DNA of 64,000 nucleotides from Phaeodactylibacter luteus (lineage in GTDB: Bacteria > Bacteroidota > Bacteroidia > Chitinophagales > Saprospiraceae): positions 1 to 64,000 of the forward strand of contig NZ_VOOR01000027.1 of NCBI RefSeq assembly GCF_007993045.1, written 5' to 3'. Below the pieces are notes generated by a model. The model did no database searches, was not told where the DNA came from, and saw nothing but the letters and a program-made list of their open reading frames with translations. Below, piece after piece: positions 1 to 64,000 of the stretch (position 1 is its first letter; each line of letters begins with the position of its first letter). The translations under genes and the position numbers were made by a program.

Positions 1-2
1 AT

Positions 3-113
3 TTGATAAACCGTCCCTTCGCGCCTTATGATTCCGTCCCTCTCGCTGACGGAAAAGAAGACAAGGTGCCTTGGAGACCGGGCGATTTTACAGGCAGTGC
101 TGCGCGAGCTTAA
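3..113 (+). CDS. possible C-terminal end of a truncated gene
   Basis: One frame is open from the left edge and ends with TAA at 111-113, giving 36 residues of mixed, protein-like composition (starts LINRPFAPYD, ends GSAARA). It may be the tail of a gene whose body lies left of the window. No domain is recognisable. After the stop the same frame hits a second stop at 144-146 and then stays open into the poly-C tract near 271, so the region could instead be decayed coding sequence. The call is weak. Confidence 0.25.
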   Translation: MINRPFAPYDSVPLADGKEDKVPWRPGDFTGSAARA

Positions 114-352
114 GACCAGGATACAGGATGCGAGATACGATGTTAGCACCCGCCTCAGGAGGCTTTTGTCGAGGACCTGCATTTGGGCGATCCCTACCAA
201 ATCATGCAGCGAAACTTCCAGCACAGCCCGCAGTTTGGTGTCCGCTTCTGTGGAGGGCAGCATCTTGCTACCCCCCCCCAAAAAAAATTCTCTTGCGCGC
301 TACCAAGTTGGGCGTAAACCAAATTATCGCAGGCGTTTATGTTTTCCGGGCT

Positions 353-521
353 CTAGTGGTCTGTCAAGTGTTAATTTATGGGTTGAGTGGGAGCGAATTT
401 TGAGGCTAATCAAGGCGGATGTTCCCGCGCATAGCAGCGCTACGTAAGGGGTTGTCCAACGAAGAGTAGACTCAAAAGTCGCCGCAGGCAACCCCTAGTT
501 TTAGCCTTGACAGACCACTAG
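353..521. mobile_element. MITE-like element, family B (169 bp)
   Basis: The ends match perfectly as inverted repeats: CTAGTGGTCTGTCAAG at 353-368 and its complement ending at 521. The length including CTAG at both ends is 169 bp, the same as family A. Internal motifs CTAATCAAGGCGGA and AACGAAGAGTAG occur at nearly the same offsets as in family A read in reverse, so B is a diverged relative. It has no ORF, so movement would need a transposase supplied elsewhere. It shares its right CTAG with the A copy that follows. Confidence 0.75.
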
Positions 522-686
522 TGCCTCAAGCCATAAATCCTTGCCACCCCAAGTTTCGTTCTTTTCCGCCTACTCTTCGTTAAAGAACCGCTCCTTTAGC
601 TCGGGCTAAAGTCGCCAACCTTCGCCTTGATTAGCCGGAAAATAACTTCAACTTAAGTATCATAGATTTATGACTTAAGGTACTTG
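518..686. mobile_element. MITE-like element, family A, copy 1
   Basis: The left end is CTAGTGCCTCAAGCCATAAATC. The right end has decayed to GGTACTTG where other copies have GGCACTAG. The whole element is an imperfect palindrome centred on TTTAGC-TCGG-GCTAAA. It abuts element B at a shared CTAG and lies inside the C element at 316-841. Confidence 0.85.
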
Positions 687-841
687 CCTGGCATTGGCCT
701 AGCGCTGCGCAGGGGTGGCCGAAGGCCAGACCCGACGCCCGTAGGGCGAGGGGCCGAGCGGACAGCGAGCCCCGGAGCATAGCGGCACCTGCCATCGGGC
801 AGGGGCAGGCCCCCCCTATAAAAAAAACGACCATCTGGTTT

Positions 842-1300
842 TCACCCTCCTTCTTTGTCCTGGTTGGCTGGGTTTTTGATTGTCGCAGGCCAAGGCTGTA
901 GCTACAGCCCAACTTTTCTTCCTGGGCTGTTCATGTGCAAAGCTTTCCTGTTCCAGATGATCCCGGCGTGTAGGGCAAGCCTGGCTATAACCCCTCTGAG
1001 CAGCTCCACCTAAAAAAGGAATGCCGGATTAGGGCTTCTAACTTTTTCTGTTTTCAATTATTTTAATCGTTTCATTTCCAAGCCCAGCACTTCAGCCGTC
1101 TTTAGCCGGATTCATCTACTTTGCCATTTGTGCCCAAGCGATTGACCGGGCTCAGCGATTGCTCGAAGGACATTTTGAAGATACGGACCATCCTTGCACT
1201 TGGAAATCAATATCCCCGGCCTTTTCCTGCAAAGGCTTATCTGTTGATGTTCCCTCCCTCCCTTCAACCGCCCCACCCCCAATCTTCGTACCTTGTAAGC
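842..1300. other. intergenic, no gene seen
   Basis: About 460 bp between the nested repeats and the Omp85-like gene. A short inverted repeat GGCTGTAGCTACAGCC lies near 893-908, and an AT-rich stretch around 1040-1080 may hold the promoter. No RNA gene or convincing ORF was recognised. Confidence 0.5.
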
Positions 1301-2386
1301 ATGAAACAGCTGATATGCACAATCGCCGTTTGGGCCTTCGGCTGCCTGCCCCTCAACGGGCAAGCCGATACGTTGCAGGGCAGTAGCGGCAGGGCGGTGG
1401 CACTGCCTTTGGCCTTCCTGACGCCGGAAACGAGCTGGGGCTTCGGGGCAGCAGGCATTTACACCTTCCGCCTGCCGGGCGAGCCGCCTAGCTCCCGCCC
1501 TTCTCAGCTGCAGCTGGGCGGGGCCTATACCTTGGAGAAACAGCTGCTGCTTTATCTGCCATTCCAGTTTTTCAAGCACGAGGAGCGGTCCAACCTCTAT
1601 GGCGAGCTGGGCTATTACCGCTACACCTACTACTTCTATGGTGTGGGCAACGCTTATCCGGATTATGAGGGGGAGCTGTTCGATTTGGAATTCCCCCGGG
1701 TGCGCCTGGCCGCTGTGCGCAGGCCCGGAAGCAGTGCCTGGTACTTGGGCGGGCAGTATTGGCTCGACCGCATGAAGGTGTCTGGGCTAGAGCCGCAGGG
1801 GTTGTTGTTCAATGTCAATGTGCCTGGAAAGGAGGGCGGGCTGCTGTCGGCTGCCGGGCTTGTCGCCCTGTTGGACCATAGGGATAATGTTTTTTACCCC
1901 TCCGCAGGGGGGTACCTGGAGCTCAGCTCCCTTCACAGCATGGCGGCCATTGGCAGCGATTTTGATTTCTCTAAATTCACGCTCGACGGGCGCAAGTATT
2001 GGAGCCGCGACGGGCAGCACGTAGTGGCCCTGAACGCTTACCTGGAGTGGAACACAGGTACGCCGCCCTTTACCCACTTGGGCTTCATCGGGGGCACACG
2101 CCGGATGAGGGGGTATTACGAAGGTCGCTTCCGCGACCGGCAGCTGGCTATTTTTCAGGCCGCATACCGTTTCCCGCTCATTTGGCGGTTCAAAGCGGTT
2201 ATATTCGCGGGCCTGGGGAATGTGGCCCACGATTGGGGCAGCATGGCCTTGGGCAATACCCGCTGGGCGGTAGGCGCTGGGCTGCGCTTCCTGCTATTGA
2301 AAGAGGAGCGGGCACATGTTAGGTTAGACTACGGCATAGGGCAGAACAGTAGTGGCGTCTATATCACAGTGGGCGAAGCTTTCTGA
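1301..2386 (+). CDS. BamA/TamA-family (Omp85-like) outer membrane protein
   Basis: A 361-residue protein with a signal peptide (MKQLICTIAVWAFGCLPLNGQA) followed by a beta-barrel-like domain. The motif GGTRRMRGYYEGRFRDRQ at about residues 262-280 matches the conserved RGY/F segment of Omp85 barrels, and the chain ends in aromatic Phe (ITVGEAF) as outer-membrane barrels do. Full BamA proteins carry POTRA repeats; none are present, so this resembles the short D15 surface-antigen type of Bacteroidota with unknown substrate. The ATG at 1301 was chosen because it begins the signal peptide; the open frame extends upstream to 1121 without signal-like sequence. A glycosyltransferase gene follows after 29 bp. 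Confidence 0.75.
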   Translation: MKQLICTIAVWAFGCLPLNGQADTLQGSSGRAVALPLAFLTPETSWGFGAAGIYTFRLPGEPPSSRPSQLQLGGAYTLEKQLLLYLPFQFFKHEERSNLYGELGYYRYTYYFYGVGNAYPDYEGELFDLEFPRVRLAAVRRPGSSAWYLGGQYWLDRMKVSGLEPQGLLFNVNVPGKEGGLLSAAGLVALLDHRDNVFYPSAGGYLELSSLHSMAAIGSDFDFSKFTLDGRKYWSRDGQHVVALNAYLEWNTGTPPFTHLGFIGGTRRMRGYYEGRFRDRQLAIFQAAYRFPLIWRFKAVIFAGLGNVAHDWGSMALGNTRWAVGAGLRFLLLKEERAHVRLDYGIGQNSSGVYITVGEAF

Positions 2387-2415
2387 TTCAGGCTCTACAG
2401 AAAATATGATGCACA

Positions 2416-3108
2416 ATGAAAGTAAGCGTAATCATCCCTACCTTGAACGAGGCAAAAAACATCGGCAAGCTGCTGGGCTTCCTTAGGCAGAACAGTGCCC
2501 CGGAGCTGGCCGAAATATTGGTCGTAGATGCAGGGAGCACCGACAACACCGCAGAGGTGGTGCGGGCGGCCGGTGGAACGCTGCTCTCTCCGGGAGTCAG
2601 GGGGAGGGCCCGGCAGATGAACTTTGGCGCAAGCGCTGCCAAAGGGGACGTGCTCTACTTTGTACACGCCGATACCCTGCCGCCGGCTACCTACCTGGAG
2701 GATATCCGGCGGGCCCGGGAGGAGGGCTTCCCTTTGGGGTCGTATCAGTCTGCCTACGACACCCGCAGCCTGCTCTTGAAGATCAATGCTTTCTTCACCC
2801 GCTTCGATTTTCTATGGTGCCGGGGCGGGGATCAGACTTTGTTTGTAGACCGGCCTGTTTTTGAGGCCCTGAACGGATACCGCGAAGATTACTGTATCAT
2901 GGAGGAGTACGATTTTATCGTGCGGGCCAGGCGGGAACATCCTTTCAAGATCATGGACAAAGCGGCGCTGATCTCGGCCCGAAAGTACGAAGAGAACTCC
3001 TATATACGGGTACAGCTGGCCAATTTGGTCGTGTTCAATATGTACCGGCTGGGCTATTCGCAGGAGCGCCTGGCCAATACCTACACCAAGCTGTTGAAAT
3101 ATCGTTAA
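2416..3108 (+). CDS. family 2 glycosyltransferase (TIGR04283-like)
   Basis: A 230-residue cytosolic GT-A enzyme. It begins VSVIIPTLNEAKNI (residues 3-16), followed by VVDAGSTDNT (about 36-45), which binds the nucleotide sugar, and HADT (about 84-87) in the metal-binding position. The WCRGGDQTLFVDR segment is typical of the family named TIGR04283, often annotated arsenosugar-biosynthesis-associated glycosyltransferase. No arsenic gene lies nearby, so the true acceptor is unknown. Length is normal for the family. The acyltransferase gene begins 29 bp after its stop, suggesting co-transcription. Confidence 0.8.
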   Translation: MKVSVIIPTLNEAKNIGKLLGFLRQNSAPELAEILVVDAGSTDNTAEVVRAAGGTLLSPGVRGRARQMNFGASAAKGDVLYFVHADTLPPATYLEDIRRAREEGFPLGSYQSAYDTRSLLLKINAFFTRFDFLWCRGGDQTLFVDRPVFEALNGYREDYCIMEEYDFIVRARREHPFKIMDKAALISARKYEENSYIRVQLANLVVFNMYRLGYSQERLANTYTKLLKYR

Positions 3109-3113
3109 CTTTG
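3106..3113 (+). promoter_or_regulatory. possible -7 element (TAACTTTG)
   Basis: A perfect match to the Bacteroidota -7 consensus TAnnTTTG overlaps the stop codon of the glycosyltransferase, 24 bp before the acyltransferase start. No good -33 TTTG is seen, so this is only a candidate internal promoter. Confidence 0.25.
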
Positions 3114-3137
3114 CCGCCCAACTAACGAGTTTTTTCC

Positions 3138-4430
3138 ATGCTCTATTCGTTTGTGCGGCCCATAGCAGCGCTTGGGCTCCGGGCTTTTTACCGAAAAATC
3201 CAGCTGGTGCACACCGAGCGGGTGCCCACTGGCAAGCCGGTCATCCTGGCTTGCAATCACCCTACTGCTTTTATCGAGCCCTGCCTCTTGGCTTGTTTTA
3301 TGGGCAGGCCCCTCTACTTTTTGGTAAGGGGCAACCTCTTCCAGAAGAAAATTTACGATGCGCTGCTGCGCAGCCTCAATATGCTGCCCATCTTCCGGCT
3401 GAAAGATGGGGGGTACGGCAAATTGAAGAACAACTTTGATACCTTTTCTGCGGTCTTTGACGCCCTGAAGCGCAACCGGACGGTGATGATCTTGTCGGAG
3501 GGCAGCACTATCCAATGCAAGCGGCTGAGGCCGTTGCAGAAAGGGACCGCCCGCTTAGCCCTTGGCGCACTGGAGGAGGCCGGGCTGGAGGAGGTCTACG
3601 TCGTGCCGGTAGGGGTGAATTTTGCTTATGCCGAGCGCCCCCGCTCCGAAGTGATGATCGAATTTGGCGAGCCGCTGAAGGCCTCAGATTATCTGGCCGC
3701 TTTCCGCGAAAGCGCCAATCAGGGCATCGTAGACCTGACCACCGACCTGAAGCCTGCTATGGAGTCTTGCCTGGTCAACCTTCCAGGGGAAGGGGATGAA
3801 GCGCTGGGCGAGCCTTTTCTCCAAATGGCGCGCAGCGAGCACCCACAGCCCATTTGGCCGGTGGTCTCTGGAAGCCCCGGCCGCCTCGAGCTCGAAAAGG
3901 CTGTGGCAGACAAGATCGCCGCTTTGCCCCAAAGCGCCAAACCGGCCTTGCAGAAGGCGGCAGACGATTACCTCGAGCACCTCGGGCAGTTCGGGCTTAC
4001 GGACGAGGCCTTGTACCGAAGGGGGGAAAAAATCGCAGGCTGGCCTTTGGCCCTCGGCGCACCCTTGTTCTGGCCGTTGTACAGCGTACATGCTCTACTG
4101 ACGCGCCCGGGCAAACAGATCTCCGAAAACAAGGTGAAAACCCATGAGTTCATCATGCCGGTCCGCTGGGCGGTCAACTTGGGCACTTACTTAGCAGGCA
4201 CGGTGGTGATGGGCATAGCTGCGGCCATCGCCGGTTCTTGGGCGGTCTTGGGCTGTTGGGCAGCCTTCCTCCTGTTGGGCTACCTCAGCCTGTTCTATAT
4301 GGAGCACTTGCAGCGCTACCGCCTCAATAAGCGTGCCCGGCAGGTGCCGCAGAGCCAGTTGGAGCAATTGCTGGGCCGCAGGGCAGCCCTTAAGCAGCTG
4401 CTGCAAAAGGCAGAAGTGGGGGTGAAGTAG
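3138..4430 (+). CDS. PlsC-like lysophospholipid acyltransferase
   Basis: A 430-residue membrane-associated acyltransferase. The catalytic block is NHPTAFIEP at residues 39-47; the usual NHxxxxD ends in Glu here (H-x4-E). The second block is LSEGSTIQCKRLRPLQKG at about 118-135, corresponding to the PEGTR acyl-acceptor motif but with SEGST. Residues about 343-395 form two hydrophobic helices, followed by a basic coil. Bacteroidota have long two-part PlsC relatives like this; the likely role is phospholipid or lipid remodelling at the inner membrane. The 3' end converges on the TonB receptor gene with a shared terminator. Confidence 0.8.
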   Translation: MLYSFVRPIAALGLRAFYRKIQLVHTERVPTGKPVILACNHPTAFIEPCLLACFMGRPLYFLVRGNLFQKKIYDALLRSLNMLPIFRLKDGGYGKLKNNFDTFSAVFDALKRNRTVMILSEGSTIQCKRLRPLQKGTARLALGALEEAGLEEVYVVPVGVNFAYAERPRSEVMIEFGEPLKASDYLAAFRESANQGIVDLTTDLKPAMESCLVNLPGEGDEALGEPFLQMARSEHPQPIWPVVSGSPGRLELEKAVADKIAALPQSAKPALQKAADDYLEHLGQFGLTDEALYRRGEKIAGWPLALGAPLFWPLYSVHALLTRPGKQISENKVKTHEFIMPVRWAVNLGTYLAGTVVMGIAAAIAGSWAVLGCWAAFLLLGYLSLFYMEHLQRYRLNKRARQVPQSQLEQLLGRRAALKQLLQKAEVGVK

Positions 4431-4455
4431 GAGCTTTTGGCTTGCCGCCAAAAAG

Positions 4456-4490
4456 GGAAGCCCCGGCAGCGTACAGCTGCCGGGGCTTCC
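4456..4490. terminator. bidirectional intrinsic terminator
   Basis: A perfect 15-bp stem GGAAGCCCCGGCAGC with a GTACA loop lies between the convergent acyltransferase and TonB receptor genes. Short T/A tracts lie on both sides. Confidence 0.75.
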
Positions 4491-4525
4491 TGATAAGTGT
4501 CACTTTGTCTTAGGGCCAGTCCTGT

Positions 4526-7408
4526 TTAGAAACGGTGGCTCAGCCCTAGGCCAAAGGAACGGCCAGGGTTGATGCTGTTGAAGATCTCGGGCGTAGCCTC
4601 AAAAGACTGATAGAAGCTCTCCACCCGGTCGTTCAGGATGTTGGACACCTTGAAATCGATGGAGGTATTCTGGTTTTTGCCGATCTTTTTGTTGAGGCTG
4701 AAATTCAGGGCGTGGAAGGGCTCGTAGTAAATATCTGAGTATAGCCCGACACCTACAATCTGTAGGGTTTCGCCTTTTACATTGTAGAACAGGCCGGCAT
4801 CCCAGCCTTTGTCGCGGTTGGTGTAGGTGAGGCCTGCGTTCACCACATAAGGGGCCTGCCCAGCCATTTGGCGGGTGTTCTCGACGGTTTCGCCTGTCCG
4901 CTCGAAGTTTTTGCGGGCATTGAACTCGGTCGCGGTCATGTCGATGCGGGATTCCACGAAAGTGACGTTGCCGCTCAGCCCGAAGTCGCTCAGGGCCTCG
5001 CTCACGAAGTTCATGCTCTTGCGGAACTCGAGCTCTACCCCGTACAGCTGCCCGTCGCCTACGTTTCGGGGCTGAAACTCTGTGCTCGTCTGCTGCTCAG
5101 GTATGCGCACGAGTTCGATCGGGTTGTCGAATTGTTTGTAGAACGCGCTGACGGAGAAGAGCTGCCCGCCTTCCATGAAGAGCTCCCAGCGCAGGTCGAG
5201 GTTGTTGATGCGCGTCTCGGAGAGGTTGCCGTCCCAAGAGCCAGCATATTCAAAAAGGCTTCCGTTGAAAATACGGTTGGTGATGGGGTCAATGATCTGC
5301 GCAAAGGACAGCTCCTTGAAGGAAGGCCGTGCGATGGTGCGGGAGTAAGCGGCGCGGAGGTTCTGCTGTTCGCTCAGGCTGTAGATGAAGTTGGCCGAAG
5401 GGAAGAAATCCAGGGCATCGAGTACTTTTTCGTTGTCCAGGTTATTGCCTTCGAGGATGTCCCCGCTCGCAAAGCGCTGATCGCGGCCGGTGTGGCGCTG
5501 CACGTAGTTCTCTGCACGTACCCCAATGATGGCCTTCAGGTTGGGCAGGGGGTCGAATTCATTGGACACGTAAACCGCTGTATTGTTGACGTTGGACTCG
5601 TACGCGTTCGGGTTGGGCGTGTTGTTGCCCGACTGGTAGTAAATGCGGTTGCCATTGGGGAAAATATTGCCCTCGGTCAGCACTTCTGAAGGCGTGGGGT
5701 TTGGCCAGTCCTGACCTCCGAAAAACTGAATATCAAAGAACAGGATCTCGTAATCCCGCTGCTTATAGGTGTGGCTTGCGCCAAACTTCAGCTTGGCATC
5801 TTCCCCTTTGAATTTATATTTCTTGGTGATGTCGAACTTGGCCACTGCGTTGACCTCGCTCAGGGAGCGCCAGATGCGGGAAGGGTTGCCGCCTGCGCCT
5901 GCTATGAAAGAGGTGTCCACCGCAGTTTGGGTGAAAGCCGTCTTGCGGATATCAGGGTCATCGGAAGTAGAGAAAGTAGGGGAGAGGCGCCAGTCGATCT
6001 CCCAGCCGGAAGCGCCCAGCACGTGCGTGCCGTTCAGGAGGAAGTTGGTCAGGGAGCGCTCATTGTACTCGAGGTTGTCCGACTCGGCAATGTAGCCGGA
6101 CTGCCCGACAGCCTCCCCGTCGTTGTCGATGCGGAACTGAGCGGCACGGCTTTCGCCATTCTGCAAGCGCATAGCGGTAAGGCGGAACTTGGAATACTGC
6201 GTTTTGTAGGCCAGCCCGCCAAGCGCGCCCACGAGGAAGTTGCGCTCGCCCATCTGCCCTTCTTGGATGGTAGCATAGCGCAGGTCTGTGCGGTCGGGGT
6301 CTGAAAACCGCTGAAACTCCCCATAAGTCACTTCGTCGTAGTACTTGTAGTCGGTCTTATAGCTGAGGGAGAAGATGTAGCCCAGCTTGTTGTCGGATTG
6401 GCCAACGCTCACCTGATTGCCCAAAGAGAGGCCAGCGCTGAAATCGAGCAGGCTGCTTTGCCGCTGAGCGCCCAGTGTGGGGTTGAACTCCTGAATGAAG
6501 TCAGTGACTTCCTGCTGTGAGGCCCCGCTGATCGGGGTAGGGATGTTCTCAGCACGCGCCCCCTGAGGCAGCGCGCGGGTGCCGTCGTCGTAGCCTAGGA
6601 AGTCGGTATTGCCACCTTCGTAGCCCAGGTAGTCGTCGTTGAAGTGCATATCCGGGTTGAAGGAAGTGCTGACAGAGAGGTTGAAAATCTTTTCATCAGG
6701 GAAAGCCTTCGTCTCCACATTGAGCAGGCCGCCGGTGAAATCAGCAGGCATGTCGGCTGTGAAGTTTTTGCTGACGACGATATTGTCGATGAGGTTGGTC
6801 GGGAAGATGTCCATCTGCAGGGTGTTCCGGTCGGGGTCCAGCCCAGGGATATCCACGTTGTTGAGGGTCGTTTTGGAATAGCGGTCGCCCAAGCCACGGA
6901 CGTAGATGTACTTGCCGCCTTCAATAGAAACGCCCGTTACCCGCTTGGCCGCTTCCACGGCAGTAGCGTCGCCGGTCAGTTGCATACGTGCAGAAGAGAT
7001 GCCGTCGAGCATGGCAGGCGCTTTCTTTTTGATGGTCATCAGAGCGGCTTCTGTAGTACGGATGGCCTTGGCCGTCACCACCACCTGCTCCAGTTCCAGG
7101 CCGGCTTCTACCAGGCGCAGCTCATTGAGCAGCGTCACTTCGCCTGCCGTAACAACCACCTCTTCGATGGCCATGTCCTGAAAGCCGATGTAAGAAATGT
7201 TAAGCGTATAAGTGCCCGGCGCTACCTCCAGGCTGAAGGCGCCGTCGAGGTCGGTCACTGTGCCCTTGGAGGTATCTTTGATGAGAATGTTGGCCCCAAT
7301 GACGGTGAAGCCGCTCTCATCCTCAATGACAGTGCCGCGGATGGTACCGGTTTGTGCAAATACAGTGGTGCAGAAAAGTGCCAGTACTGCAAGTAGAAAA
7401 AGCCTCAT
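4526..7408 (-). CDS. TonB-dependent receptor, probably phosphate-related
   Basis: A 960-residue outer-membrane transporter. Residues 1-19 are a signal peptide (MRLFLLAVLALFCTTVFAQ), about 22-105 a carboxypeptidase-regulatory-like beta domain (GTIRGTVIEDESG), about 120-235 the plug (GVSIEGGKYIYVRGLGDRYS), then a 22-strand-type barrel ending in LGLSHRF. The substrate cannot be read from sequence. It lies 134 bp downstream of a beta-helix lipoprotein gene on the same strand, a recurrent pairing in Bacteroidota. The shared upstream control region has Pho-box-like repeats and drives a PiT-like permease in the other direction, so phosphate or an organophosphate is the inferred substrate. A terminator-like hairpin separates it from the lipoprotein gene. 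Confidence 0.85.
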   Translation of the reverse strand: MRLFLLAVLALFCTTVFAQTGTIRGTVIEDESGFTVIGANILIKDTSKGTVTDLDGAFSLEVAPGTYTLNISYIGFQDMAIEEVVVTAGEVTLLNELRLVEAGLELEQVVVTAKAIRTTEAALMTIKKKAPAMLDGISSARMQLTGDATAVEAAKRVTGVSIEGGKYIYVRGLGDRYSKTTLNNVDIPGLDPDRNTLQMDIFPTNLIDNIVVSKNFTADMPADFTGGLLNVETKAFPDEKIFNLSVSTSFNPDMHFNDDYLGYEGGNTDFLGYDDGTRALPQGARAENIPTPISGASQQEVTDFIQEFNPTLGAQRQSSLLDFSAGLSLGNQVSVGQSDNKLGYIFSLSYKTDYKYYDEVTYGEFQRFSDPDRTDLRYATIQEGQMGERNFLVGALGGLAYKTQYSKFRLTAMRLQNGESRAAQFRIDNDGEAVGQSGYIAESDNLEYNERSLTNFLLNGTHVLGASGWEIDWRLSPTFSTSDDPDIRKTAFTQTAVDTSFIAGAGGNPSRIWRSLSEVNAVAKFDITKKYKFKGEDAKLKFGASHTYKQRDYEILFFDIQFFGGQDWPNPTPSEVLTEGNIFPNGNRIYYQSGNNTPNPNAYESNVNNTAVYVSNEFDPLPNLKAIIGVRAENYVQRHTGRDQRFASGDILEGNNLDNEKVLDALDFFPSANFIYSLSEQQNLRAAYSRTIARPSFKELSFAQIIDPITNRIFNGSLFEYAGSWDGNLSETRINNLDLRWELFMEGGQLFSVSAFYKQFDNPIELVRIPEQQTSTEFQPRNVGDGQLYGVELEFRKSMNFVSEALSDFGLSGNVTFVESRIDMTATEFNARKNFERTGETVENTRQMAGQAPYVVNAGLTYTNRDKGWDAGLFYNVKGETLQIVGVGLYSDIYYEPFHALNFSLNKKIGKNQNTSIDFKVSNILNDRVESFYQSFEATPEIFNSINPGRSFGLGLSHRF

Positions 7409-7442
7409 TTTGACATTTATTTAGGCGGATAAAAAACAGCAA

Positions 7443-7481
7443 GAAGGCTCAACCGGATGGGTATTTCCAGATTAAGCCTTC
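7443..7481 (-). terminator. terminator/attenuator between lipoprotein and TonB receptor genes
   Basis: On the minus strand GAAGGCTTAA pairs with TTGAGCCTTC (one G-T type pair) and is followed five bases later by a T6 run. It would let part of the transcripts stop after the lipoprotein gene, making the lipoprotein more abundant than the receptor. The role is inferred. Confidence 0.55.
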
Positions 7482-7542
7482 ATGCCTTTGTAATAGGATG
7501 ACGGGAGAAGAGCAGCAGGCTGCCCTTCTTCCCAGTTGTTTT

Positions 7543-9006
7543 TTACAGGTTGTCCAGACCACCTGCCTGTGCAGCCCAAGTCCAGCCCAGAACAGATACG
7601 TCAGCTTTTGGAGAAGTACCTGCAGTTACACCAGCAGGGACAGCGCCGTTTACGTAGTCCGCAAGTGTAGCAGCGTCAACATCGAACTCGATGCCTTCGA
7701 AAGTTACGCCAGCTGCAGTTACGCGGTTGATTTTCTGGCCTTCCATGATGCCAGTGAAGAAGAGGTTCTTCAGGGCAACGATAGAGTTGTCGTCTACGTT
7801 GATCAGGTCTTCAGATACGCGGTCAGCAGTAGAAGCGATGATAGAGCCATTCTGAATGGTGTGGCCAGCTTCCAAAGAACCTTCAGGGCCGTCCAGCTCA
7901 AAGCAGTGGCCAGTTGGGGTTACCACCACGAAGTTGTCCAGTGTGCCAGCCCAAGATTGGTCAGTGTCGATAGCATCGTCGCCAGCGTTCCACACTACAA
8001 CGTTGCTTACGTTTACTGTGCCGCCGAACCACTCAACACCGTCGTCCTGATTAGCTACCACCTCGACGTGCTCGATGGTCGTGCCATTGCCAACGCCGCC
8101 CAGGGTCAGGCCATTGATTTCGTTGCCAGCACCGATGTTGGTGCCACCGTGGCGGATAGAAATGTAGCGGATAACGCCAGAGTTGTCTCCCGGCTCGTTG
8201 CCGCCGTACAGGCCGTTGGCATCAGAAGTAGGGATGCCCTCGATCTGAACTTCGCTCAAATCGCCGTTGTTGTTAGAAGCTGAGATAGGCGCTTTGCCCA
8301 GAACGATGATACCGCCCCACAGGCCGTTTACGTCGCTGTCTAGGTTGGGGCTTCCGAAGTTGCCAGCAGCAACGTCTTCGCCAGTGATCTCATCTGCAAC
8401 AGAAGTGAAGATGATCGGCAGTTCAGCAGTGCCCTCTGCCATCAGCATCCCACCACGTGCAACCAGCAGTGCAGTAGCGTTGGCGCCAGTGCCAGCCTGC
8501 CCTTTGATTACCGTACCGGGCTCGATAGTCAGGGTAACACCATCCAGGACAGTGATGCGGCCGCCAAGGATGTAGGTCTTGTCAGCTGTCCAAGTTGTGT
8601 TCTCAGAAATGTTGCTGGTCAGCAGCACAGTAGATTCCTCCGCGCCGATGTTGATCACAGCAGTTGCTTCGTCAGACTGCCCCTCAGAGTCAGTCACCGT
8701 CAGGGTGATGGAAGCTGCGCCGGCAGTAGTGCCTGCGTCATAGTTGATGGTTACGGAGCTGCCGTCTACTGTTCCTGAAGCGTTGGCAACCGTAACGCCT
8801 GTACCAGAAGCCTGGTAGCTGGCAGTAAGGTCCGCGTCTATAGAAACGGTGAATACGACAGACTGCCCTGTCGCGCCAGCCTCAACGTTGGCTACAGCGG
8901 AAGGAGCAGATACCATAGGTGCGTCGAACATAGCGCCTTCGTCGTCGCAAGACGTAGCGAAGAGTACAAATGCACCAAGCAGAAAGACAAGTGACTTAAA
9001 GTTCAT
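7543..9006 (-). CDS. beta-helix lipoprotein paired with TonB receptor
   Basis: 487 residues from the ATG at 9006, chosen because it begins the lipoprotein signal (MNFKSLVFLLGAFVLFATSC, lipobox ATSC). Residues about 25-125 look like an immunoglobulin/cadherin-like domain (VFTVSIDADL, ITLTVTDSEGQSDEATAVI). After about residue 130 the chain becomes repetitive beta structure (GVTLTIEPGTVIKG, GLWGGIIVLGKAPIS, GVEWFGGTVNVSNVVVWNAGDDAIDTD in pieces), typical of a right-handed parallel beta-helix. It is probably a surface-exposed partner of the receptor encoded next, as SusD-like proteins are for other receptors, but it is not SusD-like in sequence. No enzyme motif was identified. Confidence 0.7.
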   Translation of the reverse strand: MNFKSLVFLLGAFVLFATSCDDEGAMFDAPMVSAPSAVANVEAGATGQSVVFTVSIDADLTASYQASGTGVTVANASGTVDGSSVTINYDAGTTAGAASITLTVTDSEGQSDEATAVINIGAEESTVLLTSNISENTTWTADKTYILGGRITVLDGVTLTIEPGTVIKGQAGTGANATALLVARGGMLMAEGTAELPIIFTSVADEITGEDVAAGNFGSPNLDSDVNGLWGGIIVLGKAPISASNNNGDLSEVQIEGIPTSDANGLYGGNEPGDNSGVIRYISIRHGGTNIGAGNEINGLTLGGVGNGTTIEHVEVVANQDDGVEWFGGTVNVSNVVVWNAGDDAIDTDQSWAGTLDNFVVVTPTGHCFELDGPEGSLEAGHTIQNGSIIASTADRVSEDLINVDDNSIVALKNLFFTGIMEGQKINRVTAAGVTFEGIEFDVDAATLADYVNGAVPAGVTAGTSPKADVSVLGWTWAAQAGGLDNL

Positions 9007-9042
9007 AAACCTAAACTTTTTTGTTGCTTTAAAAAGATGCTG

Positions 9043-9050
9043 CAAAAGTC
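9043..9050 (-). promoter_or_regulatory. possible -7 element of the lipoprotein/receptor transcript
   Basis: The minus strand reads GACTTTTG, one base off TAnnTTTG. It lies 21 bp downstream of the innermost Pho-box-like repeat, at the same spacing seen on the other side of the divergent region, and 36 bp before the ATG. Confidence 0.4.
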
Positions 9051-9071
9051 GCTGCCTATTGATAACCGCAA

Positions 9072-9099
9072 ATTAATACCGGGTTAAGTTATTGTTAAG
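9072..9099 (-). promoter_or_regulatory. Pho-box-like 11-bp direct repeats
   Basis: The plus strand has TTAA at 9073, 9084 and 9095, exactly 11 bp apart. Two of them are the identical hexamer GTTAAG (9083-9088, 9094-9099), reading CTTAAC in the direction of the lipoprotein gene. Eleven-bp direct repeats with a TTAA-containing core are the known layout for PhoB/PhoP/SphR-type response-regulator sites. The regulator is not encoded in this window. Confidence 0.5.
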
Positions 9100-9221
9100 T
9101 TGACAAAAAGCAGGGCAGGGATGGAGTGTATGGGTTTAAAATATTGAAAATTAAGCATTTATACCTGGTGTATTGGCCGGGGTTCGGCTGTCGGGCTTCA
9201 GGTTGAGCCCCTATTGGCAAA

Positions 9222-9238
9222 CTTAATATTGGCTTAAC
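9222..9238 (+). promoter_or_regulatory. Pho-box-like 11-bp direct repeats upstream of the PiT-like gene
   Basis: CTTAAT at 9222 and CTTAAC at 9233 are 11 bp apart, in the same orientation relative to their gene as the repeats on the other side. They end 21 bp before a perfect -7 element with no -33 TTTG in between, as expected when an activator substitutes for the upstream promoter element. Confidence 0.5.
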
Positions 9239-9259
9239 ATGCAGTGCCGTGGTACTTTC

Positions 9260-9267
9260 TAATTTTG
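9260..9267 (+). promoter_or_regulatory. -7 element of the PiT-like gene (TAATTTTG)
   Basis: A perfect TAnnTTTG match 42 bp before the ATG at 9310, 21 bp downstream of the Pho-box-like pair. Confidence 0.45.
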
Positions 9268-9309
9268 CCTTTCCCGGCAAAGGGCCGGCAAACGCACAAC
9301 CTGCAATAC

Positions 9310-10263
9310 ATGGATCCTTCCTTACTGTTTATGTGGCTGGGCTTTATACTCGCCGGCTATTCTGTCGTGGGCAACGATAGCATTCAGACCCTCGGTACCT
9401 TCCTCTCTTCCAATGAGGAGCGTTCCTGGTACGTCCTTTGGCTCTTTGCGGGCGGCATACTGACTGCCACCCTGGTGTACGGCTGGGCGACCCACGGGGG
9501 GGATGTGTCTTACGGCCGCCTCGATAAGTACCCGCTGCCGCAACCGTTTGCCTGGTACTACCTCCTGCCCCCCCTCGTCTTGATGACCCTCACCCGTACG
9601 GGCATACCGGTGAGCACTTCTTTCTTGATCCTCACCTTTTTCAACGAGAAGAACCTGGTGGACATGACGACCAAATCCCTGTTGGGCTATGTGGTCGCCT
9701 TTGGCGCTGCCATCCTTATCTATATGGCGATCACGAAAACAGTGGAGAAGCGGTTCATCGAGTCGGAAGTCAGCCCGCGCGACCGGAAGATATGGGTGCC
9801 CTTGCAATGGATATCAACGGGGTTCCTTTGGTCGCAGTGGCTGATCCAAGACTTCGCTAACATTTACGTTTATCTGCCCCGGGGCACAAGCCAATCCACC
9901 CTTATCGTTTCCCTGCTTATCCTGCTTATCCTGCTGGCCTACATCTTTTACAGCAAAGGGGGGGCGATACAGAAGATCGTGAAAGCTAAAACCAACACCA
10001 TCGATATCCGCTCGGCCACCATCATAGACGCGACCTACGGCATCATCCTCTACTTCTTCAAGGAGCTCAGCAATATCCCTATGAGCACCACCTGGGTCTT
10101 TATTGGCCTATTGGCCGGCCGGGAGATCGCCCTGCGCTATCAGCTCGACAAGAAGTTCTCCGGGCCGGTGTTCCGTATGGTCCTGGCCGATTTGGCCAAA
10201 GTAGCCTTCGGCCTTGTGGTGAGCATCGTTCTGGTGTTCATCATCAAGTTCCTGGCAGCTTAG
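9310..10263 (+). CDS. divergent PiT-like inorganic phosphate permease
   Basis: 318 residues, about eight to nine hydrophobic segments, inner membrane. Residues about 15-32 (GYSVVGNDSIQTLGTFLSSN) resemble the PiT signature around Gx-ND, and IPMSTTWVFIGLLAGREI near the C-terminus resembles the second PiT signature (PVSTTH..GA..G). The middle has the related GIPVSTSF. PiT carriers are usually 400-500 residues, so this is a short, divergent member, and the transported ion could be another anion. The ATG at 9310 was chosen because it opens the first helix; the reading frame upstream overlaps the -7 element. It is divergent from the lipoprotein/TonB receptor genes and shares Pho-box-like control DNA. 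Confidence 0.6.
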   Translation: MDPSLLFMWLGFILAGYSVVGNDSIQTLGTFLSSNEERSWYVLWLFAGGILTATLVYGWATHGGDVSYGRLDKYPLPQPFAWYYLLPPLVLMTLTRTGIPVSTSFLILTFFNEKNLVDMTTKSLLGYVVAFGAAILIYMAITKTVEKRFIESEVSPRDRKIWVPLQWISTGFLWSQWLIQDFANIYVYLPRGTSQSTLIVSLLILLILLAYIFYSKGGAIQKIVKAKTNTIDIRSATIIDATYGIILYFFKELSNIPMSTTWVFIGLLAGREIALRYQLDKKFSGPVFRMVLADLAKVAFGLVVSIVLVFIIKFLAA

Positions 10264-10293
10264 CCTTCTGTGCTTCTGCAAAAGGGCAAAAGC

Positions 10294-10467
10294 GGGGCCT
10301 ACCCCTGCCTGACGGCAGGGGTCGCTATGCTGCGGGGCTCGCTGCCCGCTCGGCCCTAACGGGCTTACACCCCTCCGCAGCGCTAGTCCAATGCCATCAG
10401 GCCGGTTAGGGCTTGTCAGGCTAAAGCATAATAGGTGGCCAAGCTAAAGCCCGCAGGATTTGGGTTT
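10294..10467. repeat. family C element, degenerate copy
   Basis: It carries the C core (CTATGCTGCGGGGCTCGCT, then CCTCCGCAGCGCTAGTCCAATG). The right end GGATTTGGGTTT is a worn version of CGACATTTTGGTTT. It fills most of the gap before pyrR. The unoccupied CTAG within GCGCTAGTCC is the site where family A has inserted in the copy at 56200. Confidence 0.6.
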
Positions 10468-10592
10468 GTGCCCAGCTAAACACTGGTTTCCAGATTCCGG
10501 CAGCCCCAAAGTAGCCCGTCTTCGGGCAGAATACAAAATCCCGGCAAGCGCTAGCTGAATCCACCTCGTTTTAGGTATATTTACTGCCGCAA

Positions 10593-11195
10593 ATGGAAAA
10601 AGGACGCGTCATAACCGGACCCCGGCGCTTTGCGCTGATCATAGAGCGGCTCTGTCAGCAACTGATAGAGCAGCACGGGCAGTTTGAAGAGGCCTGCCTG
10701 ATTGGCATACAGCCAAGAGGGGCTTTTTTGGCCAACCGCCTGCATGCCCGCTTGTCGGAAATCCTCGGTATTCCGGACTTGGCCTATGGCCGGCTGGACA
10801 TCACTTTTTATAGGGACGACTTCCGGACCCGGGAAAAACCCTTGGCGGCCAGCAAGACAGAAATTGATTTTCTGGTAGAAGATAAAAAGGTCATCCTGGT
10901 AGACGATGTCCTTTATACCGGGCGCACCGTACAGGCCGCACTGACCGCGCTCAACCACTACGGCCGCCCGGCCAAGGTAGAGCTCGTCAGCATGGTAGAC
11001 CGCCGCTTCAACCGCCACCTGCCTATTCAGGCCGATTACGTGGGCCTGACCGTAGATGCCCTCGACAAAGCCTTCGTCAGGGTAGAGTGGAAAGAGCAGC
11101 ACGAAGAAGACCAAATCCTCATTTTTGCGGATAAATCCGAAGCCCGGCAGCCTGCAGCACCGGGCCCGGCCGATAGCGAATCATTCTCATCTTAA
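10593..11195 (+). CDS. pyrR: PyrR: uracil phosphoribosyltransferase / pyrimidine regulator
   Basis: 200 residues; the core of about 175 is the normal PyrR length, with a short extra acidic tail. The PRPP-binding loop is VILVDDVLYTGRT (about residues 109-121); LIGIQPRGAFLA and the RLDITFYRDD stretch are typical of PyrR. It converts uracil plus PRPP to UMP, and in many bacteria the protein binds pyr mRNA leaders. pyrB follows after 12 bp, so the pair forms an operon. No clear anti-terminator/terminator pair is visible in the leader, so the RNA-binding role here is untested. Confidence 0.9.
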   Translation: MEKGRVITGPRRFALIIERLCQQLIEQHGQFEEACLIGIQPRGAFLANRLHARLSEILGIPDLAYGRLDITFYRDDFRTREKPLAASKTEIDFLVEDKKVILVDDVLYTGRTVQAALTALNHYGRPAKVELVSMVDRRFNRHLPIQADYVGLTVDALDKAFVRVEWKEQHEEDQILIFADKSEARQPAAPGPADSESFSS

Positions 11196-11207
11196 CTAAA
11201 CGCAGGG

Positions 11208-12140
11208 ATGGCCACCGTACAACAGCTGAGTACCAAACACGTCCTGGGGATCAAATACCTCACTGAAGCGGATATCCGCCTCATCTTCGAAACCGCACAG
11301 AGCTTCAAAGAGGTCATCAACCGCCCCATCAAAAAGGTCCCTTCCCTGAGGGATGTCACCGTGGCTAACTTGTTTTTCGAAAACTCCACCCGCACGCGCA
11401 TCTCCTTTGAGCTGGCCGAAAAGCGGCTTTCTGCCGATGTGGTGAATTTTTCTGCTTCCTCTTCCTCTGTGAAAAAAGGGGAGACCCTGCTCGATACCGT
11501 CAATAACATCCTGGCCATGAAGGTCGATATGGTCGTGATGCGGCACCCGGCGCCCGGGGCTCATCACTTTCTGGCCAAGCATATCGATGCCAATATCATC
11601 AATGCCGGAGACGGCACCCACGAGCACCCGACACAGGCCCTCCTCGATGCTTTTTCCATGCAGGAAAAAGTGGGCGATCTGGCCGGCAAGCACATCGCGA
11701 TCTTTGGAGACATCCTACATTCGCGGGTGGCGCTCAGCAATATCTTCTGCCTGAATAAATTGGGGGCTAAGGTCAGGGTCTGTGGCCCGCCTACCCTCAT
11801 CCCCAAGCACATCCGCTCGCTCGGGGTGGATGTGTCTCATGATGTCTGGGATACCCTCCAATGGTGCGATGTCGCGAATATCCTCCGCATTCAGCTGGAA
11901 CGGCAAGACATCAAATACTTCCCTTCCCTGCGGGAGTATGGCCAGTATTTTGGCATCAACCGCGCACTGCTCGATAGCCTGGGCAAGCCCATTGTGGTGA
12001 TGCACCCCGGGCCCATCAACCGGGGCGTAGAGATCGCCAGCGATGTAGCGGATTCCGGGCACTCCATCATCCTTCAGCAAGTGGAAAACGGTGTCGCTGT
12101 ACGCATGGCCGTCCTCTACCTGCTGGCCGCTGCCCGTTGA
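11208..12140 (+). CDS. pyrB: aspartate carbamoyltransferase catalytic subunit
   Basis: 310 residues, full length. It carries the carbamoyl-phosphate loop FFENSTRTRISFELAEKRL (about residues 62-80), HPTQALLD (about 142-149) and the C-terminal HPGPINRGVE. It catalyses carbamoyl phosphate plus aspartate to N-carbamoylaspartate, the committed step of UMP synthesis, in the cytosol. It is the second gene of the pyrRB operon. No pyrI regulatory subunit is adjacent, so the enzyme is probably an unregulated trimer or associates with a dihydroorotase encoded elsewhere. Confidence 0.95.
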   Translation: MATVQQLSTKHVLGIKYLTEADIRLIFETAQSFKEVINRPIKKVPSLRDVTVANLFFENSTRTRISFELAEKRLSADVVNFSASSSSVKKGETLLDTVNNILAMKVDMVVMRHPAPGAHHFLAKHIDANIINAGDGTHEHPTQALLDAFSMQEKVGDLAGKHIAIFGDILHSRVALSNIFCLNKLGAKVRVCGPPTLIPKHIRSLGVDVSHDVWDTLQWCDVANILRIQLERQDIKYFPSLREYGQYFGINRALLDSLGKPIVVMHPGPINRGVEIASDVADSGHSIILQQVENGVAVRMAVLYLLAAAR

Positions 12141-12395
12141 TCGCATAGGCCGGCACGCCCCCGTGTTTTTGGAAATTTTCAGCCACTGCCTGCCTTGCTC
12201 TTTCCTGACTGAGCCTAATTTGGTATATTAAAGGTGTTGAATGCCTGATATGCACTACCCCAAACGTCGGGCAGGTGCTGCTCAACCTGCTGAGTACAAC
12301 ACGCTCTAAAAGGCCTGCTCCACAGAAGAGGGCCTTCCTATTGCTTGGCAGTGTTGCTCCCTGTATTTCTTTTTCTGGCTAATTAAACACATGTT

Positions 12396-15395
12396 ATGAG
12401 ATACGCCCTTGCCGCCTTTACTTTGCTATGCGCCCTCGCCATCCACTGCCCATTGCAAGCCCAGTGCGACCGCCTGATCGATGAAGACCGCATCATCAAT
12501 GACATCCATCTGCTCCGGACCGCCACGCAGACCCTCGTCGTGCGTGGCAATTATTCTTACAGTATAGACCTTCGCAGCGACCGGCAGGGCGTGACCGCTA
12601 AGCTTTATTCTAAAGCCGGCGTGGAGTTCAACCAGGATGACGAAGTGATCTTGCTGTCTGTAGCGGGCGAGCGCCGGCGTTTCCGTTTTATCGAAATGGG
12701 GGAGGTCGTGCGGGAAGGGGTAGCCCCGGTCTATCAGAATGTGCTGCAGCTTGATGTAGCTTCCATTGATTGGATGTGGGAAAATGAGATTGAAGTCATT
12801 TACATCCACAACAAGATCATCAATCAGATGCGGAAGTTCACCATCAACCAAAGCCGGCGGGCAGAATTCAAGCTGCTGGTAGGCTGTTTCCGAGAGCGCC
12901 TCGACCCCAACCGTGTCCAAGACGTAAAGCTGCAGGATGCTGTCGTGGAAGTCAAGCCGGCTGCCGGGGGCGATGCGCCTTCCCCTGCCGCCAAGCCTGC
13001 CGCTTCCACCCCGCCCCCATCTGTGTCGGGAGACCCTGAAGTGGGGGCGCTCCGGGAAGAGCTCGCTTCGCTCAAACAGCGGCTCAAAGCCGAGATAGAC
13101 GCAGAAAAAGCTAAAGCGGATGCCATTAAGTCGAGGTTGAACGAGGAAGTGGCCATTGCCAGAGAACAGGCGGCCGTGCAGAAGAAACAGTACGCCGATG
13201 AGGTCGTCGCAGCTCGGGAAGCTGCACAGGAAGAGGTCAAAAATGCCCGGCAGCAGGCTGCGGAAGAGGTCCAATCTGCCCGGCAGCAGGCGGGCACGGA
13301 AATGGAGAAGATCAGTTTGGACGTACAGGAAGCCCGGCAGCGGGCCAGCCAGGCTATTGAAGCGGCACAGCTGGAGTCGGCCAAGGAAGTGGCTGCTATC
13401 CGGGAAAAAGCCGCAGCGGAAATGAAAGCCGTGCAAGAAAAGCTGGACCTTGCCCGCTTGGAGTATGCGGATGAGATCGCTTCTGCCCGGGAGAATTCAG
13501 CGGCCGAGCTGCAGCGCATACGGGAAGAGACGGCGCAGATGATCGCCAAAGCCCGGGAGGAGGCCAAAGTGGAGCGCAGCCGTACCCTAGATGAAGTCGT
13601 GAGCACTAAAAACACAGCCGCTGAGCAGATCCTGTCCATTCAGGAGGAGACGGCCGAAGAGGTGGCCCGGATGAGGGAGAATACCGTGCTGGAAAAGGAG
13701 AAACTGGCTTTCGAGCTGGCGGAAGCCCGCCGCAAGGTTGCCGAAGAGCGGGCCCTGCTGGAGGAAAATGCTGCGTCAGAAATTGCTGACCTTAAAGAGA
13801 ATGCGGCCCGCGAACGGGAGGCGGCGGCTACAGAGGTGGCCGAAGCCCGCCGCCGGGCTTCTGAGCAGATCGGGAACCTCAAGGAGCAGGTCCTTACCGA
13901 GCAGGCCAAAGCAGATGATGAAGTCGCTTCCGCCCGCGCTGAGTCTGCCGAGGAAGTGGCCGCTGCCCGGCAAAAAGCCGTACAGACGATTGCACAGATC
14001 GAAGCGGAAGAGGCTGCCCGGGTAGCCGCGGCCCGGGAGGAGTCAAAAGCGGAACAGGCCGCCATAGCTGGCCAGATCACCGCTGCGCGCGAAAAGGCTG
14101 CCGCCGAGCTGAAACGCCTTGAGGAAGAGCTGAAAGCGGCTGTAGCCAAAGCCCGGGAGGAAAAAGAAAAAGCACGGGCACAGGCTGCTGCAGAAGTGGC
14201 CACCGCGCGTGAAAAAGCAGAGGCGGAAATCGCCCGGGCACGGCAGGTGGCTGAAGAGCAGGTAAAGGCGGCCAACACAACTGCAGCCACTGCTGAGGAG
14301 ACTTACGCCCAAGAGGTGGCCGCTGCCCGGGAAGCGGCCGCTGCCCGGAAAAAGCAGATAGAAGCGGAGGCCGCCGCCGCGGTCAAAGCAGCTAAGGAGC
14401 GGGAAGCAGAGGTGTCGAATATGACAGCAGAGGAAATTGCACAGGCCCGCACCAAGGCTGCGGCCGAGCTGACAGCCCTGCGCGAACAAGCGGCCCGGGA
14501 CATCGCAGCTTCAAAGGAAATGGTGAACCAAACCAAACAGGCTGCCGCCAACGAGGCCGCCGAGGCCCGCCGGCAGGCTGCTGAACAGGTGGCCAAAGCC
14601 CAACAGGAAGAGGCCACGGCTATTCAGGCGGCCCGGGAGCGTGGGGCAGAGGAGCGGCAGCGCTTAGCTGCCGAGGTAGCTGCCGCCAAAGAAAAAGCAG
14701 GCGCTGAGATCGCTTTGGCCAACGAAGAGGCCGCAGCGGCGGTCAAAGCCGCACGGGAAAGGGCTGCCCACGAACAGGAGGCCTTGTCTATACAGGTTTT
14801 GGAAGCCCGCAAAAAGGCCACAGACGATATCGCAGCGGCCAGGGAGAAAGCCGCCCACGAAGTAGGCCAGGCGAAAAAACGGTCCTCTGAAGAGATCGCT
14901 GCCGCACAGGCACAGGCACAGGCCCGCAAACAGGAGATCATGGAGCAGGTGGCTTCCGCAGAGCAGCAGGCCCGGCAGCAAATTGCCGCTGCAAGGCAGG
15001 ATGCCCAACAGGAGGTCGCCACGGCCCGCGAAGAGGCGGCCAAGAAAAAAGCGGCTTACCTGGCCGAGGCAGAGGCGGCCAGGAAGCAGTCCCTGGCAGA
15101 AATCAATCAGGCCAAACAGGAAGCCTCAGATGCCATTTACCAGGCCCGGCAGCAGGCCGTGGCGCAAGTTACCGCCGTGAAAGAGGAAACCGCTAAGAAA
15201 ATACGCGAAGAGCAGGATGCCCTGAAGTCGGCTTTGGATGAAATGGCACAAGCCATGAAGCAGGAGCGGGAAAAACTGGGCCAGGCAAAAACTGAGCGCA
15301 AAGCTGCTGAGGATGAACTGGCCAAGCTCCGGGACGAAATCAGCAAGTTGAAGCGCGAAGCTGAAAAACTGAAAACCGCATCTGGCGAAAACTAA
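12396..15395 (+). CDS. giant periplasmic coiled-coil protein with hendecad repeats
   Basis: 999 residues. Residues 1-22 are a signal peptide (MRYALAAFTLLCALAIHCPLQA). About 23-170 form a globular beta-rich N-terminal domain with three cysteines, followed by a Pro/Ala linker (about 185-210). From about 215 to 995 the chain is almost pure Ala/Glu/Lys/Arg/Gln helix. The helix is built of 11-residue units such as VASARAESAEE, VAAARQKAVQT and VAAAREESKAE, interrupted about every third unit by a 7-residue unit such as QAKADDE, QAAIAGQ or RAQAAAE. Such 11/7 mixtures form nearly straight coiled coils. Function is unknown; a fibre or spacer in the periplasm or on the surface is the inference. It stands alone, well separated from pyrB. 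Confidence 0.7.
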   Translation: MRYALAAFTLLCALAIHCPLQAQCDRLIDEDRIINDIHLLRTATQTLVVRGNYSYSIDLRSDRQGVTAKLYSKAGVEFNQDDEVILLSVAGERRRFRFIEMGEVVREGVAPVYQNVLQLDVASIDWMWENEIEVIYIHNKIINQMRKFTINQSRRAEFKLLVGCFRERLDPNRVQDVKLQDAVVEVKPAAGGDAPSPAAKPAASTPPPSVSGDPEVGALREELASLKQRLKAEIDAEKAKADAIKSRLNEEVAIAREQAAVQKKQYADEVVAAREAAQEEVKNARQQAAEEVQSARQQAGTEMEKISLDVQEARQRASQAIEAAQLESAKEVAAIREKAAAEMKAVQEKLDLARLEYADEIASARENSAAELQRIREETAQMIAKAREEAKVERSRTLDEVVSTKNTAAEQILSIQEETAEEVARMRENTVLEKEKLAFELAEARRKVAEERALLEENAASEIADLKENAAREREAAATEVAEARRRASEQIGNLKEQVLTEQAKADDEVASARAESAEEVAAARQKAVQTIAQIEAEEAARVAAAREESKAEQAAIAGQITAAREKAAAELKRLEEELKAAVAKAREEKEKARAQAAAEVATAREKAEAEIARARQVAEEQVKAANTTAATAEETYAQEVAAAREAAAARKKQIEAEAAAAVKAAKEREAEVSNMTAEEIAQARTKAAAELTALREQAARDIAASKEMVNQTKQAAANEAAEARRQAAEQVAKAQQEEATAIQAARERGAEERQRLAAEVAAAKEKAGAEIALANEEAAAAVKAARERAAHEQEALSIQVLEARKKATDDIAAAREKAAHEVGQAKKRSSEEIAAAQAQAQARKQEIMEQVASAEQQARQQIAAARQDAQQEVATAREEAAKKKAAYLAEAEAARKQSLAEINQAKQEASDAIYQARQQAVAQVTAVKEETAKKIREEQDALKSALDEMAQAMKQEREKLGQAKTERKAAEDELAKLRDEISKLKREAEKLKTASGEN

Positions 15396-15625
15396 ACGAT
15401 ACGTTAAGGAAGGGCGGATTTTTCTTTCTCATTGCAGAATATTCGGATATTAGTTGCTGCCCCGCTCGCCTGCTGCCTCGCAGCAGGCGCCCTGCAACCT
15501 TGAGCGGGGACGGGATGTTTCAAATGTTGCTTGCCCACTTTGGCTGCCGGGCAAGAGCAGCTATAGGGCAATTGCCCCAAATACAGCAAATAATGACATA
15601 TAAAATCAAGTTAATGTTAGGTAGC

Positions 15626-17065
15626 ATGAACGCATTTCGGCTGATATTCACCGCAGTTTTCCTGTCCTGTTCTTCTTGGGCTTCCGCTCAGCAGGGGTAC
15701 GAAATTGAAGTGGATCTGAAAGGGTACGCTGAGGATGTCCTTTACCTAGGGTACCATTATGGCAACAAACAGTACCTGCTCGATACGGTGGAGGCGGATG
15801 CCCCCGGCCATTTCGTCTTTAAAGGGGAGGAGCCCCTTGAAGGGGGGGTATACCTTGTGGTAATGGCTCCGGACAACAATTACCTGCAGCTGTTGGTCAC
15901 TGCTGAGGAGCAGCGGTTCAGCTTTTCCGCGGAAGCGGCCAACCCTACTGCAACGATGGCTTTTGAAGGCGCAGCGGACAATCAGCTTTTCTACGATTAT
16001 ATGCGCTTCCTGGATCAGCAGAAGCCCAAAGCGGAGGAGCTGTCCAAAGCCTTGGAGGCTACTGAGAACGAAAAGAAAAAAGCTAAAATCGAAGCAGAGC
16101 GGGAAGCTTTGGATGCAGAGGTCACAGCCTACCAAAACAACCTCCTGGCCAAGTACCCCAAGACGCTGACCGCGGCTATCGTAAGGGCCAATATGCCGCT
16201 CGATGTGCCTGAGTTTGAAGGCACAGATGAAGAAAAACAGCTCAAGGGCTGGCGCTATACCCAAAAGCATTATTTCGATAATATCGACCTTACTGACCCG
16301 CGCATGCTCCGCACCCCTTTCCTTTTTCAGCGGGTAGACTACTTTGTCAATAAATTGCAGGTGCAGCACCCCGATACTATGGCGCAGGCGGTCGATTATG
16401 TCTTGAAAGAAATGAAGCCGGCAGAGGAAAGCTATAAATTTTTCCTCATCCACTTCCTCAATGAGGCAGCCCGGTCCAAATTGGTGGGCATGGATGCGCT
16501 GTACGTGCACTTGGTCGAAAAGTATTATGCCACAGGCAAAGCAGATTGGACAGAGGAGGAGCAGCTCAAAAAAATCGTAGACAATGCTAGGGCGCTCAAG
16601 CCGCTGCTGATCGGCAAAATTGCTCCGGACGTGCAGCTGCAAGACCGGGACGGCAAAGCCTATTCCCTCCACGATATCGATTCGGAGTATACTATCCTCT
16701 ACTTTTGGCGCTACGATTGTGGGCACTGCAAGAAATCCACTCCCCACATGAAGGCGTTTTACGAAAAGTACAAGGACAAGGGCGTGAAGTTGGTAGCGGT
16801 GTGTACTAAGTTCACGGACGAGGTGCCGGGCTGCTGGGAATACATAGATGAAAAGGAGATTGGCGATTGGCTACATCTGGTAGACCCCTACCACCGCAGC
16901 CGCTACATGACACAGTACAACATCAAGTCTACGCCTCAGCTGTTTATCCTGGACCGCAACAAGGAGATCATCTCCAAGCGGATCGGGGCCGAACAACTGG
17001 AAGAGGTGATGGACCGGATTATCGAAATGAAGGCACAGGAAGAGCAATCTTTGGAAAATAAGTAA
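15626..17065 (+). CDS. TlpA-like thioredoxin-fold protein with DUF4369-like N-domain
   Basis: 479 residues from the ATG at 15626, chosen because it starts the signal peptide (MNAFRLIFTAVFLSCSSWASAQ). The N-terminal beta domain (about 20-120) resembles DUF4369; a helical middle follows; residues about 345-475 are a thioredoxin fold with CGHC in the segment YFWRYDCGHCKKSTPHM, the redox-active CxxC. The family reduces or oxidises periplasmic disulfides, for example in cytochrome c maturation, or serves secreted proteins of Bacteroidota; the client is unknown. The adjacent membrane-protein gene starts 53 bp downstream. Confidence 0.8.
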   Translation: MNAFRLIFTAVFLSCSSWASAQQGYEIEVDLKGYAEDVLYLGYHYGNKQYLLDTVEADAPGHFVFKGEEPLEGGVYLVVMAPDNNYLQLLVTAEEQRFSFSAEAANPTATMAFEGAADNQLFYDYMRFLDQQKPKAEELSKALEATENEKKKAKIEAEREALDAEVTAYQNNLLAKYPKTLTAAIVRANMPLDVPEFEGTDEEKQLKGWRYTQKHYFDNIDLTDPRMLRTPFLFQRVDYFVNKLQVQHPDTMAQAVDYVLKEMKPAEESYKFFLIHFLNEAARSKLVGMDALYVHLVEKYYATGKADWTEEEQLKKIVDNARALKPLLIGKIAPDVQLQDRDGKAYSLHDIDSEYTILYFWRYDCGHCKKSTPHMKAFYEKYKDKGVKLVAVCTKFTDEVPGCWEYIDEKEIGDWLHLVDPYHRSRYMTQYNIKSTPQLFILDRNKEIISKRIGAEQLEEVMDRIIEMKAQEEQSLENK

Positions 17066-17118
17066 CCGAAGTCTGGGCTTGGGTGTTCCTACTAGCATGA
17101 ACCAATACCCAATGTGAT

Positions 17119-17619
17119 ATGGACGCCAATCTGCTGGCATCGTTTGAGGCGGCTTCCTCCTCCTCCAACGATGCCCTTATTTTATCTCTCCTTGCCACTG
17201 TTGCAGGGCTGGCTGGCATGCTGGCTATGCTGTTGAGGAAGCCTGCCCCCGGGCAGCGCAATCAAAACCTCATGCTGGCCATGCTGCTGTTCTTTGTCTT
17301 TCTCATCGGGGCGAGCACCGCCTTCTTTTCCTGGATGCGGCAGGCCAAACTTGGCCCGGTGGAGATTTATGCGGACCGGGTGGAAACGCCTTATGGCGTA
17401 GCCCCTTATAGCCGTATCCGCAATGCTGAAATCATCTCAGATCAGCAGCAGTCGCCTTTCTCTACGCTTTCGCGCGAAGGCACACGCATATTGGCCATTA
17501 TGGAGTATGATGGCAAGACTCACGCTTTGTCAGAAGAAGATTATCCGATAGGGGAGGTGCTGGCTCGGCTGCGGGAAGCGGTTAAGGCCTACAGGGAGCA
17601 GGAGGAGAAGGAGCAATAG
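17119..17619 (+). CDS. unknown membrane protein with two helices
   Basis: 166 residues. Hydrophobic helices lie at about 15-37 (ALILSLLATVAGLAGMLAML) and about 50-72 (MLAMLLFFVFLIGASTAFFSW), followed by an approximately 90-residue soluble domain with alternating beta pattern (VEIYADRVETPYG, TRILAIMEYDGKTHALS). That layout is like small bacterial PH-like membrane proteins, but this is not certain. The gene follows the thioredoxin-like gene by 53 bp on the same strand. Confidence 0.6.
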   Translation: MDANLLASFEAASSSSNDALILSLLATVAGLAGMLAMLLRKPAPGQRNQNLMLAMLLFFVFLIGASTAFFSWMRQAKLGPVEIYADRVETPYGVAPYSRIRNAEIISDQQQSPFSTLSREGTRILAIMEYDGKTHALSEEDYPIGEVLARLREAVKAYREQEEKEQ

Positions 17620-17680
17620 GCAATGGCATGGCATTGGGCATAGGCCGGAATGCCCACGGCTTTCGTGCCAAGAGGGCGGC

Positions 17681-17822
17681 GGGCTAGCGCTGCGGAGGGG
17701 TGGGAAGCCCGTTAGGGCCGAGCGGACAGCGAGCCCCGCAGCATAGCGACCCCTGCGGTCAAGCAGGGGTAGACCCCCTCCCTTTATGCAGGGTCATCAC
17801 ATTGTGCAGGGGCAGGCCCAAA
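17681..17822. repeat. family C element core, reverse orientation
   Basis: Matches the reverse complement of the C core (CTAGCGCTGCGGAGGGGTGG, AGCGGACAGCGAGCCCCGCA). The outer inverted ends are not clear here. It lies between two convergent genes. Confidence 0.6.
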
Positions 17823-17849
17823 AATCGAGGGCCTGATCGTTGCGCGGGC

Positions 17850-18233
17850 TTATTCTTGGATGCTGACTTTCCGGCGGATGACGTCGGTGAAAGAGCGGAG
17901 CTCAACCGTGTAGGAGCCGGGGCCGAAAGGCTTGAAGTCGATTTCGTAAATGGTATCTACTGGCAGGTCAAATACTTTTTCCCGCAGCACTTCTTCCCCG
18001 TTGTCGCGCGTGATGATGATGTCGTTCAGGTTGACGCTAAGGGTAGCAAAGTCAACGTAGCACAGCTGGTTCTCCTCATCTGCATAAAGCGACCAATTGT
18101 CAGAGTCGAGGTTGAGGAGGCTGCTGCTGCCGCCGGGTTGGGCTGCGGCTAGGCTGGCGGTTTGAGCAAATAGGGCGGAGGCGCCCAAGGTAAGCCCAAA
18201 GCAAAGGGCAAAAGCGGTTAGCTTGCGAAGCAT
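17850..18233 (-). CDS. small secreted protein, unknown
   Basis: 127 residues with a signal peptide (MLRKLTAFALCFGLTLGASALFAQ) and one beta-rich domain of about 85 residues (NDIIITRDNGEEVLREKVF, GPGSYTVELRS) that ends KVSIQE. The pattern resembles a small Ig-like or CBM-like sandwich, but no family is assigned. A GTTAAAG direct repeat with 11-bp period lies about 230 bp upstream (18464-18481). Confidence 0.6.
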   Translation of the reverse strand: MLRKLTAFALCFGLTLGASALFAQTASLAAAQPGGSSSLLNLDSDNWSLYADEENQLCYVDFATLSVNLNDIIITRDNGEEVLREKVFDLPVDTIYEIDFKPFGPGSYTVELRSFTDVIRRKVSIQE

Positions 18234-18630
18234 AAAAAACTGTTTTTACCTAGAAGGTTTAAAGCCGCTTTCTTTTCTTGCGGCGCTCAAAGATAGTAAA
18301 TCAGCAGTGGGCTGAGAAGGCAATTTGCCGACATAGCAGGGGGTTTTTTGCTTGTGCTCTGGGGGTGCGGTACAAAAACAAAGCTAGGTGGGGCTGCGCC
18401 AAATTCTCTTTGGGTTATTCGGAAAATCGTCCCAAATGTTTCAAGCCAAGGAAAAATCAGGTTGTTAAAGTTGTGTTAAAGCGCATTGAGGGGGCAGCGT
18501 TTTGTGGCAGGGCGGAAAGTGTCGCAGATAAGCTGGCAGGGTCAACAAGCGGCTGTGTAGGGCTATGCCCCTGCGGAGCAGATAGCCACTCGACAATCAC
18601 GGGATTTGGGTTGGCGGGCCATAGCGTTCA
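18234..18630. other. intergenic, possible regulatory repeats
   Basis: 397 bp between two minus-strand genes. It contains a small hairpin (GCCGC at 18263 with GCGGC at 18280) and an exact direct repeat GTTAAAG at 18464 and 18475, 11 bp apart. No RNA gene was recognised. The stretch at 18560-18630 is next to the 3' end of the Nudix gene. Confidence 0.4.
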
Positions 18631-19254
18631 TCAGCGCGCTTGCCTCAGCACGTCCACGATATTGGGGTAAACCGTCAGGCCTTTTTGGTTGAGGAAGGCC
18701 CCGATAGGCTGCCATACGGCCTGCTCGATGTCTTCTTCGGCCTGAGGCGTAAGCGCTTGTTCTGGGGCAGACATACGGTACCAATAAGTGGGTTTCAAGA
18801 CGCGCCCGTCCTTTTTGTGCCGGTAGGTATGGTAGGTCGTGGCAATGAGCTCGTGCAGGCTCACTTGTTTGAGCCCGGTCTCTTCCTGTACCTCACGTAC
18901 CGCTGCTTCCTCTGGAGATTCCCCCGGGTCGATTTTGCCTTTCGGCAGATCCCAACTGCCCCTGCGGAAAATCAGCAGCGCTTCGCCCTTATCATTGAAG
19001 ACGAGGCCCCCGGCTGCGGGGATGACATTGAACTGTGAGCAGAAGTCGCGGAACAGCTGCTCAGCATCTTTGGCATAAAGCGTCACCTGATCAAAGCGGG
19101 CGTTCTTTTCGAGCAGGTCCATATAGCTCAGCACGCTGCGTGGGTTGCCAGTGTAGCGGGTAGCCATATGGCGGGGGTTGCTGTCGGGCTGAAAGCCGTC
19201 TTCCGGGAAGGCGCTAAGCAGCAGTGGGGTACCGTTGATGTAGATTTTGTACAT
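18631..19254 (-). CDS. Nudix hydrolase
   Basis: 207 residues from the ATG at 19254; a GTG at 19275 would add seven residues. The Nudix box is complete at about residues 106-128: [15 protein letters not shown] then EVQEETGL, fitting Gx5Ex7REUxEExGU. The protein therefore hydrolyses a nucleoside diphosphate linked to another group, with Mg2+. The approximately 75-residue N-terminal extension is typical of a Bacteroidota subgroup; the substrate is unknown. It is divergent from pyrE with only 23 bp between the start codons, so the promoters overlap the coding starts. Confidence 0.85.
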
Positions 19255-19257
19255 TTG
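19250..19257 (+). promoter_or_regulatory. possible -7 element of pyrE (TACATTTG)
   Basis: A perfect TAnnTTTG match 20 bp before the pyrE ATG, overlapping the Nudix start codon. No -33 TTTG at the expected distance. Confidence 0.3.
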
Positions 19258-19277
19258 CCGAAAATTGACTGTCACGT

Positions 19278-19910
19278 ATGGATTTAGCAGCGACTATCGC
19301 CAGCCATCTTCTGCAAATTAATGCAATTAAGCTGAGTCCGCAAAAGCCCTTTACCTGGGCAAGCGGAATACAATCTCCCATTTATTGCGACAACCGCATT
19401 GCGCTGTCTTTCCCGGAGGTCCGAAAAGCCATTATCGATGGGTTTGTAGCGGAGAGCAAGGCATTGGAGCCTTTTGATGTGGTAGCAGGTGTGGCAACGG
19501 CGGGCATCCCCCACGGCGCCCTGCTTGCAGACGCATTGGAGCTGCCGTTCATCTATGTGCGCTCCAAGCCTAAAGGACATGGGCGGCAAAATCAGATAGA
19601 AGGGCTGGTGAAAGAAGGGGCGCGTGCCTTGGTGGTAGAAGACTTGATCAGTACAGGGGGCAGCGCGGTGAAAGCTGTAGATGCGCTGCGGGAAGCCGGT
19701 ATAACGGCCGCCGGCGTGCTGGCCATTTTTACTTACGGCTTTCCGGAAGCGGAAGCCGCTTTCCAAAAAGCGGGCTGCCCGTTCCGTGCCTTGAGCAATT
19801 ACGACGCCCTGCTCAGTCAGGCAGCAGCTACCGCTTACATCAAAGAAGAAGAGGTCGCCGCTTTGTCAGCTTGGCGGAAATCGCCCAAAACCTGGGCGGC
19901 CGGGGAATAA
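19278..19910 (+). CDS. pyrE: orotate phosphoribosyltransferase
   Basis: 210 residues, the normal length. The PRPP loop is [15 protein letters not shown] (about residues 121-135); the [10 protein letters not shown] segment is the conserved flexible loop with catalytic Lys/His. It converts orotate plus PRPP to OMP in UMP synthesis. It is not clustered with pyrRB, which lie 7 kb upstream. It is divergent from the Nudix gene. Confidence 0.95.
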
Positions 19911-19991
19911 TCCGGATAGCTGCCTTTCCGATTAATTTTTATATTAGCAACTTGCACAGTACCCCTTTACCGGGCAAACCAAAAGCATAGC

Positions 19992-21071
19992 ATGTCCATC
20001 ATCAACAAGAAATCAGAAAGTTTCCTGCGCGCTTACCTCAACAATGCCTCGCCCACAGGGTTTGAGGCCCCGGGGCAGCAGCTATGGCTGGAATACATCA
20101 AGCCTTATATCGCCGAATGGCACCTTGATAACTATGGTACCGTCTACGGTGTGATCAATCCTGGACAGGAGTTCAAAGTCGTTATCGAGGGGCATGCCGA
20201 TGAGATCTCTTGGTTTGTGCATTACATTACCGAAGATGGCTTCATCAACGTCATCCGGAATGGCGGCTCTGACCACATGATCGCTCCATCTAAGCGGGTA
20301 AACATCCACACCAAGCAAGGGCTGGTCCGGGGTGTTTTTGGCTGGCCGGCCATTCATACCCGGCATGGCGAGAATGCCAAGCTTGCCCCCAAGACGGACA
20401 ACATCTTTATCGATGTAGGCGCGGCTAGCAAGGAGGAGGTCCTGGGTATGGGCATCCACGTTGGCTGTGTGATCACCTACGATGACGAAATGGAGGTGCT
20501 CAACGACCGTTACTACGTGGGCCGGGCCTTGGACAACCGCATGGGCGGGTTCTGCATCGCTGAGGTGGCGCGCCTGCTGCATGAGAATAAAGTAGCGCTG
20601 CCGTATTCCCTTTATATCGTCAATTCCGTTCAGGAAGAGGTAGGGCTGCGCGGGGCAGAGATGATCACGCAGGCCATCAAGCCCAATGTCGCGATTGTGA
20701 CCGATGTGACGCACGATACCCACACGCCCCTCGTCAGCCCCAAGCTGCATGGGGATGTGAAGTCGGGCAAAGGTCCTTCTGTCACTTATGCGCCTGCTGT
20801 GCACAATAAGCTGCTCAATCTTATCATCGATACAGCTGAAGCCAAAGAGATACCACTGCAGCGCGAAGCTTCTTCCCGCCGCACGGGCACAGATACGGAC
20901 GCCTTCGCTTACTCCAATGGCGGGGTGCCGAGCGCACTGATCTCACTGCCGCTCCGGTACATGCACACGACAGTAGAAATGGCCCATAAAGAAGACGTGG
21001 AGGCGGTTATCCGGCTGATTTACGAGGTGCTGCAAAAGATAGAGGACGGGCACAATTTCAAGTATTTTTAA
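19992..21071 (+). CDS. M42-family metallo-aminopeptidase
   Basis: 359 residues, normal for M42 (glutamyl/deblocking aminopeptidase, formerly called endoglucanase M). Metal ligands and catalytic residues are visible: EGHADE (about residues 62-67), GRALDNRMGG (about 177-186) with the bridging Asp, and NSVQEEVGLRG (about 212-222) with the catalytic Glu pair. The C-terminal RYMHT supplies the last His. It is likely a cytosolic dodecamer trimming peptides. The UbiA-like gene begins four bases after its stop. Confidence 0.9.
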   Translation: MSIINKKSESFLRAYLNNASPTGFEAPGQQLWLEYIKPYIAEWHLDNYGTVYGVINPGQEFKVVIEGHADEISWFVHYITEDGFINVIRNGGSDHMIAPSKRVNIHTKQGLVRGVFGWPAIHTRHGENAKLAPKTDNIFIDVGAASKEEVLGMGIHVGCVITYDDEMEVLNDRYYVGRALDNRMGGFCIAEVARLLHENKVALPYSLYIVNSVQEEVGLRGAEMITQAIKPNVAIVTDVTHDTHTPLVSPKLHGDVKSGKGPSVTYAPAVHNKLLNLIIDTAEAKEIPLQREASSRRTGTDTDAFAYSNGGVPSALISLPLRYMHTTVEMAHKEDVEAVIRLIYEVLQKIEDGHNFKYF

Positions 21072-21075
21072 TCTT

Positions 21076-21927
21076 TTGCGGGCACTCCTCAAAGCGCTGC
21101 TCGACCTGCTGTTGTACAGCAACATCTGGATAGCTGTGGCAGCAGTGGCTATGGCTGCTCAGACACAGCTGCTGCTGGCCGGCCGTTTTATGCCTACTCC
21201 CCTCATCGGGTTCATTTTTTTTGCGACCCTGTTCCTCTACGCCGCCCACCGTATTGTAGGGCTTGCGCGCTCCCGCCCCTTCACTGCTGACGGGCGGTAT
21301 GCCGTCATTGCCCGTTTCCGCAGCCACATCGTATTTTATGCCCTGATTGCGGGGCTCTGTGCAGGCATTTTTGCCCTTCGGTTGCCTCTTCGGCTGCTAG
21401 GCTGGTCTGCAGCGCCCTGCCTGGTTGCAGCTCTTTACGTTGCGCCAGTATGGAGAGGGCTCCGCCTGCGCGACCTGCCCTTCGTCAAAATTTTTTTGAT
21501 CGCCCTGGCCTGGAGCTGGATCACGGTAGCCCTCCCGGCGGTAGAAGCCGGGCTGTCCTATGCTTGGCCTGCCCATCTTATGGTTTTGGAGCGGGCCGCC
21601 TTTATTTTTGCTATTACCCTGCCTTTTGACATACGCGATATGAAGGTAGACGCTTACAATGGGGTGAAGACGCTGCCTTCCGCGCTAGGTGCCCGTGCCA
21701 GCCAAAGGCTGGCCGGCCTTGCCTTGTTGTTGATGTTTGCCCTGGCTGCCCTCAACTACTACCTCAATGCGTACAGCCTCGGGCAGTTCGCTGCCCTCAC
21801 CGCTTCGGCAGCCTTGTCTGGCGTGCTGGTTTTTTATGCAGAGGAAGGGCGGCCGGACTACTATTATACCGGCCTGCTCGATGGGATGATGGTGGTGCAG
21901 TTCGTTTTTATAGCTTTGGCGGGTTAA
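21076..21927 (+). CDS. UbiA-like membrane protein lacking the first Asp motif
   Basis: 283 residues, about eight membrane helices. The second prenyltransferase motif is kept: DIRDMKVDAYNGVKTLP (about residues 185-201). The first UbiA motif (NDxxDxxxD) is replaced by AAHRIVGLARSRP, so either the protein is not an active prenyltransferase or it binds its diphosphate differently. The start is TTG at 21076, four bases after the M42 stop; later ATGs would cut off the first helix. Such degenerate UbiA relatives are common in Bacteroidota and unassigned. A terminator follows at once. Confidence 0.6.
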   Translation: MRALLKALLDLLLYSNIWIAVAAVAMAAQTQLLLAGRFMPTPLIGFIFFATLFLYAAHRIVGLARSRPFTADGRYAVIARFRSHIVFYALIAGLCAGIFALRLPLRLLGWSAAPCLVAALYVAPVWRGLRLRDLPFVKIFLIALAWSWITVALPAVEAGLSYAWPAHLMVLERAAFIFAITLPFDIRDMKVDAYNGVKTLPSALGARASQRLAGLALLLMFALAALNYYLNAYSLGQFAALTASAALSGVLVFYAEEGRPDYYYTGLLDGMMVVQFVFIALAG

Positions 21928-21935
21928 AAAAAAAT

Positions 21936-21964
21936 CGCCCGGCTGTAAGATACATAGCCGGGCG
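21936..21964 (+). terminator. intrinsic terminator
   Basis: The stem CGCCCGGCT pairs with AGCCGGGCG around an 11-base loop, followed by TATTTTG, eight bases after the UbiA-like stop codon. Confidence 0.7.
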
Positions 21965-22131
21965 TATTTTGTGAATGATGTAGTGTGGTATAGGGAAAGC
22001 GTTAAGCAGGCTCACCCCTCTTTGTTGGCTGCTCTTGCCGGGTTAAGCGGCCCGTATGGCATCAGCCGTTGATTTTGATGTAGTTGTAGTTGGTATGGTT
22101 TTCTCAAAGCATGGCATTCAGGTAGCCGGGG

Positions 22132-23061
22132 CTACTGCTCGAATTTGGCGAGCTTGTTGGGGTAGTCGATCGTGACGCTGAAGTACTGCAGGGCGTTGCC
22201 GCCAAGTGCGCCTTCCACATCCGAACCGCACATGCGGGAGTAATACTGCACATAGTTGGCATCTGGGCGGGAGCAGAACCAAACCGGCCCTGCTTTCTGC
22301 CCGGCAATAGTTACCTGCGGCACTTCGATCATGCGCACGTTGCCGAGCTCCGCATCCGCCTGTTCGATCACACGCCAGTCAGGGTGGAGCTGTTCCCACT
22401 GTTCAAAGATGGATTCGATGATGAAGGAGGCTGCAATGACCTCCTCCCCAGTCTCTCCGAGGATAGCTGCTGCCGTTTTGGCCGGGCGCATCCGTGCCCC
22501 AGAGTCGAGTATGACGGGGATGGGCATGCCATCTACCTCTATGAAGATACGGGGCAGGCTAGAGATGCGGTTGCCGCTTGCACTTTCCTTAAAATCTACA
22601 GGGATGGTATTGGCTTCAAGCGGGCTGAGCGCAGGGGCGTGGCAGGTCAGCATTTCCGAGCGGTAGTCGAAGTTCCAGCAGAACTGCCCAAACCAAGATT
22701 GGCCCAGCATGCCGTGCACGTCTTTTTCGAGGTTGGCCTGCCCATCGGGCAGCACTAGCGCAGAGTTGCGCTTGAGGGTAGGCAAGGCGCCGGTCTCGAG
22801 CACTTCGTTGATTTTTACGAATTGGTTGCCGTTGTCATCGGCTACAGAAGGCAGTGCGTGCTCCTGCATAGCCGATTCGCAGACAAATGCGCCGCCTGTA
22901 GTGTTGGCCAGGAACTGAAGGGTCCCGCCGGCAGAGGGGATTTGGGTGTAAATGAGCTGATTGCGGAACTCGACGTCGAGCTCGAATGCAGCGTCCTGCG
23001 CTGCCCCAGCTAAAGTGAAGAGCATCAGCGCGAGTGCGGTGAAGTTGAATTTGCTTGCCAT
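22132..23061 (-). CDS. retropepsin-like secreted protein, first catalytic Asp replaced
   Basis: 309 residues with a signal peptide (residues 1-21). Two similar halves are seen, each a retropepsin-like lobe. Half two has the catalytic-type ILDSGA at residues 184-189 and ends GGNALQYFSVTIDYPNKLAKF. Half one has LANTTGGAF at 51-59, where an aspartic protease would have DTGA, and the matching distal segment MLGQSWFGQFCWNFDYRSEML at about 118-138 (pieces). The first Asp is thus Asn53. Cysteines at 61, 128, 140 may pair. Either it is inactive or it works as a homodimer through lobe two. No partner gene is adjacent. Confidence 0.6.
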   Translation of the reverse strand: MASKFNFTALALMLFTLAGAAQDAAFELDVEFRNQLIYTQIPSAGGTLQFLANTTGGAFVCESAMQEHALPSVADDNGNQFVKINEVLETGALPTLKRNSALVLPDGQANLEKDVHGMLGQSWFGQFCWNFDYRSEMLTCHAPALSPLEANTIPVDFKESASGNRISSLPRIFIEVDGMPIPVILDSGARMRPAKTAAAILGETGEEVIAASFIIESIFEQWEQLHPDWRVIEQADAELGNVRMIEVPQVTIAGQKAGPVWFCSRPDANYVQYYSRMCGSDVEGALGGNALQYFSVTIDYPNKLAKFEQ

Positions 23062-23189
23062 TTGCTTTTTCTTTTTAAGTGTTTCATGAAAGTAGCGGGG
23101 GGCGTCTTACACTTAAGAGAATATCAAAAGGCGTGCCAATTTTTTGATGAGCCAGGCTGGACATTCTTTATCTTTTGATAAACAAAGAG

Positions 23190-23990
23190 TTAAGGTAGCT
23201 CTTTGTTGCAATGGGGGCAGGTGTGCCGGTGCGCGGCCTCTTCTTTTTTTCCAATCTCTTCCGAAAAGCCAGATGCGAGTATGCCTGTAGGCAAGGCAAA
23301 AAGCCCGATGCCGATGACTGCGATGATGCCGCCTAGCACGCGCCCTGCATTTGTGATGGGGTAAACGTCGCCATAGCCCACCGTGGTCAGGGTGGCGATG
23401 CCCCACCACATGGTATGGGGGATGCTGGAGAACGCTTCAGGCTGTGCTTCGTGCTCGGCGTAATACATAAGGGTGGAGGCCAGCAGCAGTAGGAAAAAAG
23501 TAAAAGTCATAGAGATGAATAGCTCTTCCCTTTTTTCCTTCAGCACTTTGTTGATAGCGGTAAGCGCCCGGGTGTAACGGTTGATCTTAAATAGGCGCAG
23601 CAGCCGGAAGATCCGCATCATCCGCACTATCCTCAGGTCTACCCCCAGCAGGGGCAGATAAAAGGGCAGCACCGCGAGCAGGTCAATGATGGCCAGTGGG
23701 GTCAGCATATAGCGCAGGTTGCCCCCGATGGGCTTTTCAAAAGCAGGGTTTTCATTGGCAGACCAAACCCGCAGCAGGTACTCCAAACTGAAAACGGCAA
23801 CGGAAAAAGCCTCAAAGGCCAGGAAGCAGGCTTTATATTCGGCCCATAAAGAGGCCACAGATTCTAGGATAATGGCCAGGACATTCAGTGAGATCAGGGA
23901 GATGAGGAACACATCCACCCACCAGCTGAGGTCCCCCCGGCGCTGAGAAACATTCAGGATTTGGTATACACGTTTTTTCATAGCGGCCAC
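23190..23990 (-). CDS. voltage-gated potassium channel family protein
   Basis: 266 residues, six membrane helices plus pore. S4 is Arg-rich with three-residue spacing (RIVRMMRIFRLLRLFKINR, about residues 120-138), and the selectivity filter is TLTTVGYGD (about 198-206). The C-terminus carries CPHC (a possible metal-binding pair). The start could be the second Met (23981). The gene begins two bases after the priA stop, so the two are co-transcribed; that does not imply shared function. Confidence 0.9.
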   Translation of the reverse strand: MAAMKKRVYQILNVSQRRGDLSWWVDVFLISLISLNVLAIILESVASLWAEYKACFLAFEAFSVAVFSLEYLLRVWSANENPAFEKPIGGNLRYMLTPLAIIDLLAVLPFYLPLLGVDLRIVRMMRIFRLLRLFKINRYTRALTAINKVLKEKREELFISMTFTFFLLLLASTLMYYAEHEAQPEAFSSIPHTMWWGIATLTTVGYGDVYPITNAGRVLGGIIAVIGIGLFALPTGILASGFSEEIGKKEEAAHRHTCPHCNKELP

Positions 23991-23992
23991 AA

Positions 23993-26473
23993 TTAATAAG
24001 GGTCTACATCGGTATTGACACGCACGCTGCTCAGCCCCTGCGCCAGGGAGAGGTTGTCTGTAGCCTCCCGGACGATAGCTTTCACTTTCTGCAAGTTTTT
24101 AGCGCCATGCGGTATTTTGATCATGAAATCGAGCAGGTAGTAGCCCCTCACCCGGGCAACGGTGGGCAGGGCAGGCCCCATGACCCACTGGCCGAGGGCT
24201 TTCTTCAGCCATTTCTCATACAGCCTTGCCGCCTCATTGACCCGCTCCGGTTTGGTGTGCTTGAGGGTGATCCGGATAAGCCGCAAATAGGGCGGGTAGT
24301 GGAATTCCTGCCGCTCCATCATCTCGCGGGCGAAAAAGCCGGCGTAATCCCCGTTCAGCACTTCCTGCAGTACAGGGTGGCTTGTATTAAAGCCCTGAAT
24401 TAGGACTTCGCCCTGCCTGTGTTTCCGCCCGGCCCGCCCGGCTACTTGCATCATCAGCTGGAAAGCCCGCTCCCCGGCCCGGAAGTCGGGGTACTGCAGC
24501 AGCTGATCGGCGCTCAGTACGCCCACCAAAGCGACTTTCTCGAAGTCGAGCCCCTTTGTGACCATTTGGGTGCCCACAAGGATGTCTAGCCGGCCTTCCT
24601 CAAAGTCGTTGATGAGCCTTGCGTGCGCGTGCTTCCCCTTGACCGTGTCCAAATCCATACGGGCGATACGGGCTTCCGGGAGGTATACTTTGAGCTCGTC
24701 CTCAATTTTCTCGGTGCCAAACCCCTGCAGGGCTAATTTTTTATCCCCACATGCCGGGCAGGCCGGAGGCAAAGCTGCCTGATACCCGCAGTAGTGGCAG
24801 CGGAGGTTGTTGTGGAATTTGTGATAGGTAAGGCTGACATCACAGTGTATGCACTCGGCGTGCCAGCCACAGGTCGTGCAGCGGTAGACAGGGGAATGGC
24901 CCCTCCGGTTTTGGAAAAGGATGGCCTGCTCCCCTCGTCCGAGGGTCTGACGGAGGGAGCTGAGCAGCACCGAGCTGAAGTGGGACTGCAGCTTGCGCTC
25001 TTTTTGCTCCTGTTTCAGGTCTACCAATGAAATGCCAGGCAGCTTGAGCCCGCCGAAGCGCTCGCGCATTTGTACCAAAGCGTATTTGCCCTTTTGGGCG
25101 TTTTGGTAGGACTCCAGCGAAGGGGTGGCGGTGCCCAGCAGCACGCGGCTGCCGTGCAAATGGCCCAAGTACAAAGCGGTATCTCTAGCGTTGTAGCGCG
25201 GTGCCGGGTCGTATTGTTTGAAGGAGGGGTCGTGCTCTTCGTCAATGATGATGAGGCCAAGCTTCTGAAAGGGCAGGAAAAGGGAGGAGCGGGCCCCGAG
25301 CAGTACCGGCCGGCCGTTCAGGGCGCTATTCCAGAGCTCTACACGCTCGTTGTTGCTCATCCGGCTGTGGTAAATGGCGATGTCGCCCCCGAAGGTCTTT
25401 TCCAACCGGCTGATGATCTGAGTGGTGAGCGCGATTTCCGGCAGGAGGTAAAGGACTTGCTCCCCCCGGGCAATAGCCTCCTGCATGAGCTCTGTGTAAA
25501 CCCTCGTTTTCCCGCTGCCGGTGACCCCATGCAGCAGTACCGGCTTTTCTGAAGCGAACGCCTGCTTGATGCCTTCCAGCGCAGTGGTTTGTTGAGCAGA
25601 GAGGTCTTGGGCATTGACCGTCTCTTCTTCGTATCCGCCCAACCGGCTGACTTCCCGGTCATAAATTTCCAGTATGCCCTTCTTTTCCATAGCCCGCAGC
25701 ACGGTGCTGTCTACCTGCGCCTTGTCATAAACATCCTGTTTGCGCACAAAGTCCAGCTGCTTGGAGAGGTGGAGGTAGGCCATGAGCGCTTCCGTTTGCC
25801 GGCCAGAGCGGCTCAGTTTGTCAAAGGCTTCGTTCAAGGTGTTGGGCTGTGACGCGTACGGCTCTTGCAAGCGCACACAGCCTATCGTCTTGGGCTTATA
25901 CTTCTCCTGCAGGTCCTCTTTGAGATAGATGACCCTTTTGTCGAGCATGGCCCGGATGAGGGGGTAAACGGACTTGCGCTGCAAAATGCCCCGGATATCG
26001 TCTATGGAAAGCTCTTGTTGAAGGGTCAGGGCTTCTGCGATAAGGTACTCCTGATCGTTGAGCCCCTCAAAGTCACGGTCGAACAAAGGGCTGAGCGTGA
26101 CCACCGTTTCGCTGGCCAGTTTGAGGTTGGCCGGCAGGGCTGCGTTCATGACTTCCCCAAGGGTACAGAGGTAGTAATCGGCCATCCAACGCCATAGGGC
26201 GATCTGCGCTTTGGTGACGATAGGGGCTTCATCAATGACGGAGATAATGGGCTTGGTGTCATGGGCGGGCGCTTCGCTTTTCAGGCCGATGATGAGCGCA
26301 CTGTACCGCTTGGATTTGCCGAACTGCACCTCCACCCGTTTTCCGAAAGCTGCTTCCTGGACAAGGGCCTCAGGCACACGGTAGGTGAAGGGCTTGGGCA
26401 GCGCGAGCGGCAATATGACTTCTACGTAAGTCGCGGTAGCACCTTCGGTATGGAAGAGCAGGGCATCAGCCAT
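23993..26473 (-). CDS. priA: primosomal protein N' (replication restart helicase)
   Basis: 826 residues from the ATG at 26473, which begins the conserved N-terminal DNA-binding domain (YVEVILPLALPKPFTYRVP). Walker A is GVTGSGKTRVY, Walker B is DEEH, and the zinc-binding insert has C-x2-C pairs (CTTCGWHAECIHC and CHYCGYQ...CPACG). SF2 helicase motifs continue (GTATPSLES, QMVTKGLDF, QVAGRAGR). It reloads the replisome at stalled forks. Length is slightly above that of E. coli PriA, as usual in Bacteroidota. The K+ channel gene follows directly. Confidence 0.95.
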   Translation of the reverse strand: MADALLFHTEGATATYVEVILPLALPKPFTYRVPEALVQEAAFGKRVEVQFGKSKRYSALIIGLKSEAPAHDTKPIISVIDEAPIVTKAQIALWRWMADYYLCTLGEVMNAALPANLKLASETVVTLSPLFDRDFEGLNDQEYLIAEALTLQQELSIDDIRGILQRKSVYPLIRAMLDKRVIYLKEDLQEKYKPKTIGCVRLQEPYASQPNTLNEAFDKLSRSGRQTEALMAYLHLSKQLDFVRKQDVYDKAQVDSTVLRAMEKKGILEIYDREVSRLGGYEEETVNAQDLSAQQTTALEGIKQAFASEKPVLLHGVTGSGKTRVYTELMQEAIARGEQVLYLLPEIALTTQIISRLEKTFGGDIAIYHSRMSNNERVELWNSALNGRPVLLGARSSLFLPFQKLGLIIIDEEHDPSFKQYDPAPRYNARDTALYLGHLHGSRVLLGTATPSLESYQNAQKGKYALVQMRERFGGLKLPGISLVDLKQEQKERKLQSHFSSVLLSSLRQTLGRGEQAILFQNRRGHSPVYRCTTCGWHAECIHCDVSLTYHKFHNNLRCHYCGYQAALPPACPACGDKKLALQGFGTEKIEDELKVYLPEARIARMDLDTVKGKHAHARLINDFEEGRLDILVGTQMVTKGLDFEKVALVGVLSADQLLQYPDFRAGERAFQLMMQVAGRAGRKHRQGEVLIQGFNTSHPVLQEVLNGDYAGFFAREMMERQEFHYPPYLRLIRITLKHTKPERVNEAARLYEKWLKKALGQWVMGPALPTVARVRGYYLLDFMIKIPHGAKNLQKVKAIVREATDNLSLAQGLSSVRVNTDVDPY

Positions 26474-26642
26474 GAGTATAGTATTTGTTCGCTTTTTGGT
26501 GCAAATGCAACAGCCAGGGAGTAGGCCTGCTTGTACCATGCCCAATGCTGCCGAGGCTTTGGCCTTTCAGCGAATGTAGCCCAATTTGGGCAGTATAGTA
26601 AAGGATTGGTGGGCTTAATTTTGGGCCGTGCTCCCTATTGCC

Positions 26643-28172
26643 TTAGCGGGTCTGATTTTCCAGCAGCACAAAGGGTATGCCTTGTGCTGTCCACTTTTCG
26701 GCTTCTCCCCGGCTGGGCAGGACTTCAAACGCAAGAGACCCCAGCAGGAGGTCCTCGTCCCCATCTTGGTCGATGTCGGCCTTGTCCATCACTATCCACC
26801 GGCCTAAGGTAGACTGAGGGAAGGTAGAAGCCTTCATCTCCCATCCCCCCAGGTTCTCAAAAAAGACGAAGCTGGCTTCTGGCTGGCGCTCGAAATCTGG
26901 GAAAAAGGAGATGGCCGCAATGTCTATGTCCCCATCGAGGTCATAGTCGGCTGGCAGTGCGGCATATGCGCCGTGCAATGGCCAAAATTCGGCTTGCTCG
27001 AAATGGCCCTGCCCGGTATTGCGGAAAATGTAGATACCGTGGTATGGCTTCAATACCGGGGGATAATCTGCATTATCCCCGGCAGTGTAAATGATATCGT
27101 GCTGGCCGTCTGAGTCGTAGTCCATCAATTGGAAGGAGCTTGAGCCAAAAGATGGAGGCAGCCTAAGGGCCTGCTGTCGGGAAAAGTTGCCTTGGCCTTG
27201 GTTGAGGTAGAGGTCAAAGCCTTCGTCCCCCTGCCCAAAGAGCGCAAGGATATCGGGCTGCCCATCTCCGTTGAAATCTTCAATGGCAGTCTTGATCGCT
27301 CCAGGCGATGCCCGCAGGGTATGTGGGCGGAAGGTGCCGTTGGCCTGGGCTTCCCACCACGCGAGCCGGCCAGTCCATTTGGCAAATTCAGCCACAACAA
27401 TATCTTCGAGCCCGTCCCCATTGAGGTCGGCAAAGGAAGCGTGCACAGGCCGCTGCAAGCTATCTATCCTTATGCGTGGCGGCTGGGCTCCATTTAAGGG
27501 GAGCTCGAGCATAAAGCCGGTAGGGGCATCGGTTGGGGAGAAGGAGCCCATGACTGTGGCCATCGCTTTGCCCTCGCTCAGGTGGAGGCTTACTGCCCCT
27601 TCTCTGACCTTGGCGCGCTGCTGAAGCCTCAGCTTGGCGTCGAACAGATATAAGGATTGGGTATGGGCATCTCCTACATAAATGCCACCGGGGGCGGCTT
27701 TTACGAGGGTAGTACTGGGCGGTGAGAGCGCGTAGTTGGGGAAGCGGGCTTGAAAAACCCGGGTGTCATCTAGCGGCAGCAGCTGGGGCGGGCCAAAGTC
27801 TTCCGGTGCATGCCTAAGGTAGTAGGCCTTTATCTTCTGCCAAGAGGCAGTGTCTATCAGTGGGGCCTCTGGGAATACCTTTGCCTGGGCAACCTTAGCC
27901 CCGCCCGGGCCGGCCTCGAGCAGGGCTTGGCGGGTGATCGTGCCCCCTTCGTATAGGCCCAGGAAATAGCCCATGCGCGGCAGCACGTACTCCTCCCAAG
28001 CCGCTTTCGGCAAGGAAGCAGGCTCCGGGAAGGCATGGCACGCTTGGCAGTGGATGCGCGCAAGGGCTTCGCCATCCGGACTGTGGCTTGGCCCCTTTGG
28101 CGGGCGGCGGCCACAGCTCCAAACGGTGAGCAATACTGCAGAACAGACTGAAAAGAGGATGAGGCGGTTCAC
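26643..28172 (-). CDS. haem-c lipoprotein with FG-GAP/VCBS repeats
   Basis: 509 residues. The signal segment ends in Cys20 (VWSC), likely lipid-modified. CQACH at residues 42-46 is a haem c attachment site within a small cytochrome-like domain (about 30-130). From about 150 on, FG-GAP/VCBS repeats form a beta-propeller, each with a calcium-type DxNGDG or DxDxDG loop: DLNGDGLEDI, DFNGDGQPDI, DYDSDGQHDI, DYDLDGDIDI, DIDQDGDEDL. The combination suggests a cell-surface or periplasmic redox-linked protein; the reaction is unknown. It is followed after 169 bp by priA on the same strand. Confidence 0.75.
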   Translation of the reverse strand: MNRLILFSVCSAVLLTVWSCGRRPPKGPSHSPDGEALARIHCQACHAFPEPASLPKAAWEEYVLPRMGYFLGLYEGGTITRQALLEAGPGGAKVAQAKVFPEAPLIDTASWQKIKAYYLRHAPEDFGPPQLLPLDDTRVFQARFPNYALSPPSTTLVKAAPGGIYVGDAHTQSLYLFDAKLRLQQRAKVREGAVSLHLSEGKAMATVMGSFSPTDAPTGFMLELPLNGAQPPRIRIDSLQRPVHASFADLNGDGLEDIVVAEFAKWTGRLAWWEAQANGTFRPHTLRASPGAIKTAIEDFNGDGQPDILALFGQGDEGFDLYLNQGQGNFSRQQALRLPPSFGSSSFQLMDYDSDGQHDIIYTAGDNADYPPVLKPYHGIYIFRNTGQGHFEQAEFWPLHGAYAALPADYDLDGDIDIAAISFFPDFERQPEASFVFFENLGGWEMKASTFPQSTLGRWIVMDKADIDQDGDEDLLLGSLAFEVLPSRGEAEKWTAQGIPFVLLENQTR

Positions 28173-28237
28173 TTTTTGCCTGCAAAAATAGCAGAGGGCG
28201 CCCAGCTTAGTGTTAACTGGCCATTAACATTCTGTAT

Positions 28238-28384
28238 GGGGCCTGCCCCTGCCTTGCAGCAGGTGCCGCTATGCTGCGGGGCTCGCTCTTCGCTCGGCCC
28301 TATCGGGCTTCCCACCCCTCCGCAGCGCTAGGCCAATGCCATCAAGCCTGTAAAGCTAAATCCTGCGGCCTTTGGGCTTGCGCC
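28238..28384. repeat. family C element, partial copy
   Basis: The C core is clear (GGCCTGCCCCTGCC, GCCGCTATGCTGCGGGGCTC, CCTCCGCAGCGCTAGGCC). The right end TTTGGGCTTGCGCCC is a degraded version of the C end. It lies between two divergent genes. Confidence 0.6.
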
Positions 28385-28395
28385 CGATAACTTTT

Positions 28396-28690
28396 GGAGA
28401 GGACGGCTGTTTAATCGGTTGTACTTGCGTTCGCCCCACTGCCCGTTCGTCGGAAAAATCATGCCGTCAGGCAATCCCCATCTGCATAAAAGTTACTTTT
28501 TGCCACAAGGCATGGTCCTAATGGCAAATTGGCCCTTTCTGGCCAGTGGATTGAGCTGTAATTTTTTGACCACTAAAGGCCACGTGCCAGAAAAGGCTTA
28601 AGCGTGGAAATACGATCAAATAATTCGGTCTAGCCGCATTAGTGGTTTTGCCTGAAGGCGTCAAAAATGACCTGTTTTATAATTTAGCTT
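28396..28690. other. leader region of terC with inverted repeats
   Basis: No gene. GCCCTTTCTGGC near 28532 and GCCAGAAAAGGC near 28587 can pair, enclosing a second short pair CAGTGG/CCACT. A structured mRNA leader or an operator region for the downstream TerC gene is possible. I could not fit it to the manganese yybP-ykoY riboswitch, which often precedes TerC genes in other phyla. Confidence 0.35.
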
Positions 28691-29677
28691 ATGAGTATTT
28701 GGATAGGATTCATGGCCTTGGTTTTCTTTCTGTTAGCGCTGGACCTCGGCGTTTTCAACCGCAACCCGCATGCCATTTCGGCCAAAGAGGCTACGGGCTG
28801 GACTACCCTTTGGGTTTCCTTAGCCTTGCTGTTCGGCGTTTTTGTATACTATGCTTACGCGAATGCCTGGGTGGCCAATGAAGATGGGCTTTTGCCAAAA
28901 GAGGCGGCGCTCAAATACCTGACCGGCTATCTGGTCGAGCAGTCTCTAAGCATGGACAATATATTTGTCATTGCCATGATATTCACCTACTTCAAAGTCC
29001 CTCCCAAGTATCAGCACCGGGTGTTATTCTGGGGCATATTGGGGGCATTGGCCTTTAGGGGCATTATGATTTTCCTGGGCGTGGTGCTTATCAAAAAGTT
29101 CGCCTGGCTGACCTATGTGTTTGGGCTGTTCCTGCTGTACTCCGCCTACAAAATGTGGGCCTCCCACGAAGGGGTGCACCCCAATCAGAACCCTGTCATC
29201 AAATACGTGAGCCGCTTGTTCCCTGTGACCAAAGACTTCGAAGGCGACCGTTTCTTTGTGCGCCGCAAGCATATTTTGGCGGCTACCCCGCTCTTTATCG
29301 CGCTCCTTGTGGTAGAGACCACAGACATTATGTTCGCCTTTGACAGCATCCCGGCTATTTTCGCCATCACTACAGACCCCTTCCTGGTTTTTACTTCCAA
29401 TATTTTTGCCATCCTCGGTTTGCGCTCCCTTTACTTTGTGCTGGCTTCTGTCATTGACAAGTTCAAATACCTACAGCAGGCTTTGGTCTTTATCCTCGCC
29501 TACGTTGGGGTGAAGATGCTGCTCGTGCATCAGGTCCACATCCCGGAATGGCTCTCTTTGTTGGTTATTTTTGGGTCCCTGGCAGGAGGAGTCCTTTTCT
29601 CGCTCTACCGGAAGAAGCGAGAAGACGATGCCCCCTCGCCGGCGGCAGAGGCGGAAAACCGTCAGGAGGTAAAGTAG
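28691..29677 (+). CDS. TerC/Alx-family membrane protein
   Basis: 328 residues, about nine membrane helices, inner membrane. Typical segments are LALDLGVFNRNPHAIS (about residues 14-29), EQSLSMDNIFVIAMIF (about 84-99) and VVETTDIMFAFDSIPAIFAIT (pieces around 205-226), with the acidic residues within helices that mark the family. Relatives such as Alx and MeeF export Mn2+ and protect metalated secreted enzymes; tellurite resistance is an older label. It stands alone behind a long leader. The tail is charged and variable. Confidence 0.9.
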   Translation: MSIWIGFMALVFFLLALDLGVFNRNPHAISAKEATGWTTLWVSLALLFGVFVYYAYANAWVANEDGLLPKEAALKYLTGYLVEQSLSMDNIFVIAMIFTYFKVPPKYQHRVLFWGILGALAFRGIMIFLGVVLIKKFAWLTYVFGLFLLYSAYKMWASHEGVHPNQNPVIKYVSRLFPVTKDFEGDRFFVRRKHILAATPLFIALLVVETTDIMFAFDSIPAIFAITTDPFLVFTSNIFAILGLRSLYFVLASVIDKFKYLQQALVFILAYVGVKMLLVHQVHIPEWLSLLVIFGSLAGGVLFSLYRKKREDDAPSPAAEAENRQEVK

Positions 29678-29897
29678 CCTCGGGCACTGTAGCGTGAGGG
29701 CAAGCCCCCTCGCCGAAGGCCCTGTCCCTCTACCGGCGGCCTCTCGGCTTGTTCGGCTATGGGGCACAGCCAAATACCGGCATCGTGCTCCGTTCTGCCT
29801 AAAGCTGCTGGTCAATGGGTTGGGCCAAAGCCCGGTTGCGCCCCTCCCAAATGGGCTGGGCCGGGCAAGACAGGCACAGGCAGCACAGCATAAAGCA

Positions 29898-30332
29898 TCA
29901 ACCCTCCAATACATCCTTGACAACGCCCCAAATATTGAAGCCCATATCCGGCTCGACAGCCAAAACGCCTTCATTGTCCTCAAGGATGACCTCCTCTTCT
30001 TTGAGGAACAACCGCTTCAGGAGGAACTCGCCTTCAAGGAAAACAAGGGCCACATCGCGGTTGCGGGGGCTCACCTCCCGGTCCACTACTGCGATGCTGC
30101 CGGGAAGGTAGCCTGCTTCGGCCAGGTTGTCGGCACAAATCTGCACAAAGAAAGTCTGGGCCGGGTGGCGGATCAGCGCTCTGCTCAGGTCGAGCCGGAT
30201 AAAGTGGTATTCCTCTCCGGGCAGGGGGAAGCTTTTCCCATCAGACGCTTCCACCTGCAGGTAGGGGGTCATATCTCGTTGCATGACTACCGGCACAGTC
30301 TGGAAATCTTCGAAAGCCATTAACTTGACCAT
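29898..30332 (-). CDS. UmuD-like S24 protein without catalytic serine or cleavage site
   Basis: 144 residues. From FPLPGEEYHFIRLDLSRAL on, it aligns by eye throughout with UmuD/LexA C-terminal domains, including HPAQTFFVQ, SIAVVDREVSP, FLEGEFLLKRL and IWGVVKDVL. The catalytic Ser of the DSM motif is Asn69 (ADNL); the general-base Lys is present (Lys106). The Cys-Gly self-cleavage pair before FPxP is Lys33-Ser34. So neither cleavage nor protease activity is expected. No umuC or dinB polymerase gene is adjacent. The start at 30332 may also be the Met four codons in. It is divergent from transketolase. Confidence 0.8.
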   Translation of the reverse strand: MVKLMAFEDFQTVPVVMQRDMTPYLQVEASDGKSFPLPGEEYHFIRLDLSRALIRHPAQTFFVQICADNLAEAGYLPGSIAVVDREVSPRNRDVALVFLEGEFLLKRLFLKEEEVILEDNEGVLAVEPDMGFNIWGVVKDVLEG

Positions 30333-30562
30333 TACAAATTGTTTTAGTGGCTACAATTTTAAAAACAAAAAATTTATAAAACAAGAATTTTGATTTTTTT
30401 TGTTTCAAATCATCCTGATTATTGCGGATAGCCGGAAAAAAGCAGAAAAAGCGCACGGTGCCCGCTATGGTCGGTCGGACTTTAATTATCTTCGGGCGAC
30501 GATACTGCCGCAGGCATTGCTGCGGCACAACCTGGCAATCAAAAAACGATAACCTAGCAAAA

Positions 30563-32608
30563 ATGGCAGAATCCAAGGTTTCTCAACGGGCAGCAGATAA
30601 CATCCGCATCCTTTCCGCGGCTATGGTGGAGCAGGCCAAGTCCGGCCACCCTGGCGGGGCAATGGGCGGTGCAGATTTTATCCACATCCTTTTTTCTGAA
30701 TATATGGTGTTCGACCCTTCGGACAACAGCTGGCCTTTCCGGGACCGCTTTTTTATGGACCCGGGCCACATGTCACCTATGTTGTACAGTCAGCTGCACC
30801 TGTTGGGGAATTATAGCACAGAAGACTTGCAGCATTTCCGGCAGTGGGGCAGCCCCACGCCTGGTCATCCGGAAGTAGACGTAGCCCGGGGGGTAGAAAA
30901 CACATCAGGCCCTCTTGGGCAAGGGCATACCTTCGGTGTCGGGGCAGCTATTGCAGAGCGCTTCCTGGCCGCCCGTTTTGGGGAGTGGCTGGCCCACCGC
31001 ACTTTCCTTTACATTTCTGACGGGGGCATTCAGGAAGAGATCGCGCAGGGCGCAGGCCGTATCGCGGGTTTTCTTGGGCTAGGCCAGGTGACCATGTTTT
31101 ACGATGCCAATGACATTCAGCTTTCTACGGAGGTCTCCGAAGTCATGGATGAGGATACGGCAAAAAAATACGAAGCCTGGGGCTGGCATGTGCAGACCAT
31201 AGAAGGCAACAACCACGATGCTATCCGCAGTGCATTAGATGCAGCTATTGCTGAAACCGGCCGCCCTTCTCTCATTATCGGCAAGACCGTGATGGGCAAA
31301 GGGGCGCTTACCGAGTCGGGGGAATCTTTCGAGCGTGAAGTGGAAACGCATGGGCAGCCGCTCAGCAAGGCCGGTGCTTCTTTTAGCGCTACCGTGAAGA
31401 ACCTGGGCGGAGACCCTGATGCCCCCTTCGCGGTATTCCCGGAGGTCGCTGCTTACTACGAGGAAGTAAAGGCCGAGCGCAAGCAGCTGGCGCAAGAGCG
31501 CCGTGCGGCCTACGAGGCCTGGAAGGCAGAAAACCCCGAGCAGGATGCAAAGCTGCAGCGATTCCTTTCCCGCGAACTGCCAGATATTGACTGGGCAGGC
31601 ATACCACAGAAGGCAGGCTCGGCTACCCGCAATGCATCAGGCATGGTATTGGCCTATCTGGCAGATCATGTGGAGAATATGATCGTCGCTTCAGCGGATT
31701 TGTCCAATAGCGATAAGACCAATAGCTTCTTGGCCAAAACAACGGCTTTTGCCAAAGGGGATTTTACCGGGGCCTTCCTGCAAGCAGGAGTATCTGAGCT
31801 GACGATGGCAGCCCTATCTGTAGGTATGGCGCTCCACGGCGGGGTCATCCCTGTTTGTGCCACCTTCTTCGTTTTCTCTGATTATATGAAGCCGGCCATC
31901 CGCCTGGCTGGGCTGATGGAGCAGCCGGTCATCTTTATCTGGACACACGACGCCTTCCGGGTAGGGGAAGATGGCCCGACACATCAGCCGGTGGAGCAGG
32001 AAGCTCAGATCCGCCTGATGGAGCAGCTGAAGAACCACTCTGGGCGCAACAGCTTCCTGGCACTGCGCCCGGCAGACGCAGATGAGACTACGGTAGCTTG
32101 GCGCATGGCCCTGGAGAATGCACATGGGCCGAGCGGCCTCATTTTATCGCGCCAGGATATTGCCAGCCTGCCAGCAAAGGGCAGCCGGTACGAAGCTGCG
32201 CAGGCTGCTGCTAAAGGCGCTTATATCGTAGAAAAAGAAACAGGCGGAGAGCCAGACCTCATCCTGGTAGCCAATGGCTCTGAGGTGGCTACGCTGGTAG
32301 AGGGCGCGGCTTTGCTGCGGCAGCGCAAAAAACTGCGTGTGCGGGTAGTCTCTGCCCCATCCGAAGGGGTTTTCCGCAATCAGCCCGAAGATTATCAGAT
32401 GGATGTACTGCCCTTTGACATCCCGACATTCGGCCTGACCGCTGGCTTGCCGGTCACCCTCCGGGGCTTGGTGGGGCCTTTGGGAGAGGTCATTGGGCTG
32501 AGCCACTTCGGGCATTCTGCGCCTTTCAATGTCTTGGATGAAAAGCTGGGCTATACCCCAGAAAATGTCTACCAGAAAGCGGTGGATTTTCTGTCTGATT
32601 TTGAGTAG
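30563..32608 (+). CDS. tkt: transketolase
   Basis: 681 residues from the ATG at 30563; the frame is open further upstream but without conserved sequence. The thiamin-diphosphate fold is complete: AKSGHPGGAMGGAD near the N-terminus, the GDGxxQEE-type motif as SDGGIQEEIAQG with the metal Asp, and the pyrimidine domain ending in QDGPTHQPVEQ-like GEDGPTHQPVEQ. It transfers two-carbon units in the pentose phosphate pathway, in the cytosol. A terminator follows. The leader from 30333 is AT-rich and shared with the divergent UmuD-like gene. Confidence 0.95.
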   Translation: MAESKVSQRAADNIRILSAAMVEQAKSGHPGGAMGGADFIHILFSEYMVFDPSDNSWPFRDRFFMDPGHMSPMLYSQLHLLGNYSTEDLQHFRQWGSPTPGHPEVDVARGVENTSGPLGQGHTFGVGAAIAERFLAARFGEWLAHRTFLYISDGGIQEEIAQGAGRIAGFLGLGQVTMFYDANDIQLSTEVSEVMDEDTAKKYEAWGWHVQTIEGNNHDAIRSALDAAIAETGRPSLIIGKTVMGKGALTESGESFEREVETHGQPLSKAGASFSATVKNLGGDPDAPFAVFPEVAAYYEEVKAERKQLAQERRAAYEAWKAENPEQDAKLQRFLSRELPDIDWAGIPQKAGSATRNASGMVLAYLADHVENMIVASADLSNSDKTNSFLAKTTAFAKGDFTGAFLQAGVSELTMAALSVGMALHGGVIPVCATFFVFSDYMKPAIRLAGLMEQPVIFIWTHDAFRVGEDGPTHQPVEQEAQIRLMEQLKNHSGRNSFLALRPADADETTVAWRMALENAHGPSGLILSRQDIASLPAKGSRYEAAQAAAKGAYIVEKETGGEPDLILVANGSEVATLVEGAALLRQRKKLRVRVVSAPSEGVFRNQPEDYQMDVLPFDIPTFGLTAGLPVTLRGLVGPLGEVIGLSHFGHSAPFNVLDEKLGYTPENVYQKAVDFLSDFE

Positions 32609-32652
32609 CATGCGCTGAGCAGGGGACAAGCCGCCCTTTGGCCAAAAATGCT

Positions 32653-32691
32653 GCAAAGCCGTGCCCGCTATCCTAGGGGGCACGGCTTTGC
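32653..32691 (+). terminator. intrinsic terminator of transketolase
   Basis: GCAAAGCCGTGCCC pairs with GGGCACGGCTTTGC around a loop of about 11 bases and is followed by TTTT, 45 bp after the stop codon. Confidence 0.75.
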
Positions 32692-32858
32692 TTTTGGGCT
32701 ATGCCGGATTTCAAACTTATTGAGTTGGGCGGTTTCCGTTTGAGGGGTTATCTTGTATGGGCCAGGGGCCGGACAGTGCATTGGCCTGCCCTGTTTCAGG
32801 GCAAAACGGGCCCCTGATGTATCAAGTCTACTTAACAACTGTACCAACGCTTTTCATT

Positions 32859-34301
32859 ATGCGTATTTTGCTTACCGGTGCTACGGGGTATATTGGCCGG
32901 CGCTTGTTGCCTGTCCTGCTCGAGGCAGGGCATGAAGTCATCTGTTGCGTGCGCAGCGCCCTGAGCTTCGAAGTGCCGGAAGGCTGGGAAGCCCAGGCCT
33001 CGGTTTTTGAAGTCGATTTTCTGAAGCCTGTGGCCCACGCGAATGCGCCAAAAGAATTTGACGCAGCCTATTACCTTATCCATTCTTTGTCGGCAGCTAT
33101 TGATGATTTTTCTGCCCTGGAAGAGCGGGCCGCACGCAACTTTTCTCAATATGTTTCCCATACTTCCTGCATGCAGGTCATCTACCTGACAGGGATCGTG
33201 AACAGCGAAGAGCTGTCTAGCCATTTGGAGTCGAGGCTGCAGGTAGAGCGCATACTTGACGAGGGGCCGGTCCCGCTTACTGCACTGCGGGCGGGCATCA
33301 TCATCGGCTCGGGGAGTGCTTCGTTCGAGATCATCAGAGACCTGGTGGAAAAATTGCCGGTCATGGTCGCCCCTCGCTGGCTGTCTACCCGCTGCCAGCC
33401 CATTGCCATACGCGACGTCATCGCCATCCTCACCGGGGTGCTGATGAAGCCGGCTTACTTTGGGGAGAACCTGGATATAGGAGGCCCGGAAGTCCTGACT
33501 TACCGGCAGATGCTGCTTGGGTATGCCCGGGCCAGGGGGCTGAAACGGTCGGTGTTTATCGCGCCGGTCATGACCCCCCGCTTGTCTTCCTACTGGCTCT
33601 ATTTTGTGACTTCTACCACTTACGAGCTGGCTGTCAACTTGGTCAACAGCATGAAAGTTGACGTCATCTGCCGGCCCAATACCCTGGGGCAGGACCTGGG
33701 CCTTACGTTCACCCCCTACGAGCAGGCTGTAGCTTTGGCTTTTGACAAAATCCAGCAGAATATGGTCGTCAGCAGTTGGAAAGACTCCTTGGTATCCAGC
33801 TCGCGGCAGGCCACCCTCAACCGCTATATCGAAGTGCCTACTTATGGCTGTTTTGTGGACGAACAGCAGGAAGCCCTTGGGGGGGCTTCTGCAGAAGCGG
33901 TATGGTCCAATATCATCCGCATTGGGGGGGAAAGGGGCTGGTACTACGGCAATGCCCTCTGGCGCTTGCGGGGCTATCTCGATAAGCTGGCCGGGGGGAT
34001 TGGGCTGCGCAGGGGCCGTACCCACCCCGATCGCCTCCACCCGGGCGATGCCCTCGATTTTTGGCGGGTTTTGGTTGCTGATGAACAGCAGCAGCGGCTC
34101 TTGTTGTATGCCGAGATGAAACTGCCGGGAGAGGCTTGGCTGGAATTCCGGATCCGCAAAGGGGAAATGCTGATACAACGGGCGACTTTCCGCCCATCGG
34201 GCTTGCTAGGGCGCTTGTATTGGATGGCGGTACTGCCTTTCCACTTCTTCGTTTTCAAGGGGATGGCCCGGGCGATTGTGCAGTTCCGTGAAAAAAAATG
34301 A
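32859..34301 (+). CDS. NAD(P)-binding SDR protein with DUF2867 domain
   Basis: 480 residues from the ATG at 32859, which opens the Rossmann fold (MRILLTGATGYIGRRLL, GxxGxxG). The NmrA/atypical-SDR part spans about 1-290 (YYLIHSLSAAIDDF, AGIIIGSGSASFEIIRDLVEKLP in pieces); the C-terminal 150 residues (about 330-480) fit DUF2867 (HPGDALDFWRVL, LYAEMKLPGEAWLEF). E. coli YbjT has this kind of layout. The substrate is unknown. It is a stand-alone gene after the transketolase terminator. Confidence 0.8.
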   Translation: MRILLTGATGYIGRRLLPVLLEAGHEVICCVRSALSFEVPEGWEAQASVFEVDFLKPVAHANAPKEFDAAYYLIHSLSAAIDDFSALEERAARNFSQYVSHTSCMQVIYLTGIVNSEELSSHLESRLQVERILDEGPVPLTALRAGIIIGSGSASFEIIRDLVEKLPVMVAPRWLSTRCQPIAIRDVIAILTGVLMKPAYFGENLDIGGPEVLTYRQMLLGYARARGLKRSVFIAPVMTPRLSSYWLYFVTSTTYELAVNLVNSMKVDVICRPNTLGQDLGLTFTPYEQAVALAFDKIQQNMVVSSWKDSLVSSSRQATLNRYIEVPTYGCFVDEQQEALGGASAEAVWSNIIRIGGERGWYYGNALWRLRGYLDKLAGGIGLRRGRTHPDRLHPGDALDFWRVLVADEQQQRLLLYAEMKLPGEAWLEFRIRKGEMLIQRATFRPSGLLGRLYWMAVLPFHFFVFKGMARAIVQFREKK

Positions 34302-34444
34302 CAACCCCGAAATCCATCCTTCTTCCTGTTTCGTAAGCTTCGGTGCCCGGCAATCTTGAGGGCGTACGCCCTTGCTCGGGCAAAACCTGCCGCCTTGGCA
34401 GGGGGTCACCTGGCTATTTTTTAATTCAAAACTGAAATGAAGCT

Positions 34445-34993
34445 ATGAAAAAGTTGTTTGTCCTATCCGGAGCCCTTCTCCTGATGGCCTATTTTGCTGC
34501 GCCTCTGCTGGCGCAGTGCAGTGGGGCGAAAGCCCGCCTGGCCAGCTCACAGCCTGATATCGTAGGCGTAGCGATGTCCTCAAAAGCCCACACCACCCTT
34601 GTTGCAGCGGTGAAAGCAGCAGGCTTAGTGGAAACCCTTCAGGGAGAGGGGCCGTTCACCGTATTTGCGCCTACGAATGCGGCCTTTGAAGCTTTGCCAG
34701 AAGGCACGGTAGCCTACTTGCTCAAGCCCGAAAACAAAGCCAAACTGTCGGCGGTGCTGACCTATCACGTAGTGCCCGGGAAACTGACCGCTGAGAAAGT
34801 CCTGGCGGCGATCAAAGCAGGCGGTGGCACCGCAACGGTCACCACTGTAAATGGTGGAAAACTCCAGGCTATGGCCATGGACGGCGCGGTCTACCTCAAG
34901 GATGCACAGGGCAATACGTCTAAGGTGTCCCAAACCGACCTCATGGCCTCTAACGGGGTCATCCACGTTATCGACAGCGTGGTGATGCCCTAA
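34445..34993 (+). CDS. secreted fasciclin-domain protein
   Basis: 182 residues: signal peptide (residues 1-24, ending LLAQ before Cys) and one FAS1 domain of about 135 residues. Conserved boxes are FTVFAPTNAAF (about 73-83) and LTYHVVPGKL, with the C-terminal NGVIHVIDSVVMP. FAS1 domains mediate adhesion or matrix binding outside the cell. It is monocistronic, with a terminator 60 bp after the stop. Confidence 0.9.
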   Translation: MKKLFVLSGALLLMAYFAAPLLAQCSGAKARLASSQPDIVGVAMSSKAHTTLVAAVKAAGLVETLQGEGPFTVFAPTNAAFEALPEGTVAYLLKPENKAKLSAVLTYHVVPGKLTAEKVLAAIKAGGGTATVTTVNGGKLQAMAMDGAVYLKDAQGNTSKVSQTDLMASNGVIHVIDSVVMP

Positions 34994-35055
34994 ACCATAA
35001 GGGAGGGGCAGATGCTCAACCTCAAATGCCCCGGCGCCTTATCGGGCTGGCCGGC

Positions 35056-35088
35056 AAGGGGGCGCTGCTGTGGAGGCGGCGCCCCCTT
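35056..35088 (+). terminator. intrinsic terminator of fasciclin gene
   Basis: AAGGGGGCGC pairs with GCGCCCCCTT around a 13-base loop, followed by a weak T-rich tract (TGTGTATG). Confidence 0.6.
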
Positions 35089-35179
35089 TGTGTATGTACG
35101 GAACGCAAAAAAATGCAGCCCATCTGCATAATTTGGCTGCAAATAGCTAATATGCATACGCTTCTAAAATCTGTAAAGC

Positions 35180-36052
35180 ATGGTATGGACCCTTAACGAA
35201 TGGCGCAGGCAGGGCTACTTTATGGAAACGGCTGCAGGGCAGGTGTTTTACCAAATGCGGGAGCATCGATCGGGGGAGGTATTGTTGTTGCTGCATGGCT
35301 TCCCCACCGCATCCTGGGACTGGCATAAGCTGTGGGGGCATTTGTCGGAGCGTTTCAGCCTTTTGGCCCCTGATTTTTTAGGGTTGGGGTATAGCGATAA
35401 GCCGTTGGCCCACGAGTATACCATAGCAGGGCAGGCGGATATGGCAGAGGCGCTTTTGGAGCACCTTGGAGTGAGCGAATACCACATCCTGGCACATGAT
35501 TATGGGGATACGGTGGCTCAGGAGCTATTGGCCAGGGATGCAGAAAGAGCGGGCCCCTTGAGGGTACAGTCTGTTGTCCTGCTGAATGGGGGGCTGTTCC
35601 CAGAGGTGCATCAGCCGAGGCCTGTCCAAAAGCTGTTGTTGGGGCCATTAGGCCCTTATGTGTCCGGGTTGCTTGGGCCGCGGGCACTGCAGCGCAATTT
35701 CCGGGCCATATTTGGGCCGGGCACACAGCCGGGGGCAGGCGAGCTGTCGGACTGGTGGTCCTTGATACAGCACCAAGGAGGGGCTAGGGTGCTACATCTG
35801 CTCCTGAGGTATATGCCGGAGCGGCAGGAGCACCGTGCCCGGTGGGTTGGGGCGCTGGCAGAAGCTCCGGTTTTGGCGCGGTTCATAGTAGGCTTGGCTG
35901 ACCCTATATCTGGGGCATTGATGGCGCAGCGCTACCGGGAGCTGGTGCCCGAAGCCGATGTGGTAGAGCTGCCGGGCATTGGGCACTATCCGCAAGTGGA
36001 GGCCCCAATGCAAGTATTGGAGCATGCTTTGTCCTTTTGGGATAGCCTCTAG
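35180..36052 (+). CDS. alpha/beta hydrolase, haloalkane dehalogenase/epoxide hydrolase type
   Basis: 290 residues. The oxyanion-hole motif is LHGFPTASWDW (about residues 38-48), and the nucleophile elbow is AHDYGDTVAQ (about 108-117), with Asp rather than Ser as nucleophile, as in epoxide hydrolases and haloalkane dehalogenases. The catalytic His is in GIGHYPQVEAP near the C-terminus. No halide-binding Trp next to the nucleophile is seen (it would be HDWG; here HDYG), so dehalogenation is less likely. It converges with the SDR gene 36058-36690, five bases apart. Confidence 0.8.
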   Translation: MVWTLNEWRRQGYFMETAAGQVFYQMREHRSGEVLLLLHGFPTASWDWHKLWGHLSERFSLLAPDFLGLGYSDKPLAHEYTIAGQADMAEALLEHLGVSEYHILAHDYGDTVAQELLARDAERAGPLRVQSVVLLNGGLFPEVHQPRPVQKLLLGPLGPYVSGLLGPRALQRNFRAIFGPGTQPGAGELSDWWSLIQHQGGARVLHLLLRYMPERQEHRARWVGALAEAPVLARFIVGLADPISGALMAQRYRELVPEADVVELPGIGHYPQVEAPMQVLEHALSFWDSL

Positions 36053-36057
36053 GGGCA

Positions 36058-36690
36058 TCAGTAGCTCACGAAAGGCATTTGCCGGCCGAATGCAGGGGAT
36101 TCCACCTCTCTGAGGATGAAGGCGGCCAAGTCTGCCCGTCCGATTTTGGTGCTGGCATTCACGCCTACCCACCCCACGCGGTACTGCCCGCGCTCCGGCT
36201 TATTGGTCAGGCGGGGCGCGCGTACGATGGTCCAATTGAGCCCGCTTTGCTTCAGCACCTGATGGTGCCCCGCCGCGTCTTGGAGGAGGCTGGGCACAGC
36301 CAGTTTCATAATGCTGCGGATCAGTTTGTCCGCTAGCTTGGGCTGGTCTTTTTCTGGGTAAGGCAGGCCTCCGCCGGAAAGGGAAATGATGCGCTGTAGG
36401 CCTTCCTGTTGCATAGCTTGGACGATATGGCGGGTGCCTTGTGTTTGCAGGTGTGGCGGCGACCCCTTGACCTGTCCGAAAAGGCTGACCACGATGTCTG
36501 CCCCCTTGATGGCCTGCCGCACCTCAGCGGCCTTGAGCACATCGCCTTGAAGGATGGTGAGCCCTTGCTGCGGATGGGGTATTTTAGAAGGGGTACGGGC
36601 GAGCGCTTGAACGGTATGCCCGGCTTCGAGCGCTTTGCGAAGGAACTGCCGGCCGGTCTGCCCGCTGCCGCCGAATAGTGCGATGGTCAT
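36058..36690 (-). CDS. NAD(P)-binding oxidoreductase (NmrA/BVR-B-like SDR)
   Basis: 210 residues from the ATG at 36690, which opens the Rossmann fold (MTIALFGGSGQTGRQFL, GxxGxxG). ADIVVSLFGQ and RIISLSGGGLPYP are typical of atypical SDRs related to biliverdin/flavin reductase B. The C-terminal LAAFILREVESPAFGRQMPFVSY is the common family ending. The HxlR regulator gene is divergent, 109 bp away between starts, the usual layout for an HxlR-controlled oxidoreductase that answers an electrophile or quinone signal. Confidence 0.85.
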   Translation of the reverse strand: MTIALFGGSGQTGRQFLRKALEAGHTVQALARTPSKIPHPQQGLTILQGDVLKAAEVRQAIKGADIVVSLFGQVKGSPPHLQTQGTRHIVQAMQQEGLQRIISLSGGGLPYPEKDQPKLADKLIRSIMKLAVPSLLQDAAGHHQVLKQSGLNWTIVRAPRLTNKPERGQYRVGWVGVNASTKIGRADLAAFILREVESPAFGRQMPFVSY

Positions 36691-36750
36691 AAGCGTGGAT
36701 TTTAAAAGGGTTGAAAATTGATTTTCTCTTCTAGTGTGCATAAAATTAGG

Positions 36751-36783
36751 TAGGTTTGCAGTACAGGCCTATTTTAGCAGTAC
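36751..36783 (+). promoter_or_regulatory. hxlR promoter -7 element and candidate operator repeat
   Basis: TAGGTTTG at 36751-36758 is a perfect -7 element. Immediately after it, GCAGTAC occurs twice (36759 and 36777), 18 bp apart, a plausible autoregulatory HxlR site. This argues for the translation start at 36800 rather than an earlier Met at 36734, which lies upstream of the promoter element. Confidence 0.4.
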
Positions 36784-36799
36784 TAACCTTTTTGTAAGT

Positions 36800-37135
36800 A
36801 TGGATAAACCACCAGTGCCCGTCACTGCCCGCTGCCCTGTAAGGACAGCGCTCGAGCTATTGGGCGGAAAATGGAAGCTATTGATATTGTACCAGCTGGA
36901 GCAGAGCCCTGCCCGGCTTTCTGCCCTTAAAGCCCGCATACCCGACATCAGCGAAAAGATGTTGATACAGGAGCTGAAGGTGATGGTGGACAGCGGGCTG
37001 GTGCACCGGAAGAACTTTGGGGAAGTGCCGCCCCGGGTAGAGTACCGCCTTACGGAAAAAGGGCGCCTGGCTATGCCGGTCATAGCCGCATGCAGGGCGT
37101 TTGGGCAGGCTTATGTACGTGGGCTGCGCGAATGA
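36800..37135 (+). CDS. HxlR-family transcriptional regulator
   Basis: 111 residues. HxlR winged-helix hallmarks: CPVRTALELLGGKWKLLILYQL (pieces, about residues 10-31) and YRLTEKGRLAMPVI (about 81-94). Many members sense reactive carbonyls or oxidants through a conserved Cys just before the helix; here Cys11 is in place. It likely controls the divergent SDR gene and itself. Confidence 0.9.
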   Translation: MDKPPVPVTARCPVRTALELLGGKWKLLILYQLEQSPARLSALKARIPDISEKMLIQELKVMVDSGLVHRKNFGEVPPRVEYRLTEKGRLAMPVIAACRAFGQAYVRGLRE

Positions 37136-37332
37136 TGCGGAGCAGTGGCCCTTGGGGCCAGACCCGCTGATGAAGCGGGGCCGAGCAGGCTTGCGAGCTG
37201 CGCAGCGTAGTGGCCCCGGTTTACGGGGCGCGCCCTCATCCTTTGCACGGGGGGCACAAAAGTGGGGAAAGGGCAGGTTGTCCTTTGCAGTTTTGGGTAT
37301 AGTCATTCACTTCCATAGATGGAGAAAAAAGT

Positions 37333-38361
37333 ATGCAGATCAATTTAAGGGGACTGGGCTTGTTATGGTGCCTGCTGGCATTGGCTGCTTGCCAAAAAGG
37401 AGGGGGGGTGCCCCCACAGGTGGCGTATTACCACTGGAAGTCGGTGGTAGATCTATCAGCGGGCGAAGTGGAGCGGCTGAACGGCGAGGGCGTTAGGCGC
37501 TTGTATGTGAAGTATATGGATGTAGACTGGGAGGGAGGGCAGGCTGTGCCCAAGGCGCCTGTAGAATTCAGGGGGGACGCCTGGCGGGCATTTGAGATAG
37601 TGCCGACGGTGTTCATCACGAACCGGACTTTTCTGGAGGGGGCAAACCCCCGGGTGCTTGCAGGGCAGGTAGCGCGTTTTTTGTCTGAGGCCAATGAGGC
37701 CAATGGGGCAGCGCCAACGGAATACCAATTTGATTGTGACTGGAGCGGGGCGACGCGCCTGCCCTATTTTGCTTTTTTGGAGGAGGTCAGGCGCCTGCTG
37801 GGCGGGGCCGCACTTTCGGTGACCATCCGTTTGCATCAGTTGCGCTACCCTGAGCAGGCAGGGGTGCCACCGGCCGACCGCGGGGTGCTGATGTACTATA
37901 ATATGGGGGATATCAGCAGCCTGGAGGAGCCCAACAGCATACTGAACAATCGTACGGGCGCGCGCTATCTGCAGGCAGGGCAGGGCTATGCTTTGCCGTT
38001 GGACTATGCCCTGCCGGTGTTCTCTTGGGTACTGGCCTATCGGCTGGGCGAGCTGAAGTTTATCCTCAATCAGGCTGAATGTGCGGCGCTAGATACGCTG
38101 GCCGGGGTTGAAAAATTGAAGGAAGGGCAATATCAGGTGGGGCAAAATACGTACTTTGGCTATCATTACCTCAATGCTGGCGACCGGCTGCGCTGTGAGT
38201 CGGCTAGCTTAGCGGCTCTGGAAGAGGCGGTCCGTCAGCTCAGCAAAATCCAAAACCAAAGTGAACAACTCATCTTTTACCACCTCGATGAAAAAGCCTT
38301 GGGCGGGTATCCGCCGGGCCTGGCGCAACACCTGGCTGAGCAGCTTGCTGGTGCTCAGTAG
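37333..38361 (+). CDS. unknown lipoprotein, possible TIM-barrel glycosidase-like
   Basis: 342 residues; lipobox LAAC at residue 20. The chain has a strand-helix rhythm with acidic motifs at strand ends: YVKYMDVDWEGG (about 59-70), EYQFDCDWSGATRLPYF (about 133-149), VTIRLHQLRYP and LMYYNMGDIS. This resembles the DUF3142/GH18-like barrels, but no catalytic motif is certain. It overlaps the next gene by 74 bp in a different frame, so the two are translated from one mRNA. Confidence 0.55.
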   Translation: MQINLRGLGLLWCLLALAACQKGGGVPPQVAYYHWKSVVDLSAGEVERLNGEGVRRLYVKYMDVDWEGGQAVPKAPVEFRGDAWRAFEIVPTVFITNRTFLEGANPRVLAGQVARFLSEANEANGAAPTEYQFDCDWSGATRLPYFAFLEEVRRLLGGAALSVTIRLHQLRYPEQAGVPPADRGVLMYYNMGDISSLEEPNSILNNRTGARYLQAGQGYALPLDYALPVFSWVLAYRLGELKFILNQAECAALDTLAGVEKLKEGQYQVGQNTYFGYHYLNAGDRLRCESASLAALEEAVRQLSKIQNQSEQLIFYHLDEKALGGYPPGLAQHLAEQLAGAQ

Positions 38362-40636
38362 CGCGTGGGGGGCATTGGCCTGTGGGCCAGCCGATTATTC
38401 TTTTCACTATTTCAACCTCTTCGTGCCGGAATGGATTTTCGGGGAGGAGTACAGCCCTGCGTTTTATACCACAGATGGCTACTACAGCATCTGGTCTGAG
38501 CCGGACTACAAGCGGGCCAATCTGGAAGCTTGGAAAGCCCTCATTGGGCAGCAGGTAGAAGCGCCGGTGCTGGAGCGTATCCTTTACAACACTTACCCTG
38601 AGGGGCTGTACGATATAGAGCGGGCCGACCTGGTGCGGGAGCACTTGTACAAAGGGGGTGCCGGAGGGGCAAAGGCTGAGGCAGTGAAGCGCTATTTGTT
38701 GCTGGCCTTGGAGATGGAGCGCCTGGCAGACCGGCCAGTGGATAGCTGGGGCTATGGCGGCCAGGAGCGCATGCCGCAGCAGGAAGCGCAGCTGCTGATC
38801 GGCCGGATACAAGAAGCGATGAAAAGGGAAAAAGTGGGCGAGCTCAAAGACCGATATGCGTTTCAGCTGATCAAAGCCTACCGGTACAGCGGGCAGCCCG
38901 ACCTGGCGCGGGCCGCCTACGAGCGCCACTTTGCAACCCAGGACAAGCTGGGGCTGATCGGGTATTGGGCAATGGACCACTACGCTGGCCTGCTGCTGCA
39001 GGATGGCCAGAACGGAGCCGGCTACTACCATTTCCTGAAGGTGTTCCGGGATGCCCCGAGCCGTAGGCACAGTGCTTACTACAGCCTCAATATTGGCACA
39101 GCCGCGGACTGGGATGCGACCTATAAGCGTTGCAAAAAAAAGGAGGACAAAGCATTGCTCCACTTCATCCGGGGCACCAAGGATGGGGTGCTGGCGCTGG
39201 AGGATATGCGCGCAATTTTTAGCCTGGTGGGCAACCACGAATGGCTGAAGATTGTCATGTCGAGGGAGATCAATAAGCTGGAGAGCGACAACCTGGAATA
39301 CTATTCGGAACAGCCCATACAAGACCTGATGGCTAAGGCCAAGGCAGGGGAGAGCTTGCTGAAGAATGCAGACTACGATGAGTATGTAGGAGAGCTGTTG
39401 AAATTTGCGAATACGGCCCTGATCAACAACCCGGGCGATGGCTTTTGGCTGGTGGCCAAGGGCTATCTGGAATTTTTGTCGGGGCAATTGGACAATGCGG
39501 CCCTGACACTGGAAAGGGCCAAGGGGCTGGAAAAGCCTTTTTACCGCATACAGGCAGAAGTGCTGCTGGCGATACAACTGTTGCAGGCGGAGGAGCCTCT
39601 GACAGTAGCCCAAGAAAACCTGATGGCCGAGCAGGTGGTCGAAATATTTGAAGACGAACGCACACAGCTCTACACCGACCGCAACAATCAGGAGTTTATC
39701 CTTGATTTGCTGGCGGCGCGCAAGGAAGCAGACGGGGATGCGCTGCTGGCCCGGATGCTGAGGCGGGAGGAGTTCAGTACTTACCGCATCAGCCCAGAGC
39801 TGAGCCAGATAGAGGATTTGTTGGCACGGGTGGAGGCAGATGATTTCACCCTGCTCGAACTGCTTGCGCTCAAGCATTTTGTAGGCAATGCCTCCCCTTG
39901 GTACACCTTCAAAGTGGACCGGGCTACGGCTATGGGGGAGATCAGGGGGGCAGTACTGGAGGCCAAAGCCCGCGTGCTGATGAGAGACCCTGCCCGCTTG
40001 GCCGAAGCGTCAGCGATTTTTGAGGCCCTGCCTGCGTCTTTTGACTTCCCGCTCGCCCACAACCCTTTCAACAGCAGCCTGAACGATTGTGTGCACTGTG
40101 GCAGCAACACCAATGCCCGGCAGACCCGCAATGAGTTTGTGCGCAAGCTGGCGGAAATTTATGAAATCGCCATGCAGACGGGCAGTGCTACGGATTATTA
40201 CCTATTGGGCAATGCCTACTACAACATGACGTATTTCGGCCCGGCTTATTATGTCATGAATTACTACCGCAGTGGGTCTTCTTTTGACGGCTTTACGGAC
40301 TGTTCGGTGGCCTTAGGTTTTTATCAGGCGGCTATGGAGGCTGCCCCGGATTTGGAGTTAGGCGCCAAAGCTTGCTTTATGGCCGCAAAGGCTGAGCAGA
40401 ACAACTATATCTTGCAGCGGGCGGCCAATCAGCCAGCAGATGAGTATTGGTGGGGGAAGTGGGAGATCTCTACTTGGCCAGAGAGCGAAGGCTATTATGA
40501 AGACTACCTGCAGGAAATTGCCCGGGACGGGCACCGGAGCTATTTTGAGAAGCTTACGGCCCAGTACGCAACAACGGATTTCTACAAGCAGGCGGTGCGC
40601 GAATGCAGTTACCTCTACTATTTTGTGAGCAATTGA
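38288..40636 (+). CDS. large unknown secreted protein, probably helical-repeat
   Basis: 782 residues from the ATG at 38288 (signal-like LSSLLVLSSAWGALACG, about 17-33). Repeated helix pairs such as YAFQLIKAYRYSGQPDLARAAYERHF (pieces), GYLEFLSGQLDNAALTLERAKGL and YYLLGNAYYNMTYFG are TPR-like. A Cys pair in NDCVHCGSNT (about residues 606-615) may bind metal. No enzyme motif. It starts inside the last 74 bp of the preceding lipoprotein gene; downstream candidates for a start would remove the signal sequence. The two genes probably act together at the cell envelope. Confidence 0.6.
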   Translation: MKKPWAGIRRAWRNTWLSSLLVLSSAWGALACGPADYSFHYFNLFVPEWIFGEEYSPAFYTTDGYYSIWSEPDYKRANLEAWKALIGQQVEAPVLERILYNTYPEGLYDIERADLVREHLYKGGAGGAKAEAVKRYLLLALEMERLADRPVDSWGYGGQERMPQQEAQLLIGRIQEAMKREKVGELKDRYAFQLIKAYRYSGQPDLARAAYERHFATQDKLGLIGYWAMDHYAGLLLQDGQNGAGYYHFLKVFRDAPSRRHSAYYSLNIGTAADWDATYKRCKKKEDKALLHFIRGTKDGVLALEDMRAIFSLVGNHEWLKIVMSREINKLESDNLEYYSEQPIQDLMAKAKAGESLLKNADYDEYVGELLKFANTALINNPGDGFWLVAKGYLEFLSGQLDNAALTLERAKGLEKPFYRIQAEVLLAIQLLQAEEPLTVAQENLMAEQVVEIFEDERTQLYTDRNNQEFILDLLAARKEADGDALLARMLRREEFSTYRISPELSQIEDLLARVEADDFTLLELLALKHFVGNASPWYTFKVDRATAMGEIRGAVLEAKARVLMRDPARLAEASAIFEALPASFDFPLAHNPFNSSLNDCVHCGSNTNARQTRNEFVRKLAEIYEIAMQTGSATDYYLLGNAYYNMTYFGPAYYVMNYYRSGSSFDGFTDCSVALGFYQAAMEAAPDLELGAKACFMAAKAEQNNYILQRAANQPADEYWWGKWEISTWPESEGYYEDYLQEIARDGHRSYFEKLTAQYATTDFYKQAVRECSYLYYFVSN

Positions 40637-40704
40637 GCCAGCGCTGATGCTGGCTCATGCCTCAAAAGTGAGCTGGCACCGCGTTACGGTTTGTAAAACA
40701 GAAT

Positions 40705-40740
40705 AAAGCCGGGCTTACAGCATGCTGCAAGCCCGGCTTT
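40705..40740 (+). terminator. intrinsic terminator
   Basis: AAAGCCGGGCTT pairs with AAGCCCGGCTTT around ACAGCATGCTGC, 68 bp after the stop codon. It lies just before a family A element. Confidence 0.65.
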
Positions 40741-40753
40741 AGATTTTAGCGCC

Positions 40754-40922
40754 CTAGTGCCTCAATCCATAAACCCTTGACACCCCAAGTTTTGTTCTTT
40801 TCCGCCTCCTCTTCGTTAAAGAACCGCTCCTTTAGCTCGGGCTAAAGCCGCGAACCTTCGCCTTGATTAGCCGGAAAACAACTCCAACTTAAGCATCAGA
40901 GATTGATGACTTAAGGCACTAG
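40754..40922. mobile_element. MITE-like element, family A, copy 2
   Basis: 169 bp with CTAG at both ends and inverted ends CTAGTGCCTCAA...TTAAGGCACTAG. It lies between two convergent genes and begins 13 bp after a terminator stem. Confidence 0.85.
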
Positions 40923-40932
40923 GGCTCGAAGG

Positions 40933-41343
40933 TTAGCCATCAATCTTGTTGCCGATTTCCTTCAGTGTGCTGCTGACATCAGATTTGAAGCCCTGCCAGC
41001 CTTCCTTGGCCTGCTGCCCGAGCGCTTTCATCTGCTTGTCCAGGTCTTGGCTAAATGCTTTAAGCTGATCCATTTCTTCCTGCAGCTCAGCTTTGGCCTC
41101 TTCGCTCGCATCGGCCATTTGGCCTTCCAATTCGTTCATCTTTTCTTTGATATCTTCCTTGGCCCGCTCGATTTCAACTTTCAGCTCCTCTTTATCAGAA
41201 CGGAAGGCGTCAGCAACGTCGTTCCCGGCATTTTCCAGGTCCTCTTTGGCATCCTCCATGGTGTTGCTGCCGTTGTTGCAAGCAGTGAAAGCGAGGGATA
41301 CGGCAAATACGAGGAGCAAGCTCCAGATGGCATTGGTTTTCAT
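40933..41343 (-). CDS. coiled-coil lipoprotein
   Basis: 136 residues from the ATG at 41343. The signal ends in the lipobox FTAC (about residues 19-22), then comes an uninterrupted charged helix rich in Glu, Lys and Ala (VEIERAKEDIKEKMNELEGQ) to about residue 115, and a short tail. The layout recalls Lpp-like or YtxH-like envelope spacers; no specific family. The 3' end lies 10 bp from the family A element at 40754-40922. Confidence 0.65.
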   Translation of the reverse strand: MKTNAIWSLLLVFAVSLAFTACNNGSNTMEDAKEDLENAGNDVADAFRSDKEELKVEIERAKEDIKEKMNELEGQMADASEEAKAELQEEMDQLKAFSQDLDKQMKALGQQAKEGWQGFKSDVSSTLKEIGNKIDG

Positions 41344-41559
41344 AAAATGTTGTGTTTTGGTTTGTGGAGTTGAAGGATGCGGGCATAGCGCCCTGAGCAC
41401 ACAATTAGCAGCTCTCCTTTTTACTCCGGTAATTTGAAAGATGACACCCTAAGAGTACGGGATGTCAAAATCACAAGTTTGATGTATCAGGTACACCGAT
41501 AAAACGGGCGGTTTTGCGCAGATGTTCGTTCGTGGCAAAGATTATCCTCGGAGGGGCAC

Positions 41560-41774
41560 AAGCCAGATTGTCGTTTTTTTGGAGCCTGCCCCCTCCGCAA
41601 GGATAGGGGCCTGCCCCTGCCCAACGGGCAGGTGCCGCTATGCTACGGGGCTCGCTGTCCGCTCGGCCCCTCGCCCTACAGGCGTCGGGTCTGGCCTTCG
41701 GCCACCCCTCCGCAGCGCTAGGCCAATGCCAGCCTAAAGTCTGAAAAGCATAAACGCCCGCGACATTTTGGTTT
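41560..41774. repeat. family C element, intact copy without insertions
   Basis: 215 bp with inverted ends AAGCCAGATTGTCG and CGACATTTTGGTTT. It is the best reference for the family: core with GCCTGCCCCTGCC, GCCGCTATGCTACGGGGCTC, a CTAG inside GCGCTAGGCC, and the CTTTAG stretch that corresponds to the family A insertion point in the copy at 58011. Confidence 0.75.
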
Positions 41775-41938
41775 ACGCCTCCCCGGTGCGCGCGCTGGCC
41801 TGGCCAATAAGTTAGCAGATGTATGTATATTCAGCCATCAGATCTTGATGCATCGGGCCAGTGTAGTGGTTGACATGAGCTACTTCAGACCTGTAATGCC
41901 CCCCGGCGCATCAATGCTATCAGCCAATCTATTTGACC

Positions 41939-43444
41939 ATGAGAACTCTTGTTGCCTTCCTGAGCCTATTGTTATGCATAAGCAGCTGCGAGCCGGCTGC
42001 TGTGCCCGTTGAGGAGCCTGCACAGCCCGCTCCTGCCCCCCGCCCGCCTGCACCTGAAGTGGCGGCTGCGCTGCACGAAGCCTACCCCGCTTACCGGGAG
42101 GCTGCCATCCAAGACCGCCGTTTTAAGCACGAAGACATTGAGCCTATCATCGCTTCTCTGCCGGCACCTTTCCGGGTAAAGCCCATTGGAGAGTCTGTAG
42201 AAGGCCGGGCCATTTATGAAGTTGCCATAGGCAAGGGGGAGACCCCGGTGTTGCTGTGGTCACAAATGCATGGAGATGAGCCAACGGCTACGATGGCCCT
42301 GTTGGATATTTTCCGCTTTTTCCAGGCCTCGGGCGATGGGTTCGACAGCCTCCGCGATCAGCTTTTAGAAGAGCTCACCCTTCATTTTATCCCCATGCTG
42401 AACCCCGATGGAGCAGCGAAATATGCCCGTCGGAATGCCCTTGGGATAGACCTCAACCGCGATGCCCTACGGCTTCAGAGCCCTGAATCGGTGATTTTGA
42501 AAGCCGCGCGCGAGCGCACGCAAGCGGCATGGGGCTTCAACCTGCACGATAAAAACCGCTATTATGCAGCGGGCAGCCAACCTAAAACTGCCGCAGTCTC
42601 TTTTTTGGCGCCAGCCTTCAACCCAGAGAAAGATATTAATGAGGGCAGGGGCAATGCCATGCAGCTGATCGTCTTGATGGACGAAGTGCTGCAGGGGTAC
42701 ATCCCAGATCAGGTAGGGCGGTATGATGACACTTTCGAGCCTCGTGCTTTTGGGGACAATATCCAGAAATGGGGCACCAACACCATACTTATCGAGAGCG
42801 GAGGGCTGAAGGGCGACCGCGAGAAGCAGTACCTCCGGCAATTGCACTTCACCATATTGCTGACCGCTATGCAGGCTATTGCTACTGACGGGTACGAGGA
42901 ATGGCCATTGGCGGGTTACGAGGACATCCCGTTCAACGACGGGGGCGCTTTCCACGATCTGCTCATCCGTGGCGCGGCATGGGAGCATGAGGGCCAAACC
43001 TATACCATCGACCTGGCCTTCCGGCAGCGGGAAGTAGGATATGGCGATTACCGCTCCTTCTATCATCGGGGAAGCATTACTGACTTAGGAGATTTATCTA
43101 CTTACCATGGCTATCAGGAGCTGGAAGCCACCGGGCTGCAGGTCAGGCCGGGCAAGGTTTACCCCAAAGTGTTCCCTGCTCTTAGCAGCCTCCCCAAAAG
43201 CGGGTTGAAGAAGTGGCTGCGGCAAGGGTATACGACATTCGAAGTTGAAGGCAAAGTGGACCCTGCGCTTACAGCCGGCTGGCCTGTGGAGGTGGTGCAG
43301 GCTGGCCGTGCCACCGCCAATCGGGTGGAGCTTTATACCAACCCTTCCCTTTTGCTAATGCGGGATGGAGCCCCTGCTTTCGCCATCATCAACGGGGCGC
43401 TTTTTGCCTTGGAAGGGGAGGAGTTGGATTTGATCGATTTTTAG
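41939..43444 (+). CDS. M14-family zinc carboxypeptidase lipoprotein
   Basis: 501 residues from the ATG at 41939 (a TTG two codons earlier is possible). Lipobox ISSC near residue 17, a Pro-rich linker (about 20-45), then the M14 fold with zinc ligands SQMHGDEPTA (His-x2-Glu, about residues 104-113), NPDGAAKYARRNALGIDLNRD (pieces) carrying substrate-binding Arg, FNLHDKNRYY with the third ligand, and the catalytic Glu in LIESGG. It probably trims peptides or murein at the cell surface. It is the first of three same-strand genes, 10 bp before the DinB-like gene. Confidence 0.85.
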   Translation: MRTLVAFLSLLLCISSCEPAAVPVEEPAQPAPAPRPPAPEVAAALHEAYPAYREAAIQDRRFKHEDIEPIIASLPAPFRVKPIGESVEGRAIYEVAIGKGETPVLLWSQMHGDEPTATMALLDIFRFFQASGDGFDSLRDQLLEELTLHFIPMLNPDGAAKYARRNALGIDLNRDALRLQSPESVILKAARERTQAAWGFNLHDKNRYYAAGSQPKTAAVSFLAPAFNPEKDINEGRGNAMQLIVLMDEVLQGYIPDQVGRYDDTFEPRAFGDNIQKWGTNTILIESGGLKGDREKQYLRQLHFTILLTAMQAIATDGYEEWPLAGYEDIPFNDGGAFHDLLIRGAAWEHEGQTYTIDLAFRQREVGYGDYRSFYHRGSITDLGDLSTYHGYQELEATGLQVRPGKVYPKVFPALSSLPKSGLKKWLRQGYTTFEVEGKVDPALTAGWPVEVVQAGRATANRVELYTNPSLLLMRDGAPAFAIINGALFALEGEELDLIDF

Positions 43445-43454
43445 CCCAATACAA

Positions 43455-44075
43455 ATGATACGGAAAAGCACCTCTTTTTTACTTCTTTTATCGGCAGCCT
43501 TATCATTGGGTGCCCAAATTGACAGACCGCCTATGGAGCCCAAAGATAGTTTGCCCTTTTCTGATATTACCAAAGTGCCAGGGCATTATCACGCTTCTGC
43601 CATGGCAGCACGGATGGTAGAGGGGCTCGGTTTTAGGTACTATTGGGCTACCGAGGGGCTGACAGAAGCGGACCTGGCCTACCGCCCCAGCCCCGATGGG
43701 CGTACCCTCGGTGAAACCCTGGAGCACCTCCTCAGCCTTTCGGAAATGGTCGCCAACAGTGCCCGGCAGGAGCCTAATGTCCGCCCCGCTGAGCCCGTTC
43801 GGCTTGGGCTGCCGGCCATGCGCGAGCGGACTTTGCGCAACCTTGAATTGGCGTGTGATACCTGGCTCAGCGCAGCAGCTGATGACATGGCAGCCTACGA
43901 TATGCAATTTGAGCGCTCAGGCGCAAAATCATCGGTGCCTTTTTGGTACCTCATCAATGGCCCCGTGGCAGATGCCATCTGGCACGTAGGGCAGGTGACG
44001 GCTTTTCGGAGGGCTGCCGGCAACCCGGTCCCGCCGGGGGTGGATTGGTTCAAAGGGAAACCTCCAGGGCAATGA
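43455..44075 (+). CDS. secreted DinB-like protein
   Basis: 206 residues with a signal peptide (residues 1-21). The four-helix DinB/YfiT pattern is seen, with metal-site histidines in HYHASAM (about residues 40-46), TLGETLEHLLSLSE (about 90-103) and AIWHVGQVTAFRR (about 176-188). Most DinB-family proteins are cytosolic thiol transferases or unknowns; a secreted version is less usual. The stop overlaps the next start as ATGA. Confidence 0.75.
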   Translation: MIRKSTSFLLLLSAALSLGAQIDRPPMEPKDSLPFSDITKVPGHYHASAMAARMVEGLGFRYYWATEGLTEADLAYRPSPDGRTLGETLEHLLSLSEMVANSARQEPNVRPAEPVRLGLPAMRERTLRNLELACDTWLSAAADDMAAYDMQFERSGAKSSVPFWYLINGPVADAIWHVGQVTAFRRAAGNPVPPGVDWFKGKPPGQ

Positions 44076-45025
44076 ACAGGGCTATCGTCATAGGAGCCGG
44101 CGTTTCAGGCTTGACTACTGCCATTGTGTTGCAGGAAGCGGGCTGGCAGGTGGAAATCCGGACAGCAGCGTTGCCTGGGCAGACCAATTCTGCTGTTGCA
44201 GCAGCCATTTGGTTCCCTTACGCTGTAGAGCCGCTTGAAAAAGCCAATGCATGGAGCACGGAGACTTACCATGCCCTTAAGGCCCTGGCCGGGGAGCCGG
44301 GCACAGGTGTCAGTATGACGGATTTCCTTGTCCTTACCCGCCCAGGCCTCGACCATAGCTGGAAGGAAGGGCTGCCTAAAGGGGCCGTCCGCGCGGCCGC
44401 ACCGGCAGAATTGCCTGAAGGCTACCAAATGGGCTATATCGCCCAAGTCCCTCTGGCAGAGTCTCCTGTCTATCTGCCATACCTGCAGCGCCGCTTGGAA
44501 GCTGGGGGCGGGCAGATCAAGCTACAGGAAGTGAGTACCGCCGGAGCTTTACTGGACGAGTGCAGCTTGGTGGTCAATTGCTCAGGGCTTGGCTCCCGCG
44601 AGCTCTTCAGGGATGAAGGAGTGTATCCTATCCGGGGGCAGATTTTGAGCGTGGAAAAGCCAAAGTCAGCCCGTTCAGCAGTAGATTCTATGGACAAGGG
44701 CCACCTGGCCTACCTCATCGTCCGCAGCAATGATATGATCATGGGCGGGACCGACTATGATGGCGATTACAACACCTCGCCTGTTGCGGCAGATACAGCA
44801 GAGATATTGAGCCGCTGCCGCCGCATACAGGCTGATGGGCCGCCCCCCCGTATCAACCGGGCATTGGCTGGGCTGCGGCCAGGCCGTAGCGCTATCCGTT
44901 GTGAGGCCGAGGCAGGAGCCCCCATTATCCACAACTATGGGCATGGCGGCGCAGGGGTGACGGTCAGTTGGGGCTGCGCCCGGGAAGTGCTCAGGCTCGC
45001 ACAGCCGTTTGGCGGGATGGCTTAG
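44072..45025 (+). CDS. D-amino-acid oxidase family flavoprotein
   Basis: 317 residues from the ATG at 44072, which overlaps the DinB-like stop by four bases. It has the FAD-binding GAGVSGLTTAIVLQ (about residues 8-21), the flavin-loop segment AAAIWFPY, the PIRGQILSV substrate-domain motif, and the signature HGGAGVTVSWGCA near the C-terminus, all typical of DAAO/D-aspartate oxidase. It oxidises a D-amino acid to the 2-oxo acid, ammonia and H2O2 with FAD. Its stop codon overlaps the convergent mauG-type stop (TTAG). The DAAO-made H2O2 could feed that peroxidase family, but this is speculation. Confidence 0.85.
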   Translation: MNRAIVIGAGVSGLTTAIVLQEAGWQVEIRTAALPGQTNSAVAAAIWFPYAVEPLEKANAWSTETYHALKALAGEPGTGVSMTDFLVLTRPGLDHSWKEGLPKGAVRAAAPAELPEGYQMGYIAQVPLAESPVYLPYLQRRLEAGGGQIKLQEVSTAGALLDECSLVVNCSGLGSRELFRDEGVYPIRGQILSVEKPKSARSAVDSMDKGHLAYLIVRSNDMIMGGTDYDGDYNTSPVAADTAEILSRCRRIQADGPPPRINRALAGLRPGRSAIRCEAEAGAPIIHNYGHGGAGVTVSWGCAREVLRLAQPFGGMA

Positions 45026-46035
45026 CGGAATTGCTCATCCGTAAGGAATGCGGTGTCGGTAAGGGTTTGCAGAAAGGCAATGAGGTCGCTTTGCTCTTGC
45101 TCAGACAGCCCCAGGGGCTTAACACGAGGGTCTTGGTTGGCGTGGCCTTTCCCGCCTTGATTGTAATGTTGGACGACAGCTCGCAAATCGGCTAGGCTGC
45201 CGTCGTGCATATAGGGCGCGGTCACGCTTATATTCCGTAGTGTTGGCACCCTGAACTTGCCCATATCTTCTTCCTGTAGCGTCACCCGGTGGCGGCCCCC
45301 ATCTTCATATTCCAGGTAAAGCCCATTGTTAAGGAACTGGTTTTGTGTGAAATTGAAACCGGAGTGGCAAGTGCTACATTGTGTGCGGCTGCTGAAAAAT
45401 AGCATTTCGCCCCGGGCTTCAGCAGCAGAGAGGGGCGCCCCGCCTTGTTGGGCGATGTCGTATCGGCTATGCCCGCTGATCATCGTCCGCATAAAGCTCC
45501 CTAACGCACGGGTGATGGTAAAAGGGCTGGCATGCTCGCCATAGGCTTTCGCAAAAGCTGCTTCATAGGTGGGCATCGCGTTGAGGCGCTCGGCAGCGAG
45601 GAGGATGGAAAAATCCATTTCTGCATGGTCCTCAATAGGGACAATGGCCTGCAGATCGAGTTTGGTAACGCCTCCGTCCTTATTGATGCGGCTGAGGTAA
45701 GCAACGTTGGCCAGGGTGGGGGAGTTCCGGAAGCCCAGCCGCCCTTGTACGCCCGGGCTGATGGGCCGGTCATCGGCGAAAGCCAGCTCTTGGCGATGGC
45801 AGCTCTGGCAGGATATACTGGAGTCGCTGGAAAGCACAGGGTCATAAAAAAGCCGTTTGCCGAGCGCTACCCGGGCTTCTGTCAGTGCATTATCTTCCGG
45901 GATAGCCGGGGCAGGGAACCCCTCCGGCAGCTTGAGCGCAAAAGGGGTGGTGTCTTCAGGGCTAAAAGCCTCTGGTTCACAGGAGAGGAAGGCAACAGCA
46001 AGTAAGAGGGATAGGCCCAGTTTTTTTATGAACAT
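45022..46035 (-). CDS. MauG/MbnH-type di-haem protein
   Basis: 337 residues from the ATG at 46035; lipobox LSC at about residue 19. It has two haem c sites, CQSCH at residues 76-80 and CSTCH at 220-224, in the bacterial di-haem peroxidase fold (ALGKRLFYDP at about 58-67, FRVPTLRNISVTAPYMHDG in pieces). It follows an mbnP-type gene. In the MbnP/MbnH pairs known from other bacteria, this enzyme uses peroxide to oxidise a Trp of MbnP to kynurenine; the same reaction is inferred here. A strong hairpin precedes the gene. Confidence 0.85.
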   Translation of the reverse strand: MFIKKLGLSLLLAVAFLSCEPEAFSPEDTTPFALKLPEGFPAPAIPEDNALTEARVALGKRLFYDPVLSSDSSISCQSCHRQELAFADDRPISPGVQGRLGFRNSPTLANVAYLSRINKDGGVTKLDLQAIVPIEDHAEMDFSILLAAERLNAMPTYEAAFAKAYGEHASPFTITRALGSFMRTMISGHSRYDIAQQGGAPLSAAEARGEMLFFSSRTQCSTCHSGFNFTQNQFLNNGLYLEYEDGGRHRVTLQEEDMGKFRVPTLRNISVTAPYMHDGSLADLRAVVQHYNQGGKGHANQDPRVKPLGLSEQEQSDLIAFLQTLTDTAFLTDEQFR

Positions 46036-46112
46036 CTGTAAGCAGCTTAGGTTAAAAGCTCCGGGAGCAGGCACATCAAAGCCCGCCCCGGAGTAAAACT
46101 GACTAGTGTAAA

Positions 46113-46140
46113 CTAAGGGGCCGCCGCGGCGGCCCCTTAG
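46113..46140. terminator. strong hairpin between mbnP and mauG genes
   Basis: A perfect 14-bp arm CTAAGGGGCCGCCG is followed directly by its reverse complement, so a long GC stem with almost no loop. On the minus strand only TTTAC follows, so it could partly terminate or protect the mbnP message from 3' decay, giving more MbnP than enzyme. Confidence 0.6.
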
Positions 46141-46145
46141 TGTTT

Positions 46146-46895
46146 TTAGTGCTTCACAGCTATGGCGCTGCTGATGTTGTCGCGGACAGCAGCTGCAAGC
46201 TCCGGATTATTGCCAGTGTGGGTCACATAGTCCGTGCTCAGGTCGATGCCGTTGAACAGGCGGGCCAGGTCAAACTCGAAGTGGAGCATATTGCTGCCCG
46301 TTTCCACATCCTTGTGCACGGTGTACTCCAGGTTCTGGAGCATGGGGTTGGTGCCCAAGTGGAAAGCCATGGTCTCGTCTACCATGCCATCGCCATCGGT
46401 ATCTACTTTGCCGTCTACGCGCAAGAAGCGGTAGCCGGAGTTCCAGTTCCAGTGCATAGCCGGGAATTGGACCGCGAGGGGGTCAGCAGCGTCCCGGCTG
46501 GTGAAGTCTTCCTCGGTTTGGCTGTTGGTGATGGAGTCTACCCCAACAAAAAAGCGGGCCATGTGGTAGTGCCCAGTTTTGACAGAAGCGACTTCCTGCA
46601 TGCCCGATTCGGGCGTGACGAGTAGGTACTTGCCGGCTACGTCCAGCATGTCGCCTTCTTCTGGCATAAACTGAATGCCCCCTACATAGAAGTTGGCGAC
46701 ACTGAATTTGACGGCAGTGCCGCCAATGGTGTAAACCGTAGCCGTATCAAATGGCATACCGTCAACGGCATATTCGAACATCATGTTGAGGGCGCCTTCT
46801 TCATTGGAAGGGGTGTTTTTGTCCTCTTCACAAGCGGTGAGGGCAAGACCGAGCAGGCTAATCAGGGCGAGGGTGCGAAAGCTTGAAAATTTCAT
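46146..46895 (-). CDS. MbnP-family copper-associated lipoprotein
   Basis: 249 residues from the ATG at 46895 (another Met lies four codons upstream). Lipobox LTAC at residues 19-22. The family hallmark HWNWNSGYRFLRVDG occupies residues 148-162; its Trp149 or Trp151 corresponds to the position that MbnH converts to kynurenine in characterised homologues. VANFYVGGIQFMPE and HYHMARFFVGVDS are further conserved blocks and supply histidines. It is a predicted periplasmic copper binder. It lies between a DUF4625-like lipoprotein and the di-haem enzyme in a five-gene minus-strand group. Confidence 0.85.
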   Translation of the reverse strand: MKFSSFRTLALISLLGLALTACEEDKNTPSNEEGALNMMFEYAVDGMPFDTATVYTIGGTAVKFSVANFYVGGIQFMPEEGDMLDVAGKYLLVTPESGMQEVASVKTGHYHMARFFVGVDSITNSQTEEDFTSRDAADPLAVQFPAMHWNWNSGYRFLRVDGKVDTDGDGMVDETMAFHLGTNPMLQNLEYTVHKDVETGSNMLHFEFDLARLFNGIDLSTDYVTHTGNNPELAAAVRDNISSAIAVKH

Positions 46896-46919
46896 TTTGA
46901 TAAACATTTAAAGGATGAT

Positions 46920-46938
46920 CAAAGGCATTTTGCCTTTG
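46920..46938. promoter_or_regulatory. palindrome upstream of mbnP gene
   Basis: CAAAGGCA and TGCCTTTG are separated by TTT, 25 bp before the ATG at 46895 and 24 bp after the preceding stop. It could be a repressor site or a small mRNA hairpin. Confidence 0.35.
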
Positions 46939-46961
46939 CGTTAAAATAGTTCAATGCAAGC

Positions 46962-47348
46962 CTATTCAATCCGAACAGGCACCGTTGCTTTTGTCTTGTT
47001 GTTGTCATGGTCGTCAGCTTCTACCAACAGCTCGTAAGGGCCTGGGGCCATGCCATCTAGGCTGAAGTCCAGGCTGACTTCCAGGTTGAGCGTGTGCAGG
47101 TGCTGCTTGTCTACGAGGTACGGCATATTGTCCTCTAGGCTGACCAGCCAAATGAAGTAAGTATGAAGCCCCAGGTTTTCGTCAAAAACGACGTCCACGG
47201 GCAGCGCGGTACCGGTCGGGTAAAGGCTATTGGGCGCAGGGGACATGATTTTGATGTTGGGGGCTTCCACATCGAGTTGGGCATCCCGGCTGCTGCAGCT
47301 GCTCAGGAAGAGGCTTGCCATCGGAAGTGCCCAAATCCATTTTTTCAT
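46962..47348 (-). CDS. DUF4625-like lipoprotein
   Basis: 128 residues; lipobox LSSC at about residues 15-18. The rest is a single Ig-like beta sandwich: APNIKIMSPAPNSLYPTG, LPVDVVFDENLGLHTY, GPYELLVEADDHDNNKT. The His residues in LHTYFIW, KQHLHTL and DDHDNN could bind metal. DUF4625-like proteins often accompany MbnP and di-haem enzymes in Bacteroidota. The order on this strand is beta-barrel gene, this gene, mbnP, mauG. Confidence 0.65.
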   Translation of the reverse strand: MKKWIWALPMASLFLSSCSSRDAQLDVEAPNIKIMSPAPNSLYPTGTALPVDVVFDENLGLHTYFIWLVSLEDNMPYLVDKQHLHTLNLEVSLDFSLDGMAPGPYELLVEADDHDNNKTKATVPVRIE

Positions 47349-47396
47349 AAGAAAATGCTGTCGGTTAAGCCAGGCGGTTGATACCGCGGCCGGCTG

Positions 47397-48305
47397 TTAG
47401 AAAAAAACGTTGAAATGGACGGCAGCCCGTTGCCGGGCGTCCACCAGGCCGTTGTTCCAATCTTGCCGGAGCGGCAGGCTCCAGGCAATGCCCAGATTCA
47501 GGTTGCCTAAAAAGGCTTCCAGCCCTGCATTGGCCAGCCACGCCCGGCCTCCGGTCTGCGTACGGAAATACCCCCGTTCGGTGTCCAGCTCAGCGGCTTC
47601 GTACATCAGGCCAGCATTGGGCATGAGCTGTAACCGCCCATGCTGCCTCAGTGTGAAAACGCTAGCCAGGCCGGAGAAGCGGTTGCCAAAACGGTAAGTA
47701 CTGGAGCTTTCCCCATTGAAGCGGGCCGTGGCATCCACATTCAGCCCCCAGCGCTCGTACCGAAGGGTATAGCTCAGGTTGGCCAGGGCATCCCAGCTGC
47801 CGGTGCCTACCTGGAAGTTGGGGTTGGCCACTTCGTTGGGGCCCGGCGTTTCAAATCTGCCCGTTGGAGCCTTTGCCCCTGCGCCTAACGAAAGCCGGTG
47901 GCGGAATAGGCTATAGGTGCTGTCAGGGCTCGACCAGAGCGCGTAGTGAGCCATAAGTGTGAGGTCGCCCAGCCCGGACACCGTTTTAGGGGTACCGTCC
48001 TCTTGCCGTAGGTGGTAGGCGTAAGGCAGTATGGCTGTAAGCTGCCATTTTCGCCCTGCTTGCCATCGCCCACGCACTTCCAAGCTGTTGAAGTACTCTG
48101 TCTGCGGGCTTGCCCCGGGCTCGAAGCTGAGGTCTGGGAAAGTACGGTACTGCTGGTGCTGCCACCAAAAACCGATGTAATGGCCTCCAAGCTGGGGCAG
48201 GAGCCCCGCATAACCGGGCGACATGCTACAGCCGCAGGCGTCGCAGGCTTTACCGTGCCCAAGGATGCCTAGAAAAAGTAGAGAAAGCAGGAACAACCGC
48301 TTCAT
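47397..48305 (-). CDS. outer-membrane beta-barrel with CDACGC motif
   Basis: 302 residues. Signal peptide, then CDACGCSMSPGYAG right after the cleavage region (about residues 21-34), then alternating amphipathic strands (QWQLTAILPYAYHL, RYERWGLNVDATARFNG, LNLGIAWSLPLRQDW) ending in aromatic FNVFF, a barrel-type C-terminus. The three clustered cysteines near the N-terminus suggest a metal, probably copper, site. The gene lies upstream of the DUF4625-like, mbnP and mauG genes; the gap to the next gene is 48 bp. Confidence 0.7.
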   Translation of the reverse strand: MKRLFLLSLLFLGILGHGKACDACGCSMSPGYAGLLPQLGGHYIGFWWQHQQYRTFPDLSFEPGASPQTEYFNSLEVRGRWQAGRKWQLTAILPYAYHLRQEDGTPKTVSGLGDLTLMAHYALWSSPDSTYSLFRHRLSLGAGAKAPTGRFETPGPNEVANPNFQVGTGSWDALANLSYTLRYERWGLNVDATARFNGESSSTYRFGNRFSGLASVFTLRQHGRLQLMPNAGLMYEAAELDTERGYFRTQTGGRAWLANAGLEAFLGNLNLGIAWSLPLRQDWNNGLVDARQRAAVHFNVFF

Positions 48306-48645
48306 ACCGGATAGGTATTTGTCAGGTTATCGCCCCGGGGCGTGCCCCAGGACAGCTGCTGCCAAAAGCTGGCACAGCAGGCTGAAATCAAGATTGGAAC
48401 AGGGCGCACAGGGAGCAGCGCTGATGGGCCTCGATAACCCTCTGCTAGCGGCAAGCGGTCTGGCCAAATGGGCTTCAGCTTGAAACTACAGGCAGAAAAT
48501 CTGGCGTAGCCGTACGAATAGATCGGATGGCTGATAGCGTACAGGCAGGGAAAACTACCCCTTGGTTCTTAACCCGGTGGCCCGGGCAGTTATTGGGCGG
48601 GCAGTACTGTGCGCTGCACATAGGCGCTAAGCTCCTGGGAGAAAA
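48306..48645. other. intergenic, no gene seen
   Basis: 340 bp inside the copper-type group between the small Cys protein and the barrel gene, both on the minus strand. I see GC-rich inverted stretches (GCCCCGGGGCGTG near 48329) but no RNA gene and no match to a known riboswitch. Confidence 0.4.
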
Positions 48646-49032
48646 TCAGGCAAGCCTTGGCGGGTGGAAAATGCCCGGCCCAAGCCATTGAGGGGAAAGC
48701 ATGTGGCAAACCGGCTGGAATACAGCTCGGGCAGCGGCTGCAACAGGGGCCTCGGCCGGCTGTTGAAGGAGGTAAAAAGGGGAGAGGAGCGTACGGTTTT
48801 CTTCAGGAGCAGGAGCCTGCCCTGTTGTACCCTCATCCTGCCCAATGGCATCGGCAGTGACCGTTTGAACATAGCAGCTGCCGCTGCACATCAGCTCTGG
48901 CTCGAATCGGTTGACACAGAGCTCAGCCGCGACGTAATCTTTGTTCCATTGCAGCCACAAGGACAGTGCTGGCAGGTAAGCTGCCTGCAAAGCCACTAAG
49001 GCGAACAAGAAGATGGACCAAAGAATTTTCAT
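48646..49032 (-). CDS. small Cys-motif membrane-anchored protein (copper-associated)
   Basis: 128 residues. One N-terminal hydrophobic helix (WSIFLFALVALQAAYLPAL), then the motif CVNRFEPELMCSGSCYV at about residues 38-54 with three cysteines in C-x10-C-x3-C, known from short Bacteroidota proteins of the type C-x-N-x-x-x-PEL-x-C-x-G-x-C found beside copper and TonB receptor genes. The rest is low complexity. It heads the copper-type group. Confidence 0.6.
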   Translation of the reverse strand: MKILWSIFLFALVALQAAYLPALSLWLQWNKDYVAAELCVNRFEPELMCSGSCYVQTVTADAIGQDEGTTGQAPAPEENRTLLSPFYLLQQPAEAPVAAAARAVFQPVCHMLSPQWLGPGIFHPPRLA

Positions 49033-49037
49033 ATCTG

Positions 49038-49070
49038 CAAAGGTAATGTAATTTTATCCTGCTTTGCAAG
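49038..49070 (-). promoter_or_regulatory. possible promoter of the Cys-motif gene
   Basis: On the minus strand TACCTTTG at 49038-49045 is a perfect -7 element, and CTTG at 49067-49070 sits 21 bp upstream (three of four -33 bases). The predicted transcript start nearly coincides with the ATG at 49032, so the mRNA would be leaderless or have a very short leader. Confidence 0.4.
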
Positions 49071-49166
49071 TCCATATGCATTGTCTTTGATTGCAAAAAC
49101 ATACTTTGTCTTATTTATCCCTTTTGCCTGAACAGGGCCACAGGCTGCAAGCTGGCCCCTGAAAAA

Positions 49167-50576
49167 ATGATCATGCTGAACCGGACAATCTTATCTTTAA
49201 TCGCTGTCTTGATGCTCGCTGCTGCCCTAAATGGCCAAAGCGCCTTCATCCGTGGAGCCGATTTATCTTACGTACAAGAAATGGAGGATTGCGGCGCCTT
49301 ATTCAAGGATACAGCAGGCAACCCTGCGGACCCCTTTGAGTTGTTTGCGCAAGCAGGCTGTGATATGGTGCGCCTCCGCTTGTGGCATACCCCTGCCTGG
49401 TACGACACCCTGAATTCAGGGCAGCGCTACAGTGATTTTACAGATGTGCTGGAAGCGGCTCAGCGCTCAAAGGGCGCAGGCATGGGCGTTCTGCTGGACT
49501 ACCACCTTTCCGACTTTTGGGCTGACCCGGGCCGGCAATGGGTGCCTGGCGCATGGCTGCCGGTAGTACATGATCTGCCAGCCCTGTCCGATTCTGTATA
49601 CCAGCATATTTATACCACACTTATGGCTATGCATGAGGCTGGCGCACTGCCAGAGATGGTGCAGGTTGGCAATGAGACCAACCGGGGCATCCTGCTCACG
49701 CAAGAGGAGAATGATGCGGGCTGGGTACTAGACTGGCCAAGGAATGCCGCGTTGTTCCAGGCTGGGCTGCAAGCGGTCTCCGATGTGGAGTCCGAAACCG
49801 GTCAAGACATCCGCAAGGCTATCCACATTGCCGGGCCGACCAATGTGGGCTGGCTGATGGAAGGCTTTGCCGCCAATGACGTTACCGGCTTTGAGGTCAT
49901 CGGGCTGTCGTATTATTGGCAGTGGCATCAGCCGACCACCATAGCGCAGACGGGGAGCATCATTTCCAGCTTGGTGGCAGATTATCCCGGAAAGGAGGTG
50001 ATGATTTTTGAAACGGGCTATCCCTGGACGATGGACTGGGCAGACGGCGCCTCCAATATCCTCACGGATACGCACCCGGATTATGCCCCGGCCAGCCCTG
50101 ATGCACAGCGGCGGTGGCTGGAAGACCTGTCAGACGCGGTTGCTGCCAACGGTGGGAGCGGGGTTTTTTACTGGGAGCCCGCTTGGGTATCTACTGCTTG
50201 CTCCACGCCTTGGGGGCAAGGCTCTCATAAGGAGAATGCGACATTCTTTGATTTTGACAGCCGGGTGCTCGAAGGCGGGGGCATGGATTGGTTCGGAGGG
50301 GAGGCTACTACGCCCACAATTGATGCTGCACCTCAAATACAGGTTGTGCTGCAACAGCGAGGGCAAGCCCTTTGGGTAGAATTGCCCGCCGAGCTGCCAG
50401 CCCTGCTGAGGTGTGATGTTTATGACATTGGCGGCCGTGGGGTCAGGTCTTTCCCTCTGCAAGGGGGCGGGCAGGAGTTTAGGCTTAGCGGCCTTCCTGC
50501 CGGCACCTACGTAGCTGTCGTCCAATCGGCTGGGCAGGTATTCGCTTCGAAGCTGTTCGAGCAGGCGGGTGAATGA
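49167..50576 (+). CDS. GH53 endo-beta-1,4-galactanase with T9SS-type C-terminal domain
   Basis: 469 residues. Signal peptide (about 1-24), then the GH53 barrel beginning FIRGADLSYVQEMEDCG. The acid/base Glu is in VQVGNETNRGILL (about residues 166-178) and the nucleophile Glu in EVMIFETGYPWT (about 277-288). It cleaves beta-1,4-galactan of pectin side chains. Residues about 392-469 (VYDIGGRGVRSFPLQGGG, GLPAGTYVAVVQSAGQ) match the type IX secretion type A sorting domain, so the enzyme is likely exported and surface-attached. No polysaccharide utilisation genes (SusC/D) lie nearby. Confidence 0.85.
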   Translation: MIMLNRTILSLIAVLMLAAALNGQSAFIRGADLSYVQEMEDCGALFKDTAGNPADPFELFAQAGCDMVRLRLWHTPAWYDTLNSGQRYSDFTDVLEAAQRSKGAGMGVLLDYHLSDFWADPGRQWVPGAWLPVVHDLPALSDSVYQHIYTTLMAMHEAGALPEMVQVGNETNRGILLTQEENDAGWVLDWPRNAALFQAGLQAVSDVESETGQDIRKAIHIAGPTNVGWLMEGFAANDVTGFEVIGLSYYWQWHQPTTIAQTGSIISSLVADYPGKEVMIFETGYPWTMDWADGASNILTDTHPDYAPASPDAQRRWLEDLSDAVAANGGSGVFYWEPAWVSTACSTPWGQGSHKENATFFDFDSRVLEGGGMDWFGGEATTPTIDAAPQIQVVLQQRGQALWVELPAELPALLRCDVYDIGGRGVRSFPLQGGGQEFRLSGLPAGTYVAVVQSAGQVFASKLFEQAGE

Positions 50577-50581
50577 ACAGG

Positions 50582-50750
50582 CTAGTGCCTTAAGCCATAA
50601 GTCTCTGATACTTAAGTTGAAGTTATTTTCCGACTAATCAAGGCGGAGGTTCGCGACTTTAGCCCGAGCTAAAGGAGCGGTTCTTTAACGAAGAGTAGGC
50701 GGAAAATAACGAAACTTGGGGTGTCAAGGATTTATAGTTTGAGGCACTAG
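50582..50750. mobile_element. MITE-like element, family A, copy 3 (opposite orientation)
   Basis: 169 bp, CTAG at both ends, opposite orientation to the other copies. It starts five bases after the galactanase stop codon, so it may serve as the 3' hairpin of that message. Confidence 0.85.
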
Positions 50751-50814
50751 GGCTCCTGTGGCAACAGCACAGATATTGAAGCCCAATACAGGGCTGAATT
50801 TGATGAACAATTCG

Positions 50815-50822
50815 TACTTTTG
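50815..50822 (+). promoter_or_regulatory. -7 element of queD operon (TACTTTTG)
   Basis: A perfect TAnnTTTG match 105 bp before the queD ATG. A TTTG lies at 50799, too close (12 bp) for a standard -33. Confidence 0.35.
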
Positions 50823-50926
50823 CGCGGCCAAATGGATAGATGGCAACCCTATCTCCGGGGCATGGAGCAGGCTAGGATCGCCGGGGCTTTGGCCACCGGA
50901 GTACCCAATAAATAGAAAAGCGCAAG

Positions 50927-51337
50927 ATGGTTTATCTGACAAGAAGAGAGCGGTTCAATGCAGCGCACAAACTCTGGGTGGACGCCTGGAGCGACGACCG
51001 CAACCGCGAAATGTTCGGTAAGTGTTCTAACAAAAACTGGCACGGGCACAATTATGACCTGTTCGTCACGGTCAAAGGCAAGCCTGACCCCGTCACTGGT
51101 TTTATCGTAGATGTCAAACAGCTAAGCAAGCTCATCAAGTCTTCTATTGTGGACAAGGTGGACCATTGCAACCTCAACCTGGACGTTGACTTCATCCCTA
51201 AGGGCATGCAGCCTACTACAGAAAACCTGGTCATCTTGTTTTGGCAGCAGCTCGAGCCCTTGCTCGAAGGGTGCCAATTGCATTGCATCAAGTTGTACGA
51301 AACGGAGAATATCTTCGCAGAGTATTACGGGGAGTAG
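50927..51337 (+). CDS. queD: 6-carboxytetrahydropterin synthase
   Basis: 136 residues, typical of QueD/PTPS. Zinc ligands are His in NAAHKLW (about residues 8-14) and HGHNY (about 39-43); the catalytic Cys is in [13 protein letters not shown]. It turns dihydroneopterin triphosphate into the queuosine/deazapurine precursor (or acts as 6-pyruvoyltetrahydropterin synthase). It is followed 59 bp later by folE, which makes its substrate, so the pair is functional. Confidence 0.9.
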
Positions 51338-51396
51338 CCCAGCCCCGCCAACTAAGCAGGGGCTGGCTTGTTAACAAGGAGATCAAAACTCCATAC

Positions 51397-51993
51397 ATGT
51401 CTTATACCAAACAAGAAAACTACGACGGGGCGGCCACAGAAGAGCTCACCAGTTTCTACGGGCAAATGCTGGCCCGCTTGGGGGAAGACCCCAGCCGGGA
51501 AGGCTTGCTCAAAACCCCGGAGCGAGCCGCCAAAGCCATGCAATTCCTGACCCAGGGCTACCATCAGGACGCAGAGGAAATCTTGACTTCTGCCATGTTC
51601 CGGGAAGACTACAGCGAGATGGTATTGGTCAAAGACATAGAGCTGTACTCTATGTGCGAGCACCACATGCTGCCCTTTTTTGGCAAAGCGCACGTAGCCT
51701 ACATACCCAACGGGCAAATTGTCGGGCTGAGCAAAATCCCAAGGGTCATTGATGTTTTCGCCCGCCGCCTTCAGGTACAAGAGCGGCTCACAGACCAGAT
51801 CTTGCACTGTATCCAGAATACCTTGCAGCCGCTTGGGGTGGCGGTAGTCATCGAAGCCCGGCACATGTGCATGATGATGAGAGGGGTACAGAAACAAAAC
51901 TCTGTTACAACTACATCGGCCTTTACAGGAGAGTTTCAACGGGCAGAGACCCGGGGCGAGTTCCTGACCCTGGTCGGTGCCAATTTACACTAA
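51397..51993 (+). CDS. folE: GTP cyclohydrolase I
   Basis: 198 residues from the ATG at 51397, which begins the conserved sequence; an AAGGAG lies 22 bp upstream. Zinc ligands: Cys and His in [11 protein letters not shown] (about 85-95) and Cys in [10 protein letters not shown] (about 153-162); the [12 protein letters not shown] loop is conserved. It converts GTP to dihydroneopterin triphosphate for folate and deazapurine synthesis. The order queD-folE-fabD on one strand suggests an operon. Confidence 0.95.
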
Positions 51994-52015
51994 ATCACCA
52001 AAGCAGACTGGAAAG

Positions 52016-52894
52016 ATGAAAGCATACGTATTCCCAGGCCAAGGCTCACAGTTTGAAGGGATGGGGCAAGACCTCTACGAAACCGGGGGCATCGCCAAAG
52101 AATTGTTTGAGCAGGCCAACGATATCCTGGGCTTCCGCATCACCGATATCATGTTCACGGGCTCCGCAGAGGACCTGAAGCAGACCAAGGTGACACAGCC
52201 GGCCGTCTTTTTGCACGCCATCGTCAAAGCGCGTATGGCTGGAGAGGCCTTCCAGCCAGAGGCCGTCGCAGGCCACTCGCTGGGAGAGTTGTCTGCCCTC
52301 GTAGCTGCAGGCGCCTTGTCTTTCGAGGATGGGCTAAAGCTGGTGCAGGGGCGCGCCCTGGCCATGCAGAAAGCCTGCGAAATACAGGAGAGCACCATGG
52401 CGGCCATCCTCGGCATGGAAGATGAGCAGGTAGAGAGCATCTGCGATAGCGTAGACGGCATAGTCGTGGCAGCCAACTACAATTGCCCGGGGCAGCTGGT
52501 GATTTCCGGCGCTGTACCCGCAGTAGAGGCGGCTGTCGCCAAATGCCAAGAGGCCGGTGCCCGCCGGGCGGTCATCCTTCCCGTTGGGGGGGCATTCCAT
52601 TCTCCCCTCATGCAGCCAGCACAGGACGAGCTCGCGGCTGCCATCGAAGCGGTGAGCTTTTCTGCTCCAGCTTGCCCGGTGTACCAAAACGTTACGGCCA
52701 AGGCCGAAAAAGACCCCGAAGCCATTCAGCGCAACCTCATCGCCCAACTGACCGCCCCAGTCCGATGGACGCAGACCATGAAGCAGATGATCGCTGATGG
52801 TGTCACCGAGTTCGTCGAGGTCGGGGGCAATGGCAAAACCTTGCAGGGGTTTGTCAAAAAAGTAGACCGCCGATTCCCGACAAGCGCCCTCTAG
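52016..52894 (+). CDS. fabD: malonyl-CoA:ACP transacylase
   Basis: 292 residues from the ATG at 52016, 22 bp after folE. Motifs: VFPGQGSQ (about residues 5-12), the nucleophile Ser in GHSLGE (about 88-93), and the catalytic His in GAFHSPLM (about 196-203). It loads malonate onto acyl carrier protein for fatty acid synthesis. Full length for the family. Confidence 0.95.
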   Translation: MKAYVFPGQGSQFEGMGQDLYETGGIAKELFEQANDILGFRITDIMFTGSAEDLKQTKVTQPAVFLHAIVKARMAGEAFQPEAVAGHSLGELSALVAAGALSFEDGLKLVQGRALAMQKACEIQESTMAAILGMEDEQVESICDSVDGIVVAANYNCPGQLVISGAVPAVEAAVAKCQEAGARRAVILPVGGAFHSPLMQPAQDELAAAIEAVSFSAPACPVYQNVTAKAEKDPEAIQRNLIAQLTAPVRWTQTMKQMIADGVTEFVEVGGNGKTLQGFVKKVDRRFPTSAL

Positions 52895-52902
52895 CTCCAA
52901 CT

Positions 52903-52945
52903 GCCCGGGCTTCCTGATTGAACCATTTGGCAGGCCCGGGCGGTT
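52903..52945 (+). terminator. probable hairpin terminator after fabD
   Basis: TGCCCGGGC pairs with GCCCGGGCG across about 25 bases. The T tract is weak. Confidence 0.35.
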
Positions 52946-52992
52946 GTATACATGACCGATGCAGGCAATCAACCAGAGTTTTATCCAAGTTT

Positions 52993-53553
52993 ATGATTAG
53001 AAAGACCGATGTATCTACAGGGAAAATCCTTCTTGCCGAACCCTTTATGATGGACCCCCACTTCCGCAGGTCGGCAGTGCTGCTTTGTGACCATGGTAAA
53101 GACGGCAGCGTTGGGTTTATCTTAGATAAGCCCTTGGATATGCGGATCGACGAATTGATTGCTACCTTCCCCGAAATAGAGGCTACCGTGTTCTACGGTG
53201 GGCCGGTACAAACGGATACCGTACATTATTTGCACACCAAAGGGGACCTCGTTGATGGCAGCCGGGAAGTTACCGACGGCATCTTTTGGGGCGGTGATTT
53301 CGAAAAGCTCAAATTCCTGATTTCTTCCAAACTCATCCTGCCTACTGATATCCGCTTCTTTGTGGGCTACTCCGGATGGTCGGAGGGCCAGCTGGCCGAA
53401 GAAATGGAAACGGGCTCCTGGATACTGAGCGAAATGTTCTTCAACTACCTCTTTGGCAGCACTTCCAATACCGTATGGAAGGAAGCCCTTGAGCACAAAG
53501 GGGACAGCTACGCCGTTATTGCCAATATGCCAGACCACCAAAGCTGGAATTGA
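52993..53553 (+). CDS. YqgE/AlgH family protein
   Basis: 186 residues from the ATG at 52993. Typical family blocks are GKILLAEPFMMDPHFRRSAV (pieces, about 10-29), GFILDKPLD (about 41-49), YGGPVQTDTVHYLH (about 66-79) and FVGYSGWSEGQLAEEME (about 121-137). It is a cytosolic protein of uncertain function, sometimes described as a regulator. It follows the fabD terminator and stands alone. Confidence 0.9.
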   Translation: MIRKTDVSTGKILLAEPFMMDPHFRRSAVLLCDHGKDGSVGFILDKPLDMRIDELIATFPEIEATVFYGGPVQTDTVHYLHTKGDLVDGSREVTDGIFWGGDFEKLKFLISSKLILPTDIRFFVGYSGWSEGQLAEEMETGSWILSEMFFNYLFGSTSNTVWKEALEHKGDSYAVIANMPDHQSWN

Positions 53554-53589
53554 TCGTGGTTGTCCAACCTGCCGCAAACCCTTTGAACT

Positions 53590-53762
53590 TTTTTTGGCCT
53601 GCCCCCTCCGCAAGGATAGGGGCCTGCCCCTGCCCAAAGGGCAGGTGCCGCTATGCTCCGGGGCTCGCTATCCGCTCGGCCCTGTCGGGCTTATCCCCCC
53701 TTCGCAGCGCTAGTCCGATGCCAACCTGAAAGCGGATGGCGGGCGGCATTTCGGCTGCGCCC
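53590..53762. repeat. family C element copy
   Basis: The C core (GGGGCCTGCCCCTGCC, GCCGCTATGCTCCGGGGCTC) reads forward to GCAGCGCTAGTCCGATG and a worn right end CGGCATTTCGGCTGCG. Its GCGCTAGTCCG is an unoccupied version of the site that holds a family A element at 56290, showing the pre-insertion sequence. Confidence 0.7.
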
Positions 53763-53833
53763 CTCCAGCCTTTTTCCCATCCCTCCTGCTTGCTTGTCAA
53801 GCTAACTTCGTTAAGCCTCACAGACGCTGCCCA

Positions 53834-54793
53834 TTAGGGGTTGACAACATGCTGAGGCTGCCCTTCCAGGTAAGATTGCACATTGGCGATGGTGATATCC
53901 ATTAGCCGTTGCCGGGCAGCCTGAGTAGACCAAGCCATGTGGGGCGTGATCAGGCAGTTGGGGGCGTGCAGCAGCGGATGGCCTTCAGGAGGGGGCTCAG
54001 CGCTCAGCACGTCCAATGCCGCACCGGCCAGCCAGCCTTCGTTCAATGCCATGGCCAGGTCGGCTTCGTGGACCAGCCCGCCCCTTCCCGTATTGATCAA
54101 AAAGGCATCGGGTTTCATGGCCCGGAGCAGCTCCCGGTTGATGATTAGTTCATTCTCCTTGCTCAATGGAGCGTGGAGGGTTATCACATCGCTTTGGGCA
54201 AACAGGCGGGAAAGGCTGGTAAAAGCAACCCCCTGCCGCGCATCTCGCTCGGGGTGTTTATGGGCAGCCAGTATTTTCATCCCAAATGCCAGCCCAATCT
54301 GTGCCACTTGTTGCCCAATACGGCCAAAGCCATAGATGCCCAATGTGCGCCCGGAAAGCTCCGGGATAGGCTGAAGGGTATAGCTGAAGTCCTGCCCACG
54401 GCTCCATTGGCCCTCTTTTACGCTAAGATGGTGGGCGGCCACCCGGTTAGTCAGAGCGAGCAGGAGGGCAAAAACGTGCTGCGCTACAGCCGGGGTGCTA
54501 TATCCTACCGCATTGCACACGGGCACTCCGCGCTCTTTCGCCGCTTTCAAGTCGATGTTGTTGTACCCGGTGGCGGAGGCCACTATGCACTTCAGGTGGG
54601 GCAGCTGTGCAAGTGCTTCCGCTGTGACCGGAGTTTTATTCACAATGAGGATATGAGCTTCAGCGGCCCGGGCAGCCAGCTCCTCAGGCGGGGTGTAGTC
54701 GTAAACTCGGCAATCCCCAAGGGCTTGAAGCTTTTGCCAGCTGAGGTCTCCAGGGTTGAGGGTGCGCCCGTCGGTCACTACGATATTGGCCAT
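53834..54793 (-). CDS. D-2-hydroxyacid dehydrogenase
   Basis: 319 residues from the ATG at 54793. NAD-binding motif GIYGFGRIGQQVAQIG (about residues 148-163); catalytic residues in the family blocks INTGRGGLVHE (Arg), the Glu in VLSAEPPPEGHP and the His in LITPHMAWST. The pattern fits glycerate/hydroxypyruvate reductase-like members; substrate is not certain. The ArsA-type gene lies 160 bp upstream on the same strand. Confidence 0.85.
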   Translation of the reverse strand: MANIVVTDGRTLNPGDLSWQKLQALGDCRVYDYTPPEELAARAAEAHILIVNKTPVTAEALAQLPHLKCIVASATGYNNIDLKAAKERGVPVCNAVGYSTPAVAQHVFALLLALTNRVAAHHLSVKEGQWSRGQDFSYTLQPIPELSGRTLGIYGFGRIGQQVAQIGLAFGMKILAAHKHPERDARQGVAFTSLSRLFAQSDVITLHAPLSKENELIINRELLRAMKPDAFLINTGRGGLVHEADLAMALNEGWLAGAALDVLSAEPPPEGHPLLHAPNCLITPHMAWSTQAARQRLMDITIANVQSYLEGQPQHVVNP

Positions 54794-54953
54794 GGCGATA
54801 GGTTTGATTGGCACACAAGATAATGTGTAGGGGGTGAAATGCCTTGCCCATCTTACTATTTTACCACAGCAGAGGCTTCTCAGAACCTGCCGGGCGGGCA
54901 AATGGGTTAGCCGCTTGGCAGCCCCTCTTTTGCCAGGCCTGCACAGGCGGAGC

Positions 54954-56114
54954 TCAGGGCGCTAACTCGATGATCAGCCAGGGCGCTTCATATCGGTACG
55001 GCCCCAGCTGCAGGTAGTGGGCAAAACGCGGAAGGGCCACCGGGCGTTTTTGGTTGCCCAGCGAAACCATGAGCTCATCCCCGAATTTCTGCACCTTGAG
55101 CTTGCCTTCCTCAGCAAGCGGCAGCTTGAGCTTCACTTCGTAGCCTTTCCCGCCCCGTTCTTGTATGGTGAAGGCCTTGTCCTGGTACAGTACCTGAAGG
55201 AAAGGGGCGCCACCGTAGAGCCGTTGCCCAATATTTTCCAGCAGCGGCAGCCCAAACACTTCCTGCCCCTGATGTGGGAGCTGGAAAATGGGCAGGGGCG
55301 CAAAAGCCTCCTCGATCTCCCCAAGGTAGCGCGCTTGAGTCTGCAGGTACTGCCCGAACCCGCCCTGCCCCGCCGCTTCCGGGAAAACCCGGTTGACCAG
55401 CACCGCGTCTACATTATAGCCATACAGCTGCAGATAGGTCAGCGCGCGCATAGCCTCACGTATGACCATCCGCTCGGGGTTCAGCACAATGCGGATACTG
55501 CTTATGCCAGGGTCCTGCATTACCTTTTGTATAGCCTGTAGCTTGTCGAACAGCCGTTCCATCTCGTCCAGCCCATGATCCAATGGTATGCCCGTCATGC
55601 CACGCACCATAGCCCCAAAGCCTTTCATGGCAAACCGCTGCCCCGGGAAGGCCTTGAGCAGCCAGGATTGGGTGGCCTGTGGAAGCGAAAGGAGGCTGAG
55701 CGTTTCTCCGGTAGGCGCACTGTCGATCACGATCAGGTCGTACTGCCCGCTATTGTAGTGCTCCTCCAGCCAAAGAAAAGCGGAGGCTTCTTCCATCCCC
55801 GGCAAAGCGGACAGCTCCTCCGCTACAATCTGGTCTACACCCTGCAGGCGGAAAGTAGCAAGCATGAGCTGACGGATGTTGCCCCAATGTTTTTGCATGG
55901 AATAGTATACATCTACTTCCTGGGCGAACAGGTTGGGCTCAACCTCCTGAGGCTCTGCCGAAAGCTCCTGCCCAAGCGCATCAGAAAGGCTGTGTGCCGG
56001 GTCTGTCGAAAGGATAAGGGTGCGCTGCCCTTCCCGGGCAGCTTTCAAAGCAGTGGCAGCGGACAGCGTGGTTTTGCCGACCCCTCCTTTGCCAGTGAAC
56101 AAAAGGATGCGCAT
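54954..56114 (-). CDS. ArsA/Get3-family ATPase
   Basis: 386 residues from the ATG at 56114. P-loop GKGGVGKTTLSAATALK (about residues 7-23), switch I STDPAHSLSDALGQEL (about 37-52), switch II VIDSAPTGETL (about 126-136). It has a single ATPase unit with a C-terminal extension of about 70 residues, typical of the bacterial group that lacks arsenical cysteine triads. The role is unknown; arsenite transport is not implied since no arsB or arsR is present. Confidence 0.85.
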   Translation of the reverse strand: MRILLFTGKGGVGKTTLSAATALKAAREGQRTLILSTDPAHSLSDALGQELSAEPQEVEPNLFAQEVDVYYSMQKHWGNIRQLMLATFRLQGVDQIVAEELSALPGMEEASAFLWLEEHYNSGQYDLIVIDSAPTGETLSLLSLPQATQSWLLKAFPGQRFAMKGFGAMVRGMTGIPLDHGLDEMERLFDKLQAIQKVMQDPGISSIRIVLNPERMVIREAMRALTYLQLYGYNVDAVLVNRVFPEAAGQGGFGQYLQTQARYLGEIEEAFAPLPIFQLPHQGQEVFGLPLLENIGQRLYGGAPFLQVLYQDKAFTIQERGGKGYEVKLKLPLAEEGKLKVQKFGDELMVSLGNQKRPVALPRFAHYLQLGPYRYEAPWLIIELAP

Positions 56115-56199
56115 AACATTCAACGTTTGGTTGGACTATAAAAGAGGGAAGGGGGCGTTTGGTTAATTCCCGTAGCAAAATAATTGGGGTTGACTGAGT

Positions 56200-56293
56200 G
56201 GGGCCTGCCCCTGCCAGCGGGCAGGTGCCGCTATGCTGCGGGGCTCGCTTTTCGCTCGGCCCTGTCGGGCTTGCCACCCCTTCGCAGCGCTAG
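56200..56293. repeat. family C element split by family A insertion
   Basis: The C core runs forward to GCAGCGCTAG, then a family A element intervenes, and CTAGTCCG resumes at 56455. In the uninterrupted copies at 10294 and 53590 the sequence reads GCGCTAGTCC, so the CTAG was duplicated on insertion. Confidence 0.75.
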
Positions 56294-56458
56294 TGCCTCA
56301 AGCCATAAATCCTTGACACCCCAAGTTTCGTTATTTTCCGGCTACTCTTCGTTAAAGAACCGCTCCTTTAGCTCGGGCTAAAGTCGCGAACCTTCGCCTT
56401 GATTAGCCGGAAAATAACTTCAACTTAAGTATCAGAGATTTATGACTTAAGGCACTAG
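56290..56458. mobile_element. MITE-like element, family A, copy 4
   Basis: 169 bp, CTAG at both ends. It is inserted in a C element with a clean duplicated CTAG, so the mobile part is about 165 bp including one CTAG. I count six mismatches against the copy at 58048-58216. Confidence 0.9.
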
Positions 56459-56520
56459 TCCGGCACCCCATCATAAAGAAGGCTGGGGTATGGCGGGGCA
56501 CATCCAGCAGGGAAAGCCTG

Positions 56521-57873
56521 CTACATCCTGACCCGGAGCTCGTTGGGGAAATAATTGTTGAGCCTATTGGGCAAGAGCTTAGCCCAGCCCAGCCCCTGGT
56601 TTTGATACGTCATCAGGTGCCAGCCCTTGGCTTTGGCGGCTGCAGGCATGAAAGGGGCCTTGCGCAAGAAGGACAAGGCCTCCTCTTCGCTGGCCTCGCA
56701 GCGGGGCACGTCCTCGGACAAGTGGATGGAAAGGGCCAGCTCGTGGGCAGGCACAAGCTGCTGCCCTTTAAGGGTGCCCACCGGAGTGCCGGGGTCTACC
56801 CTGGGAAGGGCTTTAGCCAAGGCGCTGCACATCTGCATGGCCCGCTGCGGCAGCAGGTAAAGCCCTTGCTTTGGTGTGGCCAGCACTGCCCAGTCGTCGT
56901 CGGTTAGTGAGGCCCAGTGGGCTACGGCCTGCCGGCTTTGTTTTGGGGCTGGCGCAAAATAGGAGAGGGCTACTTTTGGTGCCCGTACGCCGGCATTGGC
57001 CTCTTTCCGCCGCAGCAGAGCGACATAAAAGCCTTCCCCCTTCACCCGGTGAGGAAAAAATTGGTAGCCACATTCGGTTGCGGTAAGCCCCCAATCTTGG
57101 GGCACAGGCACAGCGGCTAGTTCAAACTCATCGTGAGCAGACAGGGCCTGCCTGACCCTGCCGTCGTTTTCGTAATGGTTATAAGTACAGGTACTGTAAA
57201 TGAGGTACCCCCCGGGGGCTACAAGCGGCAAAGCATTGTCCAAAATGCGCCCCTGCCGGGCACTGCACAGCTGCACATTCCCCTCCGACCATTCCTGCAC
57301 CGCATCTGGCGATTTCCGGAACAGCCCTTCCCCTGAGCAGGGGGCATCCGTCAAGACCAAGTCGAACTGCCCCTTCAGCGGGGCAAAGTGTTTGCTATCA
57401 GCTTGGGCAGCAATGACATTGGACCGGCCCCATTTGGCCAGGTTGTGCCTAAGCTTGGCATACCTCGTTTTGATCACCTCATTGGCAACGACAATACTGG
57501 ACTCAGGCAGCTGATTGAGGAGGATGGCGGTTTTGCCGCCCGGGGCTGCACAAAGGTCCAAGGCAAAATCGACAGGTCTCTCGCTTTGTATGTGGGCTGC
57601 CAAATACGCAATGAACATAGAGCTGGCCTCCTGCACGTAGTAGGCGCCTGCGTGGAAGAGGGGGTCGAGCGTAAAGGAAGGGCGGCGGCTGAGATAGCGG
57701 CCAGTAGGGTTCCAAGGCACGGGCTCACCGCTGTGGGCGTGTGCTGACAGTTTGGCCCGATTGTAGTTGATGCTCACAGGGGGAGGGCTGGAGAGGGCCG
57801 ATTCGAAAGCAGGGAAGTCTGCTCCGAGCATATCTTGCATCTGCCGGGCAAATGCTTCCGGTAAATTGTGCAT
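56521..57873 (-). CDS. NOL1/NOP2/Sun family rRNA cytosine-C5 methyltransferase (RsmF-like)
   Basis: 450 residues from the ATG at 57873. SAM-binding block DLCAAPGGKTAILL (about residues 107-120), catalytic cysteines in TDAPCSGEGLFRK (about 174-186) and YSTCTYNHYENDG (about 225-237). A C-terminal domain of about 150 residues (MYYQNQGLGWAKLL-like, HLMTYQNQGLGWAK) fits the PUA-like end of RsmF. It methylates C5 of a cytidine in 16S rRNA or tRNA. The gene is flanked on both sides by family A elements in the same orientation. Confidence 0.9.
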   Translation of the reverse strand: MHNLPEAFARQMQDMLGADFPAFESALSSPPPVSINYNRAKLSAHAHSGEPVPWNPTGRYLSRRPSFTLDPLFHAGAYYVQEASSMFIAYLAAHIQSERPVDFALDLCAAPGGKTAILLNQLPESSIVVANEVIKTRYAKLRHNLAKWGRSNVIAAQADSKHFAPLKGQFDLVLTDAPCSGEGLFRKSPDAVQEWSEGNVQLCSARQGRILDNALPLVAPGGYLIYSTCTYNHYENDGRVRQALSAHDEFELAAVPVPQDWGLTATECGYQFFPHRVKGEGFYVALLRRKEANAGVRAPKVALSYFAPAPKQSRQAVAHWASLTDDDWAVLATPKQGLYLLPQRAMQMCSALAKALPRVDPGTPVGTLKGQQLVPAHELALSIHLSEDVPRCEASEEEALSFLRKAPFMPAAAKAKGWHLMTYQNQGLGWAKLLPNRLNNYFPNELRVRM

Positions 57874-58010
57874 GGTCGCGTTGTTGTTCGGGGAAAGGGC
57901 GAAAATCGGAAAAAAATGGTTGTCGCAAAGGGGCCTGCGGGCAAATAATGGCACTAAACAGCAAAATCTACACCAATCTAGGCTTGATGCGCCGGGGATC
58001 GGTGGGGCGT

Positions 58011-58420
58011 GAACCAAATTGTCGCAGGCGTTTATGCTTTCCGGGCTCTAGTGCCTCAAGTCATAAATCCTTGCCACCCCAAGTTTCGTTCTTTTCCGCC
58101 TACTCTTCGTTAAGGAACCGCTCCTTTAGCTCGGGCTAAAGTCGCGAACCTTCGCCTTGATTAGCCGGAAAATAACTTCAACTTAAGTATCGGAGATTTA
58201 TGACTTAAGGCACTAGCCTGGCATTGGCCTAGCGCTGCGCAGGGGTGGGCGAAGACCAGACCCGACGCCTGTAGGGCGAGGGGCCGAGCGGACAGCGAGC
58301 CCCGCAGCATAGCGGCACCTGCCCGCTGGCAGGGGCAGGCCCCTATCCTTACGGAGGGGGCAGGCCCATCTCGCAAAGCAGGCTGGGCAGGCCCATCCAA
58401 AAAAAACGACAATCTGGTTT
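58011..58420. repeat. family C element split by family A insertion
   Basis: Inverted ends GAACCAAATTGTCG at 58011 and CGACAATCTGGTTT at 58407-58420. A family A element occupies 58048-58216; the remaining C sequence is about 240 bp with one extra copy of a GGGGCAGGCCC segment near 58345-58395. Confidence 0.75.
58048..58216. mobile_element. MITE-like element, family A, copy 5
   Basis: 169 bp, CTAG at both ends. Same orientation as copy 4, 1.6 kb away, with the RsmF-like gene between them. Confidence 0.9.
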
Positions 58421-58594
58421 CCGCCCGATCAGTGTAGGTTTAAAATGGGGCTCTCCTTCCCACGCTATGCCTTTTTCCAGTCACTTACCGTCTATCTGGC
58501 ACCTTTCAGTGGGATGGCTGCTATGGTATGAGCGTAGCATTTGCAGCAGCTCGAGAGCGAACTTCAGGGGCTGGTATTTTCGGGTGCTCACCGG

Positions 58595-59305
58595 CTATTC
58601 GCCCCGGGCCTGCGGCTGCAGTGGCCCGGGGAGCCACGAAAGCCGGTCGAAGCAGACTTCGTGGTAGTTGTTGTAGCGCCCGGTCGCAGCAGTGACCCCC
58701 CAATAAATGTTGGCCTGCCCGCCAAAAATATCACCAACCAAGTCTACTTCCGCCGCAATAACCTCCTGCCCATCTATCTCTACGCTCAGCCATTGGCGGG
58801 CGGGGTCCCAGCGCACAGCAAGCCGGTGCTGTGCACAGTCCTCGATATTAGGGATAGGCAGCGGGCCGGCAAGGTCATTGAAATGTCCCACCCGGCCGTT
58901 GGCCATAATCGCAACATGATCCTCGGGCGGGTCCAGGAGGTGCTCATTGAGCCAAGTGTCGATTTCAATGCCGATGGAAGGGGACAGCCCGGCAAACCCT
59001 ATGCCCTCGCCGCGGAAGCCGGTTTGGTTCTGCCGGGCGGTGAACACAAACACCATGCCGTCGGCACCGGCTTCATCTTTACAGCCCAGCAGTACGCTCA
59101 GCTCAATGGAAAACGGCTCGCGGGCATCTATCGGGCGCTTGTACCAGATAGAGCCCGAAGAATAGCCCCGTTCTTCCGTTAGCCGGTAGCAGTTGTCCCC
59201 TGTCCGGTAGGTGTCCCCGCTTAGGGTGAAGTCATCAATGACCGGGCGCTGTGCGGCAGCAGATAGGGCGAGAAAAGCAAAAGCCAGGCAGGGTAGGAGG
59301 CGCAT
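58595..59305 (-). CDS. secreted L-type lectin-domain protein
   Basis: 236 residues; signal peptide (about 1-19). The legume-type lectin fold is indicated by ADGMVFVFTARQN (about residues 79-91), GIGFAGLSPSIGIEIDTWLN (pieces, about 97-116) with metal-site Asp/Asn, and DHVAIMANGRVGHF. It binds a sugar outside the cell. Cysteines suggest disulfides. No enzymatic domain is attached. Neighbouring genes give no clue to its ligand. Confidence 0.75.
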   Translation of the reverse strand: MRLLPCLAFAFLALSAAAQRPVIDDFTLSGDTYRTGDNCYRLTEERGYSSGSIWYKRPIDAREPFSIELSVLLGCKDEAGADGMVFVFTARQNQTGFRGEGIGFAGLSPSIGIEIDTWLNEHLLDPPEDHVAIMANGRVGHFNDLAGPLPIPNIEDCAQHRLAVRWDPARQWLSVEIDGQEVIAAEVDLVGDIFGGQANIYWGVTAATGRYNNYHEVCFDRLSWLPGPLQPQARGE

Positions 59306-59358
59306 AGGCTGATTTTTGCGTTTATAACGCCGCGTGGGGTAAATGGTTGACAGCCAGT

Positions 59359-59697
59359 TTACTTGGCCTCCTTGTTTTCAAAAAACAAGTTGAATACCGA
59401 CATGATGATGCTGAAGGCGATGGCCCAAAACCAGCCGTCTACGGTAAAACTGCTCAGGAGGCTGTCGACAAGGAGCACCATAGCCCCGTTCACGAAGAAC
59501 AGGAAAAGCCCGAGCGTGAGTATGGTGATCGGGAGGGTAAGGAGGAAGAGCACAGGGCGGACCAAAAAATTGGCAATCCCCAAAAGGAGGGCTACGATGA
59601 TGGCGTTGAAATAGCCATCTATGGCGATGCCTGGCAAAATAGCTGCGGCTAGGTAAACCAGCAGGCCGTTGACAAGCAGGGTGATGAGCAAGCGCAT
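59359..59697 (-). CDS. phage-holin-superfamily IV type small membrane protein
   Basis: 112 residues from the ATG at 59697; four hydrophobic helices with the family's ANFLVRPVLFLLTLPITILTLG stretch (pieces, about residues 42-63). This group (Mycobacterial 4-TMS, YkvE/YvlD-like) is widespread and unassigned. The overlapping palindromes at 59792-59820 lie about 95 bp upstream of its start as well as in front of the iron-type operon. Confidence 0.8.
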   Translation of the reverse strand: MRLLITLLVNGLLVYLAAAILPGIAIDGYFNAIIVALLLGIANFLVRPVLFLLTLPITILTLGLFLFFVNGAMVLLVDSLLSSFTVDGWFWAIAFSIIMSVFNLFFENKEAK

Positions 59698-59791
59698 AGG
59701 TTCGTTTTTTATGTAAAAACCCCTTGCCGCTTGCACAGGTTCGTTCCCTTTTGCCGGGGCAGGCGGTTTGTCTTGGGCTGCCCTTTGTTTG

Positions 59792-59820
59792 TATTTAGTC
59801 TAAATACCTAAGATTAGGTA
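59792..59820. promoter_or_regulatory. two overlapping palindromes, candidate metal-repressor site
   Basis: TATTTAGTCTAAATA (59792-59806) is a perfect palindrome; it overlaps by two bases a second palindrome TACCTAA-GA-TTAGGTA (59805-59820). TTAG/CTAA half-sites of this kind resemble DtxR/IdeR-type iron-repressor boxes rather than Fur boxes. It lies between a small membrane-protein gene and the DUF4856 operon. Confidence 0.5.
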
Positions 59821-59920
59821 GGCGTTTGCAGGGTTTGGGTATTGCAGGAGCGGGGTGCCGCCGATAGCTTTGCACTTCCGGCAAACGCTTACCGCTATGT
59901 CGGATTTTTGTAAATAATTT

Positions 59921-59939
59921 ATTTGGACTAAGTCTAAAT
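59921..59939 (+). promoter_or_regulatory. candidate iron operator in front of DUF4856 gene
   Basis: ATTTGGACT-A-AGTCTAAAT is a 19-bp palindrome with one mismatch pair, 68 bp before the ATG. The 10-mer AGTCTAAATA (59931-59940) recurs exactly at 59797-59806, showing that the two sites share one motif. Confidence 0.55.
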
Positions 59940-60007
59940 ATGGTTTGTTTTTTTCTTTTGCAACAACAACCTTTTACGGTATCAGATACAACAACAAACT
60001 TTCAAAA

Positions 60008-61126
60008 ATGAAGAGCGTAAAATTCATGATGCTGGCGCTTGCAGCTGCCACGTTCGTATTCAGCTGTGACGATAACAACGAGAAAGAGCCGCTGGATATC
60101 CCAGCAGAATACGATGGCACCAATTTTGAAGCCAACACCTCTATCGAGCTCCAGGTCCGGGAGCAGCTTACTGCTTTCGTCAACAAAGCCAAAGAGGGGC
60201 GTACCCCTGGCACCAGCGTAGACGCAGCCGAGCTGAGCGCCTTGTACAGTGCAGGTAGCCCATCCCTGCAGAGCATCACGACCAATTATTATCAAGGGCT
60301 GGTAGACGGCTGGATTGCAGAGCTGTCCAAGGCAAGCGGAGGCACCTATACTCCGGGAGCCCCTGCCGGCGAGGGCGGGGCCCTGGGCGGCTATCTGTTT
60401 GATGAAAACGGCATGGAGCTGGAGCAGCTGCTCGATAAGGGCTTGTACGGTGCTGCGATGTACAACCACGCCGTCAGCCTGATCGAAGCTGGCAGCCTGA
60501 CGCCGGCAACCGTCGACCGCTTGGTGCGCATTTATGGGGCACACCCCGATTTCCCCAACACCAACAACAGCGCTACCGCTGACAACCCAGATGCTTTCTT
60601 GGCCAACTACACCGCCCGCCGCGACAAAAACGACGGGCAAGGGCTGTACACCCAAATGAAGACGGCTTTTATCACTTTGCAGGCCGCACTGAAGGCGGGC
60701 GAAGAATACAGCCAAGAGCGCGATCAGGCACTGCAAGACCTGACCGATACCTGGGAGAAAGCCAATGCAGCTACCGTGATCAACTATTGCCATCAGGCTA
60801 TTGCCCGCCTCAGCGCTACCAACCCTACTGAAGGGGAAATTGCAGGCGGCCTGCATTCCTACGCAGAGGCGGTGGGCTTCCTTCAGGGCTGGCGCACCAT
60901 CCCCGCCGGCTACAAAACCATTTCGGATGCGGATATAGATGCCTTGCTGGCAAAAATGAACGCCCCTCAGGGGCAGGTGCCCACGTCTTACCGCTTAGTG
61001 ACCGATCCGGGGGCTGAACTGCCCAAATTGCAGGAAGTCATCGCAGACCTGCAGGGCATTTACGGCTTTACCGATCAGGAGATTGAAGACTTTAAAGAAA
61101 ACTGGGTATCCGTACAGGGCCGATAA
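60008..61126 (+). CDS. DUF4856-family lipoprotein
   Basis: 372 residues from the ATG at 60008; signal with lipobox VFSC at about residues 17-20. The chain is helical, with conserved stretches GALGGYLFDENGMELEQLLDKG (pieces, about 125-146), GAAMYNHAVSLIE and SYAEAVGFLQGWRTI. In Bacteroidota such proteins are recurrently encoded beside imelysin, HTTM and TonB receptor genes, as here. A role in iron binding or uptake at the envelope is inferred from that context and from the operator-like palindromes upstream. Confidence 0.75.
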   Translation: MKSVKFMMLALAAATFVFSCDDNNEKEPLDIPAEYDGTNFEANTSIELQVREQLTAFVNKAKEGRTPGTSVDAAELSALYSAGSPSLQSITTNYYQGLVDGWIAELSKASGGTYTPGAPAGEGGALGGYLFDENGMELEQLLDKGLYGAAMYNHAVSLIEAGSLTPATVDRLVRIYGAHPDFPNTNNSATADNPDAFLANYTARRDKNDGQGLYTQMKTAFITLQAALKAGEEYSQERDQALQDLTDTWEKANAATVINYCHQAIARLSATNPTEGEIAGGLHSYAEAVGFLQGWRTIPAGYKTISDADIDALLAKMNAPQGQVPTSYRLVTDPGAELPKLQEVIADLQGIYGFTDQEIEDFKENWVSVQGR

Positions 61127-61146
61127 GCTCCGGATACATGGAAGTT

Positions 61147-61178
61147 CCGTAGTGGCAGCGGCTGCTACGGGGCTTTCC
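61147..61178 (+). terminator. hairpin between DUF4856 and imelysin genes
   Basis: CCGTAG pairs with CTACGG around TGGCAGCGGCTG and is followed by a CT-rich TTTT stretch. It could make the first gene's message more abundant than the rest of the operon. Confidence 0.45.
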
Positions 61179-61230
61179 TCTTTTGATACGGCAAGTCATT
61201 AGTATAGCTAACGTACAAACTTCAAGGGTA

Positions 61231-62334
61231 ATGAAAACCAATTCTACCTTAGTCCTTTTCTTGCTTTTTGCTGTGCCCGGGCTTTTGCTCACCGGGTGCG
61301 GAACGGAAGGAGAGGGCACGCCTGATTTTGACCGGGAGGAGATGCTCCTTCATTATTCGGCCAACGTGATAAAGCCTGCCTTCCAAGGGCTACAGCAGGA
61401 AGCAGAAAATCTGGACAGCCAGGTGGGGGCTTTTGTTGACGCCCCTTCTGCTGCTGCCTTGGGCAGTGCCAAAGCCGCTTGGCTTTCAGCTTACGCTGCC
61501 TGGCAGTCGGCCAATGCGTTCAACTTCGGCCCAGCAGGGGAAGACGGTCTGCGCAAGGGGCTGATCGAAGAGGTCGGCACCTGGCCTGTGGCAGTGGGAA
61601 AAGTAGAGAATGCCATCACAGCAGCAGACCACTCCCTTTCTGGCTTCGACCGGGACGCGCGGGGTTTCCTCGCCATAGAGTACCTGCTCTTTGGTGGAGG
61701 GGAGGCCGAAGTGCTGCAGCAGTTTGAGGGCTCCTCTTCCCGCCGGGCACATTTGAAAGCATTGACCGCTGACGTGCTGGCCCGCGTACAGGACGTGAAT
61801 GAAGCTTGGGAAGGGTACGAGGCCGAGTTTGTATCAAACAACGGCACCGATGCAGGCAGTTCCACATCAAGGCTGTACAACGAGTGGGTACGGAGTTTTG
61901 AAAGCGCTAAAAACTTCAAGGTCGGCCTGCCTGCTGGCAAGCGGCCCGGGCAGGTTCAGTCGGAGCCTCAGCTCGTGGAGGCTTTTTATTCCGCAACCTC
62001 ACTGGCGCAGCTCAAGGCGCACCTGCAGGCGATAGAAGACATCTATTATGGCGGCGGCGAAGGCGATCGTCAGGGGCCAAGCTTGAAAACCTACCTCGAT
62101 AATGTGGTAGGGGGCACAGCCCTCATCGCAGAGTCGGAAGCCCAATGGGCCAATGTGATGGCTGCGCTAGAAGCTGTACCGGAAGGGCAGCCTTTTCGTG
62201 AGCTCATTGCTGCGGAGGACCCCACCGTGGAGGCGCTGCATACGGAGCTGCAGCGGCAGACCCGGTTCTTCAAAAGCGATATGTCATCCCTGCTGGGCAT
62301 TGCAATTACTTTCAGCAGTGGGGATGGCGATTAG
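61231..62334 (+). CDS. imelysin-family lipoprotein
   Basis: 367 residues from the ATG at 61231; lipobox LTGC at about residues 18-21. Imelysin blocks: WLSAYAAWQSANAFNFGPAG (pieces, about 78-97), TWPVAVGKVENAI, the GxHxxE-like region GFDRDARGFLAIEYLLFGGG (pieces, about 140-158), and a helical C-terminal repeat. Here the classical His of GxHxIE is Arg-Gly-Phe (DARGFLAIEY), as in some Bacteroidota members. Imelysins are envelope proteins of iron-regulated loci. It is the second gene of the operon; the HTTM gene follows after 24 bp. Confidence 0.8.
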   Translation: MKTNSTLVLFLLFAVPGLLLTGCGTEGEGTPDFDREEMLLHYSANVIKPAFQGLQQEAENLDSQVGAFVDAPSAAALGSAKAAWLSAYAAWQSANAFNFGPAGEDGLRKGLIEEVGTWPVAVGKVENAITAADHSLSGFDRDARGFLAIEYLLFGGGEAEVLQQFEGSSSRRAHLKALTADVLARVQDVNEAWEGYEAEFVSNNGTDAGSSTSRLYNEWVRSFESAKNFKVGLPAGKRPGQVQSEPQLVEAFYSATSLAQLKAHLQAIEDIYYGGGEGDRQGPSLKTYLDNVVGGTALIAESEAQWANVMAALEAVPEGQPFRELIAAEDPTVEALHTELQRQTRFFKSDMSSLLGIAITFSSGDGD

Positions 62335-62358
62335 GCTTTAGCCTGAAAAGCAGGGAGC

Positions 62359-63741
62359 ATGAATAGGGTACGCTCAGTTTTAGCAGGGCACAGTTGGCGG
62401 CATTGGGCCGCCTGGCTGGAGGAGCCGGTATCGGTGGCGCCACTGGCCGCTTTCCGTCTTGTCTTCGGGGCGGTCATGTTGTTCAGTACGCTCCGGTTCT
62501 GGGCCCTGGGCTGGATTGAAGACCACTACATCGGTGTGCCGTTCACTTTCAAGTACTATGGCTTCGAATGGGTGCAAGTGCTGCCGCCCGGATGGATGTA
62601 CGCCCTGCATGCAGCTATGGCCCTGGGCGCCTTGGGGGTCATGCTGGGGCTTTTGTACCGTTTTTCTGCTCTGCTCTTTTTCCTGTCTTTCACCTACACC
62701 GAGCTCATCGACCTAGCTTACTACCTAAACCACTACTACTTCGTCAGCCTGGCCAGCTTTTTATTGATCTGGGTACCTGCCAACCGGAGGTGCTCCATTG
62801 ATGCCTGGTTGTGGCCTGGCGTATATGGCAAAGAAGCCCCTCGCTGGACGGTATTGGTATTCAAACTGCAACTGGCGATTGTCTACATTTATGCAGGGCT
62901 GGCCAAAATCAATACCGACTGGCTCATCCATGCCCTACCGCTGCGTATATGGGTGCCGGCCAATGACAAGCTCCCGCTCATCGGGCCGCTGTTCTCATGG
63001 AAGGCCACCCCCTATCTGTTCAGTTGGATAGGCATGCTGTACGACACCCTTATCGTTTTTTTCCTAGCCTGGCCCCGTACCCGGCTCCTGGCCTACCTCA
63101 CTGTTATCGTTTTTCATACCCTTACCGGGCTGATGTTCCAAATCGGCGTTTTCCCGATCGTCATGATCGGGGCGACGTGGATATACTTTTCCCCTGCTTT
63201 CCACGAACGGCTCATCGGCGGGATAGAGCGTGCAGCGCCCATCCCATTCCTGGCAGCAGGACCGCTCAGGGCAAAGCCTGCACCCCGTGCACTGGGCATG
63301 ATGTTGGTGCTGTTTTTTGCTTTCCAGCTGGTTTTCCCCTGGCGCTACCTGGCGTATCCCGGCAACGTCTTTTGGACGGAAGAGGGCTACCGTTTCAGTT
63401 GGCGTGTGATGCTCATGGAAAAAGCAGGGACAGCCACTTTTTATGTGACCGACCGGAAAACGGGGCGCAAGGGCGTGGTAGACAATTCCGAGTTCCTTAA
63501 ACCACACCAGGAAAAGCAAATGGCCATGCAGCCGGATATGATTTTGCAGTTTGCGCATTTCCTTGCCCGGCATTACGAAAAACAAGGTGTACATGACCCT
63601 TTGGTACAGGTAGAAGCGTACGTTACACTGAATGCCCGCCCCAGCCGGCTGCTGATTGACCCTGAGGTAGATCTGGCTCAGGTGGAGGATGGCTGGAAGC
63701 CCAAAAAATGGATATTGCCCTATGAAGATGAATCGTTGTAA
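62359..63741 (+). CDS. HTTM-domain membrane protein (vitamin K-dependent carboxylase-like)
   Basis: 460 residues. About six to eight membrane helices in residues 30-330: ARAAFRLVFGAVMLFSTLRFW-like PLAAFRLVFGAVMLFSTLRFW (pieces), YFVSLASFLLIWVPANRRCSID (pieces), QLAIVYIYAGLAKINTDWL and VFHTLTGLMFQIGVFPIVMI. The HTTM family is related to the vitamin K-dependent gamma-glutamyl carboxylase, but bacterial members are uncharacterised. The C-terminal 110 residues are soluble. Third gene of the iron-type operon; its last 20 bases overlap the TonB receptor start. Confidence 0.8.
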   Translation: MNRVRSVLAGHSWRHWAAWLEEPVSVAPLAAFRLVFGAVMLFSTLRFWALGWIEDHYIGVPFTFKYYGFEWVQVLPPGWMYALHAAMALGALGVMLGLLYRFSALLFFLSFTYTELIDLAYYLNHYYFVSLASFLLIWVPANRRCSIDAWLWPGVYGKEAPRWTVLVFKLQLAIVYIYAGLAKINTDWLIHALPLRIWVPANDKLPLIGPLFSWKATPYLFSWIGMLYDTLIVFFLAWPRTRLLAYLTVIVFHTLTGLMFQIGVFPIVMIGATWIYFSPAFHERLIGGIERAAPIPFLAAGPLRAKPAPRALGMMLVLFFAFQLVFPWRYLAYPGNVFWTEEGYRFSWRVMLMEKAGTATFYVTDRKTGRKGVVDNSEFLKPHQEKQMAMQPDMILQFAHFLARHYEKQGVHDPLVQVEAYVTLNARPSRLLIDPEVDLAQVEDGWKPKKWILPYEDESL

Positions 63742-64000
63742 GGTATGGAAGCTGCTGCTGGCCCTTTCCCTTCTCTGCTCCGTAGCAGGGCGCGGGCAGG
63801 AGGCCGTGGGCGAACTCCGGGGCAGGGTATGGTCCCAGGCTACGGGCAAGGCTGTGGCCGGGGCTACAGCGGTACTGCCGCAGTTGAATCAAAGCGTTTT
63901 CACGGATGACAAAGGCGAGTTTGTTTTTCAGGGGCTGGCTTATGGCGCATACGAGCTGGTTGTTTTTGAAGTAGGCAAGGCCACCTGGCAGCAGGAAGTA
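63722..64000 (+). CDS. TonB-dependent receptor, N-terminal part, cut by window edge
   Basis: 93 codons remain. ATG at 63722 (or 63728, same frame), overlapping the HTTM stop in another frame. A signal peptide (KLLLALSLLCSVAGRGQ, about residues 10-26) precedes a carboxypeptidase-regulatory-like beta domain: GELRGRVWSQATGKAVAGA (about 30-48) and DDKGEFVFQGLAYGAYELV (pieces, about 62-80), the usual N-terminal extension of Bacteroidota TonB receptors. The plug and barrel lie beyond 64000. As fourth gene of the DUF4856-imelysin-HTTM operon it is probably an iron-related receptor. Confidence 0.8.
   Translation, partial: MKMNRCKVWKLLLALSLLCSVAGRGQEAVGELRGRVWSQATGKAVAGATAVLPQLNQSVFTDDKGEFVFQGLAYGAYELVVFEVGKATWQQEV

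Follow-up and report, generated by a model that had tools for sequence, protein, structure and literature searches.

A putative copper-sensing leader protein at the head of an MbnP/MbnH-type gene block in Bacteroidota

A block of five genes in Phaeodactylibacter luteus is probably an operon for copper acquisition with a nascent-chain copper sensor of its own as the first product, a small Cys-containing protein (hereafter the Cys protein) that would both sense copper and arrest the ribosome. This reading builds on the observed gene order, conservation, constraints on motif and spacing, a promoter-like element, copper-related neighbors, and the predicted fold of MbnP. The window analyzed here comprises positions 1–64,000 of contig NZ_VOOR01000027.1 (assembly GCF_007993045.1), in which an earlier note had described five minus-strand genes standing side by side; all of them were found in place, from 49032 to 45022. 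In the order of transcription, they encode the Cys protein, an outer-membrane barrel, a DUF4625-like lipoprotein, MbnP, and an MbnH/MauG-type di-haem enzyme. Compared to earlier work, we regard the small Cys protein as a putative copper-sensing leader as the new element.

The five-gene block was found repeatedly across Bacteroidota, and the linkage between MbnP and Cys genes is far above chance. Among 198 Bacteroidota genomes sampled across the phylum, a Cys-family gene lay within 5 kb of 28 of the 71 MbnP places, compared to approximately 0.2 expected under random placement in 4.2 Mb genomes. The linkage between barrel and Cys genes, on which the earlier note had made its reading depend, is also conserved. 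The Cys family was present in 77 of these genomes, at 104 places. In the window, the neighbors of the block are a GH53 gene that diverges from it on one side and a convergent FAD-oxidoreductase gene on the other.

The Cys protein (48646..49032, minus strand; 128 aa) consists of an N-terminal hydrophobic helix, the motif C39-x9-C49-x3-C53, a variable linker of 70 residues, and Phe-His-Pro-Pro at residues 122–125, which ends three residues ahead of the stop. The motif had previously been given as C-x10-C-x3-C; the cysteines stand, but the first spacing is nine residues. C39, C49, and C53 (codons within 48874..48918, minus strand) are invariant in 28 alignment rows, and C-x6..10-C-x3-C occurs in all 110 non-redundant relatives (119 before duplicates were removed). 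The window protein matched no Pfam family at E 0.1, and a scan of the 28 rows at E 0.05 gave no Pfam or NCBIfam model for the family; matches of single members (E 0.04 for Pfam, 0.019 and 0.021 for NCBIfam) were taken as chance.

The candidate stall site is the C-terminal Pro124-Pro125 (codons 48658..48663, minus strand), proposed from the conservation of Pro-Pro among relatives. Pro-Pro was present in the last 20 residues of 109/110 Cys proteins compared to 3/449 proteins of other families, and the lone exception is a sequence containing a run of N. This ending is not a search artefact, since a model of the N-terminal part only still recovered proteins with Pro-Pro in 117 of 119 cases (E up to 0.1). 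The distance from CX3C to Pro-Pro is narrowly kept (median 68, quartiles 67–69, range 61–86, n = 110), with the window protein in the upper part of this range at 70, while the linkers themselves are almost unconserved in sequence (median identity of 11.6% among those of equal length) and of low predicted order. The predicted structure shows a confident N-terminal hydrophobic helix and then a low-confidence tail. The fixed parts of the family are thus the three cysteines, Gly51, a near-invariant Asn41, and the C-terminal Pro-Pro at a set distance. Because Pro-Pro lies at a fixed distance behind a linker that is variable and of low order, a nascent-chain sensor is favored over a working protein; the same pattern suits a sensor better than the copper-capturing partner that the Cys protein had been taken for, and we read it as a regulator of the operon rather than an enzymatic partner, with sensing and arrest as its presumed activities.

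A promoter-like element directly precedes the Cys gene. At 49038..49069 (minus strand), TTG is followed, after 21 nt, by TACCTTTG, which matches TAnnTTTG, the consensus of the −7 element of Bacteroidota promoters. This −7 element (49038–49045) ends 5 nt ahead of the ATG, and therefore the Cys transcript should be nearly leaderless. TAnnTTTG was detected within 150 nt upstream of 68/109 Cys genes (absent in the other 41), compared to 1/50 barrel, 16/117 MbnP, 14/122 MauG, and 1/24 lipoprotein genes, the last being among the least secure counts. It ended 3–8 nt from the start in 48/110 Cys genes versus 19/1181 other ORFs. Since 70 of the 110 Cys genes have a same-strand ORF upstream, placing the Cys gene at the operon's head depends on this element. 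Behind the Cys gene, the gap to the next gene has a median of 111.5 nt (n = 110) compared to 23 nt for other operon gaps (n = 187), among which those involving the lipoprotein are the least secure; the 340 nt in the window (48306..48645, minus strand) represent the 90th percentile of Cys-gene gaps.

These features also bear on whether the Cys protein could be a membrane-anchored copper chaperone or accessory of MbnP/MbnH, with Pro-Pro as part of its working site. Three invariant cysteines, Gly51, and the near-invariant Asn41 would be compatible with a site for Cu(I), the gene is linked to MbnP, SCO1, and PCuAC, and CutF itself, in the part of the literature consulted, was first proposed as a chaperone (PMC8456105). 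However, a linker that keeps its length and hardly any sequence, low predicted order behind the helix, the near-universal C-terminal Pro-Pro, a promoter-like element right next to the start codon, and the long gap to the next gene all argue against such a function, which we consider unlikely.

The genes that follow the Cys gene point to copper. The next gene was co-directional in 110/110 loci, and in 96 of them it encoded a barrel (39), MbnP (33), or a TonB receptor (24), the remainder being MauG (3), a further Cys gene (2), and others (9); this split reflects sampling, as 68 of the 110 Cys proteins come from loci fetched by MbnP. Among 14 scanned TonB receptors adjoining the Cys gene or one gene away, TIGR01778 (TonB-copper) was the best model for seven, all scoring below its cut-off, three were best matched by a siderophore model, and four had no match at the limit used. 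In addition, nos genes occurred in three loci, SCO1 in four, and PCuAC in one. The window genome itself had weak TIGR01778 matches only (31 bits), and its search for nos_propeller gave no match, as did the control. One locus (L075) among 20 chosen as MbnP-free carries an MbnP-like ORF on the opposite strand.

An arrest peptide need not sense copper, and the SecM-type layout of the Cys protein would fit one that responds to export status or thiol redox state; candidate Bacteroidota arrest peptides with a C-terminal proline have been placed upstream of secA/secDF in the portion of PMC10987492 available to us. Such a role appears improbable, given that the three cysteines stand in a fixed pattern and that the identified downstream genes are mostly copper-linked, with none recognized as sec or dsb (the nine others being partly annotated).

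MbnP (46146..46907, minus strand) is a lipoprotein of family PF20243 (111 bits, gathering score 27), and its membership is firm from Pfam and the predicted fold. Its AlphaFold2 model (pLDDT 90.6) resembles 7l6g (Z 17.6, rmsd 2.8, 200 residues aligned; next entry Z 5.6). Kinship to 7l6g was settled by fold because the direct sequence search against solved structures found nothing at 0.001 and 7l6g at E 0.21 only. The previously described HWNWNSGY motif is present, and the tryptophans numbered 149 and 151 are so only when counted from Met5, becoming 153 and 155 when numbering begins at the initial Met of the longest ORF. M151-x-W153-x-W155 (codons 46443..46457, minus strand) and H183 are invariant in 26/26 rows. 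At least one WxW-bearing MbnP was found at 27/29 loci with a Cys gene and 12/14 without, counting loci up to L094, as those beyond it were fetched with a pattern requiring MxWxW. A 2021 PNAS paper on MbnP is said to describe conversion of a Trp to kynurenine through MbnH, together with His/Met ligands, and by analogy W153 would be the expected site of kynurenine formation here.

The di-haem enzyme (45022..46074, minus strand) contains both CxxCH motifs noted previously (CQSCH and CSTCH) and matches PF03150 with 166 bits. Its true start is probably Met14 of the ORF, near 46035, giving a lipoprotein. Its best solved relative is 6e1c (177 bits), which we take to be MbnH, compared to 68 bits for the best MauG chain.

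Both proteins scored below their equivalog cut-offs (49.2 bits against 140 for MbnP and TIGR04052; 273.9 against 362.85 for the enzyme and TIGR04039), and the sole Cys of the window MbnP is that of the lipobox, the four-Cys motif being absent. A pair that has drifted to another role, with neither copper binding nor kynurenine, would account for these values, but we give it little credence in view of the invariant Met, Trp, and His residues, the best solved relatives 7l6g and 6e1c, and the copper neighborhood. Compared to the pair of Methylosinus trichosporium, the likeness extends to the 7l6g fold, M-x-W-x-W, the His of HxG, and a partner with two CxxCH motifs, whereas the four-Cys motif, an MbnB-family match, and equivalog-level scores are lacking and the operon partners are different. 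The absence of a methanobactin gene holds for the MbnB family, as PF05114 (MbnB/TglH/ChrH) had no match in the window genome (99.85% complete), while control matches appeared in 2/14 genomes. The idea of a methanobactin-free system thus stands as far as an MbnP/MbnH-type pair with intact WxW and no MbnB-family match is concerned; it is not new, as a 2013 report, in the part consulted, already states that such pairs reach far beyond methanobactin producers (PMC3621798).

The barrel (PF13557; 47397..48305, minus strand) carries ACDACGC near its N-terminus, behind a presumed signal peptide, which confirms the CDACGC described before, and we propose that it may be the copper entry route of the operon. 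The small lipoprotein (46962..47348, minus strand) has conserved His residues; the gene is present as claimed, but its product matches DUF4625 only weakly, at 18.3 bits against a cut-off of 27. Its profile drifted on iteration, from 7 sequences to 66 hits, and a rebuilt profile was used for later counts.

Among characterized systems, the Cys family is closest in layout to two proteobacterial regulators. CutF of Rhodobacter capsulatus is a periplasmic copper sensor and, within the parts of the accounts available to us, is a small exported protein, as the Cys protein with its hydrophobic N-terminal helix may be too; both have CXXXC and a C-terminal Pro-Pro and are encoded directly upstream of copper genes (PMC9973294, PMC8456105). 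At 128 aa with PP at 124–125, the window protein fits the size and ending that PMC9973294 sets for CutF-like proteins (fewer than 150 aa, PP in the last 15 residues). In those same parts, however, CutF has 40 residues from CXXXC (C73) to the proline run (P114), compared to the median of 68 here (PMC8456105), no third Cys is reported in contrast to the three of the Cys family, a cutF-cutO stem-loop is present, copper raises expression, and the downstream gene encodes a multicopper oxidase. The 2023 survey, as far as consulted, counted 5,334 CutF-like proteins, with Bacteroidota a large share, and the Cys family, compared by description, may already be among its 29 clusters (PMC9973294). CruR (DUF2946) of Bordetella pertussis also heads a copper operon with a TonB receptor and a long gap, shares a Cys motif and C-terminal Pro-Pro at fixed spacing, and has syntenies including TIGR01778 receptors, SCO, PCuAC, and MbnPH-like genes (PMC9426467). 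It differs in having CXXC, RAPP, and 45 residues, compared to CX3C, mostly F-H/R-P-P, and 68 (FHPP and 70 in the window), and it is listed for Proteobacteria and a few Planctomycetes, Firmicutes, and Deinococcus (PMC9426467). Membership in DUF2946 was ruled out, as the 18 PF11162 hits in the 198 genomes and the 104 Cys places had no position in common. Within the phylum, DUF2946-type proteins drawn from PF11162 hits showed 43–47 residues in four of eight loci, the motif pair not being found in the other four; thus, each family keeps its own spacing. Plasmids searched for TonB-copper receptors, with the aim of reaching DUF2946 sequences, gave no match. OprC/NosA-type copper receptors are absent from the window operon; in some relatives, receptors with TIGR01778 as best model follow the Cys gene, a position held by the barrel in the window.

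In the proposed mechanism, RNA polymerase would begin almost at the Cys-gene start codon, and the N-terminal helix would enter the membrane during synthesis. C-x9-C-x3-C would then emerge approximately 70 residues ahead of the ribosome active site, while Phe-His-Pro-Pro may slow or arrest the ribosome just short of the stop codon. Copper on the nascent Cys motif would alter ribosome dwell, which in turn would decide expression of the four genes past the gap, from the barrel to MbnH. By analogy with CruR, the operon might be on when copper is scarce; this direction is a guess, since copper raises expression via CutF and lowers it via CruR. The barrel would bring copper in, and MbnP would hold it outside the inner membrane, with the first Trp of WxW oxidized by the di-haem enzyme.

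Control of copper uptake in Bacteroidota has, to our knowledge, been little studied. We tentatively suggest that arrest peptides sensing copper form a class of their own in this phylum and are translated from near-leaderless transcripts. Their sensor, approximately 68 residues from the stall site (40–45 in the two characterized proteobacterial forms), would clear ribosome and translocon and read periplasmic copper, and one type would control not only MbnPH operons but also TonB copper receptors, copper chaperones, and clusters for nitrous-oxide reductase phylum-wide. If so, a family in 77 of 198 genomes for which the 28-row scan gave no Pfam or NCBIfam model would be a copper-responsive translational switch, and its gene would flag copper-uptake operons, including uncharacterized barrel transporters and nos clusters. 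A 2025 survey in EMBO J., in the part consulted, describes leaders ending in RAPP/RGPP that precede genes related to copper in many lineages, not including Bacteroidota, and TonB-related genes in Gram-negatives generally (PMC12992588). The Cys family, whose ending differs from the RAPP/RGPP shown to arrest, could fill this gap.

RNA features around the gap were also considered. A G+C-rich hairpin just ahead of the barrel start folds weakly (z −1.44; 16/200 shuffles fold equally well). A stem-loop covering the downstream start was rejected, with only a weak signal in 58 loci versus 58 controls: start regions were slightly more structured (z −0.63 vs. −0.03, p 0.011), and start-region pairing did not differ (p 0.26). 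A Rho-type C-rich stretch was not seen, the C-over-G excess in the 120 nt behind Cys genes being unremarkable (0.045, compared to 0.052 for barrel, 0.084 for lipoprotein, 0.013 for MbnP, and 0.012 for MauG genes). Finally, the gap that separates mbnP from the gene for the di-haem enzyme holds a 13-pair hairpin (46112..46141), which the scan lists as terminator-like on the plus strand.

The small gene at the head of the five-gene minus-strand block (49032 to 45022) is the part of the block worth pursuing, and it is probably a copper-sensing leader of the CutF/CruR kind, in a form typical of Bacteroidota. Its 128-residue product (48646-49032, minus strand; hereafter the Cys protein), for which no Pfam match was found, carries C39-x9-C49-x3-C53 and Pro124-Pro125, and in 28 aligned relatives C39, C49, G51, C53, P124 and P125 are invariant and N41 is nearly so. 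All of 110 non-redundant Cys proteins have CX3C and an upstream cysteine, the distance from the latter to CX3C being 9 residues in 101 proteins, 6 in seven and 10 in two. Pro-Pro occurs within the last 20 residues in 109 of the 110, compared with 3 of 449 proteins of other families; in 71 an F precedes it by two places, in 74 it directly follows an H or R, and in 70 it is followed by two or three residues. When the search profile covered only the N-terminal part (E up to 0.1), 117 of the 119 Cys proteins recovered had Pro-Pro, and the two misses both contain the same run of N. The linker between CX3C and Pro-Pro has a median length of 68 residues (quartiles 67-69), and linkers of equal length share a median identity of 11.6%. 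The di-haem enzymes keep their two haem motifs at a similarly tight spacing (quartiles 139-141), across a folded and conserved stretch; what is unusual in the Cys proteins is tight spacing without sequence conservation. Their structure is modeled as a confident N-terminal helix with low confidence thereafter. The invariant cysteines and prolines, the unconserved linker of fixed length and the low-confidence tail argue for a leader rather than for the copper-capture partner proposed in the earlier note.

This layout is that of two characterised systems. In the sections consulted, CruR of Bordetella is described as heading a copper operon, sensing copper by CXXC and stalling at a C-terminal RAPP, with a spacing of 45 residues that matters (PMC9426467), and arrest at RAPP was later demonstrated in vitro (PMC12992588). 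CutF of Rhodobacter, likewise as described in part of its source, combines CXXXC with a run of prolines at the C-terminus; it is exported while being translated and serves as a periplasmic copper sensor, and its proline motif by itself causes no strong stalling (PMC9973294); its reported numbering (C69-C73, P114-P116) leaves 40 residues in between. The Cys family shares with CruR the position at the head of a copper operon, a Cys motif and C-terminal Pro-Pro, but has CX3C, mostly F-H/R-P-P and 68 residues where CruR has CXXC, RAPP and 45; it shares with CutF the CXXXC and the C-terminal prolines, whereas its median spacing is 68 rather than 40 residues. The ribosome tunnel and translocon together are about 68 residues long, so such a spacing could place the sensor on the periplasmic side while the ribosome stands at Pro-Pro; this reason for the spacing is only a suggestion, because CutF, a sensor of periplasmic copper, has a shorter spacer. 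Four of the eight PF11162 loci fetched from the phylum (L194, L195, L197 and L200) are of the CruR type (CXXC, R-A/G-P-P, 43-47 residues), and therefore both designs coexist there as distinct forms. The general idea is not new, since a 2023 survey, in the portion consulted, already assigns Bacteroidota a large share of CutF-like proteins (PMC9973294).

The genes found near CruR are described, in part of the source, as TIGR01778 receptors, SCO, PCuAC and MbnPH-like genes (PMC9426467). From 69 Cys places in the family of the window, 20 regions without a listed MbnP match were fetched, one of which (L075) has an MbnP-like ORF on the opposite strand after all; the gene following the 21 Cys genes in these regions was a TonB receptor in 10 cases, a barrel in six, a Cys gene in one and another gene in four. 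At 20 places fetched out of 104 in a sample of the phylum, the Cys gene was followed by a TonB receptor in 13, by MbnP in one, by a barrel in one and by another gene in five. Fourteen TonB receptors that adjoin a Cys gene or are separated from it by one gene were scanned with NCBIfam (E-value limit 1e-40): TIGR01778 (TonB copper receptor) was the best model in seven, at 147-250 bits and thus always below its cut-off of 472, a siderophore model was best in three, and four had no model at this limit. Because barrel and TonB receptor alternate behind the Cys gene, and the genome of the window has no good TonB-copper receptor match, we infer that the barrel substitutes for the receptor as copper entry route. 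In four loci (L174, L184, L187 and L191) no more than 1.5 kb separates SCO1 from the Cys gene, SCO1 being downstream in two and upstream in two; PCuAC lies about 1.9 kb away in one locus, and a nos cluster is present in three (L078, L081 and L085) with a Cys-family gene and a TonB receptor alongside; NosZ and NosL were confirmed in L085, and the nos assignment of the other two follows by clustering.

Several further Cys loci were observed. Four loci of Lacihabitans (L152, L153, L162 and L164) each have a NosL-like gene at a distance of a few kb from their Cys gene. In L177-L182, from genomes of approximately 2.4-3 Mb in the same phylum, Cys-family relatives stand directly upstream of TonB receptors; L177, which was checked, has C-x6-C-x3-C and IDHPP, and the one receptor scanned, that of L178, has TIGR01778 as top model. 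The genome of the window itself has a second, divergent Cys gene with C-x6-C-x3-C (G000:C68:24113-25787, equivalent to L174:9614-11288), with IEHPPP close to its end, an element TACCTTTG located 4 nt ahead of its GTG, and one gene between it and SCO1.

The closest named species with identical gene order is Phaeodactylibacter xiamenensis (L096; MbnP 71% identical). Among 79 named loci fetched by MbnP, drawn from the best 80 of 364, the fetched DNA contains a MauG-type gene in 72, a Cys gene in 47 and a barrel in 38, which bears out the linkage of barrel and Cys genes to MbnP; those with a Cys gene include members of Saprospiraceae, Chitinophagales and Flavobacteriales and of genera such as Emticicia and Lacihabitans. 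Co-occurrence, which the earlier note proposed to test, was also found for the Cys family and MbnP, which are present in 77 and 51 of 198 genomes of the phylum, respectively, and together in 37 (Fisher p 1.7e-8), with a Cys gene within 5 kb of 28 of the 71 MbnP places (approximately 0.2 expected).

Of 109 Cys genes, 68 have TAnnTTTG, which we take to be the Bacteroidota -7 element consensus, in the 150 nt ahead of them, compared with 1 of 50 barrel, 1 of 24 lipoprotein, 16 of 117 MbnP and 14 of 122 MauG genes. It ends 3-8 nt before the start codon in 48 of 110 Cys genes versus 19 of 1181 other ORFs (at least 220 aa, non-gene ORFs included). For the Cys gene in the window this distance to the ATG is 5 nt, and therefore its transcript should, on this pattern, begin at or beside the start codon; a same-strand ORF upstream of 70 of 110 Cys genes (ORFs called mechanically) counts against this simple reading. 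The median gap from the Cys gene to the next gene is 111.5 nt, compared with 23 nt elsewhere inside these operons. A C-rich Rho-like stretch is not general after Cys genes in comparison with other genes of these operons, nor is a clear stem-loop general at downstream gene starts. The texts consulted and the literature searches yielded no description of a three-Cys, 68-residue, mostly F-H/R-P-P type, of its near-leaderless start or of its place heading Bacteroidota MbnPH operons.

All five genes lie where they had previously been placed. Pfam assigns the di-haem enzyme to PF03150 (166 bits), MbnP to PF20243 (111 bits) and the barrel to PF13557 (34 bits), while the lipoprotein shows only a weak likeness to DUF4625 (18.3 bits, cut-off 27). 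The nearest NCBIfam models, TIGR04039 (MbnH) for the enzyme (273.9 bits) and TIGR04052 for MbnP (49.2 bits), both score below their equivalog cut-offs. Among solved structures, the enzyme is closest to 6e1c (177 bits), listed as di-heme enzyme and presumably M. trichosporium MbnH, compared with at most 131 bits for cytochrome c peroxidases and 68 for MauG. A G+C-rich hairpin of 13 pairs between mbnP and the enzyme gene (46112-46141, terminator-like on the plus strand) may reduce expression of the enzyme compared with that of MbnP, or may protect the mbnP transcript.

The AlphaFold2 model of MbnP (26 relatives as input, pLDDT 90.6) matches 7l6g, an MbnP, with Z 17.6 over 200 residues, the second-best entry reaching Z 5.6. 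In the 26-row alignment, M151 and H183 are the sole invariant Met and His past the signal region and stand beside W153 and W155, a sequence pattern that would fit the His/Met/kynurenine site reportedly described for M. trichosporium MbnP. The proposal of an MbnPH group without methanobactin is likely right, though such groups are already known in kind. MbnP is an ordinary gene in the family of the window, since PF20243 occurs in 145 of 149 sampled genomes, and this genome has three copies. Two of them form a tandem pair with two di-haem enzyme genes behind it, at G000:C112:90174-94134 (L034:9675-13635), a contig with no listed match to the Cys family; both lack the canonical MxWxW and have FGQDSGY and YWEDANSY in its place.
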